Of a stretch of 64,000 nt of DNA, positions 1-64,000 are shown piece after piece; within the stretch, counting starts at the first letter, position 1, and every line of letters begins with the position of its first letter. The notes beneath the pieces are model-generated. The model was given only the letters and a program-made list of their open reading frames with translations, did no database searches and was not told the origin of the DNA. The position numbers were made by a program, and so were the translations under genes. This DNA comes from Pacificispira spongiicola (lineage in GTDB: Bacteria > Pseudomonadota > Alphaproteobacteria > UBA8366 > Aestuariispiraceae): contig NZ_JABBNT010000005.1 in assembly GCF_012926505.1 (NCBI RefSeq), positions 62,001 through 126,000 of the forward strand, written 5' to 3'.

Positions 1-581
1 TTTTCGCTTTTCTTCTGGTTCCTGTGGTCGCCTTCGCACAGACGGAGCCCGAACAGGCCGCCGAATTCATCGAAAATCTGGGACAGCGCGCGGTCGATGT
101 GCTGCGAGATCAGTCGATCACGTTGGAAGAGCGGGAAAGCAAACTTCGCGGCATCGTGCATGAAAGCTTCGACGTCGAGGTAATCGGGCGCTTTGTTTTG
201 GCCGATTTTTGGAAGACCGCCGATGCGGATGAACGGGACGAGTTCCTGGTTCTCTTTTCGGACTATGTCCTGCAAACTTACTCTCAACGGCTCGGCGGGT
301 ATTCCGGCCAGACCCTGCGCATCGACGATAGCCGGTCCCACCGCGACAAGGATGCTGTCGTCGAAACGACGATCATCCAAGATGGAACCGACCCGACCGG
401 CGTTTCCTGGCTGGTGCGCGATACCGATAAGGGCTTGCGGATATTGGATGTGATCGTCGAAGGAAAGAGCCTGGCCTTGGCGCAGAAGAAGGAGTTTTCC
501 TCCATTCTCGCGCGGGAAAAAATGCCGGGACTCCTCCAACTTCTGCGCCTGAAGACGTCGAAATATTCGGTGCAATCCTGA
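1..581 (+). CDS. MlaC/Ttg2D-family phospholipid-binding protein, 5' end outside window
   Basis: The reading frame is open from the window edge (codons start at base 3) to the stop at 579-581. The first residues visible are hydrophobic and end in AFAQ, which fits the end of a signal peptide, so the true start lies upstream and the first GTG at base 24 is internal. The rest fits the MlaC/Ttg2D fold: a helical N-terminus, then the segment VIGRFVLADFW, then alternating strands. Family members are periplasmic carriers that move phospholipids between the outer membrane and an inner-membrane MlaFED-type ABC transporter. The other subunits would be upstream and are not visible. Family assignment is by motif pattern; the lipid-transport role is inferred from the family. 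Confidence 0.75.
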   Translation, partial: FAFLLVPVVAFAQTEPEQAAEFIENLGQRAVDVLRDQSITLEERESKLRGIVHESFDVEVIGRFVLADFWKTADADERDEFLVLFSDYVLQTYSQRLGGYSGQTLRIDDSRSHRDKDAVVETTIIQDGTDPTGVSWLVRDTDKGLRILDVIVEGKSLALAQKKEFSSILAREKMPGLLQLLRLKTSKYSVQS

Positions 582-665
582 CCGTTCCCGCCGGTGCCGA
601 CGATGCGCTTCTCCCTTGTTCCGAATATCGGAAGCGCACATAATGGTAACCAGGGAGGACAAAGA

Positions 666-1508
666 ATGACGATATTGCGGGGGCGCGGGAAACTCAGTCT
701 GATATGCGCTGCGGCGGCGGTGTGTTCCGCCGTCTATTTGTCGTCTATGACTCCCGCTGTTGCAGAAGATTTCACCGACGGTTGGAACGCCTATCAGCAG
801 GGCGACTTCGGAAAGGCGCGCGCCATTTGGATGCCCCTGGCGGAAACCGGGAACGCCAAGGCGATGTTCAACATCGGCGTCATTTACGACGAAGGCCGGG
901 GGATCGCCCCGGACCGCGCGAAGGCTATTGAATGGTGGAACCGCGCCGCCGAAGCGGGCCATGCGCAGGCGATGCACAATCTGGGCCTTGCCTATATCGA
1001 AGGGTCCGGCGTTAACCAGAATTACGATCGTGCCTACGGCTGGCTGGAACGCGCCGCCTATCACGGTCTTGTCCGATCCCAATATTCGCTGGGCAAGATG
1101 TTCGAATATGGGCTGGGGGTCGAGGAAAGTCAGATTCGCGCTGCCTTATGGATCGAACGGGCGGCGATCGCCGGCTTCGACCGGGCGCAGTACAATATGG
1201 GCAAGCGCTATCGCGACGGGAACGGTGTCGAAAAAGACCTCGTCATGGCCGCAAAATGGTTCCTGGCCGCCGCGCGACAGGGCTATGACAAAGCGCAGAA
1301 CCATATCGGCGCCCGTTTCTCGAAGGGCGAAGGTGTCGAAACGGACATGGTCGAAGCGTTGAAATGGCTGACGCTTGCGGCCAATCAGGGAAATGCGTCC
1401 GCCAAGAAGCGTGCGGAAAAAGTGGCCGATAAGATGACTGCGGAACAGCGCGAGGAAAGTCAGCGTCGGGCCGAAGCTTTCGTGCCCGAACGGTCCAACG
1501 TTTACTGA
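666..1508 (+). CDS. Secreted Sel1-repeat (tetratricopeptide-like) protein
   Basis: A 280-residue protein. The ATG at 666 is chosen over the in-frame ATG at 594 because it is preceded by the Shine-Dalgarno sequence GGGAGGAC and begins a clean signal peptide (charged start, hydrophobic core, AVA-ED cleavage site near residue 33). After a short TPR-like helix pair there are about five Sel1 repeats of 36 residues with the usual pattern A.A...lG..Y..G.GV..D...A..W...AA..G. Such proteins form superhelical scaffolds for protein-protein contact, often in envelope processes or signalling. The partner cannot be read from sequence. It follows the MlaC-like gene by 84 bases on the same strand and may be co-transcribed with it. 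Confidence 0.85.
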   Translation: MTILRGRGKLSLICAAAAVCSAVYLSSMTPAVAEDFTDGWNAYQQGDFGKARAIWMPLAETGNAKAMFNIGVIYDEGRGIAPDRAKAIEWWNRAAEAGHAQAMHNLGLAYIEGSGVNQNYDRAYGWLERAAYHGLVRSQYSLGKMFEYGLGVEESQIRAALWIERAAIAGFDRAQYNMGKRYRDGNGVEKDLVMAAKWFLAAARQGYDKAQNHIGARFSKGEGVETDMVEALKWLTLAANQGNASAKKRAEKVADKMTAEQREESQRRAEAFVPERSNVY

Positions 1509-1535
1509 TCCCCCTACTCTGTCAGTTTCAGGAAA

Positions 1536-2456
1536 TCAGCGCTTTTTCGACGGAAACAGTGTGCGCTTGCCCGACTTCGGCAAGATGGGCGCGATCTTCT
1601 TCGTGTCGTCGAAGCTTTTCAGGTCGAACGCCCGTCCGCCGACATCGTTGAAATGGCGCATTGCCTTTTCGAACATCGGCCCGAAATCGTCCGAATTTAC
1701 GATTTCCCCCAGTGGTAGGGAGGCTTCTTCAACATCCAGAACCAGATAGTCGCATTGGTCTTTGGCGATTTCCGCCATCCGCTTGGACACGGCACTTGCG
1801 TCAATACCGTCATCCAACAGCACCGAATAGCGGCCACGACCGACCTGCCCGACACCGCTGCCGCCTGACGACCATGCCCGCATCGTCTGCACAAGGCTGT
1901 CGTTCAATCGATCGGCATCCTCGCGGCTGACCGTCTTTTCGACATGGTCCCAATTCACGTCGTAGAAGGCGAAGTTCATTTCCTCCCCGGCATCGCGCGA
2001 CTGAGTACCGACGATAGCGGCGGCATTCGCGAAATCGAGGACAGACATGGGGTTCGGGGCGGCCTTGGTCACGGTTTCCCGCGATCTAAGCGGTAGGGCC
2101 TTGATTGACAGGTGATGGATGCCCTTGCGCTGCGGGCTGCTCATCCCCGAAACGCTGATCGGGGTCGGCTTTCCATCCGCACCGGGATGGGCCAGAATCC
2201 ACTGATCGGACACCCGGCCGGTCAGTTTCAATTTATTGACGAATTCCCCCAGGACGGCAGCATCGGTCTCCGCCGCGATCACGGCGACATCCTGCCCTTT
2301 CAGCTCCTCCGCCGTCCGATGCAACAGTGCCTTTACCGACCCGGCCGCGAAGACGACCACGCCGCTGTCATCGACTTCCAACAAAACATCCGCCGCGGCG
2401 AACGCAAAGGCAACATATCGATCACGCTGTTCTGTCAGCGAAAACTCTTCAGTCAT
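1536..2456 (-). CDS. PAS-domain protein with a degenerate GGDEF-like tail
   Basis: A 306-residue cytosolic protein without a signal peptide. Residues 10-125 have the pattern of a PAS sensor domain (VLLEVDDSGVVVFAAGS, then a helix-rich core and a closing sheet). Around residues 195-240 the stretch VGQVGRGRYSVLLDDG resembles the region where GGDEF domains carry their active-site loop, but the GGDEF residues themselves are absent, so cyclase activity is unlikely. The protein ends shortly after with a basic tail. I infer a relative of PAS-EAL regulators that lacks the EAL catalytic domain. It is convergent with the Sel1 gene (27 bases between stops) and divergent from nothing close; prfC lies upstream on the same strand. 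Confidence 0.55.
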   Translation of the reverse strand: MTEEFSLTEQRDRYVAFAFAAADVLLEVDDSGVVVFAAGSVKALLHRTAEELKGQDVAVIAAETDAAVLGEFVNKLKLTGRVSDQWILAHPGADGKPTPISVSGMSSPQRKGIHHLSIKALPLRSRETVTKAAPNPMSVLDFANAAAIVGTQSRDAGEEMNFAFYDVNWDHVEKTVSREDADRLNDSLVQTMRAWSSGGSGVGQVGRGRYSVLLDDGIDASAVSKRMAEIAKDQCDYLVLDVEEASLPLGEIVNSDDFGPMFEKAMRHFNDVGGRAFDLKSFDDTKKIAPILPKSGKRTLFPSKKR

Positions 2457-2541
2457 TGGGTCGTTCCATTCCGGATCCGATTACCCACCCAGCGGGAATT
2501 TACACCATTCATCCGCCAAACCGCCACAGGAAGGAGACGGA

Positions 2542-4116
2542 TCAGGCGCGTTCCCGTGTTTTCGAGAAACGGATATCCGGGTTGTTCTGGATCTGGTGAT
2601 TTAGTTCCCAATAGTTGCGGGCCAGAAAGACAGGCGCGCCGTCGCGGTCCGTGGACATGGCGCTGCGGATGGCACCACAGAAAGAATCGAGCTTCGCCTT
2701 GTCATCGCAACTGACCCAGCGTGCGGTTTCGTAAGGCGCCGGTTCCAACGTAACATTGATGCCGTATTCCGCCTCGATCCGGGTTTTCAAGACGTCGAGC
2801 TGAAGCTGACCGACGACACCGACGATCCAGTTCGCCCCCAGTTCCGGCTTGAAAACCTGGGTCACACCCTCTTCCGCGAGACTTTCGAGCGCCTTTTTCA
2901 AGTGCTTCCCCTTCATCGGGTCGTCCAAGCGGACGCGGCGCAGGATTTCCGGGGCAAAATCCGGGATACCGGTGAACCGCATATCCTCGCTCTCGCTCAA
3001 CGTGTCGCCGACACGCAGGGTCCCATGGTTCGGCACGCCGACGATATCGCCGGGGAAGGCTTCGTCCGCGATTTCACGGTCCTGCGCAAAGAACATGATC
3101 GGGTTGTAGATCGCCATCGGCTTGCCGGAGCGAACATGCTTCAGCTTCATGCCGCGCTTGAACTTGCCGGAGCACATGCGGACGAAGGCGATACGGTCGC
3201 GGTGGTTCGGGTCCATATTCGCCTGAACCTTGAAGACGAATCCGGACACCTTGTCCTCGGTCGGATCGACGCTGCGCTTGTCGGTCGGCAGTGGCCGCGG
3301 CGGCGGCGAGAATTCGGCGATCCCAGACAGCAAATGACCGACCCCGAAATTGCGCAGGGCGCTACCGAAATAGACCGGCGTCATGTGCCCTTCCAGGAAG
3401 GCGTCGACATCGAATTTCGGGCAGGCTTCCCGAACCAATTCCGCTTCTTCACGCAACTTCTGAAGCTGTTCCGCCGGGATCAGTTCTTCCAGCTTCGGAT
3501 CGTCCAACCCATCGACCTGTACCGACTCGGTCCGGTCTTCCCCCATCAGCAGGACACGGTCGTGCAGCAGGTCGTAGCAGCCCTTGAAATCGCGACCCAT
3601 ACCGATGGGCCAAGCGACCGGCGCGACGTCGAGTGCCAATTCCTCCGCGATTTGGTCCATCAGTTCGAACGGATCGCGCGCTTCCCGATCCAGCTTGTTG
3701 ATGAAGGTTACGATCGGCATATCGCGCAGGCGGCAGACCTCAAACAGTTTGCGGGTCTGTGGCTCGATCCCCTTCGCCGCGTCGATGACCATGACGGCGC
3801 TATCGACCGCCGTCAGCGTGCGGTAGGTATCTTCCGAAAAATCTTCGTGGCCCGGCGTGTCCAACAGGTTGAACGTGATGCCGTCGCGAATGAAGGTCAT
3901 GACGGAGGTCGTCACCGAAATGCCGCGCTGCTGTTCGATCTTCATCCAGTCGGATCGCGCCCGGCGGCGTTCGCCCTTCGCCTTCACCTCACCCGCCAAA
4001 TGGATGGCACCGCCGCGCAGCAGCAGCTTTTCCGTCAGGGTCGTCTTCCCCGCATCGGGGTGGGAGATGATCGCGAAGGTACGCCGGTCGCGTACGGCCT
4101 GTTCCGTCGTCGGCAT
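2542..4116 (-). CDS. prfC: Peptide chain release factor 3 (RF3)
   Basis: A 524-residue translational GTPase that recycles RF1/RF2 from the ribosome after termination. The start at 4116 gives MPTTEQ and a length matching E. coli RF3 (529); the frame stays open further upstream, but that extension has no protein-like character. Visible motifs are the P-loop SHPDAGKTTL (residues 18-27), the switch II motif DTPGHEDFSEDTYR and the G4 motif NKLD. The RF3-specific C-terminal domain follows, with the family sequence PVFLARNYWEL near the end. It is transcribed toward the PAS gene and is separated by 183 bases from the divergent EamA gene. Confidence 0.97.
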   Translation of the reverse strand: MPTTEQAVRDRRTFAIISHPDAGKTTLTEKLLLRGGAIHLAGEVKAKGERRRARSDWMKIEQQRGISVTTSVMTFIRDGITFNLLDTPGHEDFSEDTYRTLTAVDSAVMVIDAAKGIEPQTRKLFEVCRLRDMPIVTFINKLDREARDPFELMDQIAEELALDVAPVAWPIGMGRDFKGCYDLLHDRVLLMGEDRTESVQVDGLDDPKLEELIPAEQLQKLREEAELVREACPKFDVDAFLEGHMTPVYFGSALRNFGVGHLLSGIAEFSPPPRPLPTDKRSVDPTEDKVSGFVFKVQANMDPNHRDRIAFVRMCSGKFKRGMKLKHVRSGKPMAIYNPIMFFAQDREIADEAFPGDIVGVPNHGTLRVGDTLSESEDMRFTGIPDFAPEILRRVRLDDPMKGKHLKKALESLAEEGVTQVFKPELGANWIVGVVGQLQLDVLKTRIEAEYGINVTLEPAPYETARWVSCDDKAKLDSFCGAIRSAMSTDRDGAPVFLARNYWELNHQIQNNPDIRFSKTRERA

Positions 4117-4299
4117 GGAAGCCTGCCCGTCCGTTCTGTGAATTCCGTCTTCGAAGCGCCGTGTTTCTAGGCCCGCAGGCTGGTCCGCGCAAGCATGGCG
4201 TCGCCGTAAGCGCGGTTTCGCCATCCTTCTTTTTGCCGACCGACTGTCTTGCCCAGAATGCATCTTGTCCAAAACGCGGGATCGTCGTAGGCAGCCCTC

Positions 4300-5220
4300 A
4301 TGACGGCTAACACATCGAATGCACAATCCGACACGACCCATAAGGGCATCTTGCTGATCGTTTTCGCGATGTTCGTCTTCGCGTGCCAGGACGCGGTGAC
4401 GAAGCATCTGGCCCAGACCTATGCGACGCCCCAGATCATTTGGATTCGGTACGTCTTCTTTGCGATTTTTGCGACCGTCGTCGCGGGATGGCATGTGCCG
4501 ATCAAGCAAGCGGTCAAATCGACCCGCCCGGTCCTCCAGATTCTACGCTCGCTGATTATCCTGGTCGAAATCGGCACCTTCGTCGTCGCCGTGCGGGTGC
4601 TGTCCCTGGTGGAAATTCATTCCATCATGGCATCCTTCCCGCTGATCGTGACCGCCATGTCCGCGATATTCCTGAAAGAAGCTGTTGGCATTCGGCGTTG
4701 GGCAGCCGTTTTGATCGGTTTCGTCGGCATTCTCGTCATCTTGCGGCCCGGTCTTGGCGTGTTTCGGGTGGAAGCGTTGATCGCCCTGGCGACCGCCTTC
4801 CTGTTCGCCTCGTATCAGGTCCTGACGAAGGTGGCGGGCCGGACGGACAAGTCCAGCACGTCGATGCTTTATATGGCCGTCGTCGGCGCCGCCGTTCTGA
4901 CCGCCATCGGGCCCTTCTATTGGATCGAGCCGACACCGGAAGCGTGGCTGTTGCTCGGCATCTTGTCGGTCACCGGTGTCGTCGGACATTCCTGCCTTAT
5001 CTACGCGTTGAGCCTCGCGCCCGCGTCCAGCCTGCAACCGTTCAATTACACGATGTTGGTTTGGGCGACGATTGTCGGATACCTTGTCTTCGACAACCTT
5101 CCCGATTTGTGGACGATTGTTGGGGGGGCTATAGTCGTGGCCAGCGGCCTCTACACAATTTACCGGGAACGGCGGCGCGCCGTTCCCGTTCCTCCGGCGG
5201 TCGCGCAGGTCAAACCCTGA
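4300..5220 (+). CDS. EamA/DMT-superfamily inner-membrane transporter
   Basis: A 306-residue integral membrane protein with about ten hydrophobic helices arranged as two EamA repeats. The first begins at residue 15 (GILLIVFAMFVFACQDAVTKHLA) and the second near residue 155 (LIALATAFLFASYQVLTKVAGR). The short polar N-terminus and basic C-terminal tail (YRERRRAV) suit a cytosolic location of both ends. Family members export amino acids, nucleosides or drugs; the substrate here cannot be read. The ATG at 4300 lacks a strong Shine-Dalgarno sequence. It precedes the Ldh2-type dehydrogenase by only 27 bases and so probably shares a transcript and possibly a metabolite with it. Confidence 0.85.
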   Translation: MTANTSNAQSDTTHKGILLIVFAMFVFACQDAVTKHLAQTYATPQIIWIRYVFFAIFATVVAGWHVPIKQAVKSTRPVLQILRSLIILVEIGTFVVAVRVLSLVEIHSIMASFPLIVTAMSAIFLKEAVGIRRWAAVLIGFVGILVILRPGLGVFRVEALIALATAFLFASYQVLTKVAGRTDKSSTSMLYMAVVGAAVLTAIGPFYWIEPTPEAWLLLGILSVTGVVGHSCLIYALSLAPASSLQPFNYTMLVWATIVGYLVFDNLPDLWTIVGGAIVVASGLYTIYRERRRAVPVPPAVAQVKP

Positions 5221-5247
5221 TCCAACCATCGAAGGGAGAACAGCCCC

Positions 5248-6303
5248 GTGTCCGTACAGAAGACCGCCACCGATACGACGAGCAGCGTTTCCCTGACCCT
5301 TGATGAAGCGCGCGACCTCGCGATTGCCGCCCTCACCCGACGCGGCGCGGACAACAGGAACGCGCGCGCGGTCGCCGATATCATGATCCGCGCGGAACGC
5401 GACCGCTGCGCCAGTCATGGCCTGTTCCGCCTACAAGGCTATTGCGCCTCCCTGGACAGCGGCAAGGTCGACGGCGCGGCCCACCCGACCCTGCACGACA
5501 TGGCGCCCGGCGTCTTGAAAGTCGATGGCAAGGGCGGGTTTGCCCCGCTGGCATTGGAACTCGGCCTGCCCGCCTTGGCAGATCGCGCCCGGCAGCAGGG
5601 CGTCGCGGTGCTGGGGCTGACCGATATCTATCATTTCGCGGCACTGTGGCCGGAGGTCGAAACCTTGGGTGAATTGGGGCTGTGTGGTCTGGCCATGACC
5701 CAGGCCTCGCCGATGGTCGCCCCAGCCGGCGGGACGAAGCCGTTTTTCGGAACCAATCCCCTCGCCTTTTCCTGGCCGCGCCCGGGACAGGATCCCTTCG
5801 TGTTCGATCAGGCCACAGCGGCTCTCGCCCGTGGGGAAATCATGATCATGGCCCGCGACGGGCATGACGCACCGGACGGCGCCGGTATCGACCCGGATGG
5901 AAATCCGACCAACGATCCCGCAAAAATTCTGGAAGGCGCGCAATTGCCTTTCGGCGGCTACAAGGGATCGAACATCGCCCTGATGATCGAATTGCTGGCG
6001 GGGGCGCTGATCGGGTCTGTCTTTTCCGTGGAATCGGGCCGTCAGGACAACAAAGACGGCGGACCGCCCGTCGGTGGGGAATTCATCCTGGCGATGGATC
6101 CCAGCCGTTTCGGCGATGCCGGTTGGGCTGCGCATACGGAAGTCCTGTTCAAGGAACTGGAAGCGATCGGCGTCAGCCGCCTGCCCGGCACCCGCCGCCG
6201 TCTTGCGCGGCAGGAAACGCCCAGCCAGGGCATCCGCCTGCCCAAGGCACTGTATGACACGGTGCAGGACCTCGCCGTCGGCAACGACACGGACGGCGAT
6301 TGA
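5248..6303 (+). CDS. Ldh2-family NAD(P)H oxidoreductase, DpkA-like
   Basis: A 351-residue member of the malate/L-lactate dehydrogenase type 2 family, which has its own fold unrelated to Rossmann dehydrogenases. The GTG at 5248 is favoured by the upstream AGGGAG. Diagnostic segments are DIYHFAALWPEVE (catalytic histidine), GTKPFFGTNPLAFSWPR, FDQATAALARGEI and LPFGGYKGSNIALMIELLAG. The YHF.ALWP form recalls delta-1-piperideine-2-carboxylate / delta-1-pyrroline-2-carboxylate reductase (DpkA) more than lactate or ureidoglycolate dehydrogenase, so a cyclic-imine substrate is a reasonable inference but is not proven. It sits between an EamA transporter and a formamidase-like hydrolase on the same strand. 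Confidence 0.85.
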   Translation: MSVQKTATDTTSSVSLTLDEARDLAIAALTRRGADNRNARAVADIMIRAERDRCASHGLFRLQGYCASLDSGKVDGAAHPTLHDMAPGVLKVDGKGGFAPLALELGLPALADRARQQGVAVLGLTDIYHFAALWPEVETLGELGLCGLAMTQASPMVAPAGGTKPFFGTNPLAFSWPRPGQDPFVFDQATAALARGEIMIMARDGHDAPDGAGIDPDGNPTNDPAKILEGAQLPFGGYKGSNIALMIELLAGALIGSVFSVESGRQDNKDGGPPVGGEFILAMDPSRFGDAGWAAHTEVLFKELEAIGVSRLPGTRRRLARQETPSQGIRLPKALYDTVQDLAVGNDTDGD

Positions 6304-6346
6304 TAAATTCAAATGATGCGGCTTTCCGGATCGGGGGGATTGTACA

Positions 6347-7552
6347 ATGGAATTCGATTGGTTCGACACACCGGCTCCCATGCCGGTCTGCACGGATGGC
6401 TGTAACCCTGTAAATGCGGAAGGTCGGTCCTCGGCACAGGACGCGAAGACCGCATTTCTGGAGGCCGCGAGAAGTCTTGGACGCGATCTCGTCGCAAAAG
6501 GGGCGGCCCCGCCGCATATCCGCCACCTGAGCGTTGCCGTCCCCGACCCGTCGGCGCTACAGCGGGATATCGTCGATTACGATCTTCTCTACCGGGAAGC
6601 CCTGGGCGGAACCTTCGGCAAGGTCGCCTTAATGACGTCCGATCAGGGAACCATCTTGCAAGCCGCCGCCGTGGTGCCGCCGAAAGACACGGCCCCGAAG
6701 TATCGCGGCATGGACAGTGCCACGTTGAATTTCCAATACAGCCCGCGCGCGACGGTGCCGGAGGCACCGGAAATCATGGCGTCCTGGCGTATCGACGGGG
6801 CGGAGTTCCAAAAAACGCGCACCGCCGAACTGACCTACGGGCCGGATGAGAAGCATCGGATCGACTTGTATATGCCGGACGGCGTCAGCAACCCGCCCTT
6901 GCATATCTTCATCCATGGCGGCTATTGGCAGGCGGCCGACAAGCGCGACAACGGCCATTGCTGCCGCGAACTGGTGAAGGCCGGACTGGCCGTCGCGACG
7001 TTGAACTACCCGCTGTGCCCACCCGCGACGATCCGCGCCATCGTCGCCGACTGTCAGGATGCCATTGCCCTGCTGTATCGCGATGCATCGAAATATGGAT
7101 ACGATCCGGCGCATATTACCGTGTCCGGCCATTCGGCGGGCGGACACCTGACCGCGATGATGGCCGCGACCGATTGGACGCATCTTAGCAGCGACCTTCC
7201 GTCGGATTTGATCAAGGGAAGTATCCCGATTTCCGGACTATTTGAGCTCGAACCCTTGCGCCATACCGGCCTGAATACCGCCTTGCGCCTGACGGAGGAG
7301 GAAGCAGAGGATCTAAGCCCCGTTTACCACGATATCCGCTCGCCCGGTCCGATCGTAGCAGTTGTCGGCGGTGCGGAAAGCGATGAATTCAAGCGTCAAA
7401 GCCATGAATACGTCCACGCTTTCGGCGCGCGCGGGGCCCATATCCGCTATCTGGAACTACCGAACCTCAATCATTTCACCGTGGTGACGGCCTTGGCGGA
7501 CGTGGAAAGCGATCTTTACAAATTTGTTGTAGAAATTGCCCGAAAAACCTGA
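6347..7552 (+). CDS. Arylformamidase-like alpha/beta hydrolase with an N-terminal RidA-like extension
   Basis: A 401-residue protein, longer by about 130 residues than single-domain relatives. Residues 150-400 form a BD-FAE/arylformamidase-type alpha/beta hydrolase: oxyanion motif HGGYW at 190-194, nucleophile elbow GHSAGG with Ser263, the family sequence LNYPLCPPATI, and a late histidine (NLNHFTV). Such enzymes hydrolyse N-formylkynurenine or related amides and esters. Residues 25-130 (helix DAKTAFLEAARSLGRDLV, then LSVAVPDPSALQRD and a closing strand TILQAAAVVPPKD) look to me like a partial RidA/YjgF fold, which in other proteins deaminates enamines or imines. The hydrolase call is strong; the N-terminal call is inference. 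It follows the DpkA-like gene by 43 bases. Confidence 0.8.
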   Translation: MEFDWFDTPAPMPVCTDGCNPVNAEGRSSAQDAKTAFLEAARSLGRDLVAKGAAPPHIRHLSVAVPDPSALQRDIVDYDLLYREALGGTFGKVALMTSDQGTILQAAAVVPPKDTAPKYRGMDSATLNFQYSPRATVPEAPEIMASWRIDGAEFQKTRTAELTYGPDEKHRIDLYMPDGVSNPPLHIFIHGGYWQAADKRDNGHCCRELVKAGLAVATLNYPLCPPATIRAIVADCQDAIALLYRDASKYGYDPAHITVSGHSAGGHLTAMMAATDWTHLSSDLPSDLIKGSIPISGLFELEPLRHTGLNTALRLTEEEAEDLSPVYHDIRSPGPIVAVVGGAESDEFKRQSHEYVHAFGARGAHIRYLELPNLNHFTVVTALADVESDLYKFVVEIARKT

Positions 7553-7562
7553 GAGGTCTTTT

Positions 7563-7655
7563 ATGGAGCGCTTGGTAAAACTTGGCAACGCGGCCAACAT
7601 CCACCCCTGGTTCCAGTGCGGGTTCTATAGTTTGGACAGAAGCATAGCCAATTGA
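7563..7655 (+). pseudogene. Probable remnant of a truncated third gene of the hydrolase operon
   Basis: Ten bases after the hydrolase stop there is an ATG with a good Shine-Dalgarno sequence (GAGAGG, six bases before the start) leading into MERLVKLGNAANIHPWFQCG. This looks like a real protein N-terminus, but after about 20 codons the frame runs into the 3' end of the oppositely oriented marR gene (stop at 7625) and closes at codon 31. I infer that a gene following the hydrolase was cut when the marR-doxX-gst cassette arrived. The family of the lost protein is not recognised. A genuine 30-residue peptide is the alternative. Confidence 0.4.
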
Positions 7656-8053
7656 ACGGCCTCTGCCCTTGTCAGTTTATCCCCGATACCGTCCGTCAGT
7701 ACCTTTGAATATTCCGGCCACATTGCCTTTCTGATCGCGAGTCCCCGCTCGGAAATAAAGACGATTTGGCCACGGCCGTCTTCTTCGCAGTCTCGGCGGT
7801 TGACGAGTCCTGCCGTGACCATCCGGTCCAGGAGACGGGACGTGCCGTATTGCGGCAACAGAAGCCGTTGTCTGAGTTCGAATGGCCGAATTCCTTCCTC
7901 TCCCACCTTTTCCAGTTCCAACAGTGCGTCGTACCAAGAAAGCGGCGGGTGGCCAGCTGATTTCAATGCGGCTTCGACTGTTTCCAAAAGCTGTCGGCTT
8001 TTGGTCATAAGGGCTGTCCAAGCAGCCTGTGTGGTTCGGTCAACATCGGTCAT
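7625..8053 (-). CDS. MarR-family transcriptional regulator
   Basis: A 142-residue winged-helix regulator. The ATG at 8053 (MTDVDRTTQ) is preceded by AAAAGGA at proper spacing and is preferred over two upstream in-frame ATGs. The winged helix is visible in the middle: helix GIRPFELRQRLLLPQYGTSRLLDRMVTAGLV, then the wing NRRDCEEDGRGQIVFISERG. Flanking helices would form the dimer interface. MarR proteins usually repress a divergent gene and release DNA on binding a phenolic or other small ligand or on oxidation. Here the divergent pair is doxX-gst, 97 bases away, so those genes are the likely targets. Confidence 0.88.
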   Translation of the reverse strand: MTDVDRTTQAAWTALMTKSRQLLETVEAALKSAGHPPLSWYDALLELEKVGEEGIRPFELRQRLLLPQYGTSRLLDRMVTAGLVNRRDCEEDGRGQIVFISERGLAIRKAMWPEYSKVLTDGIGDKLTRAEAVQLAMLLSKL

Positions 8054-8090
8054 GCGTTCCTTTTGGCACATGAATGCACTTGCATCAACC

Positions 8091-8127
8091 TTGACAACAG
8101 CAAGCTGCGCGCAATATAGATGCATCT
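8091..8127 (+). promoter_or_regulatory. Promoter and probable MarR operator for doxX-gst
   Basis: In the 97-base gap between marR and doxX there is a sigma70-type -35 box TTGACA (8091-8096), an 18-base spacer and a -10-like TATAGA (8115-8120). A perfect ten-base palindrome AGATGCATCT (8118-8127) overlaps the -10 box, which is a typical place for a repressor to block RNA polymerase. A related TGCATC stands just upstream at 8081. The boxes are seen directly; their use by the adjacent MarR protein is inferred from position. Confidence 0.55.
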
Positions 8128-8150
8128 GTATCTACATTGGGAGAAAGACA

Positions 8151-8588
8151 ATGAACCAAACCATACGGACCGAAACCGCGATACTCCTACTGCGTATTGC
8201 GCTCGGCCTCATGTTTCTCGCCCATAGTTTGCTTCTTAAGCTCTTCGTTATCGGGTTGCCGGGGACGGCACAGTTCTTCATCTCTCTCGGCTTTCCGGGT
8301 TGGCTTGCTTACACCGTCTTCGCAGTGGAGGCAGTGGCAGGCATTCTTCTCGTTCTTGGCATCCAGACCCGTTGGATCGCGCTCGCAACCGTACCGATCC
8401 TTGCTGGGGCGACGTGGGTGCATTCTGGAAACGGCTGGATGTTCGCAAATGCGAATGGCGGCTGGGAGTATCCGGCCTATCTGACCTTACTCGCTGTCGT
8501 TCAGGCTATGCTCGGCGACGGCAGGTTCGCGATGAGCCCGTCCACCTCTCTTCAAACTATTTTCAGAAGCCGGGAGGTATCGTCATGA
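8151..8588 (+). CDS. DoxX-family membrane protein
   Basis: A 145-residue protein with four hydrophobic helices (about residues 8-30, 47-69, 74-92 and 105-125) and the DoxX pattern LLRIALGLMFLAHSLLLK at the start and GWEYPAYLTLLAVVQAMLGDGRFA at the end. DoxX proteins are small inner-membrane proteins linked to quinone, thiol or redox stress, but their reaction is poorly defined. The ATG at 8151 follows GGGAGAAAGA. The stop overlaps the gst start in an ATGA arrangement, so translation is coupled. Leucine is often CTC or CTT here, unlike the CTG preference of neighbouring genes, which supports a different origin. Confidence 0.85.
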   Translation: MNQTIRTETAILLLRIALGLMFLAHSLLLKLFVIGLPGTAQFFISLGFPGWLAYTVFAVEAVAGILLVLGIQTRWIALATVPILAGATWVHSGNGWMFANANGGWEYPAYLTLLAVVQAMLGDGRFAMSPSTSLQTIFRSREVSS

Positions 8589-9262
8589 TGTTGCAACTTA
8601 TCAGCCACGTGCTGTGCCCTTATGTTCAGCGGGCCGCGATCATGCTTACCGAAAAGGGCGTCGAGTTCGATCGTACAAACATCGACCTTGCCGACAAACC
8701 GGCTTGGTTCCTCGACATCTCGCCGCTCGGCAAGACGCCGGTGCTCATTGTCGATGGATTTCCGATCTTCGAGTCAGCCGTCATCCTCGAATATCTCGAA
8801 GAGACGCTACCCAATCCGCTGCACCCCGACACAGCGCTCGCGCGGGCAGAACATCGCGCATGGATGGAATTCGGATCGGCGATACTGAACGACATCGCCG
8901 GATTCTACTCAGTCGCAGATGCCACGTCATTCGACGAGAAGGTCTGCGCCCTGCGTACCAAGTTCCTCCGACTTGAAGCCGAACTTCGGGTCGGTCCCTA
9001 TTTCGACGGTGATAGGTTTAGGCTTGTCGACGTCGTGTTCGGCCCTGTGTTCAGATATTTCGATGTTTTCGACGAGATTGGGGACTTCGGCATCTTCACA
9101 GGTCTTACTCGTGTTCAAGCCTGGCGAAAGGAACTGGAGCGCAGGCCCTCTGTTAGGACTGCGGTAACCGAAGACTATCCGGCACTCCTAAGGGATTTCA
9201 TTCAGCGGCGGGCCTCATATCTTTCGGTATTGGCCGGAAAAACAAGTCCTGGGATGGTATGA
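8585..9262 (+). CDS. Glutathione S-transferase family protein
   Basis: A 225-residue cytosolic enzyme. The thioredoxin-like N-terminal domain begins MMLQLISHVLCPYVQRA, where the cysteine of CPYVQR is the expected catalytic residue of omega/lambda-like or cysteine-type GSTs. The glutathione-binding loop is GKTPVLIVDG and the gamma-Glu contact is ESAVILEYLEE. The helical C-terminal domain follows from about residue 85 and includes RLVDVVFGPVFRYFDVFDE. Cysteine-type GSTs act more as thiol reductases or deglutathionylases than as conjugating enzymes. Overlap with doxX by four bases and the shared promoter suggest a joint role in handling an electrophile or oxidant sensed by MarR. Confidence 0.9.
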   Translation: MMLQLISHVLCPYVQRAAIMLTEKGVEFDRTNIDLADKPAWFLDISPLGKTPVLIVDGFPIFESAVILEYLEETLPNPLHPDTALARAEHRAWMEFGSAILNDIAGFYSVADATSFDEKVCALRTKFLRLEAELRVGPYFDGDRFRLVDVVFGPVFRYFDVFDEIGDFGIFTGLTRVQAWRKELERRPSVRTAVTEDYPALLRDFIQRRASYLSVLAGKTSPGMV

Positions 9263-9444
9263 ATATCGAGAAGCCCGGCGTCGGCGGCATCTTCGACAAA
9301 CCTTTATATGAGGTCGTCATTGGAAATTGCGGTCTCAACTCGACCCTCGTGTCAAAGTTTGAGATCGCAATCGCTGATTCCACCGTTCCGGGGGCCCGAA
9401 TCGTGTTCTCAACGCGTGACAGTGGGTTTCGTACGGGCCTGTAA
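9259..9444 (+). CDS. Possible short ORF coupled to gst
   Basis: A 61-codon frame starting with an ATGA overlap on the gst stop. The product (MNIEKPGVGGIFDKP at the start) has no recognised domain, no signal sequence and no clear amphipathic helices. An opposite-strand frame covers the same bases, and neither looks convincingly protein-like. The overlap arrangement is the only argument for translation. It may instead be leftover sequence at the right edge of the marR-doxX-gst cassette. Confidence 0.25.
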   Translation: MNIEKPGVGGIFDKPLYEVVIGNCGLNSTLVSKFEIAIADSTVPGARIVFSTRDSGFRTGL

Positions 9445-9450
9445 ACACCC

Positions 9451-10014
9451 CTATGCCGACACGGTGTAGAAACCTTCATCGACGTCCATCCAGGGCGGCT
9501 GTTGTTCCGCGATGGCTTTGAAAGCATCGCAATCCTGCCGATGCGTGCCGGGTAGATAGCCGATGGACATCAGGAATTCGCCGGTGATCTCTCCGCCGGT
9601 GAATTTGAAGGTCTTCTTGAAGAGTTTGACCCAATCCGGTTTGGTCTTCGGATGATGCGCGGCCAGCCATGCAGCGAATCCGCCGTGGCTATCCCGCATG
9701 CCTTGGATCACTTGGGCGTTGTGGATCGCGGCATGCACTTTCAACCGGTTTCGAACGATGTTCTGGTCGTCGAGCAAACGCGCGATATCCGCATCGCCAT
9801 AGCTGGCGACCGCATCGACGTCGAACCCGTCGAAGGCTGCGTTCATACCGTCCCGCTTCTTCAGCACGAGCCCCCAGTTGAGACCTGCCTGCATGATTTC
9901 CAGAACAAGCCGTTCGAACAGACGCGTCTCGTCCGTTTCCGGAAATCCGTATTCCATATCGTGGTAGGAGCCGTGAACCGGGTCCCCAATCGCATAGTCG
10001 CAATACCAAGCCAT
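9451..10014 (-). CDS. tag: DNA-3-methyladenine glycosylase I
   Basis: A 187-residue base-excision repair enzyme that removes 3-methyladenine from alkylated DNA. The family signature is complete: a zinc ligand cysteine at residue 5 (WYCDYA), the segment HGSYHDMEYGFP, the helix-hairpin-helix-like region with QAGLNWGLVLKKRDGMNAAF, and the C-terminal His-x3-Cys zinc pair in GTHRQDC. The length equals that of E. coli Tag (187). It is the last minus-strand gene before the cassette and lies 56 bases downstream of the DUF1467 gene; a hairpin lies between them. Confidence 0.95.
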   Translation of the reverse strand: MAWYCDYAIGDPVHGSYHDMEYGFPETDETRLFERLVLEIMQAGLNWGLVLKKRDGMNAAFDGFDVDAVASYGDADIARLLDDQNIVRNRLKVHAAIHNAQVIQGMRDSHGGFAAWLAAHHPKTKPDWVKLFKKTFKFTGGEITGEFLMSIGYLPGTHRQDCDAFKAIAEQQPPWMDVDEGFYTVSA

Positions 10015-10060
10015 CCCATCGCCTCCGAACCGGTTGAAGTCGCGGCGGATTTAGCACAGT

Positions 10061-10091
10061 CCTCCTGACATCATTGTGTCAGGAGGTTTTT
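10061..10091 (+). terminator. Perfect 10-bp hairpin at the end of the DUF1467 gene, T-tract on the plus side
   Basis: CCTCCTGACA (10061-10070) and TGTCAGGAGG (10077-10086) form a perfect inverted repeat around a six-base loop that contains the DUF1467 stop codon. Five T residues follow on the plus strand (10087-10091). As an intrinsic terminator it would act on plus-strand transcripts; read on the minus strand it has no U-tract after the stem. It may block antisense transcription into the mce-rnj genes, or protect the 3' end of the long minus-strand message. Confidence 0.55.
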
Positions 10092-10325
10092 GCGATCTAC
10101 CAGCGTGACGCCGACGACATCCGCCAGATACCAGTATCCCAGCAGCACGATGCCCGCCAACACGGTACAGATCAGGGCCTTGCGGATCAGCATCGGCTTC
10201 TTCGGTGCGCCGATATCGTGGCCGGTTTCCGGGTTTTCCTCTCGCTGCACACCGATGGGAAGCAGCATGAAGAAGATCAGCCACCAGGCGATGACATAGA
10301 CGACGATGAAGGATGCGATATTCAT
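10071..10325 (-). CDS. DUF1467 family small inner-membrane protein
   Basis: An 84-residue protein with two hydrophobic helices (about residues 3-25 and 52-75) joined by a polar loop containing LLPIGVQREENPETGHDIGAPKKP, which is the conserved feature of alphaproteobacterial DUF1467 proteins. Function is unknown. The ATG at 10325 overlaps the mce stop in an ATGA arrangement, so this start is preferred over one ten codons upstream. It is the last gene of the long complex I transcription unit; mce-DUF1467 adjacency is common in alphaproteobacteria. Confidence 0.8.
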   Translation of the reverse strand: MNIASFIVVYVIAWWLIFFMLLPIGVQREENPETGHDIGAPKKPMLIRKALICTVLAGIVLLGYWYLADVVGVTLVDRKNLLTQ

Positions 10326-10726
10326 ACCTGCTCCAATTCCACCAAAGTGCCGCAAAAATCCTTGGGATGCAGGAACAGAACCGGCTTCCCGTGGGCACCG
10401 ATCTTCGGATCGCCGTCGCCCAGAACGCGGGCGCCATCGGCTTTCAGCTTGTCCCGCGCCGCCAGGATGTCGTCGACCTCATAACAGACGTGATGCATGC
10501 CACCCGACGGGTTGTTTTCCAGGAACTTGGCGATCGGCGAATCGTCCCCGAACGGGTGCAGAAGCTCTATCTTCGTATTCGGCAAGTTGACGAAAACCGT
10601 CGTCACGCCGTGTTCCCGCAAATTCACCGGCTCGGAGACATCCCCACCCAGCGTATCGCGGTAGATCGCGCTCGCGGCAGCCAAGTCCGGGACAACAATA
10701 GCGACGTGATTAAGCTTACCGATCAT
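10322..10726 (-). CDS. mce: Methylmalonyl-CoA epimerase
   Basis: A 134-residue vicinal-oxygen-chelate enzyme that interconverts the (2R) and (2S) forms of methylmalonyl-CoA in propionyl-CoA metabolism. The ATG at 10726 gives the usual start MIGKLNHVAIVV. Metal ligands are visible at His7, His79 (GMHHVCYEV) and Glu130 (LVELEQV), and the first-domain glutamate lies in IELLHPFG. The length fits the family. Nearby propionyl-CoA carboxylase and mutase genes are not in the window. It follows rnj by 23 bases and overlaps the DUF1467 start. Confidence 0.95.
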   Translation of the reverse strand: MIGKLNHVAIVVPDLAAASAIYRDTLGGDVSEPVNLREHGVTTVFVNLPNTKIELLHPFGDDSPIAKFLENNPSGGMHHVCYEVDDILAARDKLKADGARVLGDGDPKIGAHGKPVLFLHPKDFCGTLVELEQV

Positions 10727-10749
10727 CTTCAGTTCCTCACCTAAGATAT

Positions 10750-12426
10750 TCAGACTCTTAACAAATGAACATCTACCTGTGGACGGCGACGGCTGATCTG
10801 CTGCAACCGCCGGCGGACCGCGACGCGCACGGCCTCGCAAACGGTGCCGTCGTCTTGCAACTGCTTTTTGCTCAGTCCTTCGACCGTGTCTTCGGCCAAA
10901 TCCAGCAATTCGTCCAGTTCCGGTGCGTCGGGATCGAGCAAGCCGGAAACCGTGATCTGCGCCTCGTCGGCCAGAGCCCCCTTGCTGGTCAGGGCCAGGG
11001 ACACAACGGCGGAACCGTTATAGGCCATGCGCTTGCGCTGTCGAATCGATCCGTGATCCATCGGGATAAGACGGTCCCCGTCGAGCGCAAGCCGGCCCGC
11101 ATAGACCTCATCGACGACTTCCACGCCGTTCGGGGTCAGGCTCATCAGCATGCCGTTCTTGGCGACGATACCGTGCGGCACCTGACAGCTTTGCGCCAAT
11201 CGCGCATGGGCCAGCAAATGACGGTGTTCACCGTGAACCGGGATCGCCAACCGCGGGCGAATCCAGGAATACATATCCGCCAATTCATCACGGTTCGGAT
11301 GGCCGGAGGTGTGAATTTCCGCATCCGCCGCCGTGATGATCGAACAGCCCAGTTCCGTCAGCGCGTTCTGCAATTCGCCGATGGCGATCTCGTTCCCCGG
11401 AATTTCGCGACTGGAGAAGATGACGGTATCGCCCTCCCCCATTTCGATGAAATTATGATCCTTGCGGGCGATCCGGGACAGGGCCGCGCGCGGTTCCCCC
11501 TGGCTTCCGGTGCAGATCAGCAGGACCTTGTCCTTCGGCAGGCGTGCCGCGGCCTCATCGTTCAGGAAGGGTGGCATATCCTGAAGGTACCCGGTTTCCC
11601 GCGCCGCTTCGGTCATTCGCCACAACGACCGGCCGATCAGCGCCGGTTGGCGGCCGCAGGCAAGCCCGGCCTTGGCGGCGCTTTCCAAACGCGCGACGTT
11701 CGATGCGAAACAGGCGATGGCCACCGCGCCGTCGAGCCCGCGCACGACTTCCGCCAGATTCTCGCGGACTTCCCCCTCGGACCCGCTGCGCCCCGGCGAC
11801 ATGGCGTTGGTGCTGTCGCAAATCATGGCCAGCACGCCTTCCTCACCCAGCGACATCAGGCGTTGTTCATCGGTGCTCGGCCCGATTTGCGGATGCGGGT
11901 CCAGCTTCCAATCGCCGGTATGCAGCACCGCGCCCAACGGCGTGCGGATGACAAGCGCGTTCGGCTCCGGAATGGAATGGGTCAGCGTGATCAGTTCGAT
12001 TTCGAACGGACCGACGGTGAAGCTGCCGGACATGGGAATTTCGATGATCGGCACGTCACGGCCGAAACTGGCTTCCCCCAGCTTCTTGCGCAGAACGGCA
12101 GCGGTGAACGGCGTCGCATAGACCGGGCAGTTCAGCTTCGGCCACATATATTGGACCGCGCCCAAATGATCTTCGTGGGCGTGGGTCAGAACCAGGCCGC
12201 ACAGGTCTTCCGCGCGTTCCTCGATAAAGGCCGGGTCGGGCATGATGACATCGATGCCCGGCGTGCGTGCGTCACCGAAGGTGATACCGCAATCGACCAT
12301 CAGCCAGGCTTCGTCATGGCCATAGAGGTTGAGGTTCATCCCGATCTCGCCGGTGCCCCCCAAGGGCAGGAACAGGAATTCGTCGATCCCCGGTGCGTCG
12401 GTTTCGCGGTAGCCCGGCGCGCTCAT
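10750..12426 (-). CDS. rnj: Ribonuclease J
   Basis: A 558-residue metallo-beta-lactamase/beta-CASP ribonuclease with 5'-3' exonuclease and endonuclease activity in RNA turnover and rRNA maturation. The metal site HAHEDH is at residues 82-87, with LPLGGTGEIGMN near the start and the beta-CASP motifs TGSQGEPRAAL, SGHPNRDEL and PVHGEHRHL following. The ATG at 12426 lies within the coaX stop (four-base overlap) and has the Shine-Dalgarno sequence GGAGG. Placement between coaX and mce, downstream of complex I, is a recurring alphaproteobacterial order. Translation is probably coupled to coaX. Confidence 0.97.
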   Translation of the reverse strand: MSAPGYRETDAPGIDEFLFLPLGGTGEIGMNLNLYGHDEAWLMVDCGITFGDARTPGIDVIMPDPAFIEERAEDLCGLVLTHAHEDHLGAVQYMWPKLNCPVYATPFTAAVLRKKLGEASFGRDVPIIEIPMSGSFTVGPFEIELITLTHSIPEPNALVIRTPLGAVLHTGDWKLDPHPQIGPSTDEQRLMSLGEEGVLAMICDSTNAMSPGRSGSEGEVRENLAEVVRGLDGAVAIACFASNVARLESAAKAGLACGRQPALIGRSLWRMTEAARETGYLQDMPPFLNDEAAARLPKDKVLLICTGSQGEPRAALSRIARKDHNFIEMGEGDTVIFSSREIPGNEIAIGELQNALTELGCSIITAADAEIHTSGHPNRDELADMYSWIRPRLAIPVHGEHRHLLAHARLAQSCQVPHGIVAKNGMLMSLTPNGVEVVDEVYAGRLALDGDRLIPMDHGSIRQRKRMAYNGSAVVSLALTSKGALADEAQITVSGLLDPDAPELDELLDLAEDTVEGLSKKQLQDDGTVCEAVRVAVRRRLQQISRRRPQVDVHLLRV

Positions 12427-13199
12427 ACAGTACCTCCGTTCCGGCGGAAGATTTCGACCAGCCCACGCAGGGTCAGGGACCTGTCGGTGTGCTGGATCGC
12501 AACGGTGCGTTCGGCGAACAATTCCGCCAGACCGCCGGTGGCAATAACTTTCATGTCTTCTCCATATTCGCGGCGGATACGCTCCACCATCCCCTCGATC
12601 ATGCCGACATAGCCCCAATAGATACCGGACTGCATTGCCGTTTTCGTTTCCCGCCCAATGACGGTTTCAGAGGGTTCGATTCCCACTAGGGGAAGTTTGG
12701 CGGACGCGTCGTACAAAGCCTTCAGGGACAGATTAATCCCCGGAGCGATCGCGCCACCGCGATAGTTACCGTCGCCATCGACGACGTCGAATGTCGTGGC
12801 AGTGCCGAAATCGATACAGATCAACGGCCCGCCATAGGAGATATGCGCCTGTACCGCGTTGACCAGCCGGTCCGCGCCGGCTTGTTCCGGCCGGTCGATC
12901 AAGACCTCGATCCCCAAGGTCACGCCCGGAGCGCCGATCACCACCGGTTCGCCGTCGAAATAGCGGCGGCACAGGCTGATCAGGTTGAATTCCGTTTCCG
13001 GGACGACCGATCCGACGACCGTCGCGGTGATCGCGTCCATGTCCAGGCCGTTCAGCTTCATCAACTCGCTTAACCAGACGATATATTCGTCCGCGGTGCG
13101 TTTCGGATCGTTGGCGCAGCGAAAGGCCTTCACGAAATCCGTTCCGTCGAAAATACCGAAAACAACATTGGTATTGCCGGAATCGATGGCGAGAAGCAT
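12423..13199 (-). CDS. coaX: Type III pantothenate kinase
   Basis: A 258-residue kinase for the first step of coenzyme A synthesis (pantothenate to 4'-phosphopantothenate). It starts MLLAIDSGNTNVVFGIFDG, the ASKHA phosphate-binding loop with catalytic Asp6. Also seen are the pantothenate-binding segment GADRLVNAVQA and the second nucleotide motif CIDFGTATTFDVVD. The type III enzyme is not feedback-inhibited by CoA and needs a monovalent cation. The ATG at 13199 is preferred because upstream codons do not extend the fold. It follows birA by 37 bases and overlaps rnj by four. Confidence 0.96.
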   Translation of the reverse strand: MLLAIDSGNTNVVFGIFDGTDFVKAFRCANDPKRTADEYIVWLSELMKLNGLDMDAITATVVGSVVPETEFNLISLCRRYFDGEPVVIGAPGVTLGIEVLIDRPEQAGADRLVNAVQAHISYGGPLICIDFGTATTFDVVDGDGNYRGGAIAPGINLSLKALYDASAKLPLVGIEPSETVIGRETKTAMQSGIYWGYVGMIEGMVERIRREYGEDMKVIATGGLAELFAERTVAIQHTDRSLTLRGLVEIFRRNGGTV

Positions 13200-13236
13200 G
13201 GGCTCCCTCCTTAGAATATCCGGGGCCTTTCCTGTT

Positions 13237-13968
13237 CTAGCGCAGAAAGACGTCCCCGGCGGAAATCTTGTGCATCGTCCCGTCCGGTTCGGCAAGGATT
13301 AGCGCGCCGGAATCGTCCAACCCGTCGAAACGTCCCGAGATTTCCCGGTCCGAAAGGCGGACCCGTATCGTTTCGCCGATATTCGCGGCGGCATCCGTCC
13401 AGGCCCGGTGTAGTGCGCTCGGCCCTTCGGTCTTCCAGACGCCGCGCCAATGATCCAGCCGCGACAGCAGCATCGGATATAGCCGGTCCGCCGGAAGATC
13501 GATCCCCTGCGCCGCCAGATCGGTCGCCTTATATGTTGTGCCGTCTTCCGGGTGATGGACGCAGTTCACGCCGATGCCGATCAATATCCAAGGCGCGGAT
13601 GGCTCTCCGCCCCCTTCCAGCAGGATACCGGCAACCTTCTTGCCGCCTATCAGGACGTCATTCGGCCATTTCAGCCGCGACTGCGGTGTTTCGACGCAAT
13701 CCAGCAAGGCAAGGGCGGCGGCGAAGGAGAGCTGCGCGCAGTCCGCAAGAGGCCGGTCTTCCCGAAACAGGGCCGTTACGTACAGATTGCCCGGTTCCGC
13801 GACCCAGTGCCGACCGTATCGCCCCCTGCCCCCGGTCTGACGGACGGCGCGGACCGCGGTGCGATCCGGGGCGCCGTCATTGGCCAGGGCCCGCGCGACA
13901 TCCATGGTGGACCCGATTTCGTCAAAGACGTGACCGGTCCAGCCCTGCGGCAGCGATATGTCGGTCAC
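13237..13968 (-). CDS. birA: Biotin--[acetyl-CoA-carboxylase] ligase, monofunctional
   Basis: A 243-residue enzyme that makes biotinyl-AMP and attaches biotin to carrier proteins. The key motifs are GRGRYGR (residues 47-53, biotinyl-AMP loop) and KWPNDVLIGGKKVAGILLEG (100-119), followed by the small C-terminal SH3-like domain. The DNA-binding winged helix of E. coli BirA is absent, so it should not be a repressor. The GTG at 13968, four bases after the nuoN stop, is the most sensible start; the frame is open upstream, but only within nuoN. No strong Shine-Dalgarno sequence is visible, so the start is moderately certain. Confidence 0.93.
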   Translation of the reverse strand: MTDISLPQGWTGHVFDEIGSTMDVARALANDGAPDRTAVRAVRQTGGRGRYGRHWVAEPGNLYVTALFREDRPLADCAQLSFAAALALLDCVETPQSRLKWPNDVLIGGKKVAGILLEGGGEPSAPWILIGIGVNCVHHPEDGTTYKATDLAAQGIDLPADRLYPMLLSRLDHWRGVWKTEGPSALHRAWTDAAANIGETIRVRLSDREISGRFDGLDDSGALILAEPDGTMHKISAGDVFLR

Positions 13969-13972
13969 CGTA

Positions 13973-15418
13973 TCAGAACAGCGAGGTCGCCGCCGACGCG
14001 GCATAGCTTGCAATCGTTTCCGGTGCCAGGGTGAACAGCAGGACAAGTGCGGATGTCAGGATCATGATGACGCGCATCGACTTGCCATCGATCTTGTCGA
14101 TCACATCGTCGTTCTCGTCGAAATACATGACTTTGATGATGCGCAGGTAATAGAACGCGCTCACCACGCTGGCCAGGGCGCCGATGACGGCCAACCAGAT
14201 CAGACCGGCGTCGATCGCGGCGCGGAAGACGAAGAACTTCCCGAAGAACCCGGCAAGCGGCGGGATACCGGCCATGGAGAACATGAAGATCATCAATGCG
14301 AAGGCCATGCCCGGGCGCGTTTTGGACAGGCCGGACAGGTCGCTGATATTCTCGACCATACGGTCCTTGATCTTCATCGACAGGATGCAGGCGAAGGTGC
14401 CGACATTCATGACCAGATAGATCGCCATATACAGCATCACGCCGGTGGCGCCGTCCTTTGTCCCTGCAGCGAGGCCCATGAGGGCATAGCCGACATGACC
14501 GATGGAGGAATAGGCCATCAGGCGCTTGATATTGGTCTGCGCGATGGCGGCAACCGCCCCCAGGATCATGGATGCGACGGAAATCAACCAGATGATCTGC
14601 TGCCATTCGGCAATCAAATCCTCGAACGGGCCGAGCATGACGCGCAGGATCAACGCCATGGCCGCGATTTTTGGCGCGACGGCGAAGAAGGCGGTGACCG
14701 GTGTCGGCGCGCCTTCATACACATCCGGTGTCCACATATGGAACGGCACGGCGGAAATCTTGAAAGCCAGACCGGCGGACAGGAACACCAGCCCGACGAT
14801 CAGACCTGTCGGTGCGTGATCCAGGGCGGCAAGACCACTGGCGATGGCAGCGAAATTCGTCGTGCCTGCAAAGCCATAGATCAGGGAGCTACCGTACAGC
14901 AGCAGGCCGGAACTGAGCGCGCCGAGCACGAAATACTTCAACCCGGCCTCGGTCGACCGCAATTGATCCCGGCGGAAAGCCGCCACGACATAGAGCGACA
15001 GGCTCTGCAGTTCCAGACCGATATAGAGCGAGATGAGATCGTGGGCCGAAATCATCATCAGCATGCCGAGCGTGGCAAAGCACAGCAGAACCGGATATTC
15101 GAACCGGGCCATGCTCTCACGGCGGATATAGCCGTCGGACATCACTAGCGCCAGAACGGCGGCAATGATGACCAGGACCTTCATGAACAGCGAGAAGCTG
15201 TCTACGACGAACAGGTCATGCAGGGCCAGACGCGTTTCCGATCCGGTCGCGATGACGAGAACGCCGATCACGAGCAGGACCAGGACAGCCAGGAAGGAAA
15301 CCCGGCTCAGGGCCTGTTTCTCCGGCGAGAAGACCCCGACCATCATCAGTCCCATGACCGAGCAGGCCAGGACGATTTCGGGAAGCGCGGGGGCGATCAT
15401 CGAGGTTTCGAACATCAT
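13973..15418 (-). CDS. nuoN: NADH-quinone oxidoreductase subunit N
   Basis: A 481-residue membrane subunit of respiratory complex I, about 14 transmembrane helices, one of three antiporter-like proton channels of the membrane arm. Family features are the MSDGYIRRE segment early on, the lysine-bearing helix region [16 protein letters not shown] and the conserved [19 protein letters not shown]. Length is close to E. coli NuoN (485). It is the last nuo gene; birA follows within four bases, so the message continues into cofactor genes. Confidence 0.97.
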
Positions 15419-15438
15419 GGGAAGCCGTCCCGCCTCTC

Positions 15439-16971
15439 TTACTGGCTTTCGGCCACGGACACGGCACCGTCTTGGGCCGCGGCCAGGGCCGCATCATAGG
15501 TTTCAACCAAATGCGTCACCGACGCCTCGATCGGATCGAGGAACGTCGCCGGATAAATCCCCATCCACAGGGTCAGCACGATCAGCGGCGCGAAGATGGC
15601 GATTTCGCGCGGGCTCATGTCCAGCATGGCCTTCACGTCGTCCTTCGTCAGGTCGCCGAAGACGACCCGGCGATAGAGATACAGCGCATAACAGGCCCCG
15701 AGAATAAGTCCGGTTGCCAGGAAACTGGCCACCCAGGTGTTGTTCTCGAACGCCCCGTACAGGATCAGGAATTCGCCGACGAAACCGCTGGTCCCCGGAA
15801 GACCGACCGACGCCATGGTGAAGAACATGAAGACGAGCGCATAGCGCGGCATGTTCGTCGCAAGACCGCCGTAGCGGGAAATCTCACGCGTGTGCAGGCG
15901 GTCGTAAACGACACCGACGCACAGGAACAACGCGCCGGATACCAGACCATGGCTCAACATCTGAATGATGGACCCGGCGACGGCGGTTTCGTTCATGGAG
16001 AAGATCGCCGCGGTGACGAAGCCCATATGCGCGATCGACGAATAGGCGATCAGCTTCTTCATGTCTTCCTGCACCAGGGCCACCAGGGAGGTGTAGACCA
16101 CGGCGACGCAGGACAGCACGAAGACGAGCGGCGCATAGGCGTCGGAAGCCAAGGGCATCATCGGGATGGAGAAACGCAGGAACCCGTAGCCGCCCATCTT
16201 CAGCAGCACGCCCGCCAGGATAACCGATCCGGCGGTCGGCGCTTCCACGTGGGCGTCCGGCAGCCAGGTATGCACCGGCCACATCGGCACCTTCACCGCG
16301 AAGCTGGCGAAGAAGGCGAGCCAGCACAGCATCTGAAGCTCGTACGGGAAGCTGGTCTGCATCAGGGTCGGGATATCCGTCGTCCCACCCGCCGCGAAAT
16401 ACAGCGCGATCAACGCGACCAGCATCAGGATGGAGCCGAGCAGCGTGTAGAGGAAGAACTTGAACGAGGCATAAATACGCCGCGCGCCGCCCCAGACGCC
16501 GATGATCAGATACATCGGCAGCAGCACGCCTTCGAAGAAGAAGTAGAACAGCATCATGTCCAGGGCGCAGAACATGCCGACCATCATCGTTTCGAGGATG
16601 AGGAAGGCGATCATGTATTCGCGCACACGGGTCTTGATGCTGTTCCAACTGGCCAGGATGCACAGCGGGGTCAGCAGGGTCGACAACAGCACGAACCAGA
16701 TCGAAATGCCGTCGACGCCCATCTTGTAGCTGATGCCGATGCTGGGCAGCCAAGGAACGTCTTCGACAAGCTGGAAGTCGGCGGTCGATCCGTCGAAATT
16801 GGCCAGGACGAGCAGCGACAGCAGGAAGGTCGTCGTCGTCGCGACGAGCGCAAGCCAACGGGCGTTGCGCGCGACTTCTTCCTGGGTGCCGCGCACGACC
16901 ATGACGAAGATCGCCCCGACGATCGGCGCGAAAGTCGTCAAACTGAGGAGAGGAAACGTGGCTTCCGACAT
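15439..16971 (-). CDS. nuoM: NADH-quinone oxidoreductase subunit M
   Basis: A 510-residue antiporter-like membrane subunit of complex I, equal in length to the E. coli protein (509). About 14 transmembrane helices are visible. Conserved features include the helix-5 region [21 protein letters not shown] with the essential glutamate, [28 protein letters not shown], and [19 protein letters not shown]. It lies 27 bases after nuoL and 20 before nuoN. The C-terminus carries a short acidic soluble tail. Confidence 0.98.
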
Positions 16972-16998
16972 GGTTAAGGTCCGATCCCTTCCCTGCCC

Positions 16999-18993
16999 TT
17001 AATGGGCCAACAGATAAAAGCTGACGAGCACGACGACCCCGATCAGCATTGCGAAAGCATAGTGGTACAGATACCCGGTCTGCAGCAGGCTCAGGCGGCC
17101 GGCGGCGAATGCCGTGGTCTTGGCGACACCGTCGGGACCCAACCCGTCGATCGTCTGGCCGTCGCCGCGCTTCCAGAAGAAGCGGCCGATGGCAAAGGCC
17201 GGACGGACGAACAGGAAGTTATACAGTTCGTCGAAATACCACTTGTTGAGCGAGAACTGATAGAACGGCCCCCAGAATTCGCCGATGCGACGCCCGCGTT
17301 CCAGGCCGCTGCGATAGACCCAGACCGCGCCCGCGATCCCGATAATTCCAACGACCAGCGGCAGCATCTTCACCCAGACCGGCACATGGTGCGCGTTTTC
17401 GAGCGCCTTATGCTCTTCCAGGATCTTGATGGAGTCGCCCCAGAATTCGGCGAAGTGATGCCCCGTGAAATACGGCGCGAAGACAACGCCCGCGAACACC
17501 GCGCCGATGGCCAGCAGATACAGCGGCACCAGCATGACATTCGGCGATTCATGGACATGCGCCATGACGCGTTCGTCGGCCCGCGCCGGGGTATGGAACG
17601 TCATCCATAGCAGGCGCCAGGAATAGAACGCGGTCATCACGGCGGCCGCGATTCCCATCCAGAAGGCGAACATGCCGATCCCGGTATGCGCGCCATAGGC
17701 ACTTTCGAGAATGGCGTCCTTGGAGAAGAAACCAGCAAAACCGATTTGCGTGCCCGGAATACCGATCCCGCCAAGCGCCAACGACCCGATCCACATCATG
17801 ACCATGGTCTTTTTGATATGCGGGGCCAGCCCGCCCATCTTGCGCATGTCCTGTTCGTCCGAAACGGCATGGATCACGGAGCCCGCGCCCAGGAACAGCA
17901 GCGCCTTGAAGAAGGCGTGCGTGAACAGGTGGAACATCGCCGCCGGATAGGCCGAAACCCCCGCTGCGAAGAACATGTAGCCCAACTGCGAGCAAGTCGA
18001 ATAGGCGATGACCCGTTTGATGTCGTTCTGCGTCAGGCCGACCGTCGCGGCGAAGAAGGCCGTCATCGCCCCGACGAAGGTCACGACGGTCAGCGCCGTT
18101 TCCGAATATTCGAAGATCGGCGACAGACGGCAGACCATGAAGACACCGGCGGTGACCATGGTGGCGGCGTGGATCAGCGCGGAAACCGGCGTCGGACCTT
18201 CCATCGCGTCCGGCAGCCAGGTGTGCAGACCCAACTGTGCCGATTTACCCATCGCGCCCATGAACAAGAGCAGGCAGATGCAGGTGATCGCTTCCTGCGG
18301 CGTCAGCGTCATCCACAGGAACTGGAACGTCTGCCCCGCATCACCACCCTCGACGATGCCCGGAATGGCCGCGAAGATCGCGTCGAAGCCGAGCGATCCG
18401 GTCATCACGAAGGTCCCGAAGATGCCGAGCGCAAACCCGAAATCCCCGACGCGGTTGACGACGAAGGCCTTGATGGCGGCGGCATTGGCGGAGGGTTTCT
18501 TGTACCAGAACCCGATCAGCAGATAGGACGCCAGACCGACGCCTTCCCAGCCGAAGAACATCTGAACCAGGTTATCGGCGGTGACCAGCATCAGCATCAT
18601 GAAGGTAAACAGGCTGAGATAGGCCTGGAACCTCGGGATGCTGGGATCGTGGTGCATATAGCCGATGGAATAGATATGCACGACGGACGACACCGACGTG
18701 ACCACGACCAGCATGACCGCCGTCAGCGTGTCGATGCGCAGCGCCCAATCAAAGGCGAAATCGCCGACCGCGACCCAGTGCAGCAGATTGATCGTGTAGG
18801 CCTTGTCCGCCGCGTCATGGGCGAGGATGCCGACATTGATGAAGGTGATCCAGGCGAAGATGGCCGCCAGAACCAGCAGACCGGACGACACGATCTGGGC
18901 GAACAGGTCGCCCTTGTGACCGGCAATTGCCCGGCCGCCGAATCCGGCGACGAGAGCGCCGACGAGCGGCAGGAATACGATGAGTGCTTCCAT
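16999..18993 (-). CDS. nuoL: NADH-quinone oxidoreductase subunit L
   Basis: A 664-residue subunit, the distal proton channel of the complex I membrane arm, with about 16 helices and the long lateral helix HL near the C-terminus. Visible conserved stretches are the GYMHHDPSIPRFQAYLSLFT region, GWEGVGLASYLLIGFW, HTWLPDAMEGPTPVSALIHA and LTQNDIKRVIAYSTCSQLGYM. It is longer than E. coli NuoL (613), as is usual in alphaproteobacteria. It follows nuoK by 13 bases. Confidence 0.98.
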   Translation of the reverse strand: MEALIVFLPLVGALVAGFGGRAIAGHKGDLFAQIVSSGLLVLAAIFAWITFINVGILAHDAADKAYTINLLHWVAVGDFAFDWALRIDTLTAVMLVVVTSVSSVVHIYSIGYMHHDPSIPRFQAYLSLFTFMMLMLVTADNLVQMFFGWEGVGLASYLLIGFWYKKPSANAAAIKAFVVNRVGDFGFALGIFGTFVMTGSLGFDAIFAAIPGIVEGGDAGQTFQFLWMTLTPQEAITCICLLLFMGAMGKSAQLGLHTWLPDAMEGPTPVSALIHAATMVTAGVFMVCRLSPIFEYSETALTVVTFVGAMTAFFAATVGLTQNDIKRVIAYSTCSQLGYMFFAAGVSAYPAAMFHLFTHAFFKALLFLGAGSVIHAVSDEQDMRKMGGLAPHIKKTMVMMWIGSLALGGIGIPGTQIGFAGFFSKDAILESAYGAHTGIGMFAFWMGIAAAVMTAFYSWRLLWMTFHTPARADERVMAHVHESPNVMLVPLYLLAIGAVFAGVVFAPYFTGHHFAEFWGDSIKILEEHKALENAHHVPVWVKMLPLVVGIIGIAGAVWVYRSGLERGRRIGEFWGPFYQFSLNKWYFDELYNFLFVRPAFAIGRFFWKRGDGQTIDGLGPDGVAKTTAFAAGRLSLLQTGYLYHYAFAMLIGVVVLVSFYLLAH

Positions 18994-19006
18994 GGGATTC
19001 TCGCCC

Positions 19007-19315
19007 TTATCCCTTCATATTGCTGACATCGTCGACCGCAATAGACGCGCGGTTACGATAGAACACGACCAGGATCGCCAAACCGATGGCCGCTTCCGCG
19101 GCCGCGACGGTCAATACGAACATGGCGAAGATTTGGCCGGTCAGATCCTGCAGGAAGGCAGAAAACGCGACCAGATTGATATTCACCGCCAACAGCATCA
19201 GTTCGATCGACATCAGAATGACGATGACGTTGCGGCGATTCAGGAAAATCCCGAACAGACCCAGCGTGAACAGAATCGCCGCGACCGACAGGTAGTGAGA
19301 CAGTCCGATTTCCAT
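19007..19315 (-). CDS. nuoK: NADH-quinone oxidoreductase subunit K
   Basis: A 102-residue, three-helix membrane subunit of complex I. The family pattern is clear: [33 protein letters not shown], with the membrane glutamate in helix 2 that is essential for proton transfer, and the second glutamate in [12 protein letters not shown] of helix 3. It is the length expected for NuoK (100-102) and lies 16 bases downstream of nuoJ and 13 upstream of nuoL. Confidence 0.97.
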
Positions 19316-19331
19316 AATCCCGCTCCCTTTC

Positions 19332-19940
19332 TTACGCGCCGTCGCCGGGTTGAACTTTGACCAGGGTGACCTCGTCCTTCGACGAACGGGCGACCTGGTC
19401 GCGGATGACTTGTTTCTTGACGCCCGCCCGTTGACGGTGGGTCAGAACGATGGCACCGACCATGGCGACCAGCAGGATCATGCCCGCGCCTTGAAACAGG
19501 TAGATGTAGTCGGTGTAGATGACCTGACCGATGCTGCGGGTGTTGTGCACCTCTCCCACCACCGGGCCCAGGGAGATGGAGGCCAGTTCCGGTCCCAGGC
19601 TCCACGACGTCGCGACCATCGCCAGTTCCACGAACAGGATGCCGCCGATCACCGCGCCGATATAAACGTAGTTACGAACGCCCTTGCGCAGTTCGACGAA
19701 GTTCACGTCCAGCATCATGACGACGAACAGGAATAGAACCGCAACCGCGCCGACATAGACGACGACCAGGATCATCGCCAGGAATTCCGCGCCGATCAGG
19801 ACGAAAAGCCCCGCCGCGTTGAAGAAGGCGAGAATGAGGTAGAGCACCGAATGAACCGGGTTGCGCGACGTGACGACCATCACGGCGCAAGCCACGGTTA
19901 TCGCGGCGAAAATGTAGAACATGAACCCGGCGAATGCCAT
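19332..19940 (-). CDS. nuoJ: NADH-quinone oxidoreductase subunit J
   Basis: A 202-residue membrane subunit with five helices in the first 165 residues followed by a charged cytosolic tail. Characteristic sequence is [53 protein letters not shown] (shown here only as a guide: the key part is the [20 protein letters not shown] helix 3, whose distortion is part of the coupling mechanism). Length is above E. coli NuoJ (184) because of the tail. It lies 33 bases after nuoI. Confidence 0.96.
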
Positions 19941-19973
19941 CGGTTCCCCCTTCGTCTATCTGCCCCCGCCGTG

Positions 19974-20462
19974 TTAGCGGTAAGGCGCGTCCAACTTCAA
20001 GTTCGCGGCGATTTCCGCTTCCCACCGTTCCCCGTTCGCGAGCAGCTTGTCCTTGTTGTAGAACAGCTCTTCACGGGTTTCGGTGGCGAATTCGAAATTC
20101 GGCCCCTCGACGATCGCATCCACCGGGCAGGCTTCCTGGCAGTAGCCGCAATAGATGCATTTCGTCATGTCGATATCGTAGCGCGTCGTCCGGCGCGACC
20201 CGTCGGCGCGCGGTTCGGCCTCGATCGTGATCGCCTGCGCCGGACAGATTGCCTCGCACAATTTACAGGCGATGCAGCGTTCTTCGCCGTTCGGATAGCG
20301 GCGCAACGCATGTTCGCCCCGGAAGCGCGGGCTCAACGGTCCCTTTTCATAGGGATAGTTGATCGTGTGCTTCGGCTTGAACATCGCCTTAAGCGTCAAG
20401 GCCATCCCGCTGAGCAATTCCGCCAGCAGGAAGGATTTCGCGGTACTGTCTAGGCTCGCCAT
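19974..20462 (-). CDS. nuoI: NADH-quinone oxidoreductase subunit I
   Basis: A 162-residue ferredoxin-like subunit at the junction of peripheral and membrane arms, carrying clusters N6a and N6b. Both [4Fe-4S] motifs are intact: [12 protein letters not shown] and [12 protein letters not shown]. The N-terminal amphipathic helix region and the [18 protein letters not shown] lead-in are typical. Length matches the alphaproteobacterial/mitochondrial form. It starts 22 bases after nuoH. Confidence 0.98.
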
Positions 20463-20484
20463 ATTGACGTCTCCTAAATCTAAC

Positions 20485-21543
20485 TTACTGCGCCGCAGTC
20501 GGCAGCAGATCGAAGGCCACCAGGAACCCGGCGGTCGCCACGACCCAGAACAGCGACAGCGGCAGGAATACCTTCCACCCCAGGCGCATCAACTGGTCAT
20601 AGCGATAGCGCGGGAAGGTTGCCCGAACCCACAGGAATATGAACAACACGAAGGCGATCTTCAGCGCGAACCAGATCGGCCCCGGGATCCAGGTGAACGG
20701 CGCGATGTCGAACGGCGGCAACCAACCTCCCAGGAACAGGACCGAGGTCATGGCGCTCATCAGGATCATGTTCGCGTATTCACCCAGGAAGAACAGCGCG
20801 AAGGCCATGGCCGAATATTCGACGTTGTAGCCCGACACCAGTTCCGCTTCCGCTTCCGGAAGGTCGAACGGCGCGCGGTTCGTTTCCGCGAGGGCGGAAA
20901 TCACGAAGACCACGAACATCGGCAGCATCGGCAGGAAGTACCAGTTCCAGAACCCGCTGCCGGCCTGCGACTTGACGATATCGCTGAGATTCAGCGACCC
21001 GACGCAGAGCAGCACGGAGACGATGACGAAGCCGATGGATACTTCGTAGGACACCATCTGCGCCGCTGAGCGCAACGCGCCCAGAAACGCGTATTTGGAG
21101 TTCGACGCCCAACCGGCGACGATGATCCCGTAAACGCCCAGCGACGAGATCGCAAAGAGATACAGGACGCCGACATTGATATCGGCCAGAACCCAACCGT
21201 CATCGAAGGGGATGACCGCCCAGGCGATCAGCGCCAGGATGAAGGTCAGCATCGGCGCGATCAGGAACAGAACCGGGTTCGCGCCCGACGGTACGACGGT
21301 TTCCTTCAGGAACAGCTTCAAGCCGTCCGCAAGCGGCTGCAACAGACCGAACGGGCCGACGACGTTCGGGCCCTTGCGGTACTGCATCCAGCCGATGACT
21401 TTTCGTTCCGCCAGCGTCAGATAAGCAACGCCCAGCAGGATCGGCACCGTGATCGCAAGGATCAGAAGGATCGTCAGGATGGTCGGCGCAAGATAGCTGC
21501 TCCACCAGACGCCTTCGAACAGGTTGGCGAACTGCTCAGCCAT
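20485..21543 (-). CDS. nuoH: NADH-quinone oxidoreductase subunit H
   Basis: A 352-residue membrane subunit with eight or nine helices that forms part of the quinone-binding chamber. The quinone-site loop is present as [19 protein letters not shown], along with the acidic loop [19 protein letters not shown], which is among the most conserved parts of the family. The ATG at 21543 lies eight bases inside the end of nuoG, so the two genes are translationally coupled. Confidence 0.98.
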
Positions 21544-23608
21544 TGGTACCGGTCCCCTCGCTTTGGCGGTCCAGCACGAAGGTCTGGGTGCACTCCGCCA
21601 TGGTCTCCGACGCCCGCGAAATCGGGTCGGTCATGTAGAAATTGTCGATCGGCGATTTGAACGGCGCGGCATTCATCTCCCCGGCGGTTCCGAAATCGCC
21701 CCATTCGGCGGCTTCGGCATCGTCGATCCGGGCCAGATGCGGATATTCCTCGCGCATTGCCTTGCGCAGGCCATCGAAATCGATCCAGGGCAAGGCCTTG
21801 CCTAGGGTTTCCGACAGCGCCCGCAGGATCGCCCAATCGTCCTTCGCCTCACCCGGCGGGAAAGCCGCCCGGCGCGCCAGTTGAACGCGTCCTTCCGTAT
21901 TCACGAAAGTGGCGTTCTTTTCCGTATAGGCCGCCCCCGGCAGGATCACGTCGGCGGCATGCGCGCCACGGTCGCCGTGGTGGCCCTGATAGACAACGAA
22001 GGCCTTGCCGCCGGTCAGGTCGACCTCATCCGCGCCCAGCAGGTAAACGAACTTCACCGCGCCGGAGGCCGCACCGTCGACGATTTCCGGCACCGACTTG
22101 CCGCCCTCACCCGGCACGAAGCCGAGATCGAGCGCCCCAACACGGCTCGCCGCCGTGTGCAGCACGTTGAAACCGTTCCAGCCGTCCTTCACCATGCCGA
22201 AATCGTCGGCCAGCTTCTTCGCAGTGGCCAGGACCGCCGCGCCGTCCGGACGATTGATCGCGCCCATGCCGACGATGATCATCGGCTTTTCCGCATCCTT
22301 CAGGATCTTGGCGAAGGGGTGCTTGCCGGACGCAACATCGGATAGGGTTTCCGGACCTGCGCCGAGATAATCGACATCGAAGGTCGTCTTCACCTGCGGA
22401 CCGATGGACGCAACCTTCAACTGACCGCCCATCCAACGTTTGCGGATGCGCGCATTGATGATCGGCGCCTCCCAACGGATGTTGGACCCCACGATGAGGA
22501 GCGCGTCCGCCTCGTCGATCCCGGCGATGGTCGTGTTGAAAATGTAACCGGCGCGCGTCGTAGCATCGAGTTTCGCGCCGTCCTGACGGCAATCGAGGTT
22601 GGCGACGCCCAGGCTGGCCATCAGTTTTTTCAGCGAATAGACGCTTTCCGCATCTGCCTGATCGCCGACGATCGCGGCCATGGCGTCGCGCTTCATGCCC
22701 TTCACGGCCCCGGCGATGGCGGTCATTGCTTCCGGCCATGTCGCGGGCTTCAACTTGCCGTCTTCACCGCGCACATAGGGGCGGTCCAGACGCTGACGGC
22801 GCAGACCGTCGCAGGCATAGCGCGTCTTGTCGGAAATCCATTCCTCGTTCACGTCTTCATTCAGACGCGGCAGAACGCGCAGCACTTCGTTCCCGCGCGT
22901 ATCGACGCGGATGTTGGAGCCGACGGCGTCCATCACATCGACGCTTTCCGTCTTCTTCAATTCCCAGGGCCGCGCTTCGAAGGCATAGGGCTTCGACGTC
23001 AGCGCGCCGACCGGGCATAGATCGATGACGTTGGCCGACATTTCGCTATCGAGGGCCTTTTCCAGCGTCGAGATTTCGGCATTTTCGCCCCGGTTCAGCA
23101 GGCCGATCTCCTCGACCCCCGCCACTTCGGCGGAAAACCGGACGCAGCGCGTGCAGTGAATGCAACGGGTCATGATCGTGTTGATCAGCGGGCCCATATA
23201 TTTGTCTTTAACCGCGCGCTTGTTCTCATGATACCGCGACCCCCCGCGACCATAGGCCATGGCCTGATCCTGCAGGTCGCATTCGCCGCCCTGATCGCAG
23301 ATCGGGCAGTCGAGCGGATGGTTGATCAGCAGGAATTCCATGACACCGTTGCGGGCCTTATGGACCATCGGCGTGTCGGTGAAGATTTCCTGGTTCGGCG
23401 CGACGGGAAGCGCGCAGGACGCGGCCGGTTTCGGCGGACCGGGCTTCACCTCGACCAGGCACATGCGGCAGTTCCCGGCAACCGACAGTCGCTCGTGATA
23501 GCAGAAGCGCGGAATTTCCACGCCCGCCTGTTCACAGGCCTGCAGGACGGTCATGCCCTGTTCGACCTCGTGTTCTTCGCCGTTAATCTTGACGGTGATC
23601 GTCGCCAT
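21536..23608 (-). CDS. nuoG: NADH-quinone oxidoreductase subunit G
   Basis: A 690-residue peripheral-arm subunit carrying several iron-sulfur clusters. The N-terminal 2Fe-2S ferredoxin domain has [19 protein letters not shown]; the His-Cys3 cluster motif is [18 protein letters not shown] (near residues 110-127); and the next 4Fe-4S motif is [11 protein letters not shown]. The remaining part is the molybdopterin-oxidoreductase-like domain without cofactor. Length equals that of alphaproteobacterial and mitochondrial 75-kDa subunits rather than the 900-residue enteric form. It overlaps nuoH by eight bases. Confidence 0.98.
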
Positions 23609-23625
23609 ATCCTGCGCCCTACCCG

Positions 23626-24939
23626 TTATTCAGCCGCCGCCGCGCCGCTCATAGCGACACGCGTGCGATTTTTGATGCGGTCTTCGATTTCGTCGCGGAA
23701 ATGCCGGACAAGGCCCTGGATCGGCCAAGCCGCCGCATCGCCGAGGGCGCAAATCGTGTGCCCTTCGATCTGCTTCGTGACTTCGATCAGGGAATCGATT
23801 TCCTCGATTTCCGCCTCGCCCCGGACCAACCGGTCCATGACGCGCCACATCCAGCCGGTACCTTCGCGGCACGGCGTGCACTGGCCGCAGCTTTCGTGCT
23901 TGTAGAAGTAGCTGAGGCGCGCGATCGCCTTGATGACGTCGGTCGATTTGTCCATGACGATGACCGCTGCCGTGCCCAGGCCGGATTTCTGTTCCTTCAG
24001 CGCGTCGAAATCCATCAGCACGTCGTCGCAGATATCCTTCGGCAGCAACGGCACCGACGACCCGCCCGGAATGACGGCCTTCAGATTGTCCCAGCCGCCG
24101 CGCACGCCGCCGCAATGCCGTTCCAGCAGTTCCTTCAACGGGATCGACATAGCTTCTTCGACGTTGCAGGACTTGTTCACGTGACCGGAAATGCAGAACA
24201 GCTTGGTTCCGGAATTGTTTTCGCGACCGAAGCCCTGGAACCATTCCGCCCCGCGCCGCAGGATTTCACCTGTGACCGCAATGCTTTCCACGTTGTTGAC
24301 CGTCGTCGGGCAGCCATACAGGCCCGCCATGGCCGGAAACGGCGGCTTCAGGCGCGGCTGGCCCTTCTTACCTTCCAGGCTTTCCAGCAGGGCGGTTTCC
24401 TCGCCGCAGATATAGGCGCCGGCGCCGTGATGGATCGCGATGTCGAAATCGTAACCGGTGCCGCAAGCGTTCTTGCCGACAAGGCCCGCCGCATAGGCTT
24501 CGGCGATTGCGCCTTCCATCACCTTGTATTCCAGGCGGTACTCGCCGCGGATATAGATGTAACAGTTATGCGCGCCCATCGCGACGGAGGCCAACAGGCA
24601 GCCTTCGATGAAGGTATGCGGGTCGTTGCGCATGATTTCCCGGTCCTTACAGGTTCCGGGTTCGGATTCGTCCGCGTTGACGACAAGGTAGGACGGCTTT
24701 TCCGGCGTCGCCTGGGGCATGAAGGACCATTTCAGGCCCGTCGGGAAACCCGCGCCGCCGCGACCGCGCAGGCCGGAGGCCTTCACGATTTCAACGATCT
24801 TCTCGCGGCCGAGCGCGACCAGGTCTTTCGTCCCGTTCCACGCGCCGCGCTTCTTCGCCGCCTCAAGGTTCCACGGGTGATACCCATAGAGATTCTTGAA
24901 GATGCGATCCTCGTCCTTAAGCGGAGACCAATCCGGCAT
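23626..24939 (-). CDS. nuoF: NADH-quinone oxidoreductase subunit F
   Basis: A 437-residue NADH-oxidising subunit with FMN and cluster N3. Features in order: FMN/NADH fold with [17 protein letters not shown] near residues 65-80, the [16 protein letters not shown] segment, and the 4Fe-4S ligands Cys351, Cys354, Cys357 ([11 protein letters not shown]) and Cys397 ([10 protein letters not shown]). All ligands are present. It lies 18 bases after nuoE and 17 before nuoG. Confidence 0.98.
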
Positions 24940-24957
24940 GGCGTAAGCCCCCTTCCC

Positions 24958-25560
24958 TTAACTTCTGACCTGCGGCGCCGGGCCGGTCAGCAAGGTTTGC
25001 GGCCCGCCTTCCGGTTCGGAACAGCTGCGGCCATTCTGCGGCCCGGGGGCCACACTCTCGCCTTTCGCCAGACGGTCGATGATGTCGACCATGATTTCCG
25101 GCGTCAGGTCTTCGTAATAGTCGTCGTTGATCTGGACCATCGGCGCATTGCAGCACGCGCCCAGGCATTCGACTTCGGTCAGGGTGAACTGGCCGTCTTT
25201 CGTCGTTTCGCCGTTGTGGATGTCCAGTTTCTTTTCGATCGCCGCCCGGATGTCTTCCGCGCCGCGCAGCATGCAGGGCGTCGTGCCGCACAATTGGATA
25301 TGGAAGTTCCCCACCGGTTCCAGATTCACCATGGTGAAGAAGCTGGCGACCTCCATCACGCGGATATAGGGCATATCCAGCATTTCGGAGATTTTGGCGA
25401 TCGCCGCCGGTGTCACATAATGGCCGTTGGCGTGGTTCTGCTCCTGCGCCAGGAACAGCAGCGCCAGAACAGCGGACTGGCTCCGCTTTTCCGGATATTT
25501 GGCGATGTTCCGTTCGGCTTCCTTCAGGAATTCGCCGGTAAATTCGAACGTATCCGTCAT
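24958..25560 (-). CDS. nuoE: NADH-quinone oxidoreductase subunit E
   Basis: A 200-residue thioredoxin-like 2Fe-2S subunit (cluster N1a). The cluster ligands are in QLCGTTPCMLRG and VECLGACCNAPM. The ATG at 25560 (MTDTFEFTGEFLKEAERN) is preferred to upstream codons, which lie inside nuoD and give no recognisable fold. About 30 residues rich in Gly, Pro and Ser extend beyond the end of the E. coli protein (166 residues), as in other alphaproteobacteria. It follows nuoD by 13 bases. Confidence 0.97.
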   Translation of the reverse strand: MTDTFEFTGEFLKEAERNIAKYPEKRSQSAVLALLFLAQEQNHANGHYVTPAAIAKISEMLDMPYIRVMEVASFFTMVNLEPVGNFHIQLCGTTPCMLRGAEDIRAAIEKKLDIHNGETTKDGQFTLTEVECLGACCNAPMVQINDDYYEDLTPEIMVDIIDRLAKGESVAPGPQNGRSCSEPEGGPQTLLTGPAPQVRS

Positions 25561-25573
25561 CTCTTCCGTATCC

Positions 25574-26794
25574 TTACCGATCGATCTCGCCGAACACGAC
25601 GTCGAAGCCGCCCAGAATGGCGACCGAGTCGGCCAGCATATGACCGCGGCAAACGTGGTCCATGGCCTGAAGATGCGCGAAACCCGGCGCGCGGATCTTG
25701 CAGCGATAGGGTTTGTTCGTGCCGTCGGAAACCAGATAGACGCCGAATTCGCCTTTCGGCGCCTCGACGGCGGTATAGGTCTCACCGGCAGGAACGTGAA
25801 AGCCTTCGGTATAAAGCTTGAAGTGATGGATGAGGGATTCCATCGACTGTTTCATGTCCGACCGGCGCGGCGGCGATACTTTCGCATTAGTCGACAGAAC
25901 CGGGCCTTTCGGCATTTCCGCCAGACATTGCTTCACGATTTTCAGCGATTCGCGCATTTCCGCGACCCGGACCAGATAGCGGCTGTAACAGTCGCCGTTC
26001 TTCCCGACCGGAATGTCGAAATCCATCTTGTCGTAAACGTCGTAAGGCTGCGACTTGCGCAAGTCCCAGGCAATCCCCGACCCACGAATAACCGGGCCGG
26101 ACATGCCCCAGGCCATCGCCTCTTCCGGGGAAATGATGCCGATATCGACGGACCGCTGTTTGAAGATGCGGTTTTCCGTCAGCAGGCTTTCCATGTCGTC
26201 GATGAATTTCGGGAACCCGTCCGCCCATTCCTCGATCTTCGCCGCCATATCCGCGGGCATATCCTGGTGAACGCCGCCGATTCGATAAAAGGCCGCGTGC
26301 AGACGCGCACCGCAGACCCCCTCATAGAATTCCATCAGCTTTTCGCGTTCTTCGAAGGCCCACAGCATCGGCGTCATCGCACCGACATCCATGGCATAGG
26401 CCGGAACGTTCAGAAGATGGTTCAGAATACGGCTGATTTCATCGAACAGGACACGCATATACTGCCCGCGTAGCGGGACATCGACGCCCAGCAGTTTCTC
26501 CCCCGCCAGAACGAAGGCATGTTCCTGCACCATAGGCGCGACGTAATCCAGGCGGTCAAAATACGGGATCGCCTGCATATAGGTCTTGTATTCGATCAGC
26601 TTTTCCGTGCCGCGGTGCAGCAGGCCGATATGCGGGTCCAGACGTTCAATGACCTCCCCGTCCATTTCCATGACCATTCGCAACACGCCATGCGCCGCCG
26701 GGTGCTGCGGCCCGAAATTCATGGTCAGCGTCTTGATGGTGGGATCCTGGTCGGTCCCGACGAGAGACGCAGCGTTCGATTCGGCGACACTCAT
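25574..26794 (-). CDS. nuoD: NADH-quinone oxidoreductase subunit D
   Basis: A 406-residue peripheral-arm subunit (49-kDa homologue) related to the large subunit of NiFe hydrogenases, forming the quinone pocket with NuoB. The start carries [16 protein letters not shown] and the quinone-site histidine, with [16 protein letters not shown] following. It is a separate gene, not fused to nuoC as in enteric bacteria. It begins three bases after nuoC. Confidence 0.98.
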
Positions 26795-26797
26795 CCC

Positions 26798-27424
26798 TTA
26801 TTTCCCTTCCTGCTGCGCATCGGCCTTCTCGTCGCCCGGCAGTTTCGGCGTCATGCCTTCCCACGGGCTGAGGAAGTCGAAGCTGCGGAATTCCTGCGTC
26901 AGCTTCACCGGTTCGTAGACGACACGGCGCTGTTCGTCGTCGTAGCGCATTTCGACGTAACCCGTCAGCGGGAAATCCCGGCGCTGCGGATGCCCTTCGA
27001 AGCCGTAATCGGTCAGGATGCGGCGCAAATCCGGATGGTCGGAGAAGAAGACCCCGTACATGTCCCAGACTTCGCGTTCGTACCAGTTCACGGACGGCCA
27101 GACCGCCACGGTCGACGGAACCGCGGTATCTTCATCCACCGCGACCTTCACCCGGCAGCGCATGTTGTGCTTGAAGCTCAACAGATTGTAGACGACGTCG
27201 AAGCGGCGTTCCCGATCCGGATAGTCCACGCCGCAGACGTCGACCGCCTGTTGGAACAGGCATTGCGAATCGTCGCGCAGGAACTTGCACAGTTTCAACA
27301 GCGATTGCGGCGGCACGGTCACGACCAGCTCGTCGTTTACAAGCTCACAGCCTCCGATTTCGTCGCCGAATTTCGCCTCGATATAGGAACCGAGTTCGGT
27401 CAGCGATTCGCGGTTCGCGGTCAT
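26798..27424 (-). CDS. nuoC: NADH-quinone oxidoreductase subunit C
   Basis: A 208-residue peripheral-arm subunit (30-kDa homologue) without cofactors. The family signature [27 protein letters not shown] is present, followed by [15 protein letters not shown]. The alanine- and lysine-containing tail ([11 protein letters not shown]) is variable in the family. A 54-base gap separates it from nuoB, the widest gap in the operon, and only three bases separate it from nuoD. Confidence 0.98.
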
Positions 27425-27478
27425 GGTCTCAACGTGCCCCCTAAGATACAGGCAACCAAATCAAAACGCGCCGGACGA

Positions 27479-28033
27479 TCAGCGTGCGATCGTTCCGGTA
27501 CGACGAATCTTCTTCTGCAATTGCAGAACGCCATATACCAGGGCTTCCGCAGTCGGCGGACAGCCCGGCACATAGATGTCGACCGGGACGATGCGGTCGC
27601 ATCCCCGAACGACGGAATAGCTGTAGTGATAATAGCCGCCGCCATTGGCACAGGAGCCCATGGAGATCACCCAACGCGGCTCGGCCATCTGGTCGTAAAC
27701 CTTACGCAGAGCGGGCGCCATTTTGTTGGTCAGCGTGCCGGCGACGATCATCACATCCGACTGACGAGGCGAGGCGCGCACGACGACACCGAATCGGTCG
27801 AGGTCGTATCGCGGCATATAGGCGTGGATCATCTCCACCGCGCAACAGGCCAGACCGAAGGTCATCGGCCACATGGAGCCCGTGCGGGCCCAGTTCACCA
27901 GCTTGTCGAAATTCGCGACGACGAAGCCTTTGTCCTGAAGCTCTTCATTTACCGCGCCCAGGACGCTGTCCTGTGCCGCGCCCGGCTGGAGCAGCCCCTG
28001 CCCGGCCGTCGGATTAATGGTCGTTACTCCCAT
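27479..28033 (-). CDS. nuoB: NADH-quinone oxidoreductase subunit B
   Basis: A 184-residue subunit that carries cluster N2, the last iron-sulfur centre before quinone. The tandem cysteine motif is visible in GLACCAVEM, with the other ligands in [13 protein letters not shown] and [12 protein letters not shown] proline- and glutamine-rich N-terminus precedes the domain, as in other alphaproteobacteria. It overlaps the 3' end of nuoA by ten bases. Confidence 0.98.
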
Positions 28034-28389
28034 TCCAGAGCCCCTTTACGCCATTCGTAGACGAAACCGATGGTCAGAATTCCAAGGAAGATCACCATCG
28101 ACCAGAACCCGAACAGGCCGATATCGCCAAGCGCGACGGCCCAGGGGAACAGAAAGGCGACTTCCAGGTCGAAGATGATGAAGAGAAGCGTGACGAGGTA
28201 GAACCGCACGTCGAAACGCGAACGCGCATCGTCGAAAGCCTCAAACCCGCACTCGTAAGCCGACAGTTTTTCCGAATCAGGATGCTGACGCGCAACAAGC
28301 ATGCTGCCGACGATCATGAGTGCGGATACCGCTATGGCTATGCCGAGAAAGACGAGGATCGGGAAGTAGTCGCTGAGCAGTTCTTCCAT
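28024..28389 (-). CDS. nuoA: NADH-quinone oxidoreductase subunit A
   Basis: A 121-residue, three-helix membrane subunit and the first gene of the operon. The ATG at 28389 ([16 protein letters not shown]) starts the first helix directly and is preferred to upstream in-frame codons. The conserved loop [26 protein letters not shown] and the helix-2 sequence [19 protein letters not shown] are diagnostic. The region upstream should hold the promoter for the whole complex I unit. Confidence 0.97.
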
Positions 28390-28630
28390 AGCGATCTCTC
28401 GCGGGCGAAAACCCGCGCCCCTATCTGGCTCGTCCCGCCGCCGATCTGGCGGGGTGGCGAGGGAAAATCTTGAACGCCGCAAGGATCATTTTCGAAGCGC
28501 CGCTTCGAGGTGCCCCTACGACCATCGATACGCAAGCGTCATGTTGCACGGCAAACCGATCCGGTCAAGGCATCGCAACGCCCTGAAACACGCTCTTAAT
28601 CAGGACTATAGCTTGTGGGCCGGATACAAT
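28390..28630. other. Non-coding region upstream of nuoA
   Basis: About 240 bases between nuoA and the tRNA-Asp terminator hold no credible gene. A -10-like TATAGT lies on the minus strand at 28606-28611, with only a weak -35 partner (TTTATT, 17 bases upstream), about 215 bases before nuoA. The nearer 100 bases are GC-rich and contain the inverted repeat GCGGGCGAAAACCCGC (28399-28414), in the leader just ahead of the nuoA start. No riboswitch class was recognised. Confidence 0.4.
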
Positions 28631-28663
28631 AAAGTCCGCAGGACAGGCGTCCGCGGACCTTTT
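28631..28663 (-). terminator. Terminator-like hairpin after tRNA-Asp
   Basis: Read on the minus strand, an AAAGGTCCGC / GCGGACTTT stem with an inner GGAC/GTCC stem forms an extended hairpin about 27 bases downstream of the tRNA 3' end, followed by TTTATTG. The U-tract is short, so efficiency is uncertain. It would separate the tRNA transcript from the nuo operon. Confidence 0.5.
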
Positions 28664-28689
28664 GGAAACGATACCGTTTCAGAATTAAG

Positions 28690-28766
28690 TGGCGGGAGTG
28701 ACGGGGCTCGAACCCGCGACCTCCGGCGTGACAGGCCGGCACTCTAACCAGCTGAGCTACACCCCC
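28690..28766 (-). tRNA. tRNA-Asp (GUC)
   Basis: The minus strand folds as a complete 77-base cloverleaf. The acceptor stem is GGGGGUG paired with CACUCCC, followed by discriminator G and an encoded CCA. The D-arm is GCUC...GAGU, the anticodon loop is CUGUCAC with anticodon GUC between CCGGC and GCCGG, and the T-arm contains GGUUCGAGC. All invariant bases seen are normal. Confidence 0.97.
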
Positions 28767-28999
28767 GCGCTATGTGTCCGGAGCGGTGTTCCGTCCCGAA
28801 CGACGCGGTTGATAAAGCCCCGCCCGCCCAGTGTCAAGCAACCTAAAACCAGTTTATGAAGGTTTTTTTATCGGACCCGATTTTCCCAGGATTCCCGGGC
28901 CTCGGATCGAAGCGGAAAAATCCGAAGGTTACGTCGGTTCGGCACCCTTCGACGCCGTATCGGTTCATAGAATTCATGGCAATCGCTTCAATCGCGGAC

Positions 29000-29779
29000 T
29001 CACGGATACTCATAAATGCGAAGCGACGTATAGCTGCCCCTATTCTGATCGGTATCGCCCGGTGTGTCGGAATAACTTCCGTCTTCAAAAAAATGATAAA
29101 AAGTCCATGCGAGATCAAAATGCTGGCCGAAATAGAAATTCGGATTTTCCGGTTCTATTCCCTTCTCGCTCAACGCGGACCGTAGGTCGTCGCTGAACCT
29201 CTTCGGTTTCGTCAGGTGCGAGGATATTGGAAATGTTTCCGTCCGGAATTCGAGACGATCGGAGGAAAAATAGCTATACGAGATATCGATCGGCAGGCTT
29301 TTCACACTCCCGTCCCCGAAATCCGCGACGGCATAGTGCTTTCGACCATTTGCGATGCTTTCGCAAACCGGCCCGTGATCGCCTCGCGCCGTTTCGGTTG
29401 CCTCATAAAGCAGTCTTCCAGCCGGAAGTGCTGCGAACTTCATAACCTTGTACTGTTTCGCGGAAATGACGCGCGCAACAATCTTGCCGTTTGGCGTATC
29501 GGGCAAATGAACGGATCCGGGATAGTAGATCGAATAAACCGGTAACGCGTTCGTATACCCGAATCCGATGCATTGAACTTCTTTCGTCGGGGTGGTGACC
29601 GCATGGGCGGGCCGTGTCACCCCCGTAAAAACCCCGTCCTGAGAATAGACAAAGGGAAGCTGATAGGTTTCGTCATATGTCGGCGTTGAAACGTTCAAAG
29701 TCTCGTGGTCGGGCTGCAGGATTACCGATAATCGTGCGCCGGCGGCAATGTCCTCTTGCGTCGGTTCCAACTGAGCCAT
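29000..29779 (-). CDS. Hypothetical orphan protein between two tRNA genes
   Basis: A 259-residue protein that I do not recognise. It has no signal peptide or membrane helix. The sequence is rich in Tyr, Ser, Thr and Pro (for example TYDETYQLPFVYSQDG, YTNALPVYSIYYPG, DISYSYFSS) with alternating short hydrophobic stretches, suggesting a mostly beta fold. The C-terminal third has charged helices (SDDLRSALSEKGIEPE) and ends in LRIYEYP. By eye its DNA is clearly more AT-rich than the flanking genes, and it has no co-directional neighbour other than tRNAs. Location between tRNA-Asp and tRNA-Val plus base composition suggest acquisition by transfer. The ATG at 29779 is the only reasonable start. Confidence 0.65.
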   Translation of the reverse strand: MAQLEPTQEDIAAGARLSVILQPDHETLNVSTPTYDETYQLPFVYSQDGVFTGVTRPAHAVTTPTKEVQCIGFGYTNALPVYSIYYPGSVHLPDTPNGKIVARVISAKQYKVMKFAALPAGRLLYEATETARGDHGPVCESIANGRKHYAVADFGDGSVKSLPIDISYSYFSSDRLEFRTETFPISSHLTKPKRFSDDLRSALSEKGIEPENPNFYFGQHFDLAWTFYHFFEDGSYSDTPGDTDQNRGSYTSLRIYEYP

Positions 29780-29996
29780 CGATTCGCGTCCCGATACGGA
29801 TAATCATAAGAGGCAATACATCCCCACTCTGCTCTTTATCGTTTAATGATTCCGATCACCATGAACAGATTAATCGCGATAATCGGGGAAACGGCAAACC
29901 TCGCCGGAAGACGCGCACCGACGCAAAAGCCGATTGGCATCGCGGGCATGCGAATTATCGTCGAATGTCGATGTTGAATTTCTGGGAAAGAAAAGG

Positions 29997-30072
29997 TGGT
30001 GGGCGGTGACGGGATCGAACCGCCGACCCTCTCGGTGTAAACGAGATGCTCTCCCAGCTGAGCTAACCGCCC
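29997..30072 (-). tRNA. tRNA-Val (UAC)
   Basis: A 76-base minus-strand cloverleaf: acceptor GGGCGGU paired with ACCGCCC, discriminator A and encoded CCA, D-arm GCUCAGCUGGGAGAGC, anticodon stem CUCGU/ACGAG-type pairing around the loop with anticodon UAC, and T-arm with GGUUCGAUCC. It lies between hup and the orphan gene. Confidence 0.96.
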
Positions 30073-30137
30073 TTAACCACGCGCCCGTATAGACCGCCGG
30101 ACGACGTTTATCAATCACCCTTCCGGTGCGGAACAGG

Positions 30138-30179
30138 CAAAAAAGAAAAACCGACCGCCCCTAACAGGACGATCGGTTA
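30138..30179 (-). terminator. Intrinsic terminator of hup
   Basis: On the minus strand an 11-bp stem (ACCGAUCGUCC with GGGCGGUCGGU, including G-U pairs) closes a short loop and is followed by UUUUUCUUUUUU. It begins about 40 bases after the hup stop. This is a strong rho-independent terminator. Confidence 0.9.
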
Positions 30180-30220
30180 ATTCCCACCGATTCAAAAAAG
30201 AACCGGAGAAAGTCGCTGTC

Positions 30221-30493
30221 TTAGTTGACGGCGTCTTTCAGAGCCTTGCCCGGCTTGAATTTCGGCTGGTTGGACGCCGGAATCTGAATTTCGGCACCCG
30301 TCTGCGGGTTCCGGCCGGTGGACGCGGCGCGTTTGCTGACCGAGAAAGTGCCGAAGCCGACGATGCGGACTTCGTCACCCGACTTAAGCTGGCCGGTGAT
30401 GGCTTCCAGGACGCCGTCAACGGCTTTGGCGGCATCGGCCTTGGACAGACCCGCAGAGTCGGCAACGGCAGCGACGAGATCGTTCTTATTCAC
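30221..30493 (-). CDS. hup: HU-family DNA-binding protein
   Basis: A 90-residue histone-like nucleoid protein that bends DNA as a dimer. The family signature GFGTFSVSKRAASTGRNPQTGAEIQIPASNQPKF covers the DNA-intercalating beta arm, with its proline in RNPQTG; the N-terminal helices NKNDLVAAVADSAGLSKADA are typical. The start codon is GTG at 30493, with a GGGGGG Shine-Dalgarno sequence. It follows lon, the standard alphaproteobacterial order, and ends at a strong terminator. Confidence 0.97.
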   Translation of the reverse strand: MNKNDLVAAVADSAGLSKADAAKAVDGVLEAITGQLKSGDEVRIVGFGTFSVSKRAASTGRNPQTGAEIQIPASNQPKFKPGKALKDAVN

Positions 30494-30675
30494 AGGAACC
30501 CCCCTAGTGTTACGGGATGATGTTGAATGACCGGATAGAACTATCCGAATGCCGTGGAGTGTAAGGGTAGTTTCAGACAGACGTCAACGCGAAAGGCCGA
30601 ATTTTTCCCGGTTTTCTGCGGATTTCATTGAATTTGATTGAAATCAAATCAATTCAACGATTGGGCAAAGGCGAA

Positions 30676-30706
30676 GAGCGCAGCAAGGCAATGCCTCACT
30701 GCGCTC
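30676..30706 (-). terminator. Hairpin downstream of lon
   Basis: GAGCGCAG and CTGCGCTC form a perfect 8-bp stem, with a smaller GGC/GCC stem nested in the loop. It starts 40 bases after the lon stop. No long U-tract follows on the minus strand (UUCGCCUUUG), so it may be a weak terminator or a 3'-end stabiliser rather than a full stop before hup. Confidence 0.5.
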
Positions 30707-30745
30707 AAGCTCCGCCTTCAGCGGAACAACCGGGGAAAATTTACC

Positions 30746-33163
30746 TTAATGGGTGACGACACCGTCCAGATCGTCTCCCGAATCGGTCGACGCGGCGGCG
30801 ATGTCCGCCCGGGTTTGCTCTTCCGGGGACCATTCGATCGGGACCAGAGGTGCCACCAGGGCATGACCCAGTACCTCATCGACCGTGCGAACGGGGATGA
30901 TTTCCATCCCTTTCTTCACATTGTCCGGAATATCGGCCAGGTCTTTCTCGTTGTCATGCGGAATGAGCACGGTTTTGATTCCGCCGCGCAATGCCGCCAG
31001 CAGCTTTTCCTTCAACCCGCCGATCGGCAGCACCCTGCCCCGCAACGTAATTTCGCCGGTCATGGCGATATCGCGGCGGACCGGGATACCGGTCAGAATC
31101 GACACGATGGACGTAACCATCGCGACCCCGGCGGACGGACCGTCTTTCGGTGTCGCGCCTTCCGGGACGTGAACGTGAATGTCGTTCTTGTCGAAGACGG
31201 TCGGCTTGATCCCGAAGGAAACCGAACGGCTCTTGATAAGGTTTTCCGCCGCCTGGATGGATTCCTGCATCACATCGCCCAGTTTCCCGGTTTTTGTGAC
31301 GCGCCCCTTACCCGGGACGAGAACGCCTTCGATCGACAACAGCTCCCCGCCGACTTCGGTCCAGGCAAGGCCCGTGACCACGCCGACCAGATCGCTCTCC
31401 TCGATTTCGCCGAAACGGTATTTCCGGATCCCAGCGTATTTGTCGAGGTTCTGGGTCGTGACCGAAACCGTTTCCCTTTCGCCCATCATGATCTCCTTGA
31501 TGGCCTTACGGGTCAGGTTCGCGATTTCGCGTTCCAGGTTACGGACGCCGGCTTCCCGCGTGTAGTAGCGAATCAGGTCGCGCAGGGCATTGTCCGAAAT
31601 CGACCATTCCTTTTCGGTCAGACCGTTTTCCTCACGTTGCTTCGAAATCAGGTGCCGTTTGCAGATTTCGACCTTCTCATCCTCCGTGTAGCCGGGGATG
31701 CGGATGATCTCCATACGGTCGAGCAGCGGCTGCGGCATGCGCAGCGTGTTTGCCGTCGTCACGAACATGACATCGGACAGGTCGTAATCGACTTCCAGAT
31801 AATGGTCGTTGAAGGTCGAGTTCTGTTCCGGATCCAGGACTTCAAGCAAGGCAGATGACGGATCGCCGCGCCAATCGGCGCCCAGCTTGTCGATCTCATC
31901 CAGCAGGAAGAGCGGGTTCGATTTCTTCGCCTTCTTCATGCCCTGAACGATCTTGCCCGGCATGGACCCGATATAGGTCCGGCGGTGACCACGGATTTCC
32001 GATTCGTCCCGCACGCCGCCAAGGCTCATGCGCACGAACTGGCGGCCCGTCGACTTCGCAATCGACTTGCCGAGCGAGGTTTTCCCGACGCCGGGCGGGC
32101 CGACGAGGCACAGGATCGGGCCTTTCAGCTTTTTCTGACGCGCCTGGACCGCAAGATATTCCAGGATTCGTTCCTTAACTTTATCCAGGCCGTAGTGGTC
32201 GGAATCCATGGTTTCCTTCGCCGCCTTCAGGTCCGTGCGGACCTTGGACCGCTTCTTCCACGGAATCGACAGCAGCCAGTCGAGATAGTTGCGCACGACC
32301 GTGGCTTCCGCGGACATCGGGCTCATGGACCGCAGCTTTTTCAGCTCGCCATACGCCTTATCCTTGGCTTCCTTCGACAGCTTCGTCTTTTCGATCTGTT
32401 CTTCCAGTTCGGCCAGTTCGTCCTTGCCGTCTTCCCCTTCGCCAAGTTCCTTCTGAATAGCCTTCATCTGCTCATTCAGATAGTACTCGCGTTGGGTCTT
32501 CTCCATCTGGCGCTTCACGCGGTTGCGGATGCGCTTTTCGACCTGAAGGACGCTGATCTCGCCTTCCATGAAGCCGAAGATCTTTTCCAGACGCGACGAC
32601 ACGGTTTCCAGTTCCAGCAGGTCCTGCTTGTCCGAAATCTTCAGCGTCAGATGCTGTGCGACGGTATCCGCAAGGCGCGACGGTTCCTCGATCTGGTTGA
32701 TCGAGATCATCACTTCCGCCGGAACCTTTTTGTTCAGTTTGATATACTGTTCGAACTGACCGACCACGGCGCGGCCGAGGGCCTGCAAATCGCCTTCCTG
32801 CTCTTCCGGGTCGTCCAGCATCTGGGCCTGAACCTGGAAGAATTCGTCGGTTTCGATGAAATCCGTGATGCGGGCGCGCTGTACGCCTTCGACCAGGACC
32901 TTGACCGTCCCGTCCGGCAGTTTCAGCAATTGCAGGACCGTGGCGACGGTCCCCACATCGTAAATATCCTCCGCCTTGGGATCGTCTTCCCCGGCGTTTT
33001 TCTGGGTGACCAGGAGGATCTGCTTGTCGTCCTGCATGACGTCTTCGAGCGCCCGAACGGATTTTTCCCGTCCGACGAACAAAGGCACGATCATATGCGG
33101 GAAGACGACGATATCGCGAAGCGGCAGAACCGGCAGTTCCACACCTGGCTTGAACTCTTGCAT
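30746..33163 (-). CDS. lon: ATP-dependent protease La
   Basis: An 805-residue soluble AAA+ serine protease that degrades misfolded and regulatory proteins. The start at 33163 ([17 protein letters not shown]) follows AGGAGA and begins the LON substrate domain. Walker A is GPPGVGKT at 355-362, Walker B FLLDEIDK at 419-426, and the protease dyad is Ser677 (DGPSAGV) with Lys720 ([10 protein letters not shown]), equivalent to E. coli Ser679/Lys722. All catalytic residues are intact. It lies between clpX and hup; a heat-shock-like promoter stands about 240 bases upstream. Confidence 0.98.
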
Positions 33164-33494
33164 ATCAGCACTCTCTCCTATCGGGGGACGGACCGATGGG
33201 TCCCGTCCCGCGCGGTTGGATTTTGGAGATCGGCACATCGGCACCGTACCGGATGAGGTCCCGGACACCGAGCGCTTGGGCGGGGGCCGATCGACCGGTC
33301 CGACAATCGGACAGGAAACCGGCGGTCCCGACGGCGCGGACGTTCTCCGTCGAAGCGCGACCCGCGCGCCCCGAATTCAGGCTCGCGCCAGCCGAGCCAT
33401 AAAGATATTGGGGCGGTTTCCCCTGCACTTCAAGCATGCCTACGCCCCTGGACGTGAATTTCTGCATTCGGCGATGATTCGGTGTTCGCGCATG
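33164..33494. other. lon leader and promoter region
   Basis: A 331-base gene-free stretch between lon and the clpX terminator. It holds the candidate heat-shock promoter at 33405-33434 and, nearer lon, a GGACGG/CCGTCC inverted repeat at about 33185-33207, close to the ribosome-binding site. If transcription starts at the candidate promoter, the lon message has a leader of roughly 230 bases. No recognised RNA family was found in it. Confidence 0.5.
33405..33434 (-). promoter_or_regulatory. Heat-shock (RpoH-type) promoter candidate for lon
   Basis: On the minus strand CTTGAA (33434-33429) is followed after 15 bases by CCCCAATAT (33413-33405). This is close to the sigma32 consensus CTTGAA - 13 to 17 bases - CCCCATNT. 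lon is a classical heat-shock gene, so the match is in an expected place. The boxes are seen; their use is inferred. Confidence 0.6.
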
Positions 33495-33546
33495 AAAAAA
33501 GCCGCCCCGATTTCGTCTTTCGCTAAAGACGGAACCGGGACGGCTT
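33495..33546 (-). terminator. Intrinsic terminator of clpX
   Basis: Starting 13 bases after the clpX stop, AAGCCGUCCCGGUU pairs with a downstream GGGGCGGCUU, with an inner CGUCUUU/AAAGACG stem, and UUUUUU follows directly. It is a long two-part hairpin with a full U-tract, so clpX and lon are probably separate transcripts. Confidence 0.93.
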
Positions 33547-33559
33547 GTTCTCTCGCCGA

Positions 33560-34828
33560 TCAGGAAGCGGAACTTTCGACTTCGTCCCGACGGTCGGAAT
33601 AGATGTAGAGCGGTTCGGCCCGGCCTTCGACAACCTCCCGGTTGATAACGATCTGCTCGACGCCTTCCATGCTGGGCAGTTCGTACATCGTATCCAGCAG
33701 GATCGCTTCCAAAATGGACCGCAGGCCACGCGCGCCAGTTTTCCGTTCGATGGCCCGCTGCGCGATGGCGGACAGGGCGTCGGTGGAAAACTCCAGACCG
33801 GCATCTTCCATCTCGAACAGTTTCGCATACTGCTTGACCAGGGCGTTGCGCGGCTTGGTCAGGATGTCGATCAGGGCTTCTTCGTCCAAGTCTTCCAGCG
33901 TCGCGATCATCGGTACACGACCGACGAATTCCGGGATGAGACCGAATTTCAGCAAGTCTTCCGGCTCGACTTCCCGCAGCAATGCACCGACCTTGCGGTC
34001 TTCTTCCGCACGGACATCCGCGCCGAACCCGATCGCCGAGCCCTTGCCGCGGCCGGAAATGATCTTTTCCAGACCGGCGAAGGCACCGCCGCAGATGAAC
34101 AGGATATTCGTCGTGTCGACCTGCAGAAATTCCTGCTGCGGATGCTTGCGTCCACCCTGCGGCGGCACGGAGGCTACGGTGCCTTCCATGATTTTCAGCA
34201 GGGCTTGCTGCACGCCCTCGCCCGACACGTCGCGGGTGATGGACGGGTTGTCCGACTTGCGGGAAATCTTGTCGACCTCGTCGATATAGACGATGCCGCG
34301 CTGCGCCCGCTCGACATTATAGTCGGCGGCCTGAAGCAGCTTCAGGATGATGTTTTCGACGTCCTCTCCGACATAACCGGCTTCGGTAAGGGTCGTGGCA
34401 TCCGCCATGGTGAACGGCACGTCGAGGATGCGCGCCAGCGTCTGCGCCAGCAACGTCTTACCGCAACCGGTCGGCCCGACCAGCAGGATGTTCGACTTCT
34501 GCAGTTCGACATCGTTCTGCTTCTGGCCATGCGCCAAGCGTTTGTAGTGATTGTGAACGGCGACCGAAAGCACCCGCTTCGCATAATCCTGCCCGATGAC
34601 ATAGTCGTCGAGGACCTGGCGAATTTCCTGGGGCGTCGGCACGCCATCGGAGGATTTGGAAACGCTCGACTTATGATCTTCCCGGATGATGTCCATGCAC
34701 AATTCGACGCATTCGTCGCAGATGAACACGGTCGGCCCGGCGATCAGCTTACGCACCTCATGCTGGCTTTTGCCGCAGAAGGAGCAGTAGAGCGTATTCT
34801 TTCCGTCGCTGCCGCTGGATTTACTCAT
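33560..34828 (-). CDS. clpX: ATP-dependent Clp protease ATP-binding subunit ClpX
   Basis: A 422-residue AAA+ unfoldase that feeds tagged proteins to ClpP. The N-terminal zinc-binding domain has Cys15, Cys18, Cys37 and Cys40. Walker A is GPTGCGKT at 118-125, the pore loop is GYVGED at 151-156, and Walker B is IVYIDEVDK at 179-187. The ClpP-contacting loop and sensor II region follow. Length matches the family. It follows clpP by 255 bases and ends at a strong terminator. Confidence 0.98.
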
Positions 34829-35083
34829 CGTCTCTCCGGATCGTTTCCGATCTTTTCAAATTATCTTCCGATGCCTGATGGCCCTTATGGACCACCTATA
34901 TTGCGGCTTCGGACACCAACCACCCAATCATGGTAGACGTAGCGACCCGCCCCCTCAAACGGAAAATCACCCAATTCCATATAGGGGGCTTGGCCGGGCA
35001 CGCCCATGGCGGATCGACGCATTGCGACGTCCCCCCGAAACGAGAGCCCGCCGAAAGCGCCATGATCCGCCTAGCCGATTGAG

Positions 35084-35722
35084 TTACTTTCCGTTTTCGC
35101 CGTCATCCGGCTTCGGGCGGACATTCACGACATCGTCGATCAAGCCGAAGGCTTTGGCTTCTTCCGCGCTCATGAATTTGTCGCGTTCCATGGCCGCTTC
35201 GATCGCTTTCAGCTCCTGCCCGGTATGCTTCACATAGATTCCGTTCAGCATTTCGCGCATCCGTAGGATTTCGCGGGCCTGGATCTCGATATCCGTCGCC
35301 TGCCCCTGCGCGCCGCCGGACGGCTGGTGCACCATGATGCGGCTGTAGGGCAGCGCGAAACGCTTCCCGGCCGCGCCCGCGGTCAGCAGCAACGAGCCCA
35401 TGGACGCCGCCTGCCCCAGGCAAACGGTTGATACTTCGGGGCGGATATACTGCATCGTGTCATAGATCGACATGCCCGACGTCACGACCCCGCCCGGGGA
35501 GTTGATGTAAAACGCGATGTCCTTCGTCGGGTTTTCCGATTCCAGGAACAGAAGCTGCGCGCAAATCAGGCTGGCGACATGGTCGTCGACGCCGCCGGTC
35601 AGGAAGATGATACGTTCCTTCAGCAGGCGGGAATAGATGTCGTAGGCGCGCTCGCCGCGGTTCGTCTGCTCGACGACCATCGGCACCAGCGTATTCATAT
35701 ACAGATCGATCGGATCCCGCAT
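35084..35722 (-). CDS. clpP: ATP-dependent Clp protease proteolytic subunit
   Basis: A 212-residue serine protease forming a double-heptamer barrel. The triad is Ser107 (GQAASMGS), His132 (MVHQPSGG) and Asp181 (ERDKFMS). The ATG at 35722 gives [20 protein letters not shown], the usual alphaproteobacterial start with a short propeptide. It works with the clpX product encoded next to it. The 208 bases upstream separate it from tig; no clear heat-shock promoter was found there. Confidence 0.98.
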
Positions 35723-35861
35723 GATCTCTTCCTCACTCGCTAACCCGTGGAATATCGGTCGGACGACCGACGGACTGGATTGTCAGAGTTAATGGCTCCG
35801 CCCCGGATGTAAAGCCCCCGGACCAGGAAAATCGTTTCGTTACAGCGCAGCGCTTTGCGGC

Positions 35862-35903
35862 AAAAAGAGAACACGGGCCCGGCTGGTGCCGAAGCCCGTG
35901 TTC
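35862..35903 (-). terminator. Intrinsic terminator of tig
   Basis: A perfect 10-bp stem GAACACGGGC / GCCCGUGUUC with a GC-rich loop is followed on the minus strand by UCUUUUUG. It starts 27 bases after the tig stop and separates tig from clpP. Confidence 0.92.
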
Positions 35904-35930
35904 ACGGTAACGCGTAGGCCGGAAAAACGC

Positions 35931-37358
35931 TTAGTCGGCGTCTTTCTTCGCAGCCGCTTTCTTGGCGGCGCCCTTCTTGGACGTGCTCTTTTTCGCCGCT
36001 GCCTTTTTACCGGCTGCCTTCTTCGGCTTTTCGTCGCCGTCGTCGTCGGATTCCAGCAGCTTATCGACCGGCAACGCCAGATCGTTCACCTTCGCCAGTT
36101 CCAGGATGTAATCGACGGTCTTTTCTTCGAACAGCGGCGCACGCAGGCTGGCCATCATTTCCGGATTCTGCGTGTAGTATTCGAAGACCTGACGTTCCTG
36201 ACCCGGATAGCGGCGGGCCTGTTCGAAAACGGCCTTTTGCAGTTCTTCCTGAGAAATCTGGATTTTCGCTTCGTCGCCGACATGGGCAAGCAGCAGACCC
36301 AGCAGGACACGGCGCTTGGCGATGTCGCGGTATTCGGATTTCAGGACCTCTTCGTCCTTATCCTTGTCCTCGTCATCGACCTGGCCTTCTTCCTTCGCCT
36401 TGGCGAACTGTTCCCAGATCTGGTCGAATTCGGACTGAACCATGCCCGGCGGCACTTCGAAATCGTGCTTGTCGAACAGGACGTCCAACAGTTCGCGCTT
36501 CGTGCGGGCGCGGGCCAGATCGGCATATTCGGATTCGATGCGCTGACGCATCTGATCGCGCAGGTCATCCAGGGATTCGAGGCCCAGTTCCTTGGCGAAA
36601 TCGTCGTTCAGCTCACGGTCGGTATATTCGTGGATTTCGTTGATCTTGCATTCGAAGATCGCTTCCTTACCGGCCAAGTGGGCGGCACCGTATTCTTCCG
36701 GGAAGGTGACGGTGACTTTCATGTCCTCGCCCGCCTTCTGACCAATCAACTGGTCTTCGAAACCGGGAATGAACTGACCGCTGCCCAGTTCCAGACGAAA
36801 GTCTTCGGCTTCGCCGCCCTGGAACGCTTCGCCGTCGACGAACCCTTTGAAGTTCAGCATCACGACATCGCCGGACTGCGTCTTGCGGTCTTTTTCGATC
36901 TTCGACGTGGCACGATTGTTCTTCGCCAGTTCGTCGAGGGCGTTCTGAACTTCCTCGTCGGTGATTTCCGGCTTGTAGCGAGTCAGTTCCAACGTCCCGA
37001 AATCGACCGGGGTGATCGCCGGCATGATTTCGACGGCCATCGTGTAGACCAGATCCTGACCTTCCTCGAAGGAGGTGATCTCGATCTTCGGCTGCATCGC
37101 CGGTTTCAGTTCGCGGTCGACCAAAGCGGACTGGCTGGATTCGCCAACCGTCTTTTCCAGGACTTCGCCCAGCACGGACGAGCCGAAGCGCTGACGCAGG
37201 ATTTTCATCGGGACCTTGCCGGGGCGGAAGCCCGGCATCTTCACCGTCTGACCGACCTCCTCAAGCTTCGCTCCGACCTTTTGATCGATTTCGTCCGCGC
37301 CGACCGTAATGGTGAATTCGCGGCTCAGACCTTCGTTCTTCGTTTCGACTACCTGCAT
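35931..37358 (-). CDS. tig: Trigger factor
   Basis: A 475-residue ribosome-bound chaperone with peptidyl-prolyl isomerase activity. The ribosome-docking loop GFRPGKVP is at residues 43-50, the FKBP-type domain lies around residues 150-250 (SGDVVMLNFKGFVDGE, LELGSGQFIPGFEDQLIG), and the helical C-terminal domain follows. The last 38 residues (about 438-475) are a histone-H1-like run of Ala and Lys repeats (for example KKAAAKKSTSKKGAAKK), beyond the end of E. coli trigger factor (432). It lies just downstream of tRNA-Leu. Confidence 0.97.
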   Translation of the reverse strand: MQVVETKNEGLSREFTITVGADEIDQKVGAKLEEVGQTVKMPGFRPGKVPMKILRQRFGSSVLGEVLEKTVGESSQSALVDRELKPAMQPKIEITSFEEGQDLVYTMAVEIMPAITPVDFGTLELTRYKPEITDEEVQNALDELAKNNRATSKIEKDRKTQSGDVVMLNFKGFVDGEAFQGGEAEDFRLELGSGQFIPGFEDQLIGQKAGEDMKVTVTFPEEYGAAHLAGKEAIFECKINEIHEYTDRELNDDFAKELGLESLDDLRDQMRQRIESEYADLARARTKRELLDVLFDKHDFEVPPGMVQSEFDQIWEQFAKAKEEGQVDDEDKDKDEEVLKSEYRDIAKRRVLLGLLLAHVGDEAKIQISQEELQKAVFEQARRYPGQERQVFEYYTQNPEMMASLRAPLFEEKTVDYILELAKVNDLALPVDKLLESDDDGDEKPKKAAGKKAAAKKSTSKKGAAKKAAAKKDAD

Positions 37359-37452
37359 GGGAGATTGGGCCCCGGCTCAAAGTTGTTCCAGATCGCGATA
37401 TACGTTTTGACGAAACCCAGGATCGAGCGCCTTTTTGAGGGGCGGTCGAACA

Positions 37453-37537
<85 letters not shown>

Positions 37538-37690
37538 ACAGGCTCTTTAGAGCGTCGTCCAAAACGGATCGCGTGCCCCGGCGATCCGCCGAAGCGGGCG
37601 CGTCATAGCAAACGCGGTACCCCGCGTCAAAGCGTCAATTCCGTGAATATCCGGGAAATCCGCGCAAAGCGGACGGATGAAGTCGATTCT

Positions 37691-37936
37691 CTAAGCAGAG
37701 GCAGCCGAATAGGTCTCCGCGAAGGCGGAAATCGACAGAACCTTCGTCCCGGCGATATAAATGCCGTGCGATTGCGGCTTTTCGACCGTCAGTTCATAAC
37801 GGACATGCGGAATGCCGAAACTATCCGGCGATACGCCCAGAACACGGGCGACTTCCACAAAGTCGTCATTGCGTCGGCGCAAGAAGGATTGCCCGGCTTC
37901 AATCGGAGTACTCGGTCGTGTACGTCGAAAAAACAT
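37691..37936 (-). CDS. Small hypothetical protein (81 residues)
   Basis: The ATG at 37936 (MFFRRTRPSTPIEAGQSFLRRRNDD) is chosen because GGAGAAGAAGGG precedes it; the frame is open further upstream but that part is Cys/Arg-rich and unconvincing. The protein has a very basic start, then VEVARVLGVSPDSFGIPHVRYELTVEKPQSHGIYIAGTKVLSISAFAETY, which reads as a compact alpha/beta unit with no membrane helix. I do not recognise a family. The gene is followed downstream by tRNA-Leu on the same strand and preceded by an AT-rich 75-base stretch at 38035-38110 that could hold its promoter. Confidence 0.6.
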   Translation of the reverse strand: MFFRRTRPSTPIEAGQSFLRRRNDDFVEVARVLGVSPDSFGIPHVRYELTVEKPQSHGIYIAGTKVLSISAFAETYSAASA

Positions 37937-38112
37937 GATCAACCGCCCTTCTTCTCCTTTTCGAGACCGGCACCCTCCGGTCCTAGAAAAGTCATTGTAG
38001 AAAGCCCACCGCGGATCACAAAACCTGTGCAATAGCATTTTACGTTACATAAGTGTGCTACTACCGCAAATAGATATTCGCGACATTTAACTTCAATTAT
38101 ATGAATTTTTTC

Positions 38113-39705
38113 TTAACGTACTCTCGGGATGCGGGAACGTTCGATCGCTTCCGGCAATAGATCGGGCAAGTCTTCCGCGATCAAACCACTCCCGGCCCGA
38201 TCCGCCGCAACGCCGTGAAGGTAAGCTGCGGCACAGGCGGCGGCGAAGACCGGCATACCCTTTGCGATCAAGCCCGCGGCAAGTCCCGCAAGAACATCCC
38301 CGGCCCCGGCCACCGCCAATGTCGGCGGCGCGGAATCGTTGACGACCGCCCATCCGGACGGATCGGCAATAACGGTATCGTAGCCTTTCAATAGAACCAC
38401 GGCGCCGGACCGTTCAGCGGCCCGTCGGGCCATTTCCACCTTGTTGTCCAGCGTCGACAGATCGGGAAACAACCGCGCGAATTCGCCCATATGCGGGGTC
38501 AACAGCATCGGCGCGGCGCGATGTTGAAACAAGGAGTCGGGACTGTCAGCGAATATCGACAGGGCATCGGCATCCAGGATCGCCGGAATATTCGCGCGCA
38601 GGACACCCAGGACCCGTTCATGCGATCCCGCCGCCTCGTCCCCGAGACCGGGTCCGATCAAAGCGGCGGTTAGCCGGGCGTCTTCCAAACAGTCCAGGAA
38701 GCCGCGTGTATCCTTCAGCCCACGGACCACGGCGCTTTGCAAGGCAAGGCGGTAGAGCGGCGCCTGGGCGAGCGGGGCCGCGACCGTGACCATGCCGACC
38801 CCCGCCCGCTGTGCTGCGCGGGTCGCGAGGCATGCCGCCCCGATCATTTCAGGACCGCCTGCGACCATCAGATAGCCGCGCGAATATTTGTGGTGGAACG
38901 GCGATTCCTCCGGCAGAGCCGACGCCCACAGGTCCGGCCGATTCAACGCCAGTTTCGGTTCAATGACATTCAAGGCCGTCGTATCGATTCCGATATCGCA
39001 TATCGATAAATCTCCGCACAGAACCCGACCGGGCAGCAGTTTATGCCCCGGCTTGCCCCGGAAGAACGTGACGGTCACAGCCGCTTTCGGCGTGATATCC
39101 CGATTACAGGCCCCATTTGCGCCAAAAAGGCCACTGGGCACATCGACCGCGACGACGGGTCTATTTCCAATGGCCGACAGCGTTTCCGCCGCGCTGCCTT
39201 CCGGATCGCGGTTCAACCCCGCACCGAAAACAGCATCGATCACCACGGTCGCATCCGTCAGGATTTCCGGGGACAACGGCTCCACAGTCTCTTCTGATGA
39301 CGCCGCGACCCAATCGGCGGCGGCCTGCGCCGCATCGCCCTTCAGCTCCGTCCGGTCGCCCAACAGGCCCAGGCGCACCGACCATCCGCGTGATGCCAGA
39401 ATCTTCGCGGCAACGAAGCCGTCGCCGCCATTGTTCCCCGGCCCGCATAGAACCGCGACCGTCCCCGTCTCAAACCGGTCACAGACCGCATCCGCAACAG
39501 CCTCCCCCGCCACCAGCATCAGCGTATAACCCGGAGTCCCGTTTTCGATCGTGATGCTGTCCGCCCGGCCCATCTCAACCGGGGTCAGCAAGGCCTGACG
39601 TTTCCAAGCGCTTCCGTCGATGCCGGTCGGTAGGTTTGCGAAGGGTGATGACATTTCCTGCATAGCGATACTTTCCATGAAAGGAACCGGGAAAGAAATC
39701 CCCAT
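38113..39705 (-). CDS. nnr: Bifunctional NAD(P)H-hydrate epimerase / ADP-dependent dehydratase
   Basis: A fused repair enzyme of up to 530 residues that converts damaged NADHX and NADPHX back to NAD(P)H. The N-terminal YjeF_N epimerase domain has GPGNNGGDGFVAA and the aspartate segment DAVFGAGLNR. The C-terminal ribokinase-like dehydratase domain has TPHMGEFARL and AGAGDVLAGLAAGLIA, including the catalytic aspartate. The start is uncertain: in-frame ATGs stand at 39705, 39678, 39663 and 39654 and none has a clear Shine-Dalgarno sequence; conserved sequence begins around ALLTPVEMGRAD, so any of them is possible. It is divergent from the lipoprotein gene at 39772. Confidence 0.95.
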   Translation of the reverse strand: MGISFPVPFMESIAMQEMSSPFANLPTGIDGSAWKRQALLTPVEMGRADSITIENGTPGYTLMLVAGEAVADAVCDRFETGTVAVLCGPGNNGGDGFVAAKILASRGWSVRLGLLGDRTELKGDAAQAAADWVAASSEETVEPLSPEILTDATVVIDAVFGAGLNRDPEGSAAETLSAIGNRPVVAVDVPSGLFGANGACNRDITPKAAVTVTFFRGKPGHKLLPGRVLCGDLSICDIGIDTTALNVIEPKLALNRPDLWASALPEESPFHHKYSRGYLMVAGGPEMIGAACLATRAAQRAGVGMVTVAAPLAQAPLYRLALQSAVVRGLKDTRGFLDCLEDARLTAALIGPGLGDEAAGSHERVLGVLRANIPAILDADALSIFADSPDSLFQHRAAPMLLTPHMGEFARLFPDLSTLDNKVEMARRAAERSGAVVLLKGYDTVIADPSGWAVVNDSAPPTLAVAGAGDVLAGLAAGLIAKGMPVFAAACAAAYLHGVAADRAGSGLIAEDLPDLLPEAIERSRIPRVR

Positions 39706-39771
39706 CGATTGAAATAACGTTCTGGCGTTCCTTACTTATTGCTACCGATTTGCAACTGGATAGGACCGATC

Positions 39772-40311
39772 ATGACCAGCAGCGCCTTAAAGCTTCTTTT
39801 CGCGGCGGCCATGCTGACTGGGGTAGCGGCCTGCGACGATACGGAACCGCGCACGGTCCAGATTTACATTCCGCCGATGGGCAGCTTCAACACACTTCAC
39901 GGTGTCGCCATCGACGGCGGCAGCGTACCGGTTGCCGTGCGCGACGCCCCCTTCAAGGCCGATGCGGAAGCGTCGGAACAGTTCGCCCGGCTCCTGGCGG
40001 ATCAGGATAGCGCGCTTCGGTTCCATGCGGACACCGCCGCCACTCGGGATACGGCCCGGATTCGCGTTCTCGTTCTGCACGATACGCCCGGCAACTATAC
40101 TGGGACCAGTGCCTGCGCGGACGAACCATTCTCGCCAAAAATCGAAGGCGAGATGGTCATTACCGCCGTCGTTTGCGAAGGCCGCAGCAGGCTGGTCGAA
40201 ACACGCGGATACTTGCCCGAAAACCCGTCGGAGCCTGAAAAGATTTACGACGACCTGCTGGCTCATATCGCGCCGACCCTGACGGCGAAGGAACAGCGTC
40301 AGGCGAAATAG
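39772..40311 (+). CDS. Putative lipoprotein, member of a two-copy family in this window
   Basis: A 179-residue protein with a lipoprotein signal peptide: MTSSALKLLFAAAMLTGVAAC, with Cys21 as the lipid-attached residue in the lipobox VAAC. The ATG at 39772 is preferred over one 11 codons upstream because it starts the signal peptide. No known domain was recognised. Residues 83-135 (LRFHADT ... RVLVLHDTPGN ... C115 ... SP ... C135) align with the lipoprotein at 56856-57425 with matching spacing, so the two are probably paralogues; the two internal cysteines could form a disulfide. It stands alone between nnr and mnmC. Confidence 0.75.
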   Translation: MTSSALKLLFAAAMLTGVAACDDTEPRTVQIYIPPMGSFNTLHGVAIDGGSVPVAVRDAPFKADAEASEQFARLLADQDSALRFHADTAATRDTARIRVLVLHDTPGNYTGTSACADEPFSPKIEGEMVITAVVCEGRSRLVETRGYLPENPSEPEKIYDDLLAHIAPTLTAKEQRQAK

Positions 40312-40542
40312 CGGCGCGTTTCGCCCGAATACCGGGATCACGGAATAACCATATTTTCGTCAAAAATCCGTAACGGCGGGACACTAGGGTCCAGACATCG
40401 ACCAACCGCCGATGTCGCGTCCCTAAACGTGGCAAAGGCATCCTGGCGACGCACGATATCGGCCGATGAGATTAAGTGTAGGCTGTTTCGTGTCGTCGCT
40501 TTTCTTTTGCCTGAAATCTGAAATCCGCTACCAATCCGCGCC

Positions 40543-42486
40543 ATGACGGAAACGGACGGACAGGACGGGCACGATCCCGACGCAATCGATTGGCGCGACG
40601 GCATTCCCTATGCCGCGCGCTTCGGCGATCTCTATTACTCCGCTGAAGACCCCAGAGGCGAAGTCCAACACACCTTTCTGGACGGAGTGGATTTCGACGC
40701 GCTCTGCCGCCAACCGACCCTGACGATTGCGGAAACCGGTTTCGGCACCGGGCTCAATTTCCTGGAAGCCTGGCAGCGGTGGGAGGCTTTGGCATCGCCG
40801 GACGCCCAGTTCACCTTCATCAGTGTCGAAGCCTTCCCTATGTCTCAAGCGGACTTGGAGCAGGCCCATGCCTTGTTCCCTGCATTGGCCGATAAGGCCG
40901 CACAACTCCGTCGACAATGGCCGGGTTTCATCCGGGGATCGCATCTTATTTCCCTGTCGGAAGGGCGCATCCGGCTGATCCTGTTGATCGGCGAGGCGGA
41001 AAAAATGTTCGCCGCCCGCGATTTTACTGCCGACGCCTGGTTCCTGGACGGTTTCGCCCCCGCCCAGAACCCGGATATGTGGCGAGATGCCGTTTTCCAT
41101 CAGATCGCCCGCCTCAGCCGCCCCGGCACCAAACTCGCCAGCTTCACGGCAGCGGGCATGGTTCGGCGCGGTTTGGCGGAGGTCGGATTCGACATCGTCA
41201 AACGCCCCGGATTTGGTCGGAAACGGGACTGTATCGCCGGAACCCTGGAAATACCGGTCGACCGTCCAGCTTCAAAAACGCCCTGGACGAAACTGCCGAC
41301 GCCACGGCCCGGCGCACGGATTGCCGTGATCGGTGCCGGGATCGCCGGTCGCTGCCTCGGCGCCTCCCTGATCAACGCGGGATTCGAGACCACGGTTATC
41401 CAGGGACCCGAAAGCCGGGCCTGGGCCGCCAGCACCCTGCCCCGCGCCTTGATCGCACCGAAGCTTATCCGAGGGGACCAACCCTATCCCCGATTCTGGC
41501 GGCAAGCCTATCTGGACGCCCTGCGCGTTTTGGACGGGATCGCCCCCGACATCTGGTGCGGCCCGCGCGGATTGATCATTCCCGCCCCTGATCAGGGAAT
41601 CCGCGACCGGCAGGCCGCCCTGAAAGGCGAGTTGGCCTGGCCGACAGACATTTTGCGACAGATCGACAGCTCGGAAGCCGCCGACCGGCTCGGTCGCGCC
41701 TGCCCCGGCGGTCTTTTCCTCCCCGGAGCGGGCATCCTGGACCCAAGCCGTCTGCTGGAACGGTTGGTCCCGGATACCACGCTTCTGCAAACCGACGTCA
41801 AAATGCTGTCGCGAACCGGCGGACGATGGTCCCTGCATGACGGGCGGAACACGGTCGTGGCTACGGCGGATGTCGTGATCCTCGCCTGCGGTCCGGGGGC
41901 GGTTGAATTGCTACCGGAGCACGATGCCGGTTACGGGCTGCGGATCGGCTCCGGTCAATTGTTTCAGGCACAAGGCGCGACTGCGAGCGGCATATCGATC
42001 CTCCACGACGGCTATGTCGGATCGACGGACGCGAGCGGGGTTTTCGTGGCGGGTGCAACCTCCGAAGGCTGGCAGAATATCGGCCCGGTTCCGGTCGATC
42101 CCGCTGCAACCGACCGGATACAGAACCGGCTGGCCGACTACTTGCCGGATTTTTCCACGGAATCGATGAACGCCTGGACCGGATTGCGCTGCGACACCGT
42201 GGATCACCTACCGCTCGCAGGACCGGTTCAAAATCCGATGGCCTTCGAAACGGCCTATGACGGCCTGCGCCACGGCAAACCGCCCGAAGCGATGCCAGAC
42301 CCCGATTACGAACCCGGCCTCTTTTGCCTGACCGGCCTCGGTGCACGCGGATTCCAAGCCGCCTTTACTCTGGCAGACCAGATGACCGCCATGCTGTCCG
42401 GCAATCCGCTGCCCCTAGACAGGGACATGACGGACGCACTGTTGCCAAACCGGTTTCAGATCCGAAATCTGCGGCGAAATCTTTAG
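40543..42486 (+). CDS. mnmC: Bifunctional tRNA mnm5s2U34 methyltransferase / FAD-dependent oxidoreductase
   Basis: A 647-residue two-domain enzyme that finishes the mnm5s2U modification at the wobble uridine of several tRNAs. The N-terminal methyltransferase domain has the SAM-binding motif ETGFGTGLNFLEAW (66-71 core) and the DUF752-type sequence DAWFLDGFAPAQNPDMW. The C-terminal DAAO-like oxidase starts with the FAD motif GAGIAGRCLG (264-269 core) and ends with LTGLGARGFQAAFTLAD. Length is close to E. coli MnmC (668). No strong Shine-Dalgarno sequence precedes ATG 40543. tRNA-His lies convergent, 22 bases downstream. Confidence 0.96.
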   Translation: MTETDGQDGHDPDAIDWRDGIPYAARFGDLYYSAEDPRGEVQHTFLDGVDFDALCRQPTLTIAETGFGTGLNFLEAWQRWEALASPDAQFTFISVEAFPMSQADLEQAHALFPALADKAAQLRRQWPGFIRGSHLISLSEGRIRLILLIGEAEKMFAARDFTADAWFLDGFAPAQNPDMWRDAVFHQIARLSRPGTKLASFTAAGMVRRGLAEVGFDIVKRPGFGRKRDCIAGTLEIPVDRPASKTPWTKLPTPRPGARIAVIGAGIAGRCLGASLINAGFETTVIQGPESRAWAASTLPRALIAPKLIRGDQPYPRFWRQAYLDALRVLDGIAPDIWCGPRGLIIPAPDQGIRDRQAALKGELAWPTDILRQIDSSEAADRLGRACPGGLFLPGAGILDPSRLLERLVPDTTLLQTDVKMLSRTGGRWSLHDGRNTVVATADVVILACGPGAVELLPEHDAGYGLRIGSGQLFQAQGATASGISILHDGYVGSTDASGVFVAGATSEGWQNIGPVPVDPAATDRIQNRLADYLPDFSTESMNAWTGLRCDTVDHLPLAGPVQNPMAFETAYDGLRHGKPPEAMPDPDYEPGLFCLTGLGARGFQAAFTLADQMTAMLSGNPLPLDRDMTDALLPNRFQIRNLRRNL

Positions 42487-42508
42487 AAAAAATGTTCGGA
42501 AAAAGAGC

Positions 42509-42586
42509 TGGGGTGGCTGATGGGACTTGAACCCACGACCTCCGGAATCACAATCCGGCGTTCTAACCAACTGAACTACAGCCACC
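42509..42586 (-). tRNA. tRNA-His (GUG)
   Basis: A minus-strand cloverleaf with acceptor GUGGCUG paired to CAGCCAC, discriminator C73 and encoded CCA. An extra 5' G (position -1, base 42586) is present in the gene and can pair with C73, the identity element for histidyl-tRNA synthetase. The anticodon loop is UUGUGAU between CCGGA and UCCGG, giving anticodon GUG; the T-arm has GGUUCAAGUCC. Confidence 0.96.
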
Positions 42587-42932
42587 ATTGCGGAACGGGC
42601 GCAACGCCCCCTCGACGGCGGCGCTTTTACGCTGTGCGCAGGGCCGCGTCAAGCAGTCGGATGGACTGTCGACGACAAGTTTAAAGATTCCCGTTGTGGG
42701 TCGGATTCTTCAAGTACTACTAGATATTGCGCTGCAAAATTTTTATGCGCATCGCTCACGAATACCTGTTTACTCGATTCTGTATTTGAGTCTTTAATTT
42801 CGCGTCTCGCTTGCGATCGGGATATGCAATTCGCATTTCCGGTATCGGGGACCGGGTCTGGCAGGGCCCGTTCTGACAGCAGAATGCTGTCGCCATCCAC
42901 TCTGCGGCAGAACACCGCGAGTGAGGGAGGGT
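42587..42932. other. Non-coding region between tRNA-His and the adenylate cyclase gene
   Basis: 346 bases without a credible gene. The first part is GC-rich tRNA upstream sequence. About 42670-42800 is distinctly AT-rich (for example CTACTAGATATTG and CAAAATTTTTATG) and could hold promoters for both directions. A short perfect hairpin at 42875-42891 precedes the cyclase gene. Confidence 0.5.
42875..42891 (+). promoter_or_regulatory. Perfect inverted repeat upstream of the cyclase gene
   Basis: GACAGCA (42875-42881) and TGCTGTC (42885-42891) are separated by GAA. It lies 41 bases before the cyclase start codon. It could be an RNA hairpin in the 5' leader or a protein-binding dyad; sequence alone does not decide. 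Confidence 0.4.
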
Positions 42933-44246
42933 ATGATGACGGATTCTTTTGAGCCTGGGGGCGAGTCCGGGGGGAGTCGGACGTCCAAGGTAACGTCTAT
43001 TTCCGGCGCAGCATCGAGGCTTGCGGAGGACGCGCCGCCGCCGGTGCTGCGGCATTTGTCGGTGGAGGATCTGTCCACACCGGCCTATCTGGTCAATCAC
43101 AAGTTTCAGGTCGAATGGGCGAATGATTACGCCCTTAAGGAACTGTTCGGTCGCCCGGAGGGCTTGCCGCCCGCGATTGAGGATTCGAGCCTTTTCAACT
43201 TGCTGCTGTCGAGCGACATCGTGCGCAAGTCCGACGGTCTGCCGGAATTGCTGCGGTTCCATCTGACCATCGCCAAGCGCCGGGCGTCGAAGGCTTATCT
43301 ATTCCTCAGCAACCCGAATCTGGAATCTCGGGAAGCGGAACTCTTGGGACAGCTCTATGACCGTGTTGAAGCCGTCCCGGCCCATCAGATGACCAGCGAC
43401 GCGGAGGTCAACCTCGCCTCCCGCGACGAACTTCCGCGATGGCACAGGCTCTACGCCACATTCTTCCGCGAGGGCATCTTCTTCACCGTCGCCCCGGAAG
43501 AACGGGAGCAGGAAAGCTTCCTGACCTGGTTAAGCCGCCGAGACATCGTTATCCGCGACCTGTTGCGCGTGCGGCGGCCCTATGTGACCTCCCTCGCCGT
43601 TCTGGTGGCGGATTTGCAAAGTTCGATGCGCATCTGCGCCGAATTGCCGCCGGAACAGTATTTCGAACTGATCAATTCGATCTGGACGACGATGCAGCCG
43701 TATTTGCGGAAATACTATGCGACCTACGGCAAGCATGCGGGGGACGGGATGTTGTATTACTTCCTGCCGCAGCCGGATTCGAATTACATCATGAACGCCA
43801 TCCAATGCGCGTTCGAAATGCAGACCGCCATGCGCAAGGTGAGCCGGGAGTGGCAGAGCCGGAAGAATTGGGGCACCACCCTGCATTTGAATTTCGGGCT
43901 GGAACAGGGCGAGGAATGGTTCGGTACCTTCGAAGGACCGACCTTTATCGAATTCACGGCCCTGGGCGACACGATCAATCGCGCGTCGCGGTTGAGCGAT
44001 TTTTCCCGCGAGGGATCGATCTGGATCACCAAGAGCATGTTGAGCCGGTTAAGCGATAAGGAACGCAGTTCCATCCGTTTCGGTATTCGCCAAACCATGG
44101 CGAATGGCAGCGAAGCCGTGATCCCGGAAATGTATTCGCGCATTTCCAACCTGATCGACCCGACCGATCCACGCAGCCATAAGCTACTGGATATCTCTAC
44201 CCTTCCGGCGACGGAACTGTTCGATATCGGCGGGGACGAAGAATAG
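42933..44246 (+). CDS. Class III adenylate cyclase with N-terminal PAS-like domain
   Basis: A 437-residue soluble protein. The ATG at 42933 follows GAGGGAGGGT; a second ATG is adjacent at 42936. Residues 45-130 look like a PAS-type sensor (TPAYLVNHKFQVEWANDYALKELFG). Residues 215-400 are the nucleotide cyclase domain, with metal-binding Asp227 (LVADLQSSM) and Asp271 (HAGDGML), the adenine-contacting Lys267, and the transition-state pair Asn349/Arg353 in GDTINRASRLS. All catalytic positions are filled, so cAMP synthesis is likely. No transmembrane segments are present. It is monocistronic and convergent with the EamA gene downstream. Confidence 0.88.
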   Translation: MMTDSFEPGGESGGSRTSKVTSISGAASRLAEDAPPPVLRHLSVEDLSTPAYLVNHKFQVEWANDYALKELFGRPEGLPPAIEDSSLFNLLLSSDIVRKSDGLPELLRFHLTIAKRRASKAYLFLSNPNLESREAELLGQLYDRVEAVPAHQMTSDAEVNLASRDELPRWHRLYATFFREGIFFTVAPEEREQESFLTWLSRRDIVIRDLLRVRRPYVTSLAVLVADLQSSMRICAELPPEQYFELINSIWTTMQPYLRKYYATYGKHAGDGMLYYFLPQPDSNYIMNAIQCAFEMQTAMRKVSREWQSRKNWGTTLHLNFGLEQGEEWFGTFEGPTFIEFTALGDTINRASRLSDFSREGSIWITKSMLSRLSDKERSSIRFGIRQTMANGSEAVIPEMYSRISNLIDPTDPRSHKLLDISTLPATELFDIGGDEE

Positions 44247-44279
44247 GCGGCGGGGAATAGGCGACGAGGAAAAGCGGGC

Positions 44280-45179
44280 CTAGCGAGCCTTGACGAGGCA
44301 GAGCACAACCCCGCCTGCCGCAATCAGGGATGCGCCAATGACGACGTCCGGACTTGGGATTTCGCCGAAAAAGAAAAACCCAACCGCCGCCGCAAAGACC
44401 AGCCACGTATAGTCGACCGGACCGACAATCGAGACGTCTGCGAGCCGATAGCCTTGGATGATGAAAAACTGCGCGGCGATCGCAACCGGCCCCCAGAGCA
44501 GGAATTGCGCGTTGTAGACCAAATCAGTGTTTTCCCACGTCGCGAAGGCCGGAACGGCCATCAGGATCAGGCCGAAGACATTGACGTGCAGCAGCGAACT
44601 CATCGCCCCGTCGCGCAAGCTCAGAACGCGGATCAGAACGCCCTCGAACGCCAAAAGGACCGCACCGCCGAGGGCGACCCCCGCCGGCAGGAAATAGGCG
44701 ATATCGAAGCTCTGAAACGCGCCCTTGGACACCATGATGACCCCTGCCCCGATGCTTGACAGAACAATCCCCGCCCATTGCAGCGGCCAAATCCGCTCTT
44801 TCAAAAAGATAACGCCGAGCGGGATCACCATAACCACGTAAAGAAGCCCGATCGTCGAGACGTCCACGACCGGCATTTCGCTGGACGCGTGGATCAGTGC
44901 GACCCCGCCAAAGCATCCAGTTGCCGCCCTCAGAAAATGGCTCTTGGAGGATGGGCCGATAAAGGATCGAAGCGTCAGACCTTTGATCTTCGCAACCGTC
45001 AGAATGGTTGCCAACCCACCGATATAGCGCAGAAACGTAATCTGAAACGCGGACGCGCCGTCCCCCGCGAACTTGCCCGACGCGAAAAACAAGGAGAAAA
45101 GCGCGGTCCCGATCACGACGTTCAGAATAGCGCGCGTATTCCGGTTTACCGGCGTTTCGGGTGCGGTGGTGACGGACAT
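44280..45179 (-). CDS. EamA/DMT-superfamily transporter, divergent from a LysR gene
   Basis: A 299-residue membrane protein with about ten helices in two EamA repeats (first from residue 15, AILNVVIGTALFSLFFASGKFAG; second from about 150, IAYFLPAGVALGGAVLLAFEGVLIRVLSL). The likely role is export of an amino acid or other small metabolite; the substrate is not readable. It is divergent from the LysR-type gene with 88 bases between starts, the standard arrangement for a LysR target. It differs clearly in sequence from the other EamA protein at 4300-5220. Confidence 0.85.
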   Translation of the reverse strand: MSVTTAPETPVNRNTRAILNVVIGTALFSLFFASGKFAGDGASAFQITFLRYIGGLATILTVAKIKGLTLRSFIGPSSKSHFLRAATGCFGGVALIHASSEMPVVDVSTIGLLYVVMVIPLGVIFLKERIWPLQWAGIVLSSIGAGVIMVSKGAFQSFDIAYFLPAGVALGGAVLLAFEGVLIRVLSLRDGAMSSLLHVNVFGLILMAVPAFATWENTDLVYNAQFLLWGPVAIAAQFFIIQGYRLADVSIVGPVDYTWLVFAAAVGFFFFGEIPSPDVVIGASLIAAGGVVLCLVKAR

Positions 45180-45267
45180 CGGAAATCCTTTCGAAATTTC
45201 TCTACCCTTTCCCCCACGAAGCCCCTACGTTCAAACAAGTCCTACTCCTGAATGATGAGTTTTTTCG

Positions 45268-46161
45268 ATGCTGAAACCGAGCGATACCTCCCTGAACGCC
45301 GTCCGTGTCTTCACTGTCGTTGCGCGGCGGGGCAGTCTCGCCAAGGCCGCAATCGAATTGGGCGTCACGCCGAGCGCGGTGAGCCATCAGATCCGGAAAC
45401 TGGAAGATCGCATCGAAACCCCATTGTTCCATCGGACGGGAAACACGATCGAATTGACCGATGCCGGGCGCATGCTGAACGAGGAATCGACGGCGGCCAT
45501 TGCCCTGATCGACAACGCCGTCGCCTCGTTGATGCGGGACGCGAACGAAATCGCGGTTCAGGTATCGACGACACTGGCGGTCACCTGGCTGATCCCCGGG
45601 CTGGAACGGTTCAAGCGGCGCTACCCGCAGGCGCGGATTTCCTTCGAAACCAGTAATCGCGCGGATTTCCGCCTAGGGCAGATGACGGATGTCGGTATCG
45701 TCTATCGCCGGGCAGGCCATTATGAAGGGCCGGGAATATATTTGGCGCCCGACAATTGCCGCCCGGTCGTGTCCCCTACCCTGTTGAAGAAAAGCGGCTA
45801 TCAGGGATTGGACGATATCGGGCGCATTCCGGCGCTGAAATCGACGGAAGACAATTGGGACTGGCGGCTTTGGGCGCAGGCTCAAAACATATCCGAATTC
45901 GACCTAACATATTCCGACCGGTTCGACCTCGACGACGCGGCGGTTCGCGCCGCCGTCGCCGGATTGGGTATGGCCATGTCGCCGAATATCGTTGCCGGAC
46001 GGGAAATCGATTCCGGGGCCCTGGTGCCGCTACCGGGGATCGAACCCGTGGAAATGGGGCGGTATTATCTTCTTCTGGGACCACGCCGCCATGGCCTTGT
46101 CGGCCGCTTTGTCAATTGGCTGCGGGAAGAGGCCCGTGCCTATGACGGACCGGGCGGCTGA
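45268..46161 (+). CDS. LysR-family transcriptional regulator
   Basis: A 297-residue regulator. The N-terminal winged helix is typical (TSLNAVRVFTVVARRGSLAKAAIELGVTPSAVSHQIRKLEDRIETPLF, residues 6-55; the serine in PSAVSHQ is the usual contact). A substrate-binding-like effector domain follows from about residue 90. The GcvA-like pattern SAVSHQIRKLE suggests an amino-acid-related regulon. It is divergent from the EamA exporter and 76 bases upstream of the aminotransferase, both plausible targets. Confidence 0.92.
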   Translation: MLKPSDTSLNAVRVFTVVARRGSLAKAAIELGVTPSAVSHQIRKLEDRIETPLFHRTGNTIELTDAGRMLNEESTAAIALIDNAVASLMRDANEIAVQVSTTLAVTWLIPGLERFKRRYPQARISFETSNRADFRLGQMTDVGIVYRRAGHYEGPGIYLAPDNCRPVVSPTLLKKSGYQGLDDIGRIPALKSTEDNWDWRLWAQAQNISEFDLTYSDRFDLDDAAVRAAVAGLGMAMSPNIVAGREIDSGALVPLPGIEPVEMGRYYLLLGPRRHGLVGRFVNWLREEARAYDGPGG

Positions 46162-46237
46162 CATATCAATCACAGACTTGCACGAACCACGCGACCGCTT
46201 AGTGTCGCGCAAGATATCAGTTAGGGAGCCCCGCACG

Positions 46238-47404
46238 ATGCCGACACTCGCCACCCGTATGGACCGCCTGGGAACGGAAACCGCCTTCGATGTTCTGGCA
46301 AAGGCGAACGCGTTGGCGGCGCAAGGCGCGGATGTCATCAATCTCGGCATCGGCCAACCGGATTTTCCGACCCCGCCGCATATCGTTGAAGCCGGGATCA
46401 AGGCGCTGCGCGACGGACATCACGGATACACGCCCGCCAACGGTATTCCGGCCCTGCGGGAGGCCGTGGCCGCCGACCTGCACCGTCGCCACGGTGTTTC
46501 CGTCGACCCAGGCAGTGTCGTCGTTGTGCCGGGTGGCAAGGTCACCATGTTCTTCGCCATGTTGATGTTCGGGGAGCCTGGGGCGGAGATTATTTACCCC
46601 GATCCCGGTTTCCCGATCTATCGGTCCGCCATCGAATTTTCCGGCGCAACCGCGGTTCCCCTGCCCCTGCGGGAAGAAAACGGGTTCGGCTTTTCCGCCG
46701 ACGAATTGCTGTCGCTGATTACCCCGCGCACCCGGCTTGTGATCGTGAACAGCCCGGCCAACCCGACCGGCGGCGTTACCCCGGCGGCGGAAATGGACAA
46801 GTTGGCGGCGGGGCTCGCCGACCACCCCCATGTCACGATCCTGTCCGACGAAATCTATTCCGCCATGCTGTATGACGGACGGGAACACCGCACGATCCTC
46901 AGCTATCCGCATCTGGCCGACCGGGCGATCATGTTGGACGGCTGGTCCAAGACCTATGCCATGACCGGGTGGCGGTTGGGCTATGCCGTCTGGCCGAAGG
47001 ATTTGGTCAAAAAGGCGACGCGGCTGGCGATCAACGACCATTCCTGCGTCAATGCAGCGACCCAATATGCCGGCATCGCCGCCCTGGAAGGACCGCAGGA
47101 CGCGGTAGAGGCGATGATGCGCGCCTTCGACGACCGGCGGAAGGCGACGGTAGAGGCCCTGAACGCCCTACCCGGTGTTACCTGTATTAAACCGGGCGGC
47201 GCGTTCTATGCCTTCCCGAATATCTCCGGCACCGGTCGGGATGCCCGCGCCTTGCAGGACGCCCTGCTGAAAGAAGCCCATGTCGCGACCATCGCGGGGA
47301 CCAGCTTCGGCGGTTATGGGGAGGGATATCTGCGGCTGTCCTACGCCAATTCGAAGGAAAATATCCTGGAGGCGATCGACCGGATCGGGCGCTACCTGGG
47401 TTAA
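46238..47404 (+). CDS. Class I/II pyridoxal-phosphate aminotransferase
   Basis: A 388-residue fold-type I enzyme. The ATG at 46238 follows AGGGAG. Visible motifs: INLGIGQPDFPTP near the start, NSPANPTGG (around residue 170), the cofactor lysine Lys238 in DGWSKTYAMTGWRLGY, and a late arginine in YLRLSYANS that would bind the substrate carboxylate. It is most like the AspC/aromatic-type subgroup used by many bacteria for aspartate, branched-chain or aromatic amino acids. Its 3' end overlaps the permease gene by four bases (convergent). Confidence 0.92.
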   Translation: MPTLATRMDRLGTETAFDVLAKANALAAQGADVINLGIGQPDFPTPPHIVEAGIKALRDGHHGYTPANGIPALREAVAADLHRRHGVSVDPGSVVVVPGGKVTMFFAMLMFGEPGAEIIYPDPGFPIYRSAIEFSGATAVPLPLREENGFGFSADELLSLITPRTRLVIVNSPANPTGGVTPAAEMDKLAAGLADHPHVTILSDEIYSAMLYDGREHRTILSYPHLADRAIMLDGWSKTYAMTGWRLGYAVWPKDLVKKATRLAINDHSCVNAATQYAGIAALEGPQDAVEAMMRAFDDRRKATVEALNALPGVTCIKPGGAFYAFPNISGTGRDARALQDALLKEAHVATIAGTSFGGYGEGYLRLSYANSKENILEAIDRIGRYLG

Positions 47405-48609
47405 ACCAACAGGTCGCCTAACAAAAACGCCGCACAACTGAGAAATCCGGCAATGGGAACCCAGATCGGCGCAACGAATCCGTCCGGTGGCAGCACCCCT
47501 TCCTGTCGCTTGATCCGGAACAGCGACAGATTGACCAGGGCGAAGACCGTCAAAACGATCCGCGACGTCCATTCGGCAAGGTTTTCGACCGGAAAGAACA
47601 GGGCCAGGATCAGTACGACGAAAACAACCGAGACGGTGGCGATCAGAGGTGTCTGCGTCACCGGATGGACATGGGCGAAGACCGACGGGATGCTGTTCTG
47701 TTTCGCCAAGCCGTACAGCACGCGCGACGCCATGACGATTTGAATGACCACGCCGTTCAAGGTCGCGACGATCGCGATCAGGGTGACGACGACCGGGGAA
47801 ACGCCCGCGATCCGACCAAAGACGAGGCTGACCGGCGCATCCGACGCCGCCAATTCGTCCAACGGCACGGACAGGACGGCGACGGCGGTCACCAGGAAGT
47901 AAATCCCCATCGCCCCGATCAGCGTCAGCAGGATTGCCAGGGGTAGAACCTTGCGGGGGTTTTTCACTTCTTCGGCAAGGTTGACGATGTCTTCGAACCC
48001 GACGAAGGCGAAAAAGGCCAACAAGCCCGCGCTCAATACTCCGCTCCACGCCATATTGTCCGACATATCCGGCAGGATTTCCGGAAAACGGCCGACGATT
48101 CCCGGGTCGACGGCGATCCCGGTACCGATGAGGGCGATCAGCGCCCCGGCCTCTACGATCGTAAACAGGCTGGCAAAGACGATGGATTCAACGATGCCCC
48201 AGGCGGCGATCCCGCCCACAACGACCAAGACGACCAGGATCATGAACCAGGGTGTCCAGTCGATAAATTCCCGCAGATATCCGGTGCTGCCGACCGTGAT
48301 GGCGGCTGACGAAACGACCCCGGACAGGATCACCAGAAAGCCGACGACAAGAGATAGCTTGTTGGATTGAAGTCCCGCACGAACATAGGCGGCTTCCCCC
48401 GCGCTGACGGGGAACCGCGCCGATAGTTCCGCGAAGGATGCGGCGCTGAACGCCATGACAATCCCGGCGAGGACGAAGGACAATGGCGCGTACATCCCGG
48501 CACGCCCGGCCGCCGCCCCCAGCAGCACATAGATTCCCGCGCCGATGGTCACACCCAGCCCATAGAGCACGACCAAAGGCAGGGATAGAGACCGCTTCAA
48601 TTCTGCCAT
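47401..48609 (-). CDS. APC-superfamily amino acid permease
   Basis: A 402-residue inner-membrane transporter with about 12 helices. The N-terminus MAELKRSLSLPLVVLYGLGVTIGAGIYVLLGAAAG contains the broken helix 1 with GVTIGAGIY that binds the substrate amino group in APC transporters; ATG 48609 starts it directly. Helix 6 region VGFEDIVNLAEEVKNPRK is also diagnostic. The ion and amino acid cannot be read. It is convergent with the aminotransferase, suggesting import of its substrate. Confidence 0.9.
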   Translation of the reverse strand: MAELKRSLSLPLVVLYGLGVTIGAGIYVLLGAAAGRAGMYAPLSFVLAGIVMAFSAASFAELSARFPVSAGEAAYVRAGLQSNKLSLVVGFLVILSGVVSSAAITVGSTGYLREFIDWTPWFMILVVLVVVGGIAAWGIVESIVFASLFTIVEAGALIALIGTGIAVDPGIVGRFPEILPDMSDNMAWSGVLSAGLLAFFAFVGFEDIVNLAEEVKNPRKVLPLAILLTLIGAMGIYFLVTAVAVLSVPLDELAASDAPVSLVFGRIAGVSPVVVTLIAIVATLNGVVIQIVMASRVLYGLAKQNSIPSVFAHVHPVTQTPLIATVSVVFVVLILALFFPVENLAEWTSRIVLTVFALVNLSLFRIKRQEGVLPPDGFVAPIWVPIAGFLSCAAFLLGDLLV

Positions 48610-48677
48610 CGATCGCCCCGCCACAATACGCAATGCCGGGAGTTAATCACCGAAAGCAACCCTCGGACAACGATCCT

Positions 48678-50834
48678 TTAGGAACCGGAGCGAATATCCG
48701 TGACGAAGCGGTTCAGTTCAGCGGTCAGATCGCCGGTCCGCGCGCGAAGCTCATCGACGCGGGCGACGACGGAATCGGCTGCCTCCCGGATTTCCTCCGT
48801 CGCCGTCATGATCGTGCCGACCGAACTGCTGACCGATCCCATCTCGTCGGACGTCGCCTGCATGGTCTGCATGATTTCGTGGGTTTCGCGGGTCTGACGG
48901 TCGGCGTCGGTGGCGATTTCGGAGACTGCCTGATCCACGCTGCCGACCCCTTCGGTCACCTTGCGCGTTGCATCGGCGGCGGCGGATACGGCCTGTTTGA
49001 TCGCTTCCACCTGGGCGACGATATCGCCGGTGGCGGTCGCCGTCTGGCTGGCCAGGCCTTTGACCTCGTTCGCCACGACGGCGAATCCTTTCCCCGCCTC
49101 CCCGGCACGCGCGGCCTCGATCGTCGCATTGAGGGCCAAAAGATTCGTCTGCTCCGCTATTTCGGAAATCAGCTTCACGACATCGCCGATTTTTTCCGCC
49201 GCGTCGGATAGGGTATCTACCGCCTCGTCCGTGCGTTTTGCGTCCGACGAGACGCTGCCGGTGATCGACGATGCCTCCGCCGCCCGGGAACTCATTTCCC
49301 GCATCGACAGCGACAATTGTTCGGAGGTTTCGGAAATTGATCCCATCTTCTGGGCCGCGTCGCTGGAAACGCCCGATACGACGCGCGCCTGTTCGGCGGA
49401 ACTGCCGGTTTCCTGTGCCATGGTAGCGACAAGCCCGGTCAAAGCGGAAACCTCTTCCTCCACATCCTTCACGATGGCCAGGACGCGTCGGTTGAAGTCG
49501 TCCGCAAGCCGGTTCAGCGTTTCGCGGCGTTCCCGTTCCGCGGCCCGGTCGGCGGCTTCTTTTTCCGCGTTCAGTTGGACCACCTGCCGCGAGTTTTCGC
49601 GCAGAGTGACGAGCGCGCGGCTCATCGTCCCGATTTCATCGGCGGCCCCCGTGTCGATCTTCGTATCCAGATCGCCGCCGGCGATGCTGTCCATGGCATC
49701 CGACAGGGTTAGCAGACGTTGCACCACGAACCGACCGACATAAAGATACCCGACCAGCACCGCCAGAATGATGGAAACCAAGCTGATGACGATCAGCCAG
49801 ATTTCAGACTGGGCGACCGAATTTCGGATGGAGACGATCGCGACCTCGCCTTCCGACGCGGTGGCCTGCGACAGGTCGGCCACGAAACTATCCAACCCGT
49901 TAACCAGAACATTGTTTTCGGACAATTGGGATTGCAGTTCCCCTTGCAGTGCAAACGTCGCCCGCCGCGCCGCCACCAAGCCGTCTTCCGCGCTCAACAA
50001 CCCGACGAAGGTTTTGAAACGTTCCGACACCATCTTCCCGGAATCCGAGAAGTCGGCGTTCAGCGAATTGACCGTATCGCGCGCCCATTGCAGCATGGTG
50101 TCGATTTCCGCCACGCCCTTGGCGACACCGTCCTCGTCCGACGCCGTCATGATCGCGACGATCTGCGTCATCGCGCGATCCGAAAAGCCCCGCACGCGGT
50201 GCAGGACCTTCGCCTTGCTGTAGGCTCCGTTCAGCGGGAAAATATAGGTAAAGAAATTGTTCGGATCGCCCATGATCGATGTCAAGGCCTCGTCCGCCTG
50301 TTTGGTTTGATCTTCCAGATAGGGATCCAGAACCTCGTCCAGCGACGCTTTCGCGGCGATCACGGTGTCGAAGGCCGCGCGGGCTTCCGCTTCCTTGATC
50401 GTGCGTTGTCCCACCGTTGCATTGATGGCGTCCAAGTTGCCGGAAAGCTGTTCGATGGATTGCAGAAGATCCCCAGCCTGCGGCAGCGCCTGTGCATCGG
50501 CACGTAAATTCACCAGATCGGCTTGCAGACGTTCGTATCGGGTTGCCCGATCCGCATCCGTTTCCGCGGCAATCAAATTAGCGGCACCCGCCGCGACTGC
50601 CGGGCCGAGGGCGCCGATCCGCTGCGCCGTTTCCATTTCCGGCAAGGTTCGTGTTTCGAACTGCGCCGTATCCCTGGAAATGCCGTCGAAGGCCAGCCAA
50701 CTGACCCCAGCCGATACCAGCGTCGTCAACGCGATGATACCGATCGCCGCAAACAGTTTACCGCGCAGCCCCACACCGCGCGTTCCAACCGTCCCATCCT
50801 GCGACGAAACGGATACGCTCTGATCACCACTCAT
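48678..50834 (-). CDS. Methyl-accepting chemotaxis protein
   Basis: A 718-residue chemoreceptor. Transmembrane helices lie at about 27-48 and 344-366, enclosing a periplasmic sensor of nearly 300 mostly helical residues, longer than a simple four-helix bundle and perhaps a double-bundle (HBM-like) sensor. A HAMP domain follows (about 367-420). The cytoplasmic tip that binds CheA and CheW is [34 protein letters not shown] (about 558-590). No C-terminal NWETF-type CheR tether is present. The ligand is unknown. It is transcribed alone and divergent from uvrA. Confidence 0.95.
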
Positions 50835-51054
50835 TATCTGACTGTCCCCCTGACCGCACTATCGTCTCGGTAGCATGAGGTTAATTGGTTAACAAATCCT
50901 CGATATACAAAATGCGCGACAAAATTCGGTCAGATTTTTTGCGCCGCAGCAGGAAAGTCAGGAGAGTTTGGTCCCAGGGCAGGAACGGACTCGAATCCCC
51001 GGCGCTTGGCCCCTATATTCCTTCCCCTCCTATCTCTTTCCCGCGGAAGGTTTC

Positions 51055-53904
51055 ATGTCCAACAGTCTGATTTCGGTTCGGGGCGCGCGCGAGCACAATC
51101 TGAAAAACGTCGATGTCGACCTCCCGCGCGATAAGTTGGTCGTGATTACGGGGCTCAGCGGGTCCGGCAAATCCTCCCTCGCCTTCGACACGATCTATGC
51201 CGATGGGCAGCGGCGCTATGTCGAAAGCCTGTCCGCCTATGCCCGTCAGTTCCTGGAAATGATGCAGAAGCCGGATGTCGACCTGATCGAAGGTCTGTCC
51301 CCGGCGATTTCCATCGAACAGAAGACGACGTCCCGCAACCCGCGATCGACAGTGGGCACGGTTACCGAAATTTACGACTATATGCGCCTTCTCTGGGCGC
51401 GAGTCGGGGTGCCCTATTCACCCGCAACCGGCCTTCCCATTGAAAGCCAGACGGTCAGCCAGATGGTCGATCGGATCATGGAAATGGGCGACGGCACGCG
51501 GCTGTATCTGCTGGCCCCGCTCGTGCGCGGCCGCAAGGGCGAATATCGTAAGGAATTCGCGGAATTGCAGAAGCGCGGTTTCCAGCGGGTGAAGGTCGAC
51601 GGCAAGTTCTATGAAATCGCCGAAGTCCCGGCGCTGGACAAGAAACTGAAACACACGATCGATGTCGTCGTGGACCGCGTCGTCGTCCGGGACGATCTGC
51701 AATCCCGTTTGGCGGATTCCATCGAAACCGCGTTGCACCTGTCCGACGGCTTGCTGTTCGCGGAAAATGCCGACAGCGGCGATCAGACGATCTTCTCCGC
51801 CAAATTCGCCTGTCCGGTTTCCGGATTCACGATCGAGGAAATCGAACCGCGCCTGTTCAGCTTCAACAATCCGTTCGGCGCTTGCCCGACCTGCGACGGT
51901 CTGGGCACGGATATGGAGTTCGATCTGGACCTGATCGTTCCGGACAAGACGAAATCCCTGTGGCAAGGGGCCATCGCGCCGTGGTCGAACTCATCCTCCC
52001 CTTATTACAAGCAGACGCTGGAAGCCATTTGCCGCCATTACGGCGCGTCCTTGAAGACCCCGTTCGCCGAATTGGACGACGCGGTGAAAACCTGCCTGCT
52101 GCACGGCAGCGGCGAAACGGCCATTGAATTCCGTTACGACGACGGGCTGCGGTCCTACAAGACCACGAAACCGTTCGAAGGGGTCGTGCCGAATATGGAA
52201 CGCCGCTATCGGGAAACGGAATCCAGCTGGTCGCGGGAAGAATTGGCGAAGTACCAGTCCGTCACCCCCTGCCCGGCCTGCGGCGGTCATCGCTTGAAGC
52301 CGGAAGCCCTGGCCGTGAAGGTCGGCAGCCTGCATATCGGTGAGGTCGCGCAGATGTCGATCGCCGATGCCGGAACCTGGTTCACGGAACTGGATGAAAA
52401 GCTCGGCGCCAAGCAAAAGGAAATCGCCTACCGCATTCTGAAGGAAATCAATGAACGGCTGGGCTTCCTGAACAATGTCGGGTTGGATTACCTGACGCTC
52501 AGCCGGAACTCCGGCACGCTCAGCGGAGGGGAAAGTCAGCGTATTCGCCTTGCCTCCCAGATCGGCTCCGGCCTGACCGGCGTGCTCTACGTTCTGGACG
52601 AACCGTCCATCGGCCTGCATCAGCGCGATAATGACCGTTTGTTGGACACGCTGCGGCGGCTGCGTGACCTGGGCAACACGGTGATCGTGGTTGAACATGA
52701 CGAAGACGCGATCCGCGCCGCCGACTATCTGGTCGATATGGGCCCCGGTGCCGGTGTCCATGGCGGCGAGGTCGTCGCCGCGGGCCTGCCGGACGAGGTC
52801 ATGGCCAACCCGAACAGCCTGACCGGGCAATATATGACCGGCATGATGCAGATTCCGATTCCGAAAACCCGCCGCAAAGGGCACAAGGGTCAGTTGTTGA
52901 AGATTTTCGGCGCCCGCGAAAACAACCTGCAGAATGTCAATGCGACCATCCCCCTGGGCACGCTGACCGTCGTCACGGGGGTCAGCGGATCCGGCAAGTC
53001 GACCCTGATCATCGAAACCCTGCAACAGGCGCTGTCCCGTGTCCTGATGGGCGCGCGCACCCATCCCGGCGCGCATGACAAGATCGAGGGCGTTCAGTTC
53101 CTGGACAAGATCATAGACATCGACCAATCGCCCATCGGCCGGACGCCAAGATCGAACCCGGCAACCTATACCGGGGCTTTCACGCCGATCCGCGACTGGT
53201 TCGCCGGTCTGCCGGAAGCCAAGGCCCGCGGCTATCAACCGGGTCGGTTCAGCTTCAACGTCAAGGGTGGCCGCTGTGAGGCCTGCCAGGGCGACGGCGT
53301 CATCAAGATCGAAATGCACTTCCTACCGGACGTCTATGTCCAGTGCGATCAGTGCCACGGTCACCGCTACAACCGCGAAACGCTTGAAATCCACTATCGC
53401 GACAAGTCCATTGCGGATGTGCTGGAAATGACGGTCGACGAAGGCGCGGAATTCTTCAAGGCCGTCCCGGCGATCCGCGACAAGCTGGTGACTCTGCAAC
53501 GTGTCGGCCTGGGCTATATCAAGATCGGACAGCAGGCGACGACCCTATCGGGTGGCGAGGCGCAACGCGTCAAACTGGCCAAGGAACTGGCAAAGAAAGC
53601 GACGGGCCGCACGCTCTATGTGCTGGATGAACCGACGACGGGACTGCACTTCCACGACGTCAACAAATTGCTGGAAGTCCTTCAAACCCTTGTCGATTCC
53701 GGAAACACCATCGTCGTCATCGAACACAATCTGGAGGTCATCAAAACCGCCGATTGGATCATCGACCTGGGCCCCGACGGGGGCACACGCGGCGGCGAAA
53801 TCGTCGCCCAGGGCACCCCGGAAGAAATCGCCAAGTCCGACCGGTCGCATACCGGCCACTATCTGAAGCCCTATCTACAGGTTGCGCAGAAAAAGGCCGG
53901 TTAA
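51055..53904 (+). CDS. uvrA: Excinuclease ABC subunit A
   Basis: A 949-residue DNA damage sensor of nucleotide excision repair. The ATG at 51055 ([19 protein letters not shown]) follows GGAAGG. The first Walker A is GLSGSGKS at 33-40 and the second GVSGSGKST near residue 642. Two zinc modules (CPVSGF...CPTC and CEACQGDG...CDQCHG) and two ABC signatures ([24 protein letters not shown]) are intact. Length matches the family. No SOS box of the alphaproteobacterial GTTC-N7-GTTC type was found upstream. It is convergent with the rhodanese gene, overlapping by four bases. Confidence 0.98.
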
Positions 53905-54299
53905 CCGCCTTTTGGCCCGACATGAGGACCGCCCGCTTCCACCCAGGATGAAAACCCGCCGGTGATGTGGGCGACCTTTTCCATGCCCATATTCTGCAAC
54001 GTGTCGACCGTCAGAGCCGACCGCCAGCCGGAGGCACAGTGGAAAACGAAGGTCTTGTCCTCGCCGAAGATCGGCTTGAAATAGGGGCTTTCCGGGTCGA
54101 CCCAGAATTCGACCATGCCGCGCGGGCAATGGAAGGCCCCTTCAATATAGCCGACGCGGTCGCGTTCGCGCGGGTCGCGCAGGTCGACGATCACGACATC
54201 GTCGCGATCCGCCATGGCGATGGCCTCGGGCGCATCGATTTCCCGAATACGGGCCTTCGCGTCGGCAACCATCCGTGAAACGGGTGTTTTCAGGGCCAT
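53901..54299 (-). CDS. Rhodanese-like sulfurtransferase domain protein
   Basis: A 132-residue single-domain cytosolic rhodanese. The active-site loop is CASGWRS with Cys88, and the fold markers [27 protein letters not shown] and [15 protein letters not shown] are present. Single-domain rhodaneses carry persulfide sulfur for detoxification or cofactor synthesis; the six-residue loop is typical of sulfur rather than phosphate chemistry. The thioesterase gene lies upstream on the same strand, 36 bases away, so the two may share a transcript. Confidence 0.9.
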
Positions 54300-54335
54300 G
54301 CGACATCTCCAGTCTATTTTCCGGTTTGACGGCGG

Positions 54336-54725
54336 TCAGCCCCCGATCACCCGGGGCTTCCGGTCCTGTCCTATGGCGACATAGGTGTAGACCCCTTCCG
54401 TCACCAACATCCGTTCCCGGCTGTTCGCGCGCAGGGCCCAGGTCTGAACGTTGATCGCGATCGAGGTTCGCCCGACCCGAACGACATCGGCATAGCAGCA
54501 GACGATATCGCCGACAAAAACCGGCAGATGAAACGTCATGCCGTCCACGGCGACCGTCGCGACACGTCCCTTCGCGCGGTGCCCGGCAAGAATGCCGCCG
54601 GCAATATCCATCTGCGACAGGACCCAACCGCCGAAAATATCACCGGACGGGTTCGTGTCCGACGGCATGGCAAGCGTGCGAATCTGCAATTCGCCGCGCG
54701 GTTCCTGTTCTTGATTCTGCCCCAT
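54336..54725 (-). CDS. Acyl-CoA thioesterase (YciA-type hotdog fold)
   Basis: A 129-residue hotdog-fold thioesterase. The catalytic aspartate segment is DIFGGWVLSQMDIAGGILAGHRA and the second conserved part is FHLPVFVGDIVCCYADVVRVGRTSI, followed by the ARANSRE-type region (WALRANSRERMLVTEGVYTYVAI). It should hydrolyse acyl-CoA esters in the cytosol. Length fits the YciA group (about 130). It is divergent from parE, with 86 bases between starts. Confidence 0.9.
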   Translation of the reverse strand: MGQNQEQEPRGELQIRTLAMPSDTNPSGDIFGGWVLSQMDIAGGILAGHRAKGRVATVAVDGMTFHLPVFVGDIVCCYADVVRVGRTSIAINVQTWALRANSRERMLVTEGVYTYVAIGQDRKPRVIGG

Positions 54726-54811
54726 TAACCCTATCCCACATCTAGTGTCTGAAGAAACACAACCATACCTTATACGCTTGCAGCAACCGAGTCTGCCCGT
54801 ATAATGCCCCC

Positions 54812-56800
54812 ATGAGCGATTTGTTCCAGAATTCCGGCAGCAAAGATTCGGGCTACTCCGCCAAGGATATCGAAGTCCTTGAGGGCTTGGAACCCGTCCG
54901 TCATCGTCCCGGCATGTATATCGGCGGTACGGATGAACGTGCCTATCACCATCTGGTGGCCGAAGTGCTGGATAACTCCATGGACGAGGCGGTGGCCGGG
55001 CATGCCAGCCGTATTGAGCTCGACCTGCTGGAGGACGGCTCCGTCACTGTCCGCGACAATGGGCGCGGCATTCCGATCGACCCGCATCCGAAATACAAGG
55101 ACAAGTCGGCGCTTGAGGTCATTCTGACGACGCTTCATTCCGGCGGGAAATTCTCCGGCAAGGTCTATGCGACCTCCGGCGGGTTGCATGGCGTGGGTAT
55201 TTCCGTCGTCAATGCGCTGTCGGAAAACTTGGTTGTCGAGGTTGCCCGCGAGCGCACACTCTACCGCCAGACCTATTCCCGCGGTCATGCGCAAGGCCCG
55301 CTGGCGAAAGTCGGCGACGCCCCGAACCGACGCGGCACGTCGGTGACATTCCGTCCGGATACGCAAATTTTCGGCGACCGCCAGAAATTCGATCCGGCCG
55401 TCCTGTTCCGCATGGCGCGGTCGAAGGCCTATCTGTTCAAGGGCGTGGAAATCCGCTGGACCTGTCCGAAAAGCCTGATCAAGGACGGCTCCGACGTTCC
55501 GGAGAAAAGCTCCCTGCACTTTCCCGGCGGTTTGAAGGACTATCTGACCGCGACTCTGGGCGCCCGCGCCACGATCACGCCGCGCCCCTTCGCCGCGTCT
55601 TGGAAGGCGCAGGACGGCGTCGGCCAGATGGAATGGGCCATTCACTGGCCCGCCGATGGCGACGGCTTCTGCAGCACCTATTGCAACACCGTCCCGACAC
55701 CGCAGGGCGGCACCCATGAAAGCGCGATGCGCTCTGCCTTGGCTAAATCGTTGCGGGCCTATGGCGATCTGGTCGGCAACAAGAAGGCCAGCCAGATCAC
55801 CGGCGACGACATCACGGGCGAAGCCTGCATCATGCTGTCGGTCTTTATCCCGGACCCTCAGTTCCAGGGTCAGACCAAGGAAAAGCTCGTCTCGATCGAG
55901 GCCGGGCGCATGGTCGAACTGGCGTTGAAGGATCGGTTCGATCATTGGCTGTCAGAAGACCCGGCATCCGCCAACGATCTGCTGGAACGCATTCTGGAAC
56001 GCGTGGACGAACGCCAGAAACGCAAGCAGCAGAAGGAACAGCGCCGCAAGACGCCGACGCGAAAACTGCGCCTGCCCGGTAAGCTGGCCGATTGTTCGGA
56101 CGAAAGCGCGGAAGACACGGAAATCTTCCTGGTTGAGGGCGACAGCGCCGGCGGCAGCGCAAAGCAAGCGCGCAACCGCAAAACCCAGGCAATTCTGCCG
56201 ATGAAGGGCAAGATTCTGAACGTCGCCTCCGCCTCTGCCGATAAGCTGAAGCAGAACCAGGAACTGAAGGACATCATTCAGGCCCTGGGTTGTGGTACGC
56301 GGGCGGATTTCAACGTCGAAAAGCTGCGCTACGAGCGCGTCATCATCATGACCGATGCCGATGTCGACGGCGCGCATATCGCGTCCCTTCTGATGACCTT
56401 CTTCTACCGCGAAATGCCGGGCCTGGTCGAAGCGGGCCGCCTGTTCCTGGCACAACCGCCGCTGTATCGACTGTCCCAAGGCGGAAAGTCAGTCTATGCC
56501 ATGGACGACGCGGCGAAAGACGCAGCGCTGAAGACCGAATTCAAACCGAATGCAAAGGTCGATATCAGCCGGTTCAAAGGCTTGGGCGAAATGCCGCCGG
56601 CCCAGTTGCGGGATACCACAATGGATCCGTCGAAACGTACCCTACTGCGCGTCGACCTGCCGAACCGCAGCCGCGAGGAAGAGCTTGAGGAAAGCCGCCG
56701 CACGGCGAAGATGGTGGAAACCCTAATGGGCAAAAAGCCGGAAATGCGGTTCCAGTTCATCCAGGAAAACGCCCAGTTCATCGACGAACTGGACGTCTAA
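54812..56800 (+). CDS. parE: DNA topoisomerase IV subunit B
   Basis: A 662-residue type IIA topoisomerase ATPase subunit that decatenates chromosomes with ParC. The GHKL ATP site is visible (EVLDNSMDEAVAG, DNGRGIPIDPHPKYK, GGLHGVGISVVNALS), and the TOPRIM metal site has EGDSAGGSAKQARNR (near residue 441) and DADVDGAHI (near 514). Length and the SKDSGYSAKDIEVLEGLEPV start favour ParE over GyrB, whose proteobacterial form is about 800 residues. parC is not in the window. Confidence 0.95.
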   Translation: MSDLFQNSGSKDSGYSAKDIEVLEGLEPVRHRPGMYIGGTDERAYHHLVAEVLDNSMDEAVAGHASRIELDLLEDGSVTVRDNGRGIPIDPHPKYKDKSALEVILTTLHSGGKFSGKVYATSGGLHGVGISVVNALSENLVVEVARERTLYRQTYSRGHAQGPLAKVGDAPNRRGTSVTFRPDTQIFGDRQKFDPAVLFRMARSKAYLFKGVEIRWTCPKSLIKDGSDVPEKSSLHFPGGLKDYLTATLGARATITPRPFAASWKAQDGVGQMEWAIHWPADGDGFCSTYCNTVPTPQGGTHESAMRSALAKSLRAYGDLVGNKKASQITGDDITGEACIMLSVFIPDPQFQGQTKEKLVSIEAGRMVELALKDRFDHWLSEDPASANDLLERILERVDERQKRKQQKEQRRKTPTRKLRLPGKLADCSDESAEDTEIFLVEGDSAGGSAKQARNRKTQAILPMKGKILNVASASADKLKQNQELKDIIQALGCGTRADFNVEKLRYERVIIMTDADVDGAHIASLLMTFFYREMPGLVEAGRLFLAQPPLYRLSQGGKSVYAMDDAAKDAALKTEFKPNAKVDISRFKGLGEMPPAQLRDTTMDPSKRTLLRVDLPNRSREEELEESRRTAKMVETLMGKKPEMRFQFIQENAQFIDELDV

Positions 56801-56855
56801 TTCCCTCATACCCATATCCCTTATCTGACGAAACTGATTGTCGGAGTCCGGTTGG

Positions 56856-57425
56856 ATGAAACGACTTCTTAGCGCCGCGACGCTGATGTCTTGTGCCGTC
56901 CTTCTATCCGCCTGCGGTGGTCCCGTGGTCTATAAGGACTATTTCGGAGCCGGATACAGCCATGACGAAATCATGGCGTTCAATGGCAACAAAGACATGA
57001 AGCTGACTGTTATCGGAAACCCGTATCTTGCCGATAATAAAGAGCTTTCGGATATCATTGGACAGGCCATGTCGGGAAACAATCCGGGGTTGCCCATCCG
57101 CTTCTCCGATACGCCGACGGATGCGCCGAATTCACCGTTGCGTACTGTTGTACTGTTCAATCCGGCGCAGGATGCCCTGGGGCAAACGCTATGCGGCAAC
57201 GCGTTGCCGAGTCCGTCGGAAAACGACTCGCCGGATATCGCGATGTTGACCTTGTGCAAGAATACCAGCGAGTTCAGCACGGTTTGGCTAAAGATTCCGA
57301 ACGGTGCAAAGCCGGGCGATGAGGAATTCGCGTTCGCTTTCGCGACGGCGACCAGAACCCTTTTCAAGCTTCGTCCGGACCCGCGAAGTGGCGCGGGTGC
57401 GACGTGCCTGTTCGGTTCCTGCTAA
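56856..57425 (+). CDS. Putative lipoprotein, paralogue of the one at 39772
   Basis: A 189-residue protein whose signal peptide ends in the lipobox LSAC (Cys20). The ATG at 56856 is preferred over an upstream TTG at 56838. The mature part has no recognised domain. Residues 82-134 (IRFSDT ... TVVLFNPAQ ... C113 ... SP ... C134) align with the other lipoprotein with the same 13-residue step from VL to the first cysteine and the same SP offset. A third Cys pair occurs near the C-terminus. It follows parE by 55 bases and is convergent with the isochorismatase gene, seven bases away. Confidence 0.75.
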   Translation: MKRLLSAATLMSCAVLLSACGGPVVYKDYFGAGYSHDEIMAFNGNKDMKLTVIGNPYLADNKELSDIIGQAMSGNNPGLPIRFSDTPTDAPNSPLRTVVLFNPAQDALGQTLCGNALPSPSENDSPDIAMLTLCKNTSEFSTVWLKIPNGAKPGDEEFAFAFATATRTLFKLRPDPRSGAGATCLFGSC

Positions 57426-57431
57426 CGACCG

Positions 57432-57980
57432 CTACTTGAACAAATGGCGAAGGGATTTGAAATCCTCCGTCCCCGCCTGACCGATCCACTCGAACAAGGC
57501 CATTTCCGTCGTCACAACGCCTATTCCCGAGGCGCTTAGGCGTCGCACGGCGCTTGTAACGCTTTCGGGACGACGGCTGGATACGGCATCCTCAACGACG
57601 AAGACATCGTATCCCTCCCCCTTGAATCCGAAGGCCGATTGCAGGACGCAAACATGCGATTCGGTACCGCACAGGACGATCTGACGTCGTCCGGTCGCGG
57701 CGACCGCCGTCGCGATCACGTCGTCACGGGCGCAGGAGAAATGGGTTTTTGCGAAAATTTCGCCGTTCGAAAGGCGGGATCGAACTTCAGGCACCGTATG
57801 CCCTAAACCCTTCGGATATTGTTCGCTGCATAATATGGGAATGTTCAGCATCCGCGCCGCCTCGATCAGGCGTAGACTATTGGCAACAACCCGATCCGCC
57901 TCAAAAATAGCGGGGACGAGGCGTTCCTGAACATCCACGACGAATAACAGCGATTGGTCGCATTCGATAAGCATTTCCAC
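57432..57980 (-). CDS. Isochorismatase-family cysteine hydrolase
   Basis: A 182-residue hydrolase. The catalytic triad of the family is present: Asp16 (FVVDVQERLVP), Lys78 (IFAKTHFSC) and Cys111 (CGTESHVCVLQSA). The ycaC-like length and lack of an extra carrier domain point to an amidase-type member (nicotinamidase- or N-carbamoyl-like) rather than isochorismate cleavage, but the substrate is not readable. Starts at 57980 and 57974 are both possible. It is transcribed alone. Confidence 0.88.
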   Translation of the reverse strand: MEMLIECDQSLLFVVDVQERLVPAIFEADRVVANSLRLIEAARMLNIPILCSEQYPKGLGHTVPEVRSRLSNGEIFAKTHFSCARDDVIATAVAATGRRQIVLCGTESHVCVLQSAFGFKGEGYDVFVVEDAVSSRRPESVTSAVRRLSASGIGVVTTEMALFEWIGQAGTEDFKSLRHLFK

Positions 57981-58180
57981 AACCCATCCTAATCTAGTAC
58001 CGCCAAACCGTAGCCAACAGGCAACAGTTGGACAACGGCCTAAGTAAAAACCCGTCGGAATCCGGCAGGTTAATTGACACTCTTCCCACGCCGCCTATAG
58101 TCCGCCGCAACTTGCGAATGCCGATAGATGACGATTTTCCGCGATAGCCGGGGGCGCCGCTCCCCACGGGAAGTCAGGCA

Positions 58181-59626
58181 ATGAAGGAACTCATGGCGAC
58201 AACTTTTGCCGATTTAGGTCTCAGCGATCCGATCCTCCGCGCGATCAGCGATGCGGGCTACGAAACTCCGACTCCCATTCAGGAAAAGGCGATCCCCTAC
58301 GTCCTGATGAATCGCGACATCCTGGGATGCGCGCAAACGGGGACCGGCAAAACCGCTTCCTTCACCCTGCCGATGATCGATATCCTGAGCCAGGGGCGCA
58401 GCCGCGCCCGCATGCCGCGGACCGTCATCCTGGAACCGACGCGCGAATTGGCCGCGCAAGTCGCGGACAATTTCGAGACTTACGGCAAGTACAACAAGCT
58501 GAACATGGCCTTGCTGATCGGCGGCGTTTCCTTTGCCGACCAGGAAGCGAAACTGAATCGCGGCGTGGATGTCCTGATCGCGACGCCGGGCCGACTGATG
58601 GACCATTGCGAACGTGGTAAGGTCATCCTGACAGATACCAAAGTCTTGGTGATCGACGAGGCTGACCGGATGCTCGACATGGGCTTCATCCCCGATGTCG
58701 AAAAGATCGTGTCGCTGATGCCGCCGTTGCGACAGACGCTGATGTTTTCCGCTACCATGCCGCCGGAAATCCGCAGGCTGGCCGCGAAATTCCTGTCCAA
58801 TCCGAAGGAAATCACGGTCTCGCCCCCCGCCAGCACGGCGGACACGATCACCCAATCCGTCATTCGGGTCGATGGCCGCCAGAAGCGGCGCACTCTGTTC
58901 CGGCTGTTGAAAGACGACACAATCACGAACGGTCTGGTCTTCTGCAACCGCAAGCGAGATGTCGCGACCCTGTATCGCGCCCTTGAAGAGGCCGGGTTCT
59001 CTACCGGCGCCCTGCACGGCGACATGGACCAGTACAAGCGCCTGGAATGGCTGGATCGGTTCAAGAAAAACGAGATCACCATTCTGGTATGCTCCGATGT
59101 TGCCGCGCGCGGTCTGGACATCCCGTCGGTCAGCCACGTCTTCAACTATGACGTTCCGACCCATGCGGAAGACTATGTCCATCGGATCGGTCGCACCGGT
59201 CGTGCCGGGCGCAAAGGCGTTTCCATCACCCTCGCCAGCGACGCGGAATCGAAATATCTGGGCTTCATCGAAAAGTTGATCGGCAAGAAGATCCCCGTGA
59301 CGGACAATACCGACGCCAAGGAAGCGCCGGTCGAGACCGATGACACCGGCGTCGAAGCATCCAATGCCGAAGATACCAAGCCCCCCCGGAAGTCGCGGTC
59401 GAAACGCACCGACAAGGCCCCGCGCGAAAACAAAGCGCCGCGTGAAAACGAGGCCCCGCGTCAGGACGCGAAAACCCGCGAGGAAAGCCGTGGCCGCGGC
59501 GGTCGTAAATCCGGCGGTCGGGATCGTGATTCCTATTACGATGTGAACGACGATCCGTTGCCGGATATCAAGGACACGCCTTTCGGTCAGACGGAACAGG
59601 TTCCGGCCTTCCTGCTGCGGCGCTGA
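58181..59626 (+). CDS. DEAD-box ATP-dependent RNA helicase, RhlE-like
   Basis: A 481-residue RNA helicase. Motifs in order: Q motif (TPTPIQEKAIP), Walker A AQTGTGKT at 51-58, PTREL near 86, DEAD-type VIDEAD at 157-162, SAT at 190-192, and HRIGRTGRAG. The C-terminal 100 residues are a low-complexity basic tail with heptad-like repeats APRENK/APRENE/APRQDA and an RGGRKSGGRDRD stretch, likely RNA-binding. An alternative ATG lies five codons in. RhlE-type enzymes help ribosome assembly and RNA decay. Confidence 0.94.
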   Translation: MKELMATTFADLGLSDPILRAISDAGYETPTPIQEKAIPYVLMNRDILGCAQTGTGKTASFTLPMIDILSQGRSRARMPRTVILEPTRELAAQVADNFETYGKYNKLNMALLIGGVSFADQEAKLNRGVDVLIATPGRLMDHCERGKVILTDTKVLVIDEADRMLDMGFIPDVEKIVSLMPPLRQTLMFSATMPPEIRRLAAKFLSNPKEITVSPPASTADTITQSVIRVDGRQKRRTLFRLLKDDTITNGLVFCNRKRDVATLYRALEEAGFSTGALHGDMDQYKRLEWLDRFKKNEITILVCSDVAARGLDIPSVSHVFNYDVPTHAEDYVHRIGRTGRAGRKGVSITLASDAESKYLGFIEKLIGKKIPVTDNTDAKEAPVETDDTGVEASNAEDTKPPRKSRSKRTDKAPRENKAPRENEAPRQDAKTREESRGRGGRKSGGRDRDSYYDVNDDPLPDIKDTPFGQTEQVPAFLLRR

Positions 59627-59736
59627 TCGTCCTTATTCCTAAAATCCCTGCTTTCACTTGCACCTGCCCGTTGGGAGGATGCATTGTTGCGCCTATCAAT
59701 CCGTCCGGTGCCATTCGATAGAGGAGCCAACCCGCC

Positions 59737-59976
59737 ATGCGCACGTTATTCGTCCAGGTTAAATGCGAACTGGGAGATGCTTACAAGACGGCGGCGGAAG
59801 CGATCGAATCGGTGGAGCATGTCTCCGAGGTTTACTCAACCTCTGGCCAATACGACCTTTTGATGAAATGTTACATTCCTGAGGACTTGGATATAGGCCA
59901 TTTCGTGACCGAACAAATTCAACGCCTGCCGGGCGTCCGAGACACGTTCACCACGTTGGCCTTCAAGGCGTTTTAA
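59737..59976 (+). CDS. Stand-alone Lrp/AsnC ligand-binding (RAM) domain protein
   Basis: A 79-residue protein made only of the alpha/beta RAM sandwich of Lrp/AsnC regulators: FVQVKCELGDAYKTAAEAI, then VSEVYSTSGQYDLLMKCYIP, then RLPGVRDTFTTLAFKAF. The DNA-binding helix-turn-helix is missing, as in known stand-alone SraA-type RAM proteins that bind amino acids. Preceded by GATAGAGGAG-like Shine-Dalgarno sequence. The CheZ-like gene follows after 17 bases, so the two are probably co-translated. Confidence 0.9.
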   Translation: MRTLFVQVKCELGDAYKTAAEAIESVEHVSEVYSTSGQYDLLMKCYIPEDLDIGHFVTEQIQRLPGVRDTFTTLAFKAF

Positions 59977-59993
59977 GGTCGGGGAGAGAGTTT

Positions 59994-60551
59994 ATGGGGG
60001 ATCGATTGGGGAATCGTCGTGAATCGGACCGGGAACTGAAGGGCGAAATCATCAGCCTTGTTCAGTATGTGCGGCGCTTTCGCGAAGAAATCGCGCAGAT
60101 GGTCGCGTCCGAAGGCAGTCAGACCCGCTTCGATTCCATGGCGGATCAGTTGGACGCCATCGTCGGCGCGACGGAAGAAGCGACCCATTCGATCCTGGAA
60201 CGGATGGAAGTGGTCGACAACACGGTTGAAGCCCTGCGCGGCGAAGAGGATGCCGATAAACGCGGCGCCTTGTGCGACAAGATCAATGAAGAGACCATGG
60301 CGGCGATCGAAGCCTGCACGTTCCAGGACATTACCGGTCAGCGCGTGACGAAGATCGTGCGGTCGATGAAATTCGTCGAGGAACGGGTCAACCGCATGAT
60401 CGAACTGTGGGGACAGGAAGAAATCAACCGCCTTGCCGGTCAATATGCCGAGGAAAACAAGGTTGAAGGCGATGACGCCCTGTTGAACGGTCCCGCCCTG
60501 CAAAAGGAAGCGTCGATTTCCCAGGATGAAATCGACAAGTTGTTCGATTGA
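59994..60551 (+). CDS. cheZ: CheZ-like protein phosphatase of chemotaxis
   Basis: A 185-residue helical protein. The catalytic CheZ motif is conserved as ACTFQDITGQRVTKIV (about 107-122), containing the Asp and Gln needed to dephosphorylate CheY-P. The C-terminal ten residues, ISQDEIDKLFD, resemble the CheY-binding peptide of CheZ and of FliM. Two long helices before the motif would form the four-helix bundle of the dimer. The gene is away from any che cluster, between a RAM-domain gene and a wall peptidase gene that overlaps its stop by four bases. Confidence 0.88.
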   Translation: MGDRLGNRRESDRELKGEIISLVQYVRRFREEIAQMVASEGSQTRFDSMADQLDAIVGATEEATHSILERMEVVDNTVEALRGEEDADKRGALCDKINEETMAAIEACTFQDITGQRVTKIVRSMKFVEERVNRMIELWGQEEINRLAGQYAEENKVEGDDALLNGPALQKEASISQDEIDKLFD

Positions 60552-61435
60552 CCGGGCCGACCCTTACAGTCGTTGATACGCTGGCCACCGAACCGCCGGA
60601 CCGCCGACGGAACCTTTACCGGTCGGATTTGGCCGACATCAGCCTCAAGGGCCGTGTGACCGCCGATCGCTTTATCGAAGGCACACCGGCGCAAATATGC
60701 CTTCCCGTGGTGCCGGTCCGGCGGGAACCCGATATGGCAATGGCGCGGGAAACCGAATATCTGCAGGGCGAATCCGTCCGGGTATACGACCGGGCGAACG
60801 GCTGGGCTTGGGTCCAATCGCAACGGGACTTGTATACCGGCTATATCGACGAACGGGCCTTGGCGCAGGATCAGCCCTTGCCGACACACCGGGTGTCTGT
60901 CCGCAGCAGCCACCTCTACCCCGCCCCGGACGTAAAGCGTTTTGCAACATCCGCGCTGTCTTTCGGATCTCGCGTGACTGTTGTGGATCGGCAAAACCGC
61001 TGGTCCCGCATCGCCGATGGCCAATGGATTTATTCCGAACATCTGATGCCGGTCGGCACCTATGAATCCGACGCCGTTTCGGTTGCCCAGCGTTTTCTGG
61101 AGGCTCCCTATCTGTGGGGGGGGCGATCCAATCAGGGACTGGATTGTTCCGCCATGGTTCAATTCGCGTTGGAAGCCTGCGGCGTCCCCTGCCCGCGCGA
61201 TACGGACATGCAGGAACGCGAAGTCGGCTATCCCCTATCTGTATCGCACGCGGATCTCCAACGCGGCGACTTGGTTTTTTGGCCCGGCCATGTCGGAATG
61301 ATGGTGAACGAAACTCACGCCATTCACGCCAATGCCACTGATATGGCGGTGCGTATCTGGCCGCTAGATCGAATGGAGGATCACATCCGCCGGGTCGAGA
61401 ATCTGGAAATACGAAGCATCCGTCGGTTAAGATAG
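60548..61435 (+). CDS. NlpC/P60 (C40) peptidase with bacterial SH3 domains
   Basis: A 295-residue peptidase. No ATG is suitable; the frame begins with TTG at 60548, overlapping the CheZ stop in a TTGA arrangement. Residues 50-170 hold two SH3b-like domains (RETEYLQGESVRVYDRANGWAWVQ; FGSRVTVVDRQNRWSRIADGQWIY). The catalytic domain has Cys200 (NQGLDCSAMVQ), His248 (WPGHVGMMV) and His260. This order resembles gamma-D-glutamyl-L-diamino acid endopeptidases that process peptidoglycan peptides. No signal peptide is seen, so it probably acts on recycled muropeptides in the cytosol. Confidence 0.88.
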   Translation: MTGPTLTVVDTLATEPPDRRRNLYRSDLADISLKGRVTADRFIEGTPAQICLPVVPVRREPDMAMARETEYLQGESVRVYDRANGWAWVQSQRDLYTGYIDERALAQDQPLPTHRVSVRSSHLYPAPDVKRFATSALSFGSRVTVVDRQNRWSRIADGQWIYSEHLMPVGTYESDAVSVAQRFLEAPYLWGGRSNQGLDCSAMVQFALEACGVPCPRDTDMQEREVGYPLSVSHADLQRGDLVFWPGHVGMMVNETHAIHANATDMAVRIWPLDRMEDHIRRVENLEIRSIRRLR

Positions 61436-61444
61436 GGGGCAATT

Positions 61445-62224
61445 ATGCCGCGTTTCACGGCCAATCTTTCGATGCTGTTTACCGAACTGCCCATGTTGGA
61501 GCGGTTCTCCGCGGCAAAAGAGGCCGGATTTGACGGCGTTGAAATCCAATTCCCATACGATTTCCCCACCGACGAATTGCAGGATGCCAAGGACCAGTGC
61601 GGCCTCCCCCTCGTTCATATCAATCTGCCGCCGGGCGACTGGCAACGGGGCGATCGGGGAAACGGCGCCCTTCCCGGCCGAGAAGCGGAATTCGAACGCG
61701 GCTTTGCCAAGGCCTTGGAGTATGCGGAGGCGTTGGACTGCCGCAAACTGCATGTCATGGCAGGTGTCGCGCCGATCACGCTGGACGAACGCGTGCATCA
61801 CTCCACGATGGAAGCAAACCTTCGGCGGATTGCCCCGCGAGCGGCAAAGTCCGGTATCCAATTATTGGTGGAGCCGATCAATACCCGCGACATCCCCAAC
61901 TACGTTCTGAACAAGACCGAGCACGCCTTGCGGATCATCGACAATGTTCAGGCATCGAATATCGCCCTTCAACTCGACCTCTATCACCGGCAAATCATGC
62001 AGGGCGATCTGATCGCGACCCTGGAACGATGCATTGACCGGATCGGCCACATTCAGATCGCCGGCGTTCCCGGACGGAACGAGCCGGATACCGGGGAAGT
62101 GAATTACGAACCGGTTCTGAAACGTCTCGACACCCTCGGTTACGACGGCTGGGTAGGGTGCGAATATGTCCCCCGCGACGATACCTGGTCCGGTCTCGGA
62201 TGGATGCAACGGTACAAATCATGA
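61445..62224 (+). CDS. hyi: Hydroxypyruvate isomerase
   Basis: A 259-residue TIM-barrel enzyme of the Hyi/OtnI group that interconverts hydroxypyruvate and tartronate semialdehyde (or a related 2-oxo acid). Start MPRFTANLSMLFTELPMLERF and length (E. coli Hyi 258) fit closely. The two catalytic glutamates are Glu143 (LLVEPINTRD) and Glu240 (VGCEYVPR), with the metal-site DLYHRQIMQGDL between. It begins nine bases after the peptidase stop and its own stop overlaps the HD-protein start (ATGA). No glyoxylate carboligase gene is in view. Confidence 0.93.
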   Translation: MPRFTANLSMLFTELPMLERFSAAKEAGFDGVEIQFPYDFPTDELQDAKDQCGLPLVHINLPPGDWQRGDRGNGALPGREAEFERGFAKALEYAEALDCRKLHVMAGVAPITLDERVHHSTMEANLRRIAPRAAKSGIQLLVEPINTRDIPNYVLNKTEHALRIIDNVQASNIALQLDLYHRQIMQGDLIATLERCIDRIGHIQIAGVPGRNEPDTGEVNYEPVLKRLDTLGYDGWVGCEYVPRDDTWSGLGWMQRYKS

Positions 62225-62832
62225 CGCGCCGCGCAACGGAGCCTAGGGCCTGGCAACGCATGTTGAGCGGCCGCCGCTTGGACCTGCTCAACCCGAGTCC
62301 GGTCGATATCGAAATAGACGATATCGCCCACGGTCTCGCCCGCGTCGCCCGCTGGAACGGCCAGACGACCGGCGACTGGGCGTTTTCCGTCGCCCAGCAT
62401 TGCGTGATGGTGGAGGCGCTGGCGGTGGAAATCGACCCGGGCCTATCGCCGGAAAAGCGGCTGCTGGCGCTGCTGCACGATGCCAGCGAATATGTCGTCG
62501 GAGACATGATATCGCCGTTCAAGAACGCGATCGGTTATAACTACCGCGACCTCGAGGACAGATTGCAGCGCGCGATCCATATCCGGTTCGGATTGCCCCC
62601 AGCAATTCCTCCAACCCTGAAGAAACTGATTAAGAAGGCCGATCTGCATGCCGCCAGGATCGAAGCGACCGGCATCGCCGGCTTTGCGGAGGCGGAAGCC
62701 GTCAAAATCTGGGGGAAGCCACCGAAAGTCCCAGCCAGTGGCCCCTTCGACCCAACCCCAATTCCCCCGACCGAGGCCAAGACCCGTTTCCTTCGGCGCT
62801 TCATTTCCCTAAACACGGCGATGCAGCGGTAA
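62221..62832 (+). CDS. HD-domain phosphohydrolase (YfbR-like)
   Basis: A 203-residue metal-dependent hydrolase. The start at 62221 is set by the ATGA overlap with hyi. HD motifs are His60 (SVAQHCVMV), His86-Asp87 (LLALLHDASEYVVGD), and the downstream helix KKADLHAARIEA with the last metal aspartate. The pattern resembles YfbR-type 5'-deoxynucleotidases and related nucleotide hydrolases; exact substrate unknown. A proline-rich stretch (FDPTPIPPTEAKTRF) closes the protein. The next gene starts after a 106-base gap. Confidence 0.88.
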   Translation: MTRRATEPRAWQRMLSGRRLDLLNPSPVDIEIDDIAHGLARVARWNGQTTGDWAFSVAQHCVMVEALAVEIDPGLSPEKRLLALLHDASEYVVGDMISPFKNAIGYNYRDLEDRLQRAIHIRFGLPPAIPPTLKKLIKKADLHAARIEATGIAGFAEAEAVKIWGKPPKVPASGPFDPTPIPPTEAKTRFLRRFISLNTAMQR

Positions 62833-62938
62833 GCGTCGACTTGTTCCATACAGTCGCCGTTCTCACGACCGGCGGCAGACTGGTTCGGTCCCCTCGTTTC
62901 CGGCAAATTGGCGCCGTGTCGTTTCCAAGGCTATTTCC

Positions 62939-63691
62939 GTGATCGATATCCATACCCTTGAAATGCTTCTGATCGTCGGTGCCGGATTCCTCGCGGGCGG
63001 CATCCTGAAGGGCGCGACCGGCGCGGGTGCGCCGATCATCGTCGTTCCGCTGATGGCCCTGTTCTACGACGTGCCCTTCGCCGTCACCATGTTCGTGATC
63101 CCCAATTTCGTCACCAATATCCGGCAAGCGCAGGTCTACTGGGACCATCGCCTGCCCGGCCGCTTCACCTATGTCTTCGCCTTTGCAGGATTGTTGGGTG
63201 CCGCTTTCGGCACCGTCCTGTTGGCCGTCCTATCCGGGGACAGTCTGCTACTGATCGTCGCGGGAATCGTCTTCGTCTATATCGCCTTCCGTCTCGCCAA
63301 ACCGCATTGGGCCCTGGATCGCGGCATTGCGACCCGCATCAGTTTTCCGGTCGGGGCCTTCGCGGGCATGTTGCAGGGGGCCTGCGGGATTTCCGCGCCG
63401 GTTTCCATCACCTTCATGAACGCGCAACGTCTGAAACGTGAAGAGTTCATCGCCACGATTTCCGTCTTCTTCGCGGCGATGGCGGTGTCGCAGTTCCCCT
63501 TGATGGTCTGGTATGGGTTGATGACCTGGGAACGCTTCATCCTCAGCTTCGTGGCGCTGATCCCGCTGATGGCGGGAATGCCGTTGGGGGCGCGGATCGG
63601 CAAGCGCCTGTCCCGAGAAACCTTCGACCGGATCATCCTGGTCATGCTGGCGGCAATCGGCGTGAAGCTATTGTTCGACTACCTCACCTAA
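62939..63691 (+). CDS. TauE/SafE-family membrane permease
   Basis: A 250-residue protein with about eight hydrophobic helices, typical of the sulfite/sulfonate exporter family. The start region LIVGAGFLAGGILKGATGAGAPIIVVPLM carries the conserved glycine-rich loop of the first repeat, and the second repeat has SFPVGAFAGMLQGACGISAPVSITFM. The start is GTG at 62939. Substrates in the family include sulfite, sulfoacetate and other organic anions; none is specified by context here. It is followed by a terminator. Confidence 0.87.
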   Translation: MIDIHTLEMLLIVGAGFLAGGILKGATGAGAPIIVVPLMALFYDVPFAVTMFVIPNFVTNIRQAQVYWDHRLPGRFTYVFAFAGLLGAAFGTVLLAVLSGDSLLLIVAGIVFVYIAFRLAKPHWALDRGIATRISFPVGAFAGMLQGACGISAPVSITFMNAQRLKREEFIATISVFFAAMAVSQFPLMVWYGLMTWERFILSFVALIPLMAGMPLGARIGKRLSRETFDRIILVMLAAIGVKLLFDYLT

Positions 63692-63726
63692 CCCCCCGAT
63701 CTGACGACGATAGGTTCCGCCAAAGC

Positions 63727-63756
63727 AGGCTATATGAATTTCATATGGCCTGTTTT
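63727..63756 (+). terminator. Intrinsic terminator after the TauE gene
   Basis: AGGCUAUAUG and CAUAUGGCCU form a 10-bp stem (one U-G pair) around an AAUUU loop, followed by GUUUU. It lies 35 bases after the TauE stop and separates this gene cluster from the acyl-CoA dehydrogenase gene. Confidence 0.75.
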
Positions 63757-63820
63757 CCGCCGCATTGGAGTAGTTCTAGCCCCGTTAAAATCAAGAACGG
63801 TGCAGTGACGGAGGACTCCC

Positions 63821-64000
63821 ATGCAGACCAGTGCCCCCAGCGACCACGACGAACTTCGCGATGCGCTGCGCGCTCTCTGCCAGGAATTCCCGAGTGACTA
63901 TCACCGGGAACATGCGTCGAAGGACATCTATCCCGAAGATTTCATCAATGCCCTGACGCGCGACGGCTGGCTAGCCGCGATGATCCCGGAAGAATACGGC
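63821..64000 (+). CDS. Acyl-CoA dehydrogenase, 3' end outside window
   Basis: The first 60 codons of a gene running off the window. The ATG at 63821 follows GGAGGACTCC. The product starts MQTSAPSDHDELRDALRALC and continues to DFINALTRDGWLAAMIPEEYG, which is the N-terminal alpha-helical domain of acyl-CoA dehydrogenases (the GWLA..IPEEYGG signature leading to the flavin domain). The enzyme would oxidise a fatty or branched acyl-CoA with FAD and pass electrons to ETF. Substrate type cannot be judged from this part. Confidence 0.88.
   Translation, partial: MQTSAPSDHDELRDALRALCQEFPSDYHREHASKDIYPEDFINALTRDGWLAAMIPEEYG

Follow-up and report, generated by a model that had tools for sequence, protein, structure and literature searches.

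RidA, of the Rid family (RidA/YjgF/UK114; PF01042), hydrolyses imines in a reaction that depends on an arginine, and the subfamilies Rid4-Rid7, which have no such arginine, are of unknown function and are called mysterious (passages of PMC4433059). For DpkA, a reductase of the Ldh2 superfamily, reduction in vitro of imines formed from 2-oxo acids and alkylamines is described, and three ring-contact residues (F117, M141 and P262) are named (sections of PMC6775277); its RR pair binds the phosphate of NADPH (a section of PMC3527362).

The window analysed here is a stretch of 64,000 nucleotides from Pacificispira spongiicola (contig NZ_JABBNT010000005.1), and all positions are counted from its first letter. 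Three open frames on the plus strand encode an EamA-family membrane transporter (4300..5220; 306 aa), a putative Ldh2-family, DpkA-like NAD(P)H imine reductase (5248..6303; 351 aa, GTG start) and a fusion of a predicted degenerate Rid domain with an alpha/beta serine hydrolase (6347..7552; 401 aa; assigned with AlphaFold2 and alignment A1). As the initial annotation had described, they are spaced by 27 and 43 bases, and a further start lies 10 bases past the stop of the hydrolase. The three products matched Pfam above the cut-offs (EamA; Ldh_2, PF02615; BD-FAE/Abhydrolase_3), and the EamA protein was 64-70% identical to the product of the same-position gene in five genomes of the same genus. 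A promoter and terminator scan of the locus gave nothing exceeding shuffles.

When the reductase was compared with the PDB by phmmer, DpkA (1wtj, with 2cwf/2cwh) was the closest match (255.7 bits, E = 5.9e-75), followed by the next Ldh2-superfamily protein at 137.7 bits (E = 4.6e-39); the NCBIfam equivalogs that were matched all scored below their cut-offs. The motif given beforehand as YHF.ALWP is present as YHFAALWP, the RR pair of DpkA aligns with RR in the window reductase, and, with a numbering offset of 10 inferred for the residues named in the part of PMC6775277 used, F117 and P262 are kept and M141 is replaced by serine. Identity to the same-genus orthologues was 69-74%. By its sequence the enzyme is DpkA-like and probably NADPH-dependent; it would be a ketimine reductase acting on delta-1-pyrroline-/piperideine-2-carboxylate or on N-alkyl imines of 2-oxo acids.

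The 43 bases between the reductase and fusion genes (6304..6346) are the place where an M20 amidohydrolase gene stands in 5/5 same-genus relatives, so that the order there is EamA-Ldh2-M20-fusion in all five other genomes of the genus searched. The proposed conservation of gene order was therefore found within the genus, always with the extra M20 gene inside, and the recurrence of EamA, Ldh2 and hydrolase in this order in 5/5 genomes is more than chance would give. Among the 14 genomes of the bacterial family searched, M20 was present in 13 and absent only from the window genome, whose completeness of 97.85% leaves slight room for an M20 gene on a missing piece. The relatives' protein belongs to the carbamoylase family (TIGR01879, 396 bits; cut-off, 204), and four M20 motifs, which we take to be the metal site of the hydantoinase/carbamoylase family, are present in 13/13 copies; in the relatives the enzyme may strip a carbamoyl or acyl group. 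We also considered whether the fusion-linked M20 could be the beta-ureidopropionase of pyrimidine breakdown, and thought this unlikely at the locus because preA (NCBIfam equivalog) was without a full match in all nine genomes of the bacterial family that have a fusion-linked M20; in the four preA-bearing genomes of the bacterial family, M20 lies within 3.5 kb of preA. In the M20 tree (14 rows, weak forks), the fusion-linked copies did not form one clade apart from the pyrimidine-operon copies, and a dihydropyrimidinase-like gene (34-41%) was found in some genomes with a fusion-linked M20, only remote matches being obtained in the window genome and three others (G002, G004 and G012).

An enzyme had thus been lost, as the initial annotation supposed, but it was the M20 upstream of the hydrolase and not the 30-codon frame at 7563..7655 (plus strand). 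This frame had no Pfam match in its 30- or 20-residue form and no NCBIfam match, enters the 3' end of a MarR gene, and lies at the left edge of a 1,898-base insertion (7553..9450) that reaches from the fusion gene to a DNA-3-methyladenine-glycosylase-like gene; it was rejected as a remnant. The ends of the fusion and glycosylase-like genes are -13 to +11 bases apart in 5/5 relatives, in which the insertion is absent. The inserted DNA (~1.9 kb) holds an unrelated MarR-DoxX-GST cassette; bases 7624-9225 matched another genome of the bacterial family at 71%, the DNA to the left of base 7624 matched none of 59 genomes except its own, a 61-aa frame at the right end had neither a Pfam nor a plasmid match, and no flanking repeats accounting for the insertion were found.

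In one genome of another genus (G007), prfC, EamA (64%) and the Ldh2 orthologue (59%) stand together at one locus (L158) without M20 or the fusion, and the M20 and fusion genes overlap on a different contig (L118). The M20 gene adjoins the fusion in 9/11 fusion-bearing relatives of the bacterial family and in 0/5 fused loci outside it (at one of these, L105, a match of 31% lies at a distance of 1.7 kb); the partnership of M20 with the fusion is therefore local. Four genomes from other genera (G007, G008, G011 and G012) carry the fusion as well as a close orthologue of the reductase, and in all four the two genes lie apart. The EamA-reductase pair and the M20-fusion pair may accordingly be regarded as two modules that became neighbours in this genus, in which case a common pathway for the enzymes is not required. 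EamA would transport either a substrate or a product through the membrane. We consider the chances about even that the locus is the remnant of a genus-specific four-gene group with the roles predicted here, made of these two modules and having lost M20 in the window genome; the evidence that all four genes are conserved comes from five genomes in a single genus.

A competing explanation is that the two modules share nothing except position: the EamA-reductase pair would work in the metabolism of N-methyl or D-amino acids, and the M20-fusion pair in a separate catabolism of N-acyl or N-carbamoyl compounds. The separate contigs in G007 are in line with it, as is the finding that in G008 and G011 (L159 and L161) the Ldh2 orthologue (58-62%) immediately follows an FAD/GcvT-type gene of 808 or 846 codons, the one in G008 being matched best by dimethylglycine dehydrogenase; the reduction in vitro by DpkA of imines from 2-oxo acids and alkylamines (sections of PMC6775277) also fits. 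Mere coincidence, however, does not agree well with the presence of the four genes together in 5/5 other genomes of the genus and of the remaining three together in the window, and we regard it as rather unlikely.

In the N-terminal 130 residues of the fusion (6347..6736, plus strand), the Rid domain occupies about residues 16-112. The full-length protein was modelled by AlphaFold2 with a pLDDT of 93.8 and a pTM of 0.92; since the best 50 Foldseek matches of this model were all hydrolases, the extension was folded separately (pLDDT, 93.6). Foldseek against the PDB then placed Rid proteins at ranks 1-32 (E from 1.2e-5; TM, 0.53-0.56), and VIA-align gave Z scores of 10.2 with PA5083 and 9.4 with E. 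coli YjgF (best alignment: Z 10.2, rmsd 3.3, 93 residues). A profile built from 17 extensions matched 79 of 385 genomes of the class with E values down to 4.6e-18, and the matches listed were mostly short free-standing Rid-like frames (L085 is one example); a frame in the window genome itself (C13:132482) was matched by this profile (E = 1.6e-13) and by PF01042 also. The Rid assignment was decided by the fold and profile searches; PF01042 matched single extension sequences weakly (2/17, best E 0.021), and hhalign of the extension with a three-row RidA-family alignment of same-genome proteins gave a probability of only 36. By model and profile, the extension is a predicted Rid fold homologous to the Rid proteins, as had been suspected from the sequence. 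It evolves faster than the hydrolase domain (mean pairwise identity over 136 pairs, 31% versus 46%).

Imine deaminases of the RidA subfamily are trimers whose active sites lie between neighbouring subunits. The active site of the Rid domain is degenerate in the fusions. In the alignment of the 17 fusions, each record was used once (duplicate fetches were L008/L032/L117, L009/L034/L118, L010/L033/L119 and others), and L056 and L107, which are fusions in appearance only, with an antisense open frame upstream, were omitted. The column corresponding to Arg105 of E. coli TdcF, the catalytic arginine, holds I, V, E, T or F and in no fusion R; under the L123 register it holds A, T, F, G, V, Y or S, again never R, and an R within two columns of the position is found in 1/17 or 3/17 fusions, depending on the register. 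At the active-site glutamate (Glu120 of TdcF), E is found in 2/17 fusions and D in 2 more, the window fusion having Q by alignment. In the nearest free-standing clade (27 rows, a stray second piece of L153 being left out), the arginine is likewise absent from 27/27 and the glutamate is present in 27/27; of two same-genome PF01042 proteins included for comparison, one (L124) is also without the arginine in the alignment. With the arginine missing from 17/17 fusions and the glutamate from 15/17, it does not follow that the Rid part acts on enamines and imines, as had been proposed. The Rid domain is probably not an imine deaminase, and may serve oligomerisation or a substrate pocket instead; some other chemistry would also be compatible with the loss of the arginine.

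These losses also bear on the view from which the analysis started, namely a single pathway that opens and reduces a nitrogen-containing ring, in which an active RidA domain would strip the nitrogen from an enamine or imine and a formamidase would open the ring product. A DpkA-like reductase, a Rid fold, a formamidase-like hydrolase and an order conserved in the genus speak for such a pathway; the absence of the two active-site residues speaks against it, and the separation of reductase and fusion in 4/4 other-genus genomes makes a joint pathway doubtful. It is not supported, and we hold it to be improbable.

The hydrolase domain itself (6737..7549, plus strand; HSL / kynurenine-formamidase-like branch) has its motifs intact: HGGYWQ is present in 17/17 fusions and GHSAGGH in 15/17, the remaining two having GHSVGGH and GHSAGGY, and H376 is conserved. 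HGGYW is presumably the oxyanion motif, and GxSxG the nucleophile. Its best profile was NCBIfam NF058665 (score, 178; cut-off, 320); its closest solved relatives are annotated as a lipase and a thioesterase, and the Drosophila kynurenine formamidase ranked third in both fold and sequence. The arylformamidase core recognised at the outset was therefore right in that the fold is near kynurenine formamidase, with two other structures ranking higher, and the hydrolase could equally cleave esters or thioesters. In the preferred reading of two adjoining modules, the fusion would be a formamidase-like serine amidase or esterase acting on N-acylated or N-formylated small molecules.

The rank of the Drosophila enzyme would also suit a formamidase of the kynurenine or N-formylanthranilate type that supplies anthranilate catabolism. 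Among the matches listed, a salicylyl-CoA 5-hydroxylase/oxidoreductase-type gene lies within about 8 kb in 16 of 72 loci with an unfused hydrolase, 10 of which, as well as L109, also encode a nearest-clade Rid protein that is free-standing, and an unfused relative in G009 (L166) is likewise near such a gene. On the other hand, the gene was found in 0/16 distinct fused loci (19 ids) within the stretch fetched, and the unfused hydrolases are only 36-46% identical to the window hydrolase domain (L002, 28%). No kynurenine-pathway genes were recognised by eye among the frames listed around the window locus or the fused loci. We think this role highly improbable for the fusion. Least probable of all is a Rut-like route, in which M20 acts on a carbamoylated precursor to release an enamine, which the fusion (comparable to RutC and RutD combined) deaminates, leaving a product to be reduced by the reductase and exported by EamA: the gene cast, as we see it, resembles RutB-C-D-E-G, M20 adjoins the fusion in most fusion-bearing relatives of the bacterial family as counted above, and L091 has an isochorismatase-type hydrolase about 2.4 kb past the fusion on the opposite strand, but the Rid active site is lost and M20 is missing from the window.

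No report of a fusion between Rid and an alpha/beta hydrolase was found in listings and passages of the open-access literature, which is weak evidence; the passages of PMC4433059 on fused proteins contain none, and the portion of an indole review (PMC6221969) that was covered offered no formamidase lead. In a further, tentative and somewhat unlikely reading, the fusion may be a new enzyme architecture: its Rid domain, devoid of the arginine, would have given up deamination to become a structural or substrate-binding element of a serine amidase, and arginine-less Rid proteins may partner formamidase-like hydrolases in processing intermediates of the N-acyl or amino-aryl type. Since unfused hydrolases and free Rid proteins of the same clade share gene clusters, this, if true, would offer a first clue to what Rid proteins without the arginine do. 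The recurring fusion of such a domain with a motif-intact hydrolase, and the gene-cluster link of the separate parts, open the role of the arginine-less Rid subfamilies to direct test with proteins in purified form. The locus is, in addition, an illustration of how a gene group can be built from two modules and then lose a member.

Among the described systems, DpkA matches the reductase far better than any other solved structure does; HFAALWP and the RR pair are common to both, and the two differ at M141, a serine in the window enzyme. The M20 hydantoinase/carbamoylase amidohydrolases (TIGR01879) include the relatives' gene, whereas the window has none. With kynurenine formamidase (4e11) and the HSL-like hydrolases (9n8r and 2pbl), the window hydrolase has the fold and motif core in common; it differs in its Rid domain and in an identity of 21-31% in the top Foldseek matches. 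With the Rid family and Rid4-Rid7, the likeness is one of fold, of homology at the profile level and of a nearest clade without the arginine; the domain of the window is, however, fused to a hydrolase, whereas the proteins of that clade are free-standing. The conserved stretch that precedes the first helix in the free clade, YANGI..VFVAGQIGW, is unrecognisable in the fusion extension, the model of which retains strands at 3-6 and 20-28 in this region, and the active-site glutamate, invariant in the free clade, is kept by only two fusions.

The best description of the locus at 4300-7655 is a pair of modules, each of a known kind, that came to lie side by side in a single genus and from which the present genome has lost one enzyme. 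The initial annotation had read it as a candidate operon of an EamA exporter, a DpkA-like reductase and a RidA-formamidase fusion with a lost third enzyme; the finding itself was real, and the reading held only in part. The three plus-strand genes are spaced as described there: EamA (4300-5220), the Ldh2-family reductase (5248-6303) and a 401-aa fusion protein (6347-7552) are separated by 27 and 43 bases, and 10 bases follow before the start at 7563. Each gave a match above the Pfam cut-off (in order, EamA, Ldh_2 and BD-FAE/Abhydrolase_3). Homologues of the 401-aa protein were searched for in 59 genomes, 51 of which gave some match, mostly to the hydrolase part alone; full-length homologues were present in the 5 other genomes of the genus (55-58% identity) and in six further genomes of the family (37-47% identity). 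The expected conservation of gene order was observed in all five same-genus genomes, as prfC on the opposite strand, EamA-Ldh2-M20-fusion, and a convergent DNA-3-methyladenine-glycosylase-like gene (flanking genes were named with NCBIfam, and the glycosylase-like match scores under its cut-off).

The lost enzyme is the M20 amidohydrolase, which was found in 13 of the 14 family genomes (the 13 serving as positive controls) and was missing only from the genome of the window (4.2 Mb, 97.85% complete). Where the five relatives have the M20 gene, the window has 43 bases; a tblastn comparison of the window with M20 at E<=10 gave five short matches, the best with E 1.9. The "fourth start" at 7563, proposed as the remnant of the lost enzyme, is instead the edge of an insertion. 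The 30-codon frame there (7563-7655, plus strand) had no match in Pfam or NCBIfam, and its start region matched the DNA of none of the 59 genomes except the window's own. The ends of the fusion gene and the glycosylase-like gene lie -13 to +11 bases apart in the five relatives and 1,898 bases apart in the window, where bases 7624-9225 (MarR, DoxX and GST genes, by Pfam) match G011:C7:95797-97400, in another genome of the family, with 71% DNA identity; the 7563 start falls in the 71 bases to the left of this match. Because this segment also occurs in G011, the MarR-DoxX-GST stretch may be a moving stress cassette. The genes form a compact group (7624-9259, MarR on the minus strand) whose G+C content, about 55%, is lower than that of the operon on the left (60-64%) and of the right-hand flank (58%). 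A 61-aa frame (9259-9444), whose start overlaps the GST stop codon, had no match in Pfam and none to plasmids.

The M20 gene belongs to the hydantoinase/carbamoylase family (PDB and NCBIfam matches), and all 13 family copies contain four motifs of the metal site of these enzymes. It adjoins the fusion in nine of the 11 fusion-bearing relatives of the family, on the same strand in G001-G005, G007 and G012 and divergently in G008 and G013; the M20 genes of G006 and G011 are located elsewhere. Outside the family, it was adjacent in none of the five fused loci (L035, L046, L090, L091 and L105). A role in the pyrimidine pathway was considered. None of the nine genomes with a fusion-adjacent M20 has a full preA match, and in the four genomes with preA (G006, G009, G010 and G011) M20 and preA lie no more than 3.5 kb apart; a pyrimidine-pathway function is therefore unlikely for the M20 next to the fusion. 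Across the family (L112-L121 versus L162-L165), one enzyme type has thus swapped partners, standing beside the fusion in nine preA-less genomes and near preA in four others.

The best solved matches of the hydrolase domain were Lipase 1 of Pseudomonas chlororaphis (9n8r), 2pbl and Drosophila kynurenine formamidase. Unfused relatives are common (at least 588, of which 80 loci were kept). Among the matches listed, a salicylyl-CoA 5-hydroxylase/oxidoreductase-type gene lies within approximately 8 kb of 16 of 72 unfused loci, and likewise near the unfused hydrolase of G009; such a gene was found at none of the 16 distinct fused loci, three of which (L035, L091 and L120) carry branched-chain-amino-acid/urea-type ABC transporter genes instead. 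At 11 of the 90 unfused loci scanned (18 of the 90 with short flanks), the hydrolase is accompanied by a free-standing Rid protein from the clade closest to the extension, so that the components of the fusion are also found together as individual genes. All 11 are from Bradyrhizobium (L061, L066, L070, L071, L079, L080, L085, L104, L106, L109 and L111), their Rid protein is arginine-less, and 10 of them are among the 16 with the hydroxylase-type gene. All except L109 have both salicylyl-CoA 5-hydroxylase-type and benzoate-CoA-ligase-type genes. The G011 fusion (L122:7567-11139) is flanked by an aminotransferase (NF006014) and a beta-keto-acid-cleavage-type gene (NF053538, 3,5-dioxohexanoate:acetyl-CoA acetone transferase, above the cut-off), a neighbourhood seen at no other fused locus.

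The RidA-like nature of the N-terminal extension was borne out by structure prediction. The full fusion was modelled with AlphaFold2 on the alignment of 17 natural fusions (pLDDT 93.8, pTM 0.92), and the extension alone gave pLDDT 93.6; Foldseek ranks 1-32 against the PDB were all Rid proteins (E from 1.2e-5, TM 0.53-0.56), and VIA-align gave Z 10.2 (rmsd 3.3, 93 residues) with PA5083 and Z 9.4 (rmsd 2.2, 89 residues) with E. coli YjgF. A profile built from the 17 extensions matched 79 of 385 genomes of the class, the matches listed being mostly short free-standing frames, one of them in the window's own genome and also a PF01042 match. Two results count against Rid homology: only 2 of the 17 single extension sequences matched PF01042, and these weakly (best E 0.021), and a small hhalign test gave a probability of 36.

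The unusual piece of the locus is the repeatedly occurring fusion of a hydrolase to a degenerate Rid domain, of which no report was found in the literature searched. The 17 extensions, 27 free-standing relatives and L123 and L124, two PF01042 proteins of the same genome, were placed in one alignment. At the position of the RidA arginine, L123 has the arginine itself and L124 has T. The residue there is I, V, E, T or F in the fusions (R in 0/17) and M, V or I in the free-standing clade (R in 0/27); reading the fusions in the register of L123 again gives no R, and one or three of the 17, depending on the register, have an arginine no more than two columns away. Niehaus and colleagues (PMC4433059) report this arginine to be essential for imine hydrolysis and describe the functions of the arginine-less Rid4-Rid7 as unknown. 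The glutamate column is E in 2/17 fusions versus 27/27 free-standing proteins. The stretch YANGI..GRxVFVAGQIGW before the first helix of the free-standing clade is unrecognisable in the fusions, and the extension model still has strands at 3-6 and 20-28. Identity is lower in the extension than in the hydrolase, both within the genus (50% versus 70%, 15 pairs) and overall (31% versus 46%, 136 pairs).

In all four genomes outside the genus with both the fusion and a close reductase orthologue, the orthologue stands apart from the fusion. In G007 (L158) it is beside prfC and EamA, and in G012 (L160) it lacks the EamA neighbour; in G008 (L159:6617-10104) and G011 (L161:6980-10631), which represent two genera, a large FAD/GcvT-type gene immediately precedes it. 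The FAD/GcvT-type gene of G008 has dimethylglycine dehydrogenase as its best match. The longest frames of the L159 pair overlap by 4 bases, with the homologous part beginning approximately 60 bases later. These positions, away from the fusion and beside prfC/EamA or the FAD/GcvT-type gene, suggest that the reductase has a putative chemistry of its own, on imines or N-methyl amino acids. Proline ketimine reductases of the Ldh2 family are known (PMC4113996), and the resemblance to DpkA was upheld, DpkA being the best solved match (E 5.9e-75 versus 4.6e-39 for the next). The arginine pair that binds NADPH in DpkA (PMC3527362) aligns with RR in the window reductase, and of the three ring-contact residues of DpkA (PMC6775277), mapped on the alignment, two are kept and Met is replaced by Ser.
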